21,819 nucleotides of DNA from a virus. The translations under genes were made by a program, and so were the position numbers. The notes beneath the pieces are model-generated. The model had not been told where the DNA came from and ran no database searches. It saw nothing but the letters and a program-made list of their open reading frames with translations. Every line of letters begins with the position of its first letter. The stretch's first letter is position 1. This document shows, in pieces, positions 1-21,819 of this stretch. The DNA is taken from the IMG/VR virus record IMGVR_UViG_3300037961_005038, positions 1 to 21,819 of that record; one strand, written 5' to 3'.

Positions 1-1
1 T

Positions 2-91
2 GAACTGTTAGAGTTAGAAAATGGAGAGAAAGTGAATGAGGTTTATGTCGAAAACCTCGGGGAGTATAAGACAAAAAACAAACGCAAATGA
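2..91 (+). CDS. 3' end of an upstream hypothetical gene (partial)
   Basis: An open frame enters from the left edge and ends at TGA 89-91, giving a 29-residue charged C-terminal tail that ends in a lysine/arginine-rich stretch (KTKNKRK). The stop overlaps the ATG of the next gene as ATGA, the usual sign of translational coupling in a compact phage operon, which supports this frame being coding. The product cannot be identified from so short a piece. Its last part (38-64) carries GAGGTTTATG and CTCGGGGAG, which resemble the inverted repeat at 1881-1911. Confidence 0.6.
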   Translation, partial: ELLELENGEKVNEVYVENLGEYKTKNKRK

Positions 92-825
92 TTCAGATTC
101 GTTGTTATGATCAGGGGCGAGATGATGCTATCATCGAACCAGAAAAGTATCAAAACTTTTATATTGAATATGATCAAATCGTCCCCGATAAAATTGCATC
201 ATACTGTTTTAATTTGTTTAAGACCGATGTAGATAAATTGTATCTACGTTCGAGAAAAGAATTAAAGAGAAAATGCAAACATCGAACTGAATTAACTAAA
301 CTGACTGTGTTACATTCTCAACTGAAAGAACATGGTCGATTTGCTACACCAGTTTTCTTTAATCCGTATTCACGACATTATCATCCCGATAAACCTTGGG
401 CACATGTAGTAGGAAACGGTCGCATGTTAATTTCATCTAACTATGCACCTAATACGCCATTTGACTTTGTTCATTATACAGAAGATTATGGTGATAAAAA
501 TGTTATTGAAAGATTAGTAGATGAGTTAGGTAAGAGACAAGAAAGGAAAGATTATTGCCTAGTGAATTGTTTAATGGATAGAGAGAAAGATGTATATTAC
601 GCTAATACTGTAGAGTTCTATTCTGATGGGAAAGATCATAGTTGCTATAGTCATAATGCAGGGAGTTGGTTAAGAGAAGTCGAGTTACAGTTAGAGTCAG
701 TCAGTGATGCAATCATTGAGTTAATAACAACAATGCCTCGAACATGTGATGATGACTATAGAGCAATCCTCAATGAGATTGTCTCTCTTCCTTATACTCT
801 ACACAGCGAGGTTTTATACACTTAA
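88..825 (+). CDS. hypothetical protein, 245 aa
   Basis: I do not recognise this family. The start ATG overlaps the stop of the preceding gene (ATGA, 88-91), which fixes the start and suggests coupled translation; no Shine-Dalgarno sequence is visible. The protein is soluble-looking, without signal peptide or membrane segments, and rich in Tyr, His, Asp and Arg. A basic patch (residues about 53-66, R/K-rich) precedes a central segment with HYHPDKPW and NPYSRHYH, and a C-terminal acidic helical part follows. Arginine codons are mixed (AGA, CGA, CGT). It is the last gene before a 447-base gene-free stretch, so it probably ends a transcription unit of early or middle phage genes. Function unknown. 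Confidence 0.8.
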   Translation: MIQIRCYDQGRDDAIIEPEKYQNFYIEYDQIVPDKIASYCFNLFKTDVDKLYLRSRKELKRKCKHRTELTKLTVLHSQLKEHGRFATPVFFNPYSRHYHPDKPWAHVVGNGRMLISSNYAPNTPFDFVHYTEDYGDKNVIERLVDELGKRQERKDYCLVNCLMDREKDVYYANTVEFYSDGKDHSCYSHNAGSWLREVELQLESVSDAIIELITTMPRTCDDDYRAILNEIVSLPYTLHSEVLYT

Positions 826-1272
826 GAACGTTCAGAGTTGCTCCGAAGGCACTCCGAATATACTGGGGAGTGTATTTAAGAGATTAAAAATAAATGTATT
901 AAAAAACATATATGCGTGATTTATTTCGTTCGTTAAAATGTGCTGAGGACTAGTGATCTTAGCGCGCACGCTATCACAAACTCGCAAAAAAGTCAAGCAC
1001 ATCGACCAAAAAAAGTCACGAGTCTCGCACATAATTACTCCGAGAATCTCCGAGAGTTGCCATAGCTTACTCATACAATGTACAATGACTCTGTGGAGTT
1101 TCAATCAGTCCCCCTAAGTTGCTCAAATGCCTCAGAGTCCTTATCTACCTACCATAGATGAGTTCTAAAGTCAATAGCTCCGAACCAGTTTAATAACCTG
1201 CACAAGGTATCTGGAAAGACCCTCAGAATCGTGTATCTTATAAGAGTCAAAGGAACACCACTTCTCGACCTC
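826..1272. other. gene-free regulatory stretch
   Basis: No convincing gene is present on either strand; the minus-strand frame at 832-1104 lacks codon character and covers repeat and promoter motifs. The stretch holds CTCCGAA at 841-847 and 851-857, and an inverted repeat CACTCC (850-855)/GGAGTG (867-872) enclosing TATACT (859-864). It also has a tandem pair ACTCCGAGA/TCTCCGAGA (1037-1055), a sigma70-like promoter (1057-1086), and CTCCGAA at 1178-1184. A perfect 7-base inverted repeat GACTCTG (1087-1093)/CAGAGTC (1133-1139) lies just after the promoter and could fold in a leader. Confidence 0.55.
1057..1086 (+). promoter_or_regulatory. sigma70-like promoter for the 1273 gene
   Basis: TTGCCA (1057-1062, five of six matches to TTGACA) and TACAAT (1081-1086, five of six to TATAAT) are separated by 18 bases. 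A second TACAAT lies at 1074-1079. The tandem CTCCGAG pair ends two bases upstream of the -35 box. Transcription would start near 1093, leaving a leader of about 180 bases before the gene at 1273. Known cyanomyovirus early genes use host sigma70-type promoters, which fits. No expression data are available here. Confidence 0.5.
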
Positions 1273-1605
1273 ATGCGTAAGATCGAACAACAGATGAATT
1301 CCGCAATCTCTAACAATGAGAATTGGACATCTGGAAATACTGCGGTTTACTTTAACGAGGAAGATCAGGTGTCTATTGTACGTCTTCACGGTAACAAGAT
1401 TGCGGAGATTGGTGACACTTTCATTCGTCTCTTTGACGGTGGTTATCAGTCAAACACCACTAAATCTCGTCTCAATGCAATTCTCTCAGAACACGGAGAT
1501 TGTGGTGATAAAGTGTTTGCGAAGAACTTCGATTGGTTCGTGCAAATGAACACTGTCCAGGGTCTCACTGTTGTACCTTTCTTCTCTTCAATGCGTCTCG
1601 GTTAA
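1273..1605 (+). CDS. conserved cyanophage-type hypothetical protein, 110 aa
   Basis: I recognise the general pattern from memory as a small protein common in marine cyanophages: N-terminal MRKIEQQMNSAI, then NTAVYF, RLHGNKIAEIGD, and the central signature LFDGGYQSNTTKSRLNAIL, followed by NFDWFV. No function is known to me. The protein is compact and soluble with no signal peptide. The frame can be extended to a GTG at 1231 (124 aa), but the ATG at 1273 matches where the family normally begins; neither start has a clear ribosome binding site. All five arginines use CGT, unlike the AGA-rich structural genes, suggesting host-like codon adaptation or high expression. It is probably transcribed from the promoter at 1057-1086. 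Confidence 0.75.
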   Translation: MRKIEQQMNSAISNNENWTSGNTAVYFNEEDQVSIVRLHGNKIAEIGDTFIRLFDGGYQSNTTKSRLNAILSEHGDCGDKVFAKNFDWFVQMNTVQGLTVVPFFSSMRLG

Positions 1606-1641
1606 TTCTCACAAACTCTCCGAACACTTCGCTACTTTCTC

Positions 1642-1866
1642 ATGACCATTTCTGAACTCGGATCTGCTACCAAACTCGACCTCTTGGTTGCTGATACTCA
1701 AGGACAAATTAAGTACACTGTGCTTAAACCTTCCAAACGAGGTGTGAAAGCATTGAGCGGCAAACGTGCGTGGTCCAATGCTGCTCCTAAGGGTTCATTC
1801 ATGCACGGTTCAGTTGCTGGAACTCCTGGGGTCACTAATAACAACAAATGCAATCAAGTTATGTGA
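1642..1866 (+). CDS. small basic hypothetical protein, 74 aa
   Basis: This short frame follows the preceding gene by 36 bases, and a CTCCGAA motif lies in the gap (1618-1624). The product is basic and low in complexity towards its C-terminus (Gly, Ser, Asn, Lys), with no membrane segment. The middle has a KPSKRGVKALSGKRAW segment that could bind nucleic acid, but this is only a charge argument. Codon use (CTC, GGT, CGT) resembles the neighbouring 1273 gene, which supports it being real. I do not recognise the family. Confidence 0.55.
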   Translation: MTISELGSATKLDLLVADTQGQIKYTVLKPSKRGVKALSGKRAWSNAAPKGSFMHGSVAGTPGVTNNNKCNQVM

Positions 1867-1870
1867 GTAG

Positions 1871-1899
1871 TTGACAGAAACTCTCCGAGGGTTTATGAT
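1871..1899 (+). promoter_or_regulatory. strong sigma70-like promoter with inverted repeat over the -10 region
   Basis: TTGACA (1871-1876) is a perfect -35 box and TATGAT (1894-1899) matches five of six -10 positions, with an ideal 17-base spacer. The -10 box lies in the loop of the inverted repeat at 1881-1911, so any protein binding the repeat would sit on the promoter. Transcription would begin near 1906 and run towards the small genes at 2130 and 2266. Confidence 0.6.
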
Positions 1900-1911
1900 A
1901 CTCTCGGGGAG
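1881..1911. repeat. 11-base inverted repeat (operator-like or hairpin)
   Basis: CTCTCCGAGGG (1881-1891) pairs with CTCTCGGGGAG (1901-1911) across a 9-base loop; nine Watson-Crick and two G-T pairs. No T-run follows, so it is a poor intrinsic terminator on the + strand. Its overlap with the promoter at 1871-1899 makes an operator equally plausible. CTCGGGGAG also occurs at 56-64. Confidence 0.55.
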
Positions 1912-1944
1912 CACTGTTTGAGCAGTTAATTCGCGTTCTTATGT

Positions 1945-1987
1945 GTTAGCGCGTGAGCGCGTAACCCCCGTTTTAAAAAACGCTAAC
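1945..1987. repeat. nested inverted repeat
   Basis: Outer arms GTTAGCG (1945-1951) and CGCTAAC (1981-1987) are perfect complements. Between them are two smaller hairpins: CGCG/CGCG around TGAG (1950-1961) and CGTTTT/AAAACG (1969-1982). These compete with the outer arms for a few bases, so alternative folds are possible. Its role is unknown; a transcript-end or processing structure is possible. Confidence 0.45.
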
Positions 1988-2018
1988 TACCCTAACCTAC
2001 AACGAACCCAAATCGCGA

Positions 2019-2026
2019 TCTAAATA
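2019..2026 (+). promoter_or_regulatory. possible late promoter box
   Basis: TCTAAATA matches T4 TATAAATA at seven of eight positions, about 100 bases upstream of the gene at 2130. The mismatch falls in the normally constant part of the NATAAATA consensus, so this is a weak call. Confidence 0.25.
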
Positions 2027-2129
2027 TCACGAAGGTAAAAAAATTTTGCCCAGAAAAATTCCGAGTGCCAGGGTCCGCTCAAAAAACCTGTTGTCTATAT
2101 AACATTTGAGGATGATTGAAGAGTCTACA

Positions 2130-2279
2130 ATGAAACTAGAACTCGACTTCTATGACAAGGAGGTCCTCGTAGATTGTATAGAGTATCGTCTTCAGAACGA
2201 CTTAGAGTTGATCACTAATGATTCACTCAGAGAAGAGATCGAAGACCTACTTACAATTATCGAAGATGAACTTGTATAA
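2130..2279 (+). CDS. small acidic hypothetical protein, 49 aa
   Basis: This short acidic protein begins MKLELDFYDKEVLVDCIEYR and is mostly predicted helix. As I remember it, many marine cyanophages encode close relatives starting in the same way, with no known function. An in-frame ATG at 2112 would add six residues, but the family-like start is 2130. The final 14 bases overlap the next gene, a compact phage arrangement that suggests coupled expression. The acidic composition (about one third Asp/Glu) would suit a small protein that binds a basic partner, which is speculation. Confidence 0.65.
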   Translation: MKLELDFYDKEVLVDCIEYRLQNDLELITNDSLREEIEDLLTIIEDELV

Positions 2280-2436
2280 TATCTTAGTTGACGGTCACGT
2301 AGTTGCTGAGAATGTAACGAAGTGTGATTTACAACATAAGATCGAGATGGTCAGAGCGGCGTGCAATCTTGAATACGATCTAAGGTTTTCCAAGGTTACT
2401 CACGAACTGATAAATAACCCAGAAACCATTGCATGA
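2266..2436 (+). CDS. small hypothetical protein, 56 aa
   Basis: The start chosen is ATG 2266, which overlaps the end of the 2130 gene by 14 bases in another frame; a start at 2218 would lie wholly within that gene and add 16 residues with little protein character. The product begins MNLYNILVDGHVVAEN, which has the look of a short beta-hairpin followed by a helix (CDLQHKIEMVRAAC). I do not know its function. The two overlapping genes probably form a small unit expressed from the promoter at 1871-1899. Confidence 0.6.
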   Translation: MNLYNILVDGHVVAENVTKCDLQHKIEMVRAACNLEYDLRFSKVTHELINNPETIA

Positions 2437-2457
2437 ATTGATTTGTGGTGGTAGAAT
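2429..2457 (+). promoter_or_regulatory. possible sigma70-like promoter for the glycosyltransferase gene
   Basis: TAGAAT (2452-2457, five of six) has a poor -35 TTGCAT (2429-2434, three of six) at 17 bases. GAATTG (2435-2440) and CAATTC (2468-2473) form a 6-base inverted repeat around the -10 box, and ATTGCAAT (2464-2471) is a palindrome. Confidence 0.3.
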
Positions 2458-2480
2458 AACAACATTGCAATTCTAAATTA

Positions 2481-3233
2481 ATGTCTAAAGGATTTACAAT
2501 TAAAGCGAAAGCTCCTGCTGTCAAAAAGAAAGAAGATGAGTTTGATCTTCAAGCAGCCAAGGAGATGATTAAAGGTAAGAACATTGTGTTCTGTCTTCCT
2601 GGTCGTGGAGTATCTTACATCTATTTGAAGAACTTCGTATCACTGTGTTTTGATATTGTACAGAACGGTGGTAGCATTCAAATTTCTCAGGACTATTCGT
2701 CCATGGTTAACTTTGCACGGTGTAAAGTACTAGGTGCGAATGTTCTCCGTGGTCCGAAGCAGATTCCTTGGGATGGTAAACTGAAATATGATTATCAACT
2801 TTGGATTGACTCTGATATTGTTTTTAACACTGAGTCTTTCTATCGTCTGATTGCAATGGACAAAGATATTGCAGCAGGTTGGTATATGACTGAAGATGGG
2901 AACACCACTTCCGTTGCTCACTGGCTTGAAGAAGATGACTTCAAGAACAACGGTGGTGTGATGAATCATGAAACTGGTGAGACCATGAGCAAACGTCGCA
3001 AACCCTTTACAGTTGACTACACTGGTTTTGGATGGGTTCTGATTAAGAACGGCGTCTTTGAGAACTTGGAGTATCCTTGGTTTGCTCCGAAGATGCAGGT
3101 GTTTGACTCTGGTGAAGTTCAAGACATGTGCGGTGAGGACGTATCTTTCTGTCTTGATGCGAAAGAGAAGGGCTTCGAGATCTGGTGTGATCCGAAGATC
3201 CGTGTGGGTCATGAGAAGACTCGTATTCTTTGA
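2481..3233 (+). CDS. GT-A fold glycosyltransferase-like protein, 250 aa
   Basis: The predicted enzyme transfers a sugar from a nucleotide-sugar donor. A lysine-rich N-terminal tail (residues 1-20) precedes a beta-strand NIVFCLPGRG (34-43), the usual start of a GT-A nucleotide-binding fold. LWIDSD with D110-S111-D112 is the metal-binding DxD motif. The acceptor side shows TGFGWVLIKNGVFE (181-194), then GEDVSFC (218-224) with the likely catalytic acidic pair, and H244 near the C-terminus, an order typical of GT2-like enzymes in phages. Every arginine codon is CGN, none AGA, unlike the structural genes downstream. The acceptor is unknown: it may be phage DNA, a virion protein or a host surface sugar. 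Assignment of fold is fairly firm, substrate is not. Confidence 0.8.
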   Translation: MSKGFTIKAKAPAVKKKEDEFDLQAAKEMIKGKNIVFCLPGRGVSYIYLKNFVSLCFDIVQNGGSIQISQDYSSMVNFARCKVLGANVLRGPKQIPWDGKLKYDYQLWIDSDIVFNTESFYRLIAMDKDIAAGWYMTEDGNTTSVAHWLEEDDFKNNGGVMNHETGETMSKRRKPFTVDYTGFGWVLIKNGVFENLEYPWFAPKMQVFDSGEVQDMCGEDVSFCLDAKEKGFEIWCDPKIRVGHEKTRIL

Positions 3234-3243
3234 TAAAAAAATC

Positions 3244-3261
3244 GGCGCGTTTCGGCGCGTC
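3244..3261. terminator. GC-rich hairpin, terminator-like on the minus strand
   Basis: GGCGCG (3244-3249) pairs with CGCGTC (3256-3261, one G-T pair) around a 6-base loop, 11 bases after the glycosyltransferase stop. Seven A's precede it (3235-3241) and five follow. Read on the minus strand, the hairpin is followed by seven T's, a classical intrinsic terminator; on the + strand the tract is A, so it might rather block or protect the transcript end. No minus-strand gene is visible nearby. Confidence 0.5.
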
Positions 3262-3306
3262 AAAAACCGCAAAAAAATCGCAAACGTATTCTAAGGTATT
3301 TTAATT

Positions 3307-3456
3307 ATGGCAGTTAAGTCGAAAGTGGGTCTGGTGAAAGATGGTTTCATGCCTGGGAAGCCTAAAAAGACTCGTCAAGGATCGAGTCAACACACGAAAC
3401 TTTCAGCAACCTCTCGTAATAGTAAGAAAAAGGCATACAGAGGTCAAGGTCGATAA
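3307..3456 (+). CDS. tiny basic conserved cyanophage-type protein, 49 aa
   Basis: The protein is very basic (Lys/Arg near 30 percent) and begins MAVKSKVGLVKDGFMPGKPK, ending AYRGQGR. I recognise this pattern from memory as a short protein repeated across marine T4-like cyanophages, function unknown. It is likely disordered and could bind nucleic acid or an acidic protein. The stop TAA (3454-3456) lies inside the late promoter box GATAAATA at 3452-3459, so the next unit starts exactly where this gene ends. Confidence 0.7.
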   Translation: MAVKSKVGLVKDGFMPGKPKKTRQGSSQHTKLSATSRNSKKKAYRGQGR

Positions 3457-3459
3457 ATA
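3452..3459 (+). promoter_or_regulatory. T4-type late promoter
   Basis: GATAAATA fits the NATAAATA late box described for T4-like cyanophages (TATAAATA in T4). It lies 27 bases upstream of the ATG at 3486 and would start transcription near 3467, driving the small genes and probably the baseplate genes after them. It needs the phage late sigma factor gp55 and clamp gp45, which are not in this window. Confidence 0.65.
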
Positions 3460-3485
3460 CCTGTAACGTATTTTAAAGGTGTATC

Positions 3486-3629
3486 ATGGGAGCAAAAGGA
3501 CCCAATCCAGGAGATAACCCACCAGCAACTCCTGAAGGTACTTTGGATGCAAAGTATGATGTTGCATCTAATGCAAAGGCACGTTCTCAAACTAAGAAGA
3601 ACACTGCATCACCATTAGCAGCAGGTTGA
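3486..3629 (+). CDS. tiny hypothetical protein, 47 aa
   Basis: The product is rich in Gly, Pro, Asn and Ala, begins MGAKGPNPGDNPP and ends SPLAAG, and is probably unstructured. It sits directly behind a late promoter, which suggests a small virion or assembly-related protein, but no function is known to me. The stop TGA (3627-3629) is three bases before the next ATG, consistent with coupled translation. Its small size makes it easy to miss in automatic annotation. Confidence 0.6.
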   Translation: MGAKGPNPGDNPPATPEGTLDAKYDVASNAKARSQTKKNTASPLAAG

Positions 3630-3632
3630 TTT

Positions 3633-4157
3633 ATGTCTGAACGTGAATCTTATGTCCAGGAATGGATAGAACAAGTTTCTAAAAAACATAAAGAACTTGG
3701 TGGTTTTGCCATTTGTCCATATGCATCTGGATCAGATACCTTAATTAAAGACACTCCGATTGATGATATCGTGCCCGAACCAGGGTATGATGTCATCCTT
3801 TTTATTGTTGAAGATTTTTGGAAACCTGCGAAAATTAGAAAGTGGGTTGCAAAATATAACGAAGAGTATCCACTCTATTGGTTTGTGGAAGACTTAGCGT
3901 GTGAAAATACATACATTAACGGAGTTAAAACAAATAATCCTCAACTTAATTTGATACTGTGTCAATCAAGAAGAAAGATTGCACAAATGCGTAAAAAATT
4001 AGCAAAAACTGACTACTACAATTATTGGAGCGAAGAATATTTGAACGAAGTTTTAGGTGATGACAAGAAATTGATACAAAAAATCAAAAGTCCATGTCCA
4101 TATCAAGCAAAAAAAGAGTTAATTGATGAAGTACTAGACTACGAATCTTCCAAATAG
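3633..4157 (+). CDS. hypothetical protein, 174 aa
   Basis: The start codon lies three bases after the previous stop. An N-terminal helix (YVQEWIEQV) leads to GGFAICPYA (residues 24-32), reminiscent of the W-x-x-x-V...L-CP-F/Y-A opening of DUF1415 proteins, though this is a faint likeness. A beta-strand VILFIVEDFW (54-63) and a K/R-rich helical region follow. Several cysteines (C28, C89, C110, C154) are present but not in a metal-finger spacing. No signal peptide or membrane segment is seen. It precedes gp25 by 37 bases and would be co-expressed with baseplate genes, so a tail-assembly role is possible. Function not identified. Confidence 0.7.
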   Translation: MSERESYVQEWIEQVSKKHKELGGFAICPYASGSDTLIKDTPIDDIVPEPGYDVILFIVEDFWKPAKIRKWVAKYNEEYPLYWFVEDLACENTYINGVKTNNPQLNLILCQSRRKIAQMRKKLAKTDYYNYWSEEYLNEVLGDDKKLIQKIKSPCPYQAKKELIDEVLDYESSK

Positions 4158-4194
4158 TCTTATACATATATTAAGTACCTCTTGTTTGCACTAA

Positions 4195-4635
4195 ATGGCC
4201 TTAGAAATTAGGGACATAGACAATTCTTCATTTAGATACAGGAAGACTTCTCGTAGTTTTAAGGATATTAGCCTTACTTTTGCGAAAAATCCTGTCACAA
4301 ATGATATATTGCCTATTAAAAATGAAGATGCAATCAAGAAGTCGGTGATGAATCTAGTTAAAACTAGATTAGGTGAGCGTTTTTTTAACGATTTATTAGG
4401 TACTAGACTCGAAGACAGTCTTTTTGAGGTAGGAACTTCGTCACTCATCTACTCTTTGGAGAGTGAAATTGCTATTTTATTAGAAAACTTTGAACCAAGG
4501 ATCAACAATACCAAGGTTTTTGGTGAATATCAAGATGAATCCAACGATTTACTCCTTAGAATAACATATGATATTGTTGGATTACCAATTCCAACCCAAG
4601 AAATCGAATTTATCTTAGAACCCACTAGAATCTAA
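4195..4635 (+). CDS. 25: baseplate wedge protein gp25-like
   Basis: The 146-aa protein matches the size of gp25/W-family wedge proteins (about 130-145 aa). These form part of the baseplate wedge core that locks gp6 and the sheath-starting complex in T4-like and P2-like tails. The diagnostic region is KTRLGERFFNDLLGTRLEDS (56-75), which carries the R-x-G-E and LG-x-x-LE-D-x-LF pattern. A helical segment and a C-terminal beta-strand EIEFILEP follow. The stop overlaps the gp6 start as TAATG (4633-4637), so translation of the two partners is coupled, as expected for wedge subunits needed in fixed ratio. No own promoter box is visible just upstream. Confidence 0.93.
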   Translation: MALEIRDIDNSSFRYRKTSRSFKDISLTFAKNPVTNDILPIKNEDAIKKSVMNLVKTRLGERFFNDLLGTRLEDSLFEVGTSSLIYSLESEIAILLENFEPRINNTKVFGEYQDESNDLLLRITYDIVGLPIPTQEIEFILEPTRI

Positions 4636-6506
4636 TGTCCTTCAATCAGTTTACTAACTTAGATTTTAACGATCTAAGGACTCAAATTAAAGACTACCTT
4701 AGATCCAGTAGCGATTTTAGTGATTTTGACTTTGAAGGATCTAATTTTTCGGTCTTAATTGACCTATTAGCGTACAACTCATACATCACTGCGTTCAATA
4801 CGAACATGACAGTGAATGAGGTGTTCCTTGATAGTGCAACATTGAGAGAAAATGTTGTTGCACTCGCTAGAAATATCGGATATACCCCAAGATCAGTCAG
4901 AGCAGCACGTGCTAAAGTGTCTTTTAACGTCATTTTGACCGATAGTACCGACGTTAGAACAGTTACTCTTCAAGCCGGACAAGTTGCACAGGGTGCTTTG
5001 ACTCAAAGTAGCTATATTTACTCGATTCCTGAAGATTATACTGCTCAAGTTGATAGTCAAGGGGAAGCTCTTTTCGGAGATCTTGAAATTTATGAAGGAA
5101 TTTTCGTAAAAAACACTTTTACTGTTGATGCATCTACTCCTAATCAGAGATTTATTCTTCCAAATGCAAATATTGACACTACAACAGTAAGAGTTAAGGT
5201 AAAAACTAACGTAACTGAACAATATAGCGTTTTTGAGAACGTTTTGAACGTTGATGCGAACTCAAGACTGTTTTTATTGCAAGAAATTTCCGATCAAAAG
5301 TATGAAGTTCGTTTTGGTGATGGAATTTTAGGTAAAAAACCAACTCCAGGGTCAATTATTGAAGTTTCTTACATTGTAAGTAACGGTAGAGAAGGAAATG
5401 GAGCTCAAAATTTCACTTTTTCGGGAATTTTGAAGGATAATAACGTAAATCCCATTACAACTGGAATTTCTCTTCTAACAACTATCTCTGCCGCTCAAAA
5501 TGGTGATAATATTGAAGATTTAGACTCCATCAAATATCTGGCACCTCGTGTATACTCCTCACAGCTACGTGCCGTGACTGCCAGTGACTATAAAGGACTC
5601 ATTCCATACATTTACACCAACGTAGACTCTGTAACCGCCTACGGGGGTGAAGAGTTGGATCCACCAGAATACGGAAAAGTCTTTATTTCCATTAAACCTA
5701 GGGGTGCGAATACACTTTCTCAACTTACGAAAGAAGAAATTGAAAGATCTTTAAAACAATACTCAATTGCTGGTATTAAACCAGAATTGATTGATCTCAA
5801 ATATCTTTTTGTTGAATTTGATACCACTGTTTATTATAATAAGAACCAAACTTCTGATGTTTCTGAAATTAGAACAAAAGTACTTAATACATTGACTAAT
5901 TACGCTTCTTCTAGCGATACTAATAACTTTGGTGGAAGAGTTAAGTATTCTAAGATCAATGCATTAGTAGATGATACGGACAGTGCAATTACTTCTAATA
6001 TTACAAAAGTAAAAATGCGTAGAGATGTGTCTCCCGCATTTAATACGTTCTCAACATATGAAATTTGTTTTGGAAATAGAGTTTACGTTAAAAAAGATGG
6101 ATATTCTATCAAATCTTCTGGATTTAAAATATCTGGAGTGAATGATACTCTTTATATGGGTGATATTGCAAATGATGATAGTTCTGGAAGAGTATTCTTC
6201 TTCAAACTAGTTAATAACAATCCATCTATTGTAAAAACTAACGCAGGAACAATTGATTACGTTAAAGGAGAAATTCTTCTTGATGTTGTAAATATAACAT
6301 CTACTGCGTTAAATAATAATGTTATTGAAGTTCAGGCAATTCCTGAGTCGAATGATGTTATTGGATTGAAAGACTTATATCTCCAAATTGACGTTGGCAA
6401 TTCTGTGGTAAATACAGTGGAGGATACTATTACCTCTGGCGAGAATACTGCTGCAACATTGTTTGTACCTACATCTAGTTACCTAAACGGAAAGTTCACA
6501 AGATAA
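4635..6506 (+). CDS. 6: baseplate wedge protein gp6-like (baseplate J family)
   Basis: The 623-aa protein is near the size of T4 gp6 (660 aa), the wedge subunit whose dimers form the iris ring of the baseplate. The N-terminus (FTNLDFNDLRTQIKDYLRSS) is followed by AYNSYITAFNTNMTVNEVFL (48-67), characteristic of gp6/J proteins. RFGDGILGKKP...G...YIVSNGREGNG (about 226-258) is the typical baseplate J signature. The C-terminal third is beta-rich. The position between gp25 and a gp7-like gene is the standard wedge order. A one-base gap separates its stop from the next ATG (6508), suggesting coupled translation. Confidence 0.93.
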   Translation: MSFNQFTNLDFNDLRTQIKDYLRSSSDFSDFDFEGSNFSVLIDLLAYNSYITAFNTNMTVNEVFLDSATLRENVVALARNIGYTPRSVRAARAKVSFNVILTDSTDVRTVTLQAGQVAQGALTQSSYIYSIPEDYTAQVDSQGEALFGDLEIYEGIFVKNTFTVDASTPNQRFILPNANIDTTTVRVKVKTNVTEQYSVFENVLNVDANSRLFLLQEISDQKYEVRFGDGILGKKPTPGSIIEVSYIVSNGREGNGAQNFTFSGILKDNNVNPITTGISLLTTISAAQNGDNIEDLDSIKYLAPRVYSSQLRAVTASDYKGLIPYIYTNVDSVTAYGGEELDPPEYGKVFISIKPRGANTLSQLTKEEIERSLKQYSIAGIKPELIDLKYLFVEFDTTVYYNKNQTSDVSEIRTKVLNTLTNYASSSDTNNFGGRVKYSKINALVDDTDSAITSNITKVKMRRDVSPAFNTFSTYEICFGNRVYVKKDGYSIKSSGFKISGVNDTLYMGDIANDDSSGRVFFFKLVNNNPSIVKTNAGTIDYVKGEILLDVVNITSTALNNNVIEVQAIPESNDVIGLKDLYLQIDVGNSVVNTVEDTITSGENTAATLFVPTSSYLNGKFTR

Positions 6507-6507
6507 A

Positions 6508-9500
6508 ATGACAGAAAAGAGAGTTAGCATCAACGAGATTATCGAATCTCAGATTCCTGATTTCCTACTACAGGATTCTCCTACGTTTACTAGTTTTCTT
6601 AAACAATACTACAAGTCATTAGACTTCCAAGGTGGTGCGGCTGATCTTGCAACAAATTTAAAACAATATAAGAATATTGAAAAATTTAGTATTGATAATC
6701 TGATCCCCTATACTGGATTAGCTCAAGATATCAATGTTATTTCTGAAACAATATACGTAGCAAGTACTTTAGGTTGGCCAGATAAAAATGGTCTCATTAA
6801 AATTGACAATGAAATAATTCACTATAAATCAAAAACCGCTAATAGTTTCGAGGGGTGTTCTAGAGGTTTTAGTGCCATTGACTCGATCAAATCCGCGAGT
6901 GATAATGAATTCTTATCATTTAGAGTATCCTCTGCAGATTCTCATACTGCAGGTACACTGGTACATAACTTAAGTAATCTTTTTATAAGAGAGTTCTTCA
7001 CCAAATTTAAAGCAGAGTTTTTACCTGGATTTGAAAATAGAAAATTTACTGACGGTGTAGATATTCAAAATATTTTAACCAGGGCTAAAGATTTTTATAG
7101 ATCAAAAGGAACAGATCAATCATACAAAATTCTTTTCAAAGTTTTGTTTGGTCAAGATATTGAACTGATTAAACCCCAGGACTACATGATAGTTCCTTCT
7201 GATAATAACTATTTTATAACTAAAAATGTACTGGTAGAAAAAGTTTCTGGGGGAGATCCTCTTCTTATCAAAGGAGGAACTTTATTCCAAGAAGTTGCTG
7301 GTATTGGTACGGTATCATCATCAATTTACAATATTGAATATAGACCGATTGATGGTAAAGAGTTTTATGAAATTTCTCTAGACTCTGCAGACTTTTCTAA
7401 TCTTTTCCAAGTATCTGGAAAAACCAGATTATTGGAAGATGTTCCCGCAGGATCCACCAGCATATTGGTTGACTCTACTTTGGGATTTTCTCAGTCTGGG
7501 AATGTACATATAAAACCAAAGAATTCAAATAATTATATTAATGTTTCTTATACTGATAAGACTACTAATCAATTTTTAGGTTGTTCTGGAATTACTAAAG
7601 AACTATCTTTTGCATCTCCTATTGTAGAAGATAAGTTTGCTTACAGTTACATTGGTTTTGGTCAAACATCAAAAGTTGATTTTTTATTGTCAAATATTGT
7701 AGATAGTGTAGATTTTTCTGAAACTACTAATCTAAAAGTAGGAGACAAAATATCTCTTTCTGGTTTTGGTAAAGATCTAAAAGACTTTAGTGAATTTAAT
7801 ACTTGGATTTATAACGTACCTACTAATCACACCCTTGATGCGGTAAATCAAGTAGATACAAATAAATTTAGAATTGATATACGAAATCTGGTAAATTTAT
7901 ATATTGGAGAACCAGTAAAATTATATGATAATGACAGAAATGTTTGTAATGGAACTGTTGTAGATATTATCTACCCAAGTTTAGATGAAAAAAGGAAATA
8001 TGCTAAACAAGCAGTAATTCAAGTCACTTCTCAAGAATATAATCCTATTGACTCTACAACTCTCGCTAGAGTTGTGGTAAGAAGTAACCACTTTACTAAT
8101 TTCTTCCAAGATATCTCCGATATTCCTGCAGGAATTCAAAATAGTTATGTTGATTTTAAAGAAGAGTTTTTCTATGTAACTTCAACTGGTTCTCCTAACT
8201 ATGAAATTTTTGCTACTGATACAAAAACAGAGGTAAGTGTAAGTGGAGTTAATACTTCTAAAATTCTCGACTCTACAAATCATAGATTTTATGATGGGGA
8301 AAACGTATATTTTATTCCAACTGACGCACAAGCTGTTGGAGTAGATACTGGATTTTATTTTCTCAGTAGACGCAATAACGACTCCTTCTCACTTGCGTTC
8401 AGTAAGGCAGATTCTTTTGGCAATAAACATGTTGCCTTTACTCCAAATGGTGGCGTTGTTGGTAATATCTATCGTTCTTCTTATGAAAACAGAACGATTA
8501 AAAATCAAAAATTATTCAAAAAATTTGGACTTAAGAGAAGTAAATCATTCTTTGATGATAAAAATAGAAGATCTACTGAAAATAGACAAGTTGGACTTCT
8601 TGCAAATGGAGTAGAAATTCTTTCACCTACCCTTTTTGATGAAAATGTCTATCATGGACCAATTACCAGTATTGAAGTTACCAATTCTGGTAAAAATTAT
8701 GATGTTATCAATCCACCAAAACTTGAAATAATAGATTCTCAAGGATCTGGTTGTAAAGGTATTGTAAACGTATCTGGATCTGTAGAGGAGATTAAAGTAG
8801 TTAAACCTGGTATTGGATATGCTACTAAACCAGATATTTCTATTACTGGTGGTAATGGAGTTGGTTGTGTTCTAGAGTCCAACTTAGTTAAATCTAGAAC
8901 TATACTTAAATTTAAACCAAATCAACCAAATATTGATATCGCTGCCGATCTTATTTCTTTCGATGACGATCATAATCTTCAATTAGGCGAAGAAGTAATT
9001 TATAATTCAAACGGCAATACCTCTATAGGTGGATTAGTTTCTGATGCACACTACTATGTTGCAACACCAACCTCAAAGGTAGTAAAACTTCATAGTTCTC
9101 CCCAAGATGCAGTCGCTGGAATTAATACAGTCAATATTACTGCAATTAGTTCTGGTTCTCATGCAATTGAGACATTGACGGTAAAAAATACTATCAGCAC
9201 AATTTACGTTAAAGAAAAGGGTAGTGGATATTCTAATAGAACTATTACTGTTCCATCTTTTTCAAGTTACGGAAGTATTTCTGGAATTAATACTTATGAT
9301 TCATATATTGTTGCAAGAGGTCATGGTTTTGGTGAGGGTGATATTGTTCACTATTCGTCTACAGGAACCCCTATATCGGGGATGACGACAACTTCCGACT
9401 ACTATATTCATGTAATTGATGCAAACCGTTTCAGAGTCTCTGTGGCGGGTACTATTACTCCGAATTCAAATTATGAAGAAGACAAATATATTAGATTTAC

Positions 9501-12500
9501 AAATATCGGTGTAGGAACCCACGCATTTTTCTATCCTAAGATTACTATTCAAATTAAAACTACTTCTGAACAAGGGGATATTGAAATTGTAGAACCAGAA
9601 CTTGAAGCAAAGATTCTTGGTTCAATTACTGATGTTTTTGTTGAGAATGGTGGTGTTTCATATGGATGTACAAGTCAGTTAAATTATCATAGAAGACCAG
9701 AAGTTAGAACTACAAAAATTAGTTCAAAAGCTATTATTGCTCCCATCATTGTTGATGGTAAAATTGTTGATGTAAAAATTATTAATAAAGGTCACGGATA
9801 TCGATTAGACTCGGATATTATTGTAACTGGAGAGGGTGCGTTTGCTGATCTTATTCCTGTTGTTGAAGAAGGAAAAATTACAGCAGTTAATGTACTAAAT
9901 GGTGGTGTAGGTTATGGTAAATCGAATACCGAACTTTCTGTAGAACCTAGAGGTAGAGAGGCTAAATTCTTAGCTAATGTCAAGAATTGGAAAGTTAATC
10001 AAGTTGAAAAACTAAAGAATTCTATTTCTGAAGAAGATGATGGATATTTTATTCCAAGTAGAAATGAAGATTTACAATTACAATTTGTCAACTTCTTTGC
10101 ACCTAAAAAGTTAAGAAGACAACTTGGAGATAATTTTACAGAAAATAATACAGAATCTCCGAATACAAAAGTACACTCCCCGATTATTGGATTCGCTTAT
10201 GATGGAAATCCCATCTATGGTCCATACGGTTATGAAAATATTACTGGAGGTGGAGTAAGAAAAATTGATCCAGGTTATGAAATTGATTTGGATTTGACTC
10301 CTGGTATCAGACCACCAGCTCCTGAATTTACTGCTGGATTTTTTATAGAAGACTACAAGTTTACTGGTTCTGGAGATCTTGATGAAAGTAATGGAAGATT
10401 CTGTAAGACGCCAGAATATCCAGATGGAATATATGCATACTTCACTTCAATCGTTACCGATAGTACTGGTAGATCAACTCCCACATATCCATATTTTATT
10501 GGTCCATATTTTTATGGACAACCTTTTGAAGAAAACTTCTTGCCTTCTATAAATCAGGATAAAGATTTAACAACATATGGACTAACCAGAAACGTTTCTC
10601 CATATTATATTTCATCCACAGATTCTGAATATCCACTTATCGATAAAATTAACGATAAGTATAAACAAGAGTTTAGAGTTTCTGAAATTAGAACCTCTGG
10701 TATTAGGGATACTTCTATCTTTGCTGCGGGTGATAATTATCAAGTTGGAGATACACTTGTAATTGAAAAAAGAGGTGATACTGGAAGTGGTGCGAATATT
10801 GCAGTCTCAAAGGTTAAAGGAAAAACCATTGATACTTTTAGTGTAAATGAAACTGTAGTAGAAGGAGTTGTATTCGATCTTAAGAAGAAAAATACAGTAA
10901 CTGCAAGGTTGTCGGACCCACACAATATTCTTAATGGGGAGATTATCAATATCTCTGGAATATCCACTATAACTTCAGAACTTATTGAGGGCGATAGACC
11001 CGTTTTTGTAAAACAGAAGAAAACAAAACTGACTACAAGTATGACTGTTAGTCAGTCTGGAGTTACAACAACAATTTATGTAAATGATATTAGTGGATTC
11101 AAAGTCGATGATATGATCGGCATTGGAACAGAAGAATGTAGGATTATTAGAATTGATAGTGAAAACTCTGCCTTTGATATTAATAGAATTCAATATCCTG
11201 GAATTCATACAGCACGAGTTGATGATGTAACCCTTCTTCCAACAGCATTTGATTTTACTCTTACTAATGATGAAATACCAAGTGATTATGTATACACAAA
11301 TGAGGTTACTTACTTCGATCCAAAAGTAACAGTTGGTACTGGAACTACTGGTGGAGTTAGAGAAGTTCTTGGTGTTGGAGGGACTATTGTTCAATATAGA
11401 ACTGTACCTAGTCGTAGTATCTACATTCCAGGACATAAGTTCTTTACGGGACAAAAACTAACATATCATGTCGGTCTTGCTGGAACATCTCTGGTAATAA
11501 ACAATGTTGGATCTGCTTCTTCTATTGTTCTTCAAGATGGCCAAGAAGTTTATGCTGTAAATCTCGGTAAAGATCATATTGGATTATCTACAATAGGATT
11601 TACCTCAACAACTGGAATTGGAACACAGTTAAGTTCTGCAGAATTTGTCAATTTTAATGATATATTCCCGACCATTGGTTACGCACACTCACTACGTACA
11701 ACTTATTCAGATATTACTGGTTCTGTTGAAAGATATAGTGTAAACGTAGGCACTACAACTTCCCATGGATTGACTTCTGGGGATAGAATTACCTTATCTA
11801 TCAATAATAGAGAAACAGAATCTATAAAAATTCTTTATAATCCTATTATAAGAAAACTTACAACAGGATCAATTAGTTTTGCTGCAGCTGCAGTCAATGT
11901 CGATGATAATACTATCAACTTACCTGGAGAAGATTTAAAGTCTGGTGATAAAGTTGTGTATTATGCAACTACTTCGGCTTCTGGCCTAGTAAATGATACT
12001 TGTTACTATGTACTGAAAGAAGATCGTGATAAAATTAAATTATGTCAATATAAGACTGATGTTGAAAAAGGAATTTCCGTAGACATTGACGGTACTGGGG
12101 GTGCGGTACAAAATCTTTATAAGGTTAATCCTGCAATTAGAGCTATCAAAAATGATACCATAACCTTTGATGTTTCTGATCCTAGTGTTTCTGAAATGGC
12201 ACTAGAATTTTATGAAGATCCTGATTTTACCAGAAGAATTGAACTGATTGGTTCAGAAGAACTTGGTTTTGCTATTAACAGAACTGGAACACCTGGAACA
12301 GCTGATGCTAAGGTTGAGATACAAACAACTTTTGAAGATGTACCAAGAACTTTATTCTATACACTAGTTCCAAAGGGACCTATTGATGAAAGAAAGAATC
12401 AAATATCTAGAGATGAATCTGTTTTTGGTGCAAATAAATTAGAAATTTATCCACACTCGCTAAACACAGATTACATTATTACTAGAAGTTCTGATACCTC

Positions 12501-15500
12501 ATATATTTTCAATCTTCTCAGAAGACCAAATCAATCTGAGAAAGACGCTTACAATAGTTCAAATTCCACAGTAACTTATACAACCACATCTAAAACAGCT
12601 GATGGACCAATTGATAAACTCAGAATTAACTTTGCGGGTATAGGATATGACAGAATTCCTACAATATCAAAAATAAAAACTAAGAAAGGCAAAAATGCCA
12701 ATATTAAGTTAATTTCTGATGGAATTGGTAAAGTTGAAAAATATGAAAGAGTTAAGGATGGATTTGATTATCCAACAGATCCAACATTATCACCAGAACT
12801 GAGTACTCCTGCAGTTGTTGGTATTAAAGATATTAAGACTATTGACTATATTGGTATTACTACTGGTGGTCGTGGATATAATCAACTACCAACTCTCGTA
12901 GTACCACAAAATACAAGTATCAAACTTATTCCACATCTCCAAGGTGGTTCTGTAGTTAAGGTAGATGTTGCAGAAAATGCAATTGATTTTAGTGAACCTT
13001 TGGATATTGTTACTATTCACCATTCTCAAGGATTTGATATTGACTTTATAACCATCAGTGGAAATTCTATTACTTTAGAACTTTCCAATGCAGACATTTT
13101 GACATCTGGAATTACAACAGTATTCCCATTTGCTCCTGGAGATGAAATTTATGTTGAAGGATGTAGATTGACCAATGATACAGATCACTTGGCAAACTAT
13201 AATTCAGATGCTTACGGTTATAAGTTCTTCAAAGTAACTGGTATCAGTACAACAAATAATACTGTTACTTACGATATGACTGGTATTTCTACCGGCACAT
13301 TTGGAACATATAGTGATGACATTACACTTGGTTATGTAGTCAATAAGAAGGTAGTGCCACAATTTGAAATGGTACTTAAAGATGATGTCAAGTACTTATC
13401 CAATGAAAAGGTATCTGCAAATACGTATACCGCTAGAGTTATGGAAGATGGTTGGGATAATGATCTCAACCAACTTAGACTCATCGATTCCTTTGGTAAT
13501 CTGCGTGTTGGTGATAAACTTTCGGGAGAGAGTTCAAAAGTTATCGGTACTGTTGAATATAGAAGTATATTTACTCTCAAATCCACTTTAGGTATTTCTA
13601 GAGATAAGGTTGGAACTTACGATAATTCTGTTGGTATTTTAAATGATTTCCAACAGAGAATCTCTGATAACTTCTACTATCAAAAATTTGCATATTCTAT
13701 CAAGAGTAATCTTAGTTATGATAAGTGGAAAGAACCAGTTAGATCTCTTGTTCACCCATCTGGATTCAAAGAGTTCTCAGATTATGAATTAATTACAGAA
13801 CCAACTTCGGCTGAAGTTGTTGCAGGTATTGCAAAGTCGGAAAATCTAAAACCAATTGTAGCTGATAATAGTTCCAGTCTTTTAGTCAATATTGATACTG
13901 TAACTTCAGTAAATGAAGAAATTAACTTTAATATGGTTTATGAGGAAGATAGACTTCCTGATGGTTCTGTTCAAAAAGTCTTCATGGATGGTGGCATTCC
14001 ATTGAAGAGTTACATTCTTAGCAAAACCAATAAGGTCATTAAAATTGACGATATTTCAGATCAGTTTGATGGATCTTCAAAACAAGAATTGAGGGGTAGA
14101 TATGCAGATGCTTCTGATTTACTAGATCTCAATAGGCAGTTTATTATTGATGAAGTTCATGCTAAGACTTTATATAATTATACTGGACTCACTACTGATG
14201 TAAATTATGATGAAACTGAGTTTAAATCAAAAACTGGAAGAGTTTTAGATGCGGTTTCTCATGATTTAAAATACAATTCTAATAATGAAACTGTAGGTAT
14301 TGCATTTACTTATTGGAATGCTGGATCTTTTGTTGGTGTTAATACTGTAGAAACAGTTTATGGTTACAATTACATGAGATTCCTCGGCCAATATGTAATT
14401 AATAATCAAACGCCACCAACTTATTATCAATCAGGAACATCACAATTATTTAATTTCAGTGTTTCTCAGGATTATGCAAATGATTATTTTGTATTGAATC
14501 ATGATACTAGAGATTTAATTGTTAATAATAAAGATGAGATTCTTGATAAGTCCTTAGCATCAATTGCAATTCCATATCCAACATTTATCTTCCCAGGAAG
14601 TACTAATGATGAAGAACAAAATAGATATGCAATTGGTTATAAACTGATCAAAGAAAATGAAAATGAAATTGTAAATCTCGCATATAGTCAAACTGTTGCT
14701 ACTTATTCTGGTATTGGAACACTAGAGAATCATGCAAGAAAACAAGTTCGTCATTTTGTAGATGCAGTTGCTACGGACTTGTTTACTGGTGGAAATCGTT
14801 ATACAAGAAGAGAAACTGAAAGATACTTTGATGGTCCATATCCAGATCAAACTGAACTAGTTGGTGGAGCTGCTGAAACTATTTTCTTATTAGATCAAGC
14901 TAAGACACAAATGCGAATAGCTGTCAGGAATGGTCTTGGAGTAACTTATGCAGCTAGTTTGGGACCATCACAATATGGCGGTGCTGGTGGAGATGTTCCA
15001 AACACTAGTAATAATGCTTGTCAGGATGTACAAAATACCATTATTACATTATCTGCAATTGTTACGGGACCTGTTGGTCTGGCAACTATCAATAACTTAG
15101 TAATTCTCAACCCTGGTACTTATACCGCAGGTGCTCAGAAGTGTTATCGAGATCTTAAGTATATCGTTGATGGTGTTGCTCAAGATATTGCATATGACAC
15201 TAACCAACATACCGTAAGAAACACTAAGTTCTACTTTGATGCACAAGGTAATCAGAAAACTGACGGTCTTGTATATGAAGAAGCCGAATCTATCCATGTG
15301 TTTAGAACTGCCATGGATTATATGAAGAAGGCAGTTAGAAATGAATTGTATTATACTGATGATACTTTAGTACCATTATCGGAATCTGCTGTTGGTGTCG
15401 GTTCCAGTGCGTATACTGCAACTATTCAAACTGATATTGAGAATCTTGTTGGAATCTTAGTCTTTCTCAAATTCCTACTGTTGGATTTGGAACTGGTGAT

Positions 15501-15546
15501 TGTGCAGATGTTAGATTCGCTCTTCGGAACTATGTCGGTATTGTAA
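6508..15546 (+). CDS. giant gp7-like baseplate wedge protein, first part (3012 aa; probably frameshifted)
   Basis: This gene occupies the T4 gene 7 position. Residues 1-235 resemble, from my memory of T4 gp7, its C-terminal module: IPDFLLQDSPTFTSFLKQYY matches gp7 SYLLQDSNFEAFCEAYIQYL, and FYRSKGTDQSYKILFKVLFG (197-216) matches FYSTKGIEASYKFLFKVLYN. A second gp7-like piece, YSIKSNLSYDKWKEPVRSLV with HPSGF (2397-2421), comes about 2,150 residues later. Between them lie repeats of HG-x-x-x-GD-x-V-x-Y type (from 590, 815 and 930 on), G-G-x-G-Y type (720-800, 900-1150, 2035-2130) and a YHYH-like domain (1223-1337). Residues 2557-3000 hold three tandem repeats. The last ~30 residues are hydrophobic and unlike any repeat, because the frame is wrong there: the natural continuation is in the next frame. 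T4 gp7 itself has 1032 residues. Confidence 0.85.
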   Translation: MTEKRVSINEIIESQIPDFLLQDSPTFTSFLKQYYKSLDFQGGAADLATNLKQYKNIEKFSIDNLIPYTGLAQDINVISETIYVASTLGWPDKNGLIKIDNEIIHYKSKTANSFEGCSRGFSAIDSIKSASDNEFLSFRVSSADSHTAGTLVHNLSNLFIREFFTKFKAEFLPGFENRKFTDGVDIQNILTRAKDFYRSKGTDQSYKILFKVLFGQDIELIKPQDYMIVPSDNNYFITKNVLVEKVSGGDPLLIKGGTLFQEVAGIGTVSSSIYNIEYRPIDGKEFYEISLDSADFSNLFQVSGKTRLLEDVPAGSTSILVDSTLGFSQSGNVHIKPKNSNNYINVSYTDKTTNQFLGCSGITKELSFASPIVEDKFAYSYIGFGQTSKVDFLLSNIVDSVDFSETTNLKVGDKISLSGFGKDLKDFSEFNTWIYNVPTNHTLDAVNQVDTNKFRIDIRNLVNLYIGEPVKLYDNDRNVCNGTVVDIIYPSLDEKRKYAKQAVIQVTSQEYNPIDSTTLARVVVRSNHFTNFFQDISDIPAGIQNSYVDFKEEFFYVTSTGSPNYEIFATDTKTEVSVSGVNTSKILDSTNHRFYDGENVYFIPTDAQAVGVDTGFYFLSRRNNDSFSLAFSKADSFGNKHVAFTPNGGVVGNIYRSSYENRTIKNQKLFKKFGLKRSKSFFDDKNRRSTENRQVGLLANGVEILSPTLFDENVYHGPITSIEVTNSGKNYDVINPPKLEIIDSQGSGCKGIVNVSGSVEEIKVVKPGIGYATKPDISITGGNGVGCVLESNLVKSRTILKFKPNQPNIDIAADLISFDDDHNLQLGEEVIYNSNGNTSIGGLVSDAHYYVATPTSKVVKLHSSPQDAVAGINTVNITAISSGSHAIETLTVKNTISTIYVKEKGSGYSNRTITVPSFSSYGSISGINTYDSYIVARGHGFGEGDIVHYSSTGTPISGMTTTSDYYIHVIDANRFRVSVAGTITPNSNYEEDKYIRFTNIGVGTHAFFYPKITIQIKTTSEQGDIEIVEPELEAKILGSITDVFVENGGVSYGCTSQLNYHRRPEVRTTKISSKAIIAPIIVDGKIVDVKIINKGHGYRLDSDIIVTGEGAFADLIPVVEEGKITAVNVLNGGVGYGKSNTELSVEPRGREAKFLANVKNWKVNQVEKLKNSISEEDDGYFIPSRNEDLQLQFVNFFAPKKLRRQLGDNFTENNTESPNTKVHSPIIGFAYDGNPIYGPYGYENITGGGVRKIDPGYEIDLDLTPGIRPPAPEFTAGFFIEDYKFTGSGDLDESNGRFCKTPEYPDGIYAYFTSIVTDSTGRSTPTYPYFIGPYFYGQPFEENFLPSINQDKDLTTYGLTRNVSPYYISSTDSEYPLIDKINDKYKQEFRVSEIRTSGIRDTSIFAAGDNYQVGDTLVIEKRGDTGSGANIAVSKVKGKTIDTFSVNETVVEGVVFDLKKKNTVTARLSDPHNILNGEIINISGISTITSELIEGDRPVFVKQKKTKLTTSMTVSQSGVTTTIYVNDISGFKVDDMIGIGTEECRIIRIDSENSAFDINRIQYPGIHTARVDDVTLLPTAFDFTLTNDEIPSDYVYTNEVTYFDPKVTVGTGTTGGVREVLGVGGTIVQYRTVPSRSIYIPGHKFFTGQKLTYHVGLAGTSLVINNVGSASSIVLQDGQEVYAVNLGKDHIGLSTIGFTSTTGIGTQLSSAEFVNFNDIFPTIGYAHSLRTTYSDITGSVERYSVNVGTTTSHGLTSGDRITLSINNRETESIKILYNPIIRKLTTGSISFAAAAVNVDDNTINLPGEDLKSGDKVVYYATTSASGLVNDTCYYVLKEDRDKIKLCQYKTDVEKGISVDIDGTGGAVQNLYKVNPAIRAIKNDTITFDVSDPSVSEMALEFYEDPDFTRRIELIGSEELGFAINRTGTPGTADAKVEIQTTFEDVPRTLFYTLVPKGPIDERKNQISRDESVFGANKLEIYPHSLNTDYIITRSSDTSYIFNLLRRPNQSEKDAYNSSNSTVTYTTTSKTADGPIDKLRINFAGIGYDRIPTISKIKTKKGKNANIKLISDGIGKVEKYERVKDGFDYPTDPTLSPELSTPAVVGIKDIKTIDYIGITTGGRGYNQLPTLVVPQNTSIKLIPHLQGGSVVKVDVAENAIDFSEPLDIVTIHHSQGFDIDFITISGNSITLELSNADILTSGITTVFPFAPGDEIYVEGCRLTNDTDHLANYNSDAYGYKFFKVTGISTTNNTVTYDMTGISTGTFGTYSDDITLGYVVNKKVVPQFEMVLKDDVKYLSNEKVSANTYTARVMEDGWDNDLNQLRLIDSFGNLRVGDKLSGESSKVIGTVEYRSIFTLKSTLGISRDKVGTYDNSVGILNDFQQRISDNFYYQKFAYSIKSNLSYDKWKEPVRSLVHPSGFKEFSDYELITEPTSAEVVAGIAKSENLKPIVADNSSSLLVNIDTVTSVNEEINFNMVYEEDRLPDGSVQKVFMDGGIPLKSYILSKTNKVIKIDDISDQFDGSSKQELRGRYADASDLLDLNRQFIIDEVHAKTLYNYTGLTTDVNYDETEFKSKTGRVLDAVSHDLKYNSNNETVGIAFTYWNAGSFVGVNTVETVYGYNYMRFLGQYVINNQTPPTYYQSGTSQLFNFSVSQDYANDYFVLNHDTRDLIVNNKDEILDKSLASIAIPYPTFIFPGSTNDEEQNRYAIGYKLIKENENEIVNLAYSQTVATYSGIGTLENHARKQVRHFVDAVATDLFTGGNRYTRRETERYFDGPYPDQTELVGGAAETIFLLDQAKTQMRIAVRNGLGVTYAASLGPSQYGGAGGDVPNTSNNACQDVQNTIITLSAIVTGPVGLATINNLVILNPGTYTAGAQKCYRDLKYIVDGVAQDIAYDTNQHTVRNTKFYFDAQGNQKTDGLVYEEAESIHVFRTAMDYMKKAVRNELYYTDDTLVPLSESAVGVGSSAYTATIQTDIENLVGILVFLKFLLLDLELVIVQMLDSLFGTMSVL
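10174..10518 (+). other. YHYH-type domain inside the giant wedge protein
   Basis: Residues 1223-1337 begin HSPIIGFAYDGNPIYGPYGY, then LDESNGRF and TPEYPDGIYAYF, then YPYFIGPYFYG. This order matches the YHYH domain (H-S-P-x-x-G-x-A-x-D-G-x-P-I-Y-G-P). The naming motif reads YAYF at 1309-1312 here, so both histidines are absent and metal binding at that point is unlikely. Confidence 0.75.
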
Positions 15547-15590
15547 CTAATATCATCGGTATTGGTACAGATCAGGCTCCTGGAATTACG
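14176..15590 (+). repeat. three degenerate tandem repeats near the frame break
   Basis: Three units of about 130-180 codons share a core of V-x-DAV-x-x-DL followed by N-x-x-T and an aromatic. Copy 1 has GRVLDAVSHDLKYNSNNET; copy 2 has VRHFVDAVATDLFTGGNRYT; copy 3 has KYIVDGVAQDIAYDTNQHT. Copies 2 and 3 continue with Y-F-D, a helix containing M-x-x-AVRN, then C-x-DV and a G-IVT segment. The C-x-DV-R...VGIVT end of copy 3 lies in the downstream frame. Confidence 0.65.
15441..15546 (+). other. frame-break zone between the two halves of the giant gene
   Basis: The first frame stops at TAA 15544-15546. The second frame is free of stops from 15441 (last stop TGA 15438-15440) and reads repeat-like protein from about 15465: SQIPTVGFGTGDCADVRFAL then RNYVGIVTN. 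To join them the reading must move back one base (or skip two) near 15454-15478; one extra T in the TTT run at 15463-15465 would do it. I see no X-XXY-YYZ slippery heptamer in the zero frame. Confidence 0.8.
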
Positions 15591-15644
15591 ACATATCCAT
15601 CATTAACAAAAGGTGGAATTATTGTTGGACTTTCCACGTTTAAG

Positions 15645-18600
15645 TTGACTTCTGGTGGTACACCGTTGTTTAAGAGAGTATTTGATTCTTCAGATACAAA
15701 CATAATCGATGTTATTAGTGATAAATTTACTTTAAATAACCACAACTTCCAAACTGCACAAGAACTAATTTATGATCCTCTGGGAGGAACTCGAATTGGT
15801 ATAGCGACAACTTCTTACACAACAGGGCCAAAAGATATTCTTATGGAGATGAATCTCCCTAAAGGCACTGCAGTTAGAAATAACGGTTTGGGTCAACCTA
15901 TTGATCCTATTACTGGTGTTGCAACTGTTATGGTTCCTGCTCCTGGGACAAATGTTACCAAATATTATAATGATGTTACTGGCACTGGTAATACTAACGG
16001 AGTCAATTGTGTATTAGATATTATTCAGGTTTTTGGTTCGGATACTAATGGTGTTGCAATTTCTACAGTTGCATCTCTTGTTACTGGTGGTTCTCAGTTT
16101 GGTGTTGGAGAAACGGTTACTATTTCTGGAGACCAGTTAGATGGAACATCTCCAGCAAATGACTTAACTTTCACTGTTACTGCAGTTGGTCCAACTAGAA
16201 TCCAAGGAGAAGCGAATAATACTTATTCCGATATTTCTGGAACTTCAACAGTTGGAACTGGAGCCTCATTTACTATTTCTAGAAATAATACTGGAGAAAT
16301 ACTTGAAGTAGTTGCTTCAAAAGGTGGTTCTGGATATGCAACTACTTCGGTTATTACTATTGCAGGTACATCATTGGGTGGTTCATCTCCAAACGATGAT
16401 ATTACCGTTACTCCTTTGGTTCTTGGATCTAACGTTCTTCCCGATAAGGTATTTGTATATAAAGAAAGTGAATCCGAGATTAAGTTGTCTGGATTTAGTA
16501 CTTCCGTATTTTTCAATCTAATTAGTCCTGGTGGAGGAAATGCATCTCTAACACTTGTTGACCCCAATCCATCTACAAGTATTGCAATTGATGGAATCGT
16601 TCAAAATCAATTAAGAAGAAAGAATTTGCAATTAACTTTGGGTGAGTCAGTTGGAATCAATACAACAACTCTTCAAATTTCTTCTGGTATTAACTCTGTG
16701 GTGAATGGTGATATCATTAATATAGATGATGAATATATTTTAATTAAGAGTGTTGGTGTTATTGATGATGATGTCATTGAGATTGAAAGAGAGTACCTTG
16801 GTACAACAGGTGCAGCACACACTATTGGTGCTGGAGCTACGGTACTGAGTGGTGATTACAATATTGTAGGAGATACACTATTCTTCACCACGCCACCCTA
16901 CGGCAAACAGGGTCCAGTTGGTCTTGAGACTGGTTCTACTTTTAATGGCAGAGCGTTTAGTAGAAGAATGAATCCAAACTTCCCTGAAGATAAGAATGTC
17001 GTTTTTGATGATATTTCTTTGTCGTTTACTGGTATCGCAGCAACTGAATTTACACTCAAAGTTAATGGTGAAACTACTACGACGGCATTTAATGATGTAA
17101 ACAAGGGAACCGATATTAGCAACAATCCATTTATATTCATTAATAATGTTTTCCAGAGACCTAAAAAAGATTTTACTATTGATGGATCTACTGAAAATAA
17201 ACTAAAGTTCCTATCTGGTACTCCCAATGCAGGTAGAATTTCTAGAGTTGCAATAACTACTGGACTCGGTTACATGGTTCCTGTTGGAGCTGCAGGTAGT
17301 ATTCAGGTTGATGCAAATGGAGGAATCAGTACAATTACTGTAGAAGGTTCGGGTGCGGGATATCAATTCCCTCCCGCTGTAAGTATCGCGTCTTCACTTG
17401 GTTATGGGGCAACAATCACTGCTAATTTGGGAGCCGGTGGTACAATCACACACTTTACATTAACTGGTATTGGTACTGATTATACAAACAACGCTCAAGT
17501 ATTAATCACAAGTCCTACTGGTTATTCTAACGTTGATCTACATTATGCTGGAGTTAGTACAGGTGTTGGTATTGATGCAACCGCAAAAGTCACTATTGGT
17601 GTTGGTTCTAGTATTATTGATTTCCAAATTGATGATCATGGAAGAGGTTATAAAGTTGGTGACAAACTCAAAGTTCCCAATTTGATTATCGATCCTAATG
17701 CTGGAACATTTGAAGAATTCCAAATTGAAGTTAAAGAGGTAGAAACTGACAAATTTGCAGGATTCTATCCTGGACAGTTTATTCTGTTCGATGACTTCTC
17801 TTCACAATTCAATGGATTTAGAAAGAAATTTACTCTAACAATAACAGAAAATGGAGTTACTGATATACGTAGTCTAAGAACTTTAGACGGTTCCGATCTA
17901 TTAATTGAAAACAATTTATTCATCTATATCAACGATATTCTCCAAGAACCACAAAAGTCATATACTTTTAGAGGATCTAGAGTTATCTTTACTGAGGCAC
18001 CAAAACCAAATTCTACATGTTCAGTATATTTCTTCCGAGGATCAAGTGCTGATGTTGAAACTGTTATTCCTCCAAAGACTATAAAAGAGGGTGATGCTGT
18101 AGTAATCAAGGAAAATAGGCAAGATCCTATCGATAGAGATCAATTTGAAAGAATTGTTAAGAGAATTAATGCATCTGATGAATTTGACACTTTCTCATAC
18201 GCGAGTATTGGTATTGATACAAATCCATCTAAGATTAGACCTCTAACTTGGAGAAAACAGGAAAATGATAGAATAATTAATGGTAATGTTATATCTAAAT
18301 CTAGACCAGGACTTTCTGGTAGGATTCATCCTTTTGCCAGAATAATCAATAATGTTAATGTTGGTGATGATCACATTTATGTGGATAACGCATTCCCAAT
18401 CTTTACTGAAGTTGATACTTTAAGTGAAGACGATAGAGATGTCTTTATTGTTGAGGATAGAGACACTACTGTTGCAATTGCAACTGCTGTTGTTTCTAGC
18501 GCTTCGACGGTATCGTCTATTGTTATCTCTGGAGGTGGTGTGGGTTATGCATATACAAATAGTCCAGTAATTACTATTTCTTCTTCATCAATTGAAAGTA

Positions 18601-20309
18601 AAGATCCCATTAATGACTGGAAAGGAACCGTGGGTATAGGTTCCACAACCATAACATTCTTAGATATTGAAAAGGGCAATGTTTCTATTTCCGTAGGTAA
18701 TAGTTCTAGATATGCATTTAGTGGTGGATCTGAAGTTTGGTTTGATGGTAGTATTGGTTATGGCGGAACAATTGTCTTTAATTCTGTCGCAGTTGGAGGA
18801 ACTAACATTTACTTAACTGTAGGTCAATATGGATATATCAATAGAACTATTGGATATGGTCAAACTATTGATACTTCATGGGTTGAGTGTAATCTTCTTG
18901 AGGAAAGAATTGAACCTGCTACTGGACAAATTGATATTGAATTTAGTAATTATGGTCAAGCTGGACAAGCATTCAAGGATGCTGTTTATTCATCAACCTT
19001 AGACTCTTGGGCCGTTGTTGGAACTGCAGGATCGATTTTCTCTGCGGTTGGTTTAGGATCCACTTCATTCAGAAGCAGATTCTCTAATACCACCCAAGAT
19101 ATTAATAGCGTAGTTACTTCTAGAGAGGGATTTGTCGCTGTAGGTAATAATGGAACTGTCCTCAAGAGTGTGAATGGTATTATTTGGGAAAGAAAGCAGA
19201 TCACTGCACAAAACTTGAATAAGGTCATATATCATGGATCTACCTATGTGATTGTGGGATCAAATGGAACGGTATTGAGAGGTACTTCATATACTAATAT
19301 TGCAGAAGTTACAAATAATCTGACAACAGAGATTATCTCTATTCAGTATGATGAATTGTACGTTGCAATTGATGTTAATGGTGATATATTCTACTCTTCA
19401 GATCTTGAGTTCTGGAACAAGAAAGAAATCAATGTATTTGGATCTGATGTACCAAAAGATTTATTATTTGTTCCTGAATATGGTAATGATGGAAGATATA
19501 TTGTAGTTGGTTCAGGTTCTACAATTATGTTCTCTGATCAAGAGATCAATAGAGCAACTGCAGAAACATCTCAGACTAATGGAATTGTAACTTCTATTTC
19601 TATCACTAATGGTGGATTTGGTTACTCTCAAGACAATCCACCTTCCGTATTAATTGAGAGTCCTATTATCAAGAGGGAGAAACTTTCTTCTATTAAGGCA
19701 AAAGGTGATTTTGGTACAATTATTGGAATTAATACTTTTAGTTCTGGAACTACTGGAATTGGTACTACTACACCTAAGATTGACTTTGTTCTTAAATCTG
19801 AAAATTATGATAATTCTAATCTTGGAATAGGTTATTCTTCATTAAATACTTTTGGTATTTCTGCAAGTCAACTTGAGAAAGGTGATTTCTTTATCATTCA
19901 TGGTAGTAACGTATCTATCGGTGCCGCACTAACTGGAATTACAACATTTAGTGGACTTAATGGAATGGCCAATTATCCAAATTCTAAAGTTGGCACTGCT
20001 ACGAGTTTCATCGATGGAGTATACAGAGTTGAAAGTGTAACAACAGCAAACTCTGGTATCGTAACAGTTACTTGTAATTTTGCACCTAATGATTACAACG
20101 TTGCAGGCGCTTCTCTCAAGGTATACAGAAGAGGTGCGGATGTAAGTGGAGTCAATACTAATCAGTTCTATGGTTATTATTCATGGGGTAAGATTTATGA
20201 TTTCAGGAATAGAATTTTTGGAAATCCACAAGAGTTTACCGTTGAACGTGACAATGGAATCGTTGGAATTGATACGTCAGCGAAGATCTATAGAACTAGG
20301 TCAATTTAA
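15645..20309 (+). CDS. giant wedge protein, second part (1554 aa), probably the C-terminal continuation of the gene starting at 6508
   Basis: The start given is a TTG with no ribosome binding site. The frame is open back to 15441 and protein-like from about 15465, so this is most likely not an independent start but the rest of the upstream gene (6508-20309 would give about 4,600 aa). It holds G-G-x-G-Y repeats (residues 220-240, 555-620, 955-985, 1315-1345). Two copies of an FDD-x-S...F-x-G...INN-x-x-Q-x-P unit lie at 448-528 and 714-800. A propeller-like section spans about 1103-1300 with recurrent VVG-x-x-G-x-I/V/L-x-x-S lines. The C-terminal YYSWGKIYDFRN then PQEFTV is a pattern I recall from other cyanophage structural proteins. 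It is followed by a late promoter and gp8. Confidence 0.85.
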   Translation: MTSGGTPLFKRVFDSSDTNIIDVISDKFTLNNHNFQTAQELIYDPLGGTRIGIATTSYTTGPKDILMEMNLPKGTAVRNNGLGQPIDPITGVATVMVPAPGTNVTKYYNDVTGTGNTNGVNCVLDIIQVFGSDTNGVAISTVASLVTGGSQFGVGETVTISGDQLDGTSPANDLTFTVTAVGPTRIQGEANNTYSDISGTSTVGTGASFTISRNNTGEILEVVASKGGSGYATTSVITIAGTSLGGSSPNDDITVTPLVLGSNVLPDKVFVYKESESEIKLSGFSTSVFFNLISPGGGNASLTLVDPNPSTSIAIDGIVQNQLRRKNLQLTLGESVGINTTTLQISSGINSVVNGDIINIDDEYILIKSVGVIDDDVIEIEREYLGTTGAAHTIGAGATVLSGDYNIVGDTLFFTTPPYGKQGPVGLETGSTFNGRAFSRRMNPNFPEDKNVVFDDISLSFTGIAATEFTLKVNGETTTTAFNDVNKGTDISNNPFIFINNVFQRPKKDFTIDGSTENKLKFLSGTPNAGRISRVAITTGLGYMVPVGAAGSIQVDANGGISTITVEGSGAGYQFPPAVSIASSLGYGATITANLGAGGTITHFTLTGIGTDYTNNAQVLITSPTGYSNVDLHYAGVSTGVGIDATAKVTIGVGSSIIDFQIDDHGRGYKVGDKLKVPNLIIDPNAGTFEEFQIEVKEVETDKFAGFYPGQFILFDDFSSQFNGFRKKFTLTITENGVTDIRSLRTLDGSDLLIENNLFIYINDILQEPQKSYTFRGSRVIFTEAPKPNSTCSVYFFRGSSADVETVIPPKTIKEGDAVVIKENRQDPIDRDQFERIVKRINASDEFDTFSYASIGIDTNPSKIRPLTWRKQENDRIINGNVISKSRPGLSGRIHPFARIINNVNVGDDHIYVDNAFPIFTEVDTLSEDDRDVFIVEDRDTTVAIATAVVSSASTVSSIVISGGGVGYAYTNSPVITISSSSIESKDPINDWKGTVGIGSTTITFLDIEKGNVSISVGNSSRYAFSGGSEVWFDGSIGYGGTIVFNSVAVGGTNIYLTVGQYGYINRTIGYGQTIDTSWVECNLLEERIEPATGQIDIEFSNYGQAGQAFKDAVYSSTLDSWAVVGTAGSIFSAVGLGSTSFRSRFSNTTQDINSVVTSREGFVAVGNNGTVLKSVNGIIWERKQITAQNLNKVIYHGSTYVIVGSNGTVLRGTSYTNIAEVTNNLTTEIISIQYDELYVAIDVNGDIFYSSDLEFWNKKEINVFGSDVPKDLLFVPEYGNDGRYIVVGSGSTIMFSDQEINRATAETSQTNGIVTSISITNGGFGYSQDNPPSVLIESPIIKREKLSSIKAKGDFGTIIGINTFSSGTTGIGTTTPKIDFVLKSENYDNSNLGIGYSSLNTFGISASQLEKGDFFIIHGSNVSIGAALTGITTFSGLNGMANYPNSKVGTATSFIDGVYRVESVTTANSGIVTVTCNFAPNDYNVAGASLKVYRRGADVSGVNTNQFYGYYSWGKIYDFRNRIFGNPQEFTVERDNGIVGIDTSAKIYRTRSI
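18955..19540 (+). other. propeller-like blade repeats in the giant protein
   Basis: Five lines share a strand-turn-strand form: WAVVGTAGSIFSA, FVAVGNNGTVLKS, YVIVGSNGTVLRG, YVAIDVNGDIFYS and YIVVGSGSTIMFS. Two are followed by an S-x-x-x-x-W Asp-box-like segment (SVNGIIWERK, SSDLEFWNKK). This looks like a BNR/Asp-box or YCF48-type beta-propeller. The five blades would span about 195 residues. Confidence 0.6.
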
Positions 20310-20312
20310 TTC

Positions 20313-20320
20313 AATAAATA
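20313..20320 (+). promoter_or_regulatory. T4-type late promoter for gp8
   Basis: AATAAATA, followed by C, fits the NATAAATA late box and lies four bases after the stop of the giant gene and 30 bases before the gp8 ATG. Transcription would start near 20328. A purine-rich AAGAAGGAAAA (20323-20333) lies too far upstream of the ATG to be a normal ribosome binding site. Confidence 0.7.
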
Positions 20321-20350
20321 CTAAGAAGGAAAACCCCTGTTTGTTCTAAA

Positions 20351-21819
20351 ATGCCTGCAATTATATCGGATCAATTCAGAATTCTCAACGCCGAGAACTT
20401 CGTAAAGAACATTACCGGCGTTGCGAATACTACTGATAAGTATTATACGTTCATTGGTATGCCTAATGCCTTAGAACCGACGGCAGGGGGTGCTGCAGAT
20501 TGGACTACCAACACTCCCTCTCCCTTGGATGGGTTTAAGGAAGAAAGTGAAATAAAACAATCTATCATTGCGATGAAACAAATTACGTCTCAAGACGTAA
20601 GAAGATTGGTTAGAAAGGTAGAATGGGTTTCTGGTACTACCTACGAAATGTATAGACATGATTATACGGTTTATAATCGAACACCAGTAAACCAATCAAC
20701 TTCTTTATATCAGTCAAATTATTATGTTATAAATGATGATCTAAGAGTTTATATTTGTTTACAAAATGGAACAGATCCAGAAAACCCTTCTGGAAAACCA
20801 TCGTTTGACCAACCAGACTTTATTGACTTGGAACCAAGGGCTGCAGGAACCTCTGGTGATGGTTATGTTTGGAAATATCTTTATACTATTAAACCTTCTG
20901 AGATTGTAAAATTCGATTCTATTGAATATATTCCAGTACCAGAAAATTGGGGAACTTCTGGAGAAAGCATTTCTACTAAAAGTAATGCTATTGCAGGAAA
21001 AGTAGAAACTATTCTTATTGAAGATAGGGGATCTAACTATCAACCAATTTCAACATCATTCTCGAATGTTCCTATTTTAGGTGATGGTAGTGGAGGTAAA
21101 GCAACTATTACTATCGATTCTTTCGGTAAGGTATCAGAGGTATTTGTAACTGACGGAGGTAAAGATTACACTTACGGAACTATTCAGTTTTATCCAGGTG
21201 CTCCAGAAACAGATAGTGGAGAGGCTCTGGGTAATTTAGCAAATACAGGAATTGGAACAACTTCATTTGCATCATTTAATGTTGTTATGCCACCCAAAGG
21301 TGGTCATGGTTTTGATATTTACAGAGAATTGGGTGCATACAGAGTTCTTTTATTCTCAAGATTTGAAACTATTGAAACAAATCCAGATATTATTTTAGGT
21401 AATGATTTTGCAAGAGTTGGTATTTTGAAAAATCCAACTATATTCGGAAGTGATAGTGAAATATTAAGTCAGAATATGGTAAGTGGATTGGGAGCTCTCA
21501 AATTGTCTGGGGTAACTACTGCAACAACATATGCAGTTGACTCTGTAATCAAACAAACTGTTGGTTTAGGATCCACTGCAATTGGATATGTTGCATCTTG
21601 GGATAAAACTACAGGAGTATTAAAATACTATCAACCAACTGGACTTGCTTCTAGTGAATCTGGATTTAAGATTATCCCATTCACTGCATCACCTGACACT
21701 GGATATGGAGTTACCATCAATTGTTCATCAATTGTTGGACCAGCATTATCCATTGATACTGCATTTCAAGGTGTAACTACATCAATAAATAATAAGATAT
21801 ACCAATTAGGTCTAGACTT
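20351..21819 (+). CDS. 8: baseplate wedge protein gp8-like (3' end beyond the window)
   Basis: The frame is open from ATG 20351 to the edge (489 codons, incomplete). T4 gp8 (334 aa) is a wedge subunit that dimerises at the baseplate periphery and binds gp7, gp6 and gp10. From memory of T4 gp8, several segments agree: GDGYVWKYLYTIKPSE (169-184) matches GDGYVWEYLFEIPPD, EYIPVPENW matches EYIVVPWPEE, and FARVGILKNP matches FRQISIITNP. GGHGFDIYRELGAYRV (317-332) is also typical of the family in cyanophages. Extra length comes partly from an insertion at about 216-285 with two G-G-x-x-Y repeats like those of the giant protein (VETILIEDRGSNY, VSEVFVTDGGKDY). It has its own late promoter. Confidence 0.88.
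   Translation, partial: MPAIISDQFRILNAENFVKNITGVANTTDKYYTFIGMPNALEPTAGGAADWTTNTPSPLDGFKEESEIKQSIIAMKQITSQDVRRLVRKVEWVSGTTYEMYRHDYTVYNRTPVNQSTSLYQSNYYVINDDLRVYICLQNGTDPENPSGKPSFDQPDFIDLEPRAAGTSGDGYVWKYLYTIKPSEIVKFDSIEYIPVPENWGTSGESISTKSNAIAGKVETILIEDRGSNYQPISTSFSNVPILGDGSGGKATITIDSFGKVSEVFVTDGGKDYTYGTIQFYPGAPETDSGEALGNLANTGIGTTSFASFNVVMPPKGGHGFDIYRELGAYRVLLFSRFETIETNPDIILGNDFARVGILKNPTIFGSDSEILSQNMVSGLGALKLSGVTTATTYAVDSVIKQTVGLGSTAIGYVASWDKTTGVLKYYQPTGLASSESGFKIIPFTASPDTGYGVTINCSSIVGPALSIDTAFQGVTTSINNKIYQLGLD

Follow-up and report, generated by a model that had tools for sequence, protein, structure and literature searches.

Predicted sigma-70-type promoters with putative transcript-start hairpins in an intergenic region of a marine T4-like cyanophage

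The hairpins of the T4 genes e, soc and 49 depend on the transcription start site: both arms are present in the read-through RNA, and the left arm is missing from the RNA started at the promoter. Promoters of the virion RNA polymerase of phage N4 carry a hairpin centred near position -10. The early promoters of the cyanophages S-PM2 and Syn9 are of the host sigma-70 type, with the hexamers TTGACA and TATAAT and a 17-nt spacer, and the two promoters described below, P1 and P2, resemble this class. Neither a fixed, covarying start hairpin nor a hairpin over the -10 box was described for the S-PM2 and Syn9 promoters in the literature searched. Cyanomyoviruses lack MotA/AsiA and Alt/Mod, and their early transcription by the unmodified host polymerase is the accepted view; the timing of early and middle genes in T4-like cyanophages without MotA/AsiA is described as unclear (PMC2984593). 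No description of the promoter modules reported here was found in the literature searched; the main Syn9 transcriptome and genome papers lay outside its scope, and the novelty of the modules is provisional.

The window, the whole stretch of 21,819 nt that was analysed (IMG/VR virus record IMGVR_UViG_3300037961_005038), is a piece of the genome of a marine T4-like cyanophage (Kyanoviridae). Six IMG/VR contigs are most closely related to it, among them the 239-kb near-genome G001 (locus L005). The first conserved gene 3' of P1 is a Kyano_Gp96 gene (PF23790; 1273-1605, + strand), and the gene upstream of the P2 hairpin lies at 1642-1866. A glycosyltransferase-like gene (2481-3233) matches an annotated glycosyltransferase of Synechococcus phage S-SCSM2R; baseplate genes follow farther downstream, in the same gene order as in that phage. 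Rfam searches yielded one sub-threshold chance match in window positions 1-4000 and zero family matches at gathering thresholds in six related loci. The region as a whole is best explained, with a probability of about 0.55, by host sigma-70 promoters whose transcripts would begin with a 5' hairpin, P2 also overlapping a hairpin of the read-through RNA.

Promoter P2 (1871-1899, +) consists of TTGACA (1871-1876), a 17-nt spacer and TATGAT (1894-1899). With 11 of 12 sigma-70 positions matched it is the best promoter match in window positions 1-6000, and a hairpin is placed exactly within it. The left arm CTCTCCGAGGGT (1881-1892, +) lies in the promoter spacer, the 7-nt loop TTATGAT (1893-1899, +) is the -10 hexamer plus one T, and the right arm ACTCTCGGGGAG (1900-1911, +) follows directly. 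As an inverted repeat the site reads CTCTCCGAG-13-CTCGGGGAG. Only three sites in the window (five hits, three of them one site) combine G+C-rich arms of at least 9 bp with no more than one mismatch; this is one of them, and its region has no other long G+C-rich inverted repeat; dinucleotide shuffles of the window gave 0-1 such repeats each, except for one with 6. For the RNA a hairpin of 12 bp is predicted, with a folding energy of -25 kcal/mol and a z-score of -4.6. The original prediction that arms enclose TATGAT at this place is thus borne out, and the arrangement is non-random.

The sequence of 1881-1911 is identical in close relatives, and promoter and hairpin are kept together in 13 IMG/VR contigs. 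Where the neighbouring gene has diverged (L009), the element differs at only one of 40 bases, which turns TATGAT into a perfect TATAAT and the promoter into a 12/12 match. In the window the arms are CTCTCC/GGGGAG, in L091 they are CTCTCC/GGAGAG, and L089, L090, L093, L098 and L101 share CCCTCC/GGAGGG; the folds range between -17 and -25 kcal/mol, with z-scores between -4.1 and -6.6. In an alignment of eight distinct rows, 95.8% of the base-pair cells pair; one pair is fully compensatory (U-A to C-G), four show wobble changes, and two are broken, only in the L089/L098 type. The covariation apparent at P2 is modest, with one fully compensatory pair behind it. At the equivalent place S-SCSM2R keeps the repeat, as 10 perfect base pairs around a 25-nt loop, with weak promoter hexamers. 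BLAST of 1860-1930 against named phages gave zero matches, so the evidence for P2 comes from metagenomic contigs and S-SCSM2R. Altered arms with largely kept pairing, G-U pairs and a changed loop length are more readily explained by RNA pairing than by a protein operator of fixed sequence.

Chance placement of G+C-rich arms around an ordinary promoter would be in keeping with the abundance of plain CTCC..GGAG pairs, which are as frequent as expected at random (CTCC-N3..22-GGAG is not rarer than chance, with 4 found against 2.2 expected). For 1881-1911 this explanation is disfavoured and very improbable, since 13 contigs retain the hairpin, some covariation is seen and z is about -5. The special feature is the long 1881-1911 stem, not plain CTCC..GGAG pairs. 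Two further sites had been grouped with it. At 850-872 (+) the arms CACTCC/GGAGTG (850-855/867-872) exist as claimed, 25 nt after the stop codon of the upstream gene, where they may form a weak 3'-end hairpin; the fold is unremarkable (z -1.2), and the arrangement is possibly due to chance. The TATACT between these arms is not credible as a -10 box: only TTGCTC lies 15 nt upstream, and L004 reads TACGCT there. The site was rejected as a promoter since it has no well-spaced -35 box and its -10 box is mutated in the relative L004. The look-alike at 38-64 (+), said to be a related arrangement, falls within a reading frame (..EVYVENLGEYKT..) cut by the start of the window, whose homologue is an annotated CDS in S-SCSM2R. 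Its likeness to 1887-1911 is therefore likely coincidental, and it stands outside the system.

P2 resembles the T4 gene e, soc and 49 hairpins in that the read-through RNA would have both arms and the promoter RNA would lack the left one. It differs from them in that the promoter is of the sigma-70 type and not a late one, and no start codon is found close to the GGAG arm. The frame opened by the nearest ATG (1941) is 2 codons long, and among reading frames starting 5-12 nt after the GGAG there is none but TTG-AGC-AGT-TAA. A hairpin of the T4 gene e type, sequestering the ribosome-binding site of the following gene, was accordingly discarded as a candidate for P2. The position of the hairpin, centred near -10, is that of the N4 virion RNA polymerase promoters; unlike these, P2 has full sigma-70 hexamers and a much longer stem, and no such polymerase was seen in the window. 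In a P2-started RNA the right arm ACTCTCGGGGAG can fold a weak local 5' hairpin, CUCU-CGG-GGAG (-1.8 kcal/mol), which is perfect in L091 (ACUCU-UGG-AGAGU). Because this local hairpin can form, the GGAG arm has two possible partners: the upstream CTCTCC when transcription reads through, and the nearby CUCU in RNA started at P2. The choice between them might act as a switch.

The P2 hairpin might instead be an intrinsic terminator of the upstream gene, perhaps a degenerate one, that shares its DNA with the next promoter by chance. This is a tentative alternative, though the most serious one. The stem is stable and G+C-rich as in an intrinsic terminator (12 bp, -25 kcal/mol), and UACUUUU follows the same hairpin in L090, L091, L098 and L101. 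The window continues with CACTGTTTG and has no U-tract, as also L009 and L089 have none, so that its hairpin is no canonical terminator. Intrinsic terminators do overlap promoters in six cyanophage genomes, in one preferred geometry with the -35 box in the stem-loop and the U-tract filling the spacer (for example P-SSM2 68535 CCCCCTTCACAGGGGGTTTTTTATTGGTATAAT and S-ShM2 45743 GGATCCTTGACAGGATCCTTTTTTTGTGTCATACT; also P-SSM2 66942 and S-SCSM2R 138600). The end of the terminator stem falls 10-19 nt downstream of the first base of the -35 box in 16 cases, against about 2 per neighbouring bin, and this peak, which speaks for a terminator at P2, is limited to terminators with a U-tract. In these fusions one hairpin serves both the upstream 3' end and the downstream promoter, as it would at P2. 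They differ from P2, where the -10 and not the -35 box lies in the loop and a U-tract is missing, and the geometry of P2 is not enriched in general. The annotation of cyanophage operons has to allow for this sharing of DNA between terminators and promoters.

Promoter P1 (1057-1086, +) consists of TTGCCA (1057-1062), an 18-nt spacer and TACAAT (1081-1086). In the window it matches only 10/12 positions; the equivalent promoters of S-SCSM2R and Sf-FS3 match 11-12/12. The -10 box is followed by ACTCTGTGGAGTTTCA (1088-1103, +), which is predicted to form the 5' hairpin (G)ACUC-UGUG-GAGU(U). This start motif, ACTCTG..GRGTT directly 3' of the -10 box (within 0-2 nt of it, as at P1), is shared among promoters. 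G001 holds four copies of the 16-mer in 239 kb, and all four lie directly behind a -10 box: at P1, before gp55 (opposite strand), before a gene assigned by homology with S-SCSM2R as a SegE-type GIY-YIG endonuclease gene, and at one more site (opposite strand). A sigma-70 promoter followed by ACTCTG..GRGTTYA occurs four times in S-SCSM2R, with ACTCTG at 54058, 178495, 121976 and 37700, four times in Sf-FS3, three times in S-CAM9 and once each in P-SSM2 and S-SSM7; the pattern was searched for and is absent in Syn9, S-PM2 and S-ShM2. Directly behind promoters of at least 10/12, six genomes have 14 copies of ACTCTG where about 0.9 would be expected, and T4 has 0. P2 is without the exact motif and has only ACTCTC..GGAG. 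Promoters in general show no excess of 5'-terminal hairpins and none of strong hairpins over the hexamers, with coverage over the -35 and -10 boxes at background, so the start-hairpin promoters are a subclass and no rule. Two general rules, that cyanophage promoters sit in hairpins and that their transcripts start with 5'-terminal hairpins, were rejected on these grounds. A leader element, ..TATAAGAGTCAAAGGAACACCACT, was also seen before several small genes of the same phage (window 1199-1262; L002 280-330, 940-990 and 3390-3450).

The copy of the module beside gp55 is conserved. In S-SCSM2R, P-SSM2 and S-SSM7 it lies between an Sm-like gene (PF16243) and gp55 and is directed backwards, into the Sm-like gene at its 3' end (antisense; L398:2150-2258, which is S-SCSM2R 121949-122057; also upstream of gp55 in L411-L490). 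Eighty gp55 loci, 64 of them non-redundant, were gathered by gp55 protein similarity and not by motif, and the best match in each upstream stretch was taken as the promoter. An antisense promoter of at least 10/12 is found within 200 nt of gp55 in 64/64 non-redundant loci, against 8% in shuffles, and one of at least 11/12 in 49/64, against 0.5%. The start hairpins include AACUCU-GUC-AGGGUU, AACAGU-GUC-GCUGUU, AACCGU-GUG-GCGGUU and AACUUU-GUC-GAAGUU; the stems are rewritten and the pairing is kept. Their covariation score of 0.319, against 0.211 in shuffles, was reached in 0/500 of these and drops when the pairing partners are slid; some members are outside the common register and the counts are inflated by related sequences. 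The alignment thus gives strong covariation for the antisense start hairpin. A sense promoter of at least 11/12 was also seen before gp55 in 43/64 loci. The CfrI antisense RNA of S-PM2 and protective cyanophage antisense RNAs (PMC2984593, PMC9692554) are conceptually similar to what this promoter would make. Its putative target, an Sm-like gene, differs from theirs. Antisense RNAs are reported to protect phage transcripts from RNase E in another cyanophage (PMC9692554), which makes an antisense RNA from the gp55 side plausible.

A sequence-specific regulator of phage or host had been proposed to control several early promoters through CTCC/GGAG-type sites. A DNA-binding protein of this kind might recognise a promoter dyad, either ACTCTGNCAGAGT at +1 or CTCCGAG/CTCGGGGAG over the -10 box, and switch the promoters together. 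Tandem CTCCGAG copies (1038/1048; 1038-1054, +) do adjoin P1 on its upstream side and are conserved in close relatives, identical in those that cover the site. CTCCGA is dense in 826-2120, a partly non-coding stretch, with seven copies, all on the + strand, against 0.28 expected. A MarR-type factor is known from a cyanophage (PMC9692554), the start motif is common to four promoters per genome, and its best copies are near-perfect palindromes (S-SSM7 AACTCTGTCAGAGTT). Against such a protein, CTCCGA does not track promoters: its 66 copies are spread across G001 (239 kb), three of the four G001 promoters with the shared ACTCTG motif, all except P1, have none nearby, and its association with promoters is not significant in six complete cyanophage genomes. 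The spacing of the half-sites at P2 is not fixed (13-nt gap in the window, 25-nt in S-SCSM2R). A G-U-type change is present in most start-motif copies (GGGT in 88/96 copies, which were collected by motif with this position left free), many break the CTGNCAG symmetry, and the stems are rewritten with pairing kept. A dyad-binding protein is on balance unlikely, though conceivable for ACTCTG..GRGTT with its near-palindromic best forms. CTCCGA as a genome-wide regulator site was rejected for its scatter in G001 and the missing promoter association in the six genomes, and no support for a single CTCCGA-binding regulator was found in these sequences. The idea that several promoters share one motif holds for P1 through ACTCTG..GRGTT (ACTCTGTGGAGTTTCA) and fails for CTCCGA/GGAG. 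CTCNGAG palindromes in promoter spacers were considered too and dropped; they occur only at the P1/P2 locus (S-SCSM2R, Sf-FS3), with no genome-wide enrichment.

What several viral RNAs have in common is thus probably a 5' hairpin and not a DNA-binding switch at CTCCGA. Promoter matches, predicted hairpins, their conservation and covariation and the repeated motif are read directly from sequence; that the promoters fire, where and when their RNAs start, that the hairpins form and what they do are inferred. The unmodified host sigma-70 polymerase would use P1 and P2, which lie in a long stretch between genes of a cyanomyovirus. Directly 3' of the -10 box the DNA would encode a short stem-loop, clearly at P1 and more weakly at P2, so that the 5' end of the RNA would be a hairpin. 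The P1 hairpin (ACUC-UGUG-GAGU) would be one copy of a module of strong sigma-70 promoter plus hairpin present at about four promoters per phage, among them the conserved promoter that lies before gp55 in antisense and reads into the Sm-like gene. The start hairpin probably protects or marks RNA 5' ends. At P2 the extra upstream arm would let a read-through RNA fold the 12-bp hairpin, whose loop holds the -10 box. This hairpin would cap or hold back upstream transcription and so set the upstream gene apart from the unit that begins at P2; the P2-started RNA, without the left arm, would escape it. A bolder and rather improbable extension is an RNA-level regulon: the common 5' hairpin with its UGU loop would start about four transcripts, including an antisense RNA against the phage Sm-like gene (Hfq-type fold), and the Sm-like protein would bind it and so jointly control its own RNA, the P1-driven genes and others. 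The covarying start-hairpin module, at about four promoters per genome and fixed in antisense beside the late sigma factor gene gp55, offers a testable handle on early and middle gene timing in cyanophages.

P1 and P2 could also belong to a replication origin, at which a transcript would prime replication or form an R-loop, as happens at T4 origins, and the repeats would be origin structures. The region ends in a conserved non-coding element (CGCTAACTACCCTAACCTACAACGAACCC; 1969-2025, +) in the P2 leader, single-copy in each genome where it was found, DnaA-box clusters lie upstream of it in 16/47 related loci, and a single theta origin is predicted for Syn9 (PMC2984593). The window has no DnaA box upstream of the element, the GC-skew extremes are not consistently at the P1/P2 region, leaving origin support inconsistent, and P1-type modules also stand at gp55 and SegE; an origin is accordingly quite unlikely as the explanation of the promoters and repeats. 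The element (CGCTAACTACCCTAACCTACAACGAACC..) recurs at S-SCSM2R 54833, P-SSM2 69099 and Syn9 53502 and in at least 86 IMG/VR stretches, and is absent from T4. The clusters consist of TTTTCCACA, the cyanobacterial-type DnaA box, and lie 0.3-2.5 kb upstream of the element (e.g. S-ShM2 52811-53084, Syn9 52565-52597), as a possible replication origin; the box occurs there at 0.49 per kb, about 19 times the 0.026 per kb of the remainder of these loci. A conserved intergenic hairpin at window 936-1001 (GTGATCTTAGCGCGCACGCTATCACAAACTC) adjoins DnaA boxes in AG-345-O18 (L111). A P2-like hairpin without TTGACA was also seen in L092 (2500-2900) and L103 (10330-10700), surrounded by repeats of the motifs ACCTTATGGGGGGTT and TATAACGAAC and by TTTTCCACA boxes.
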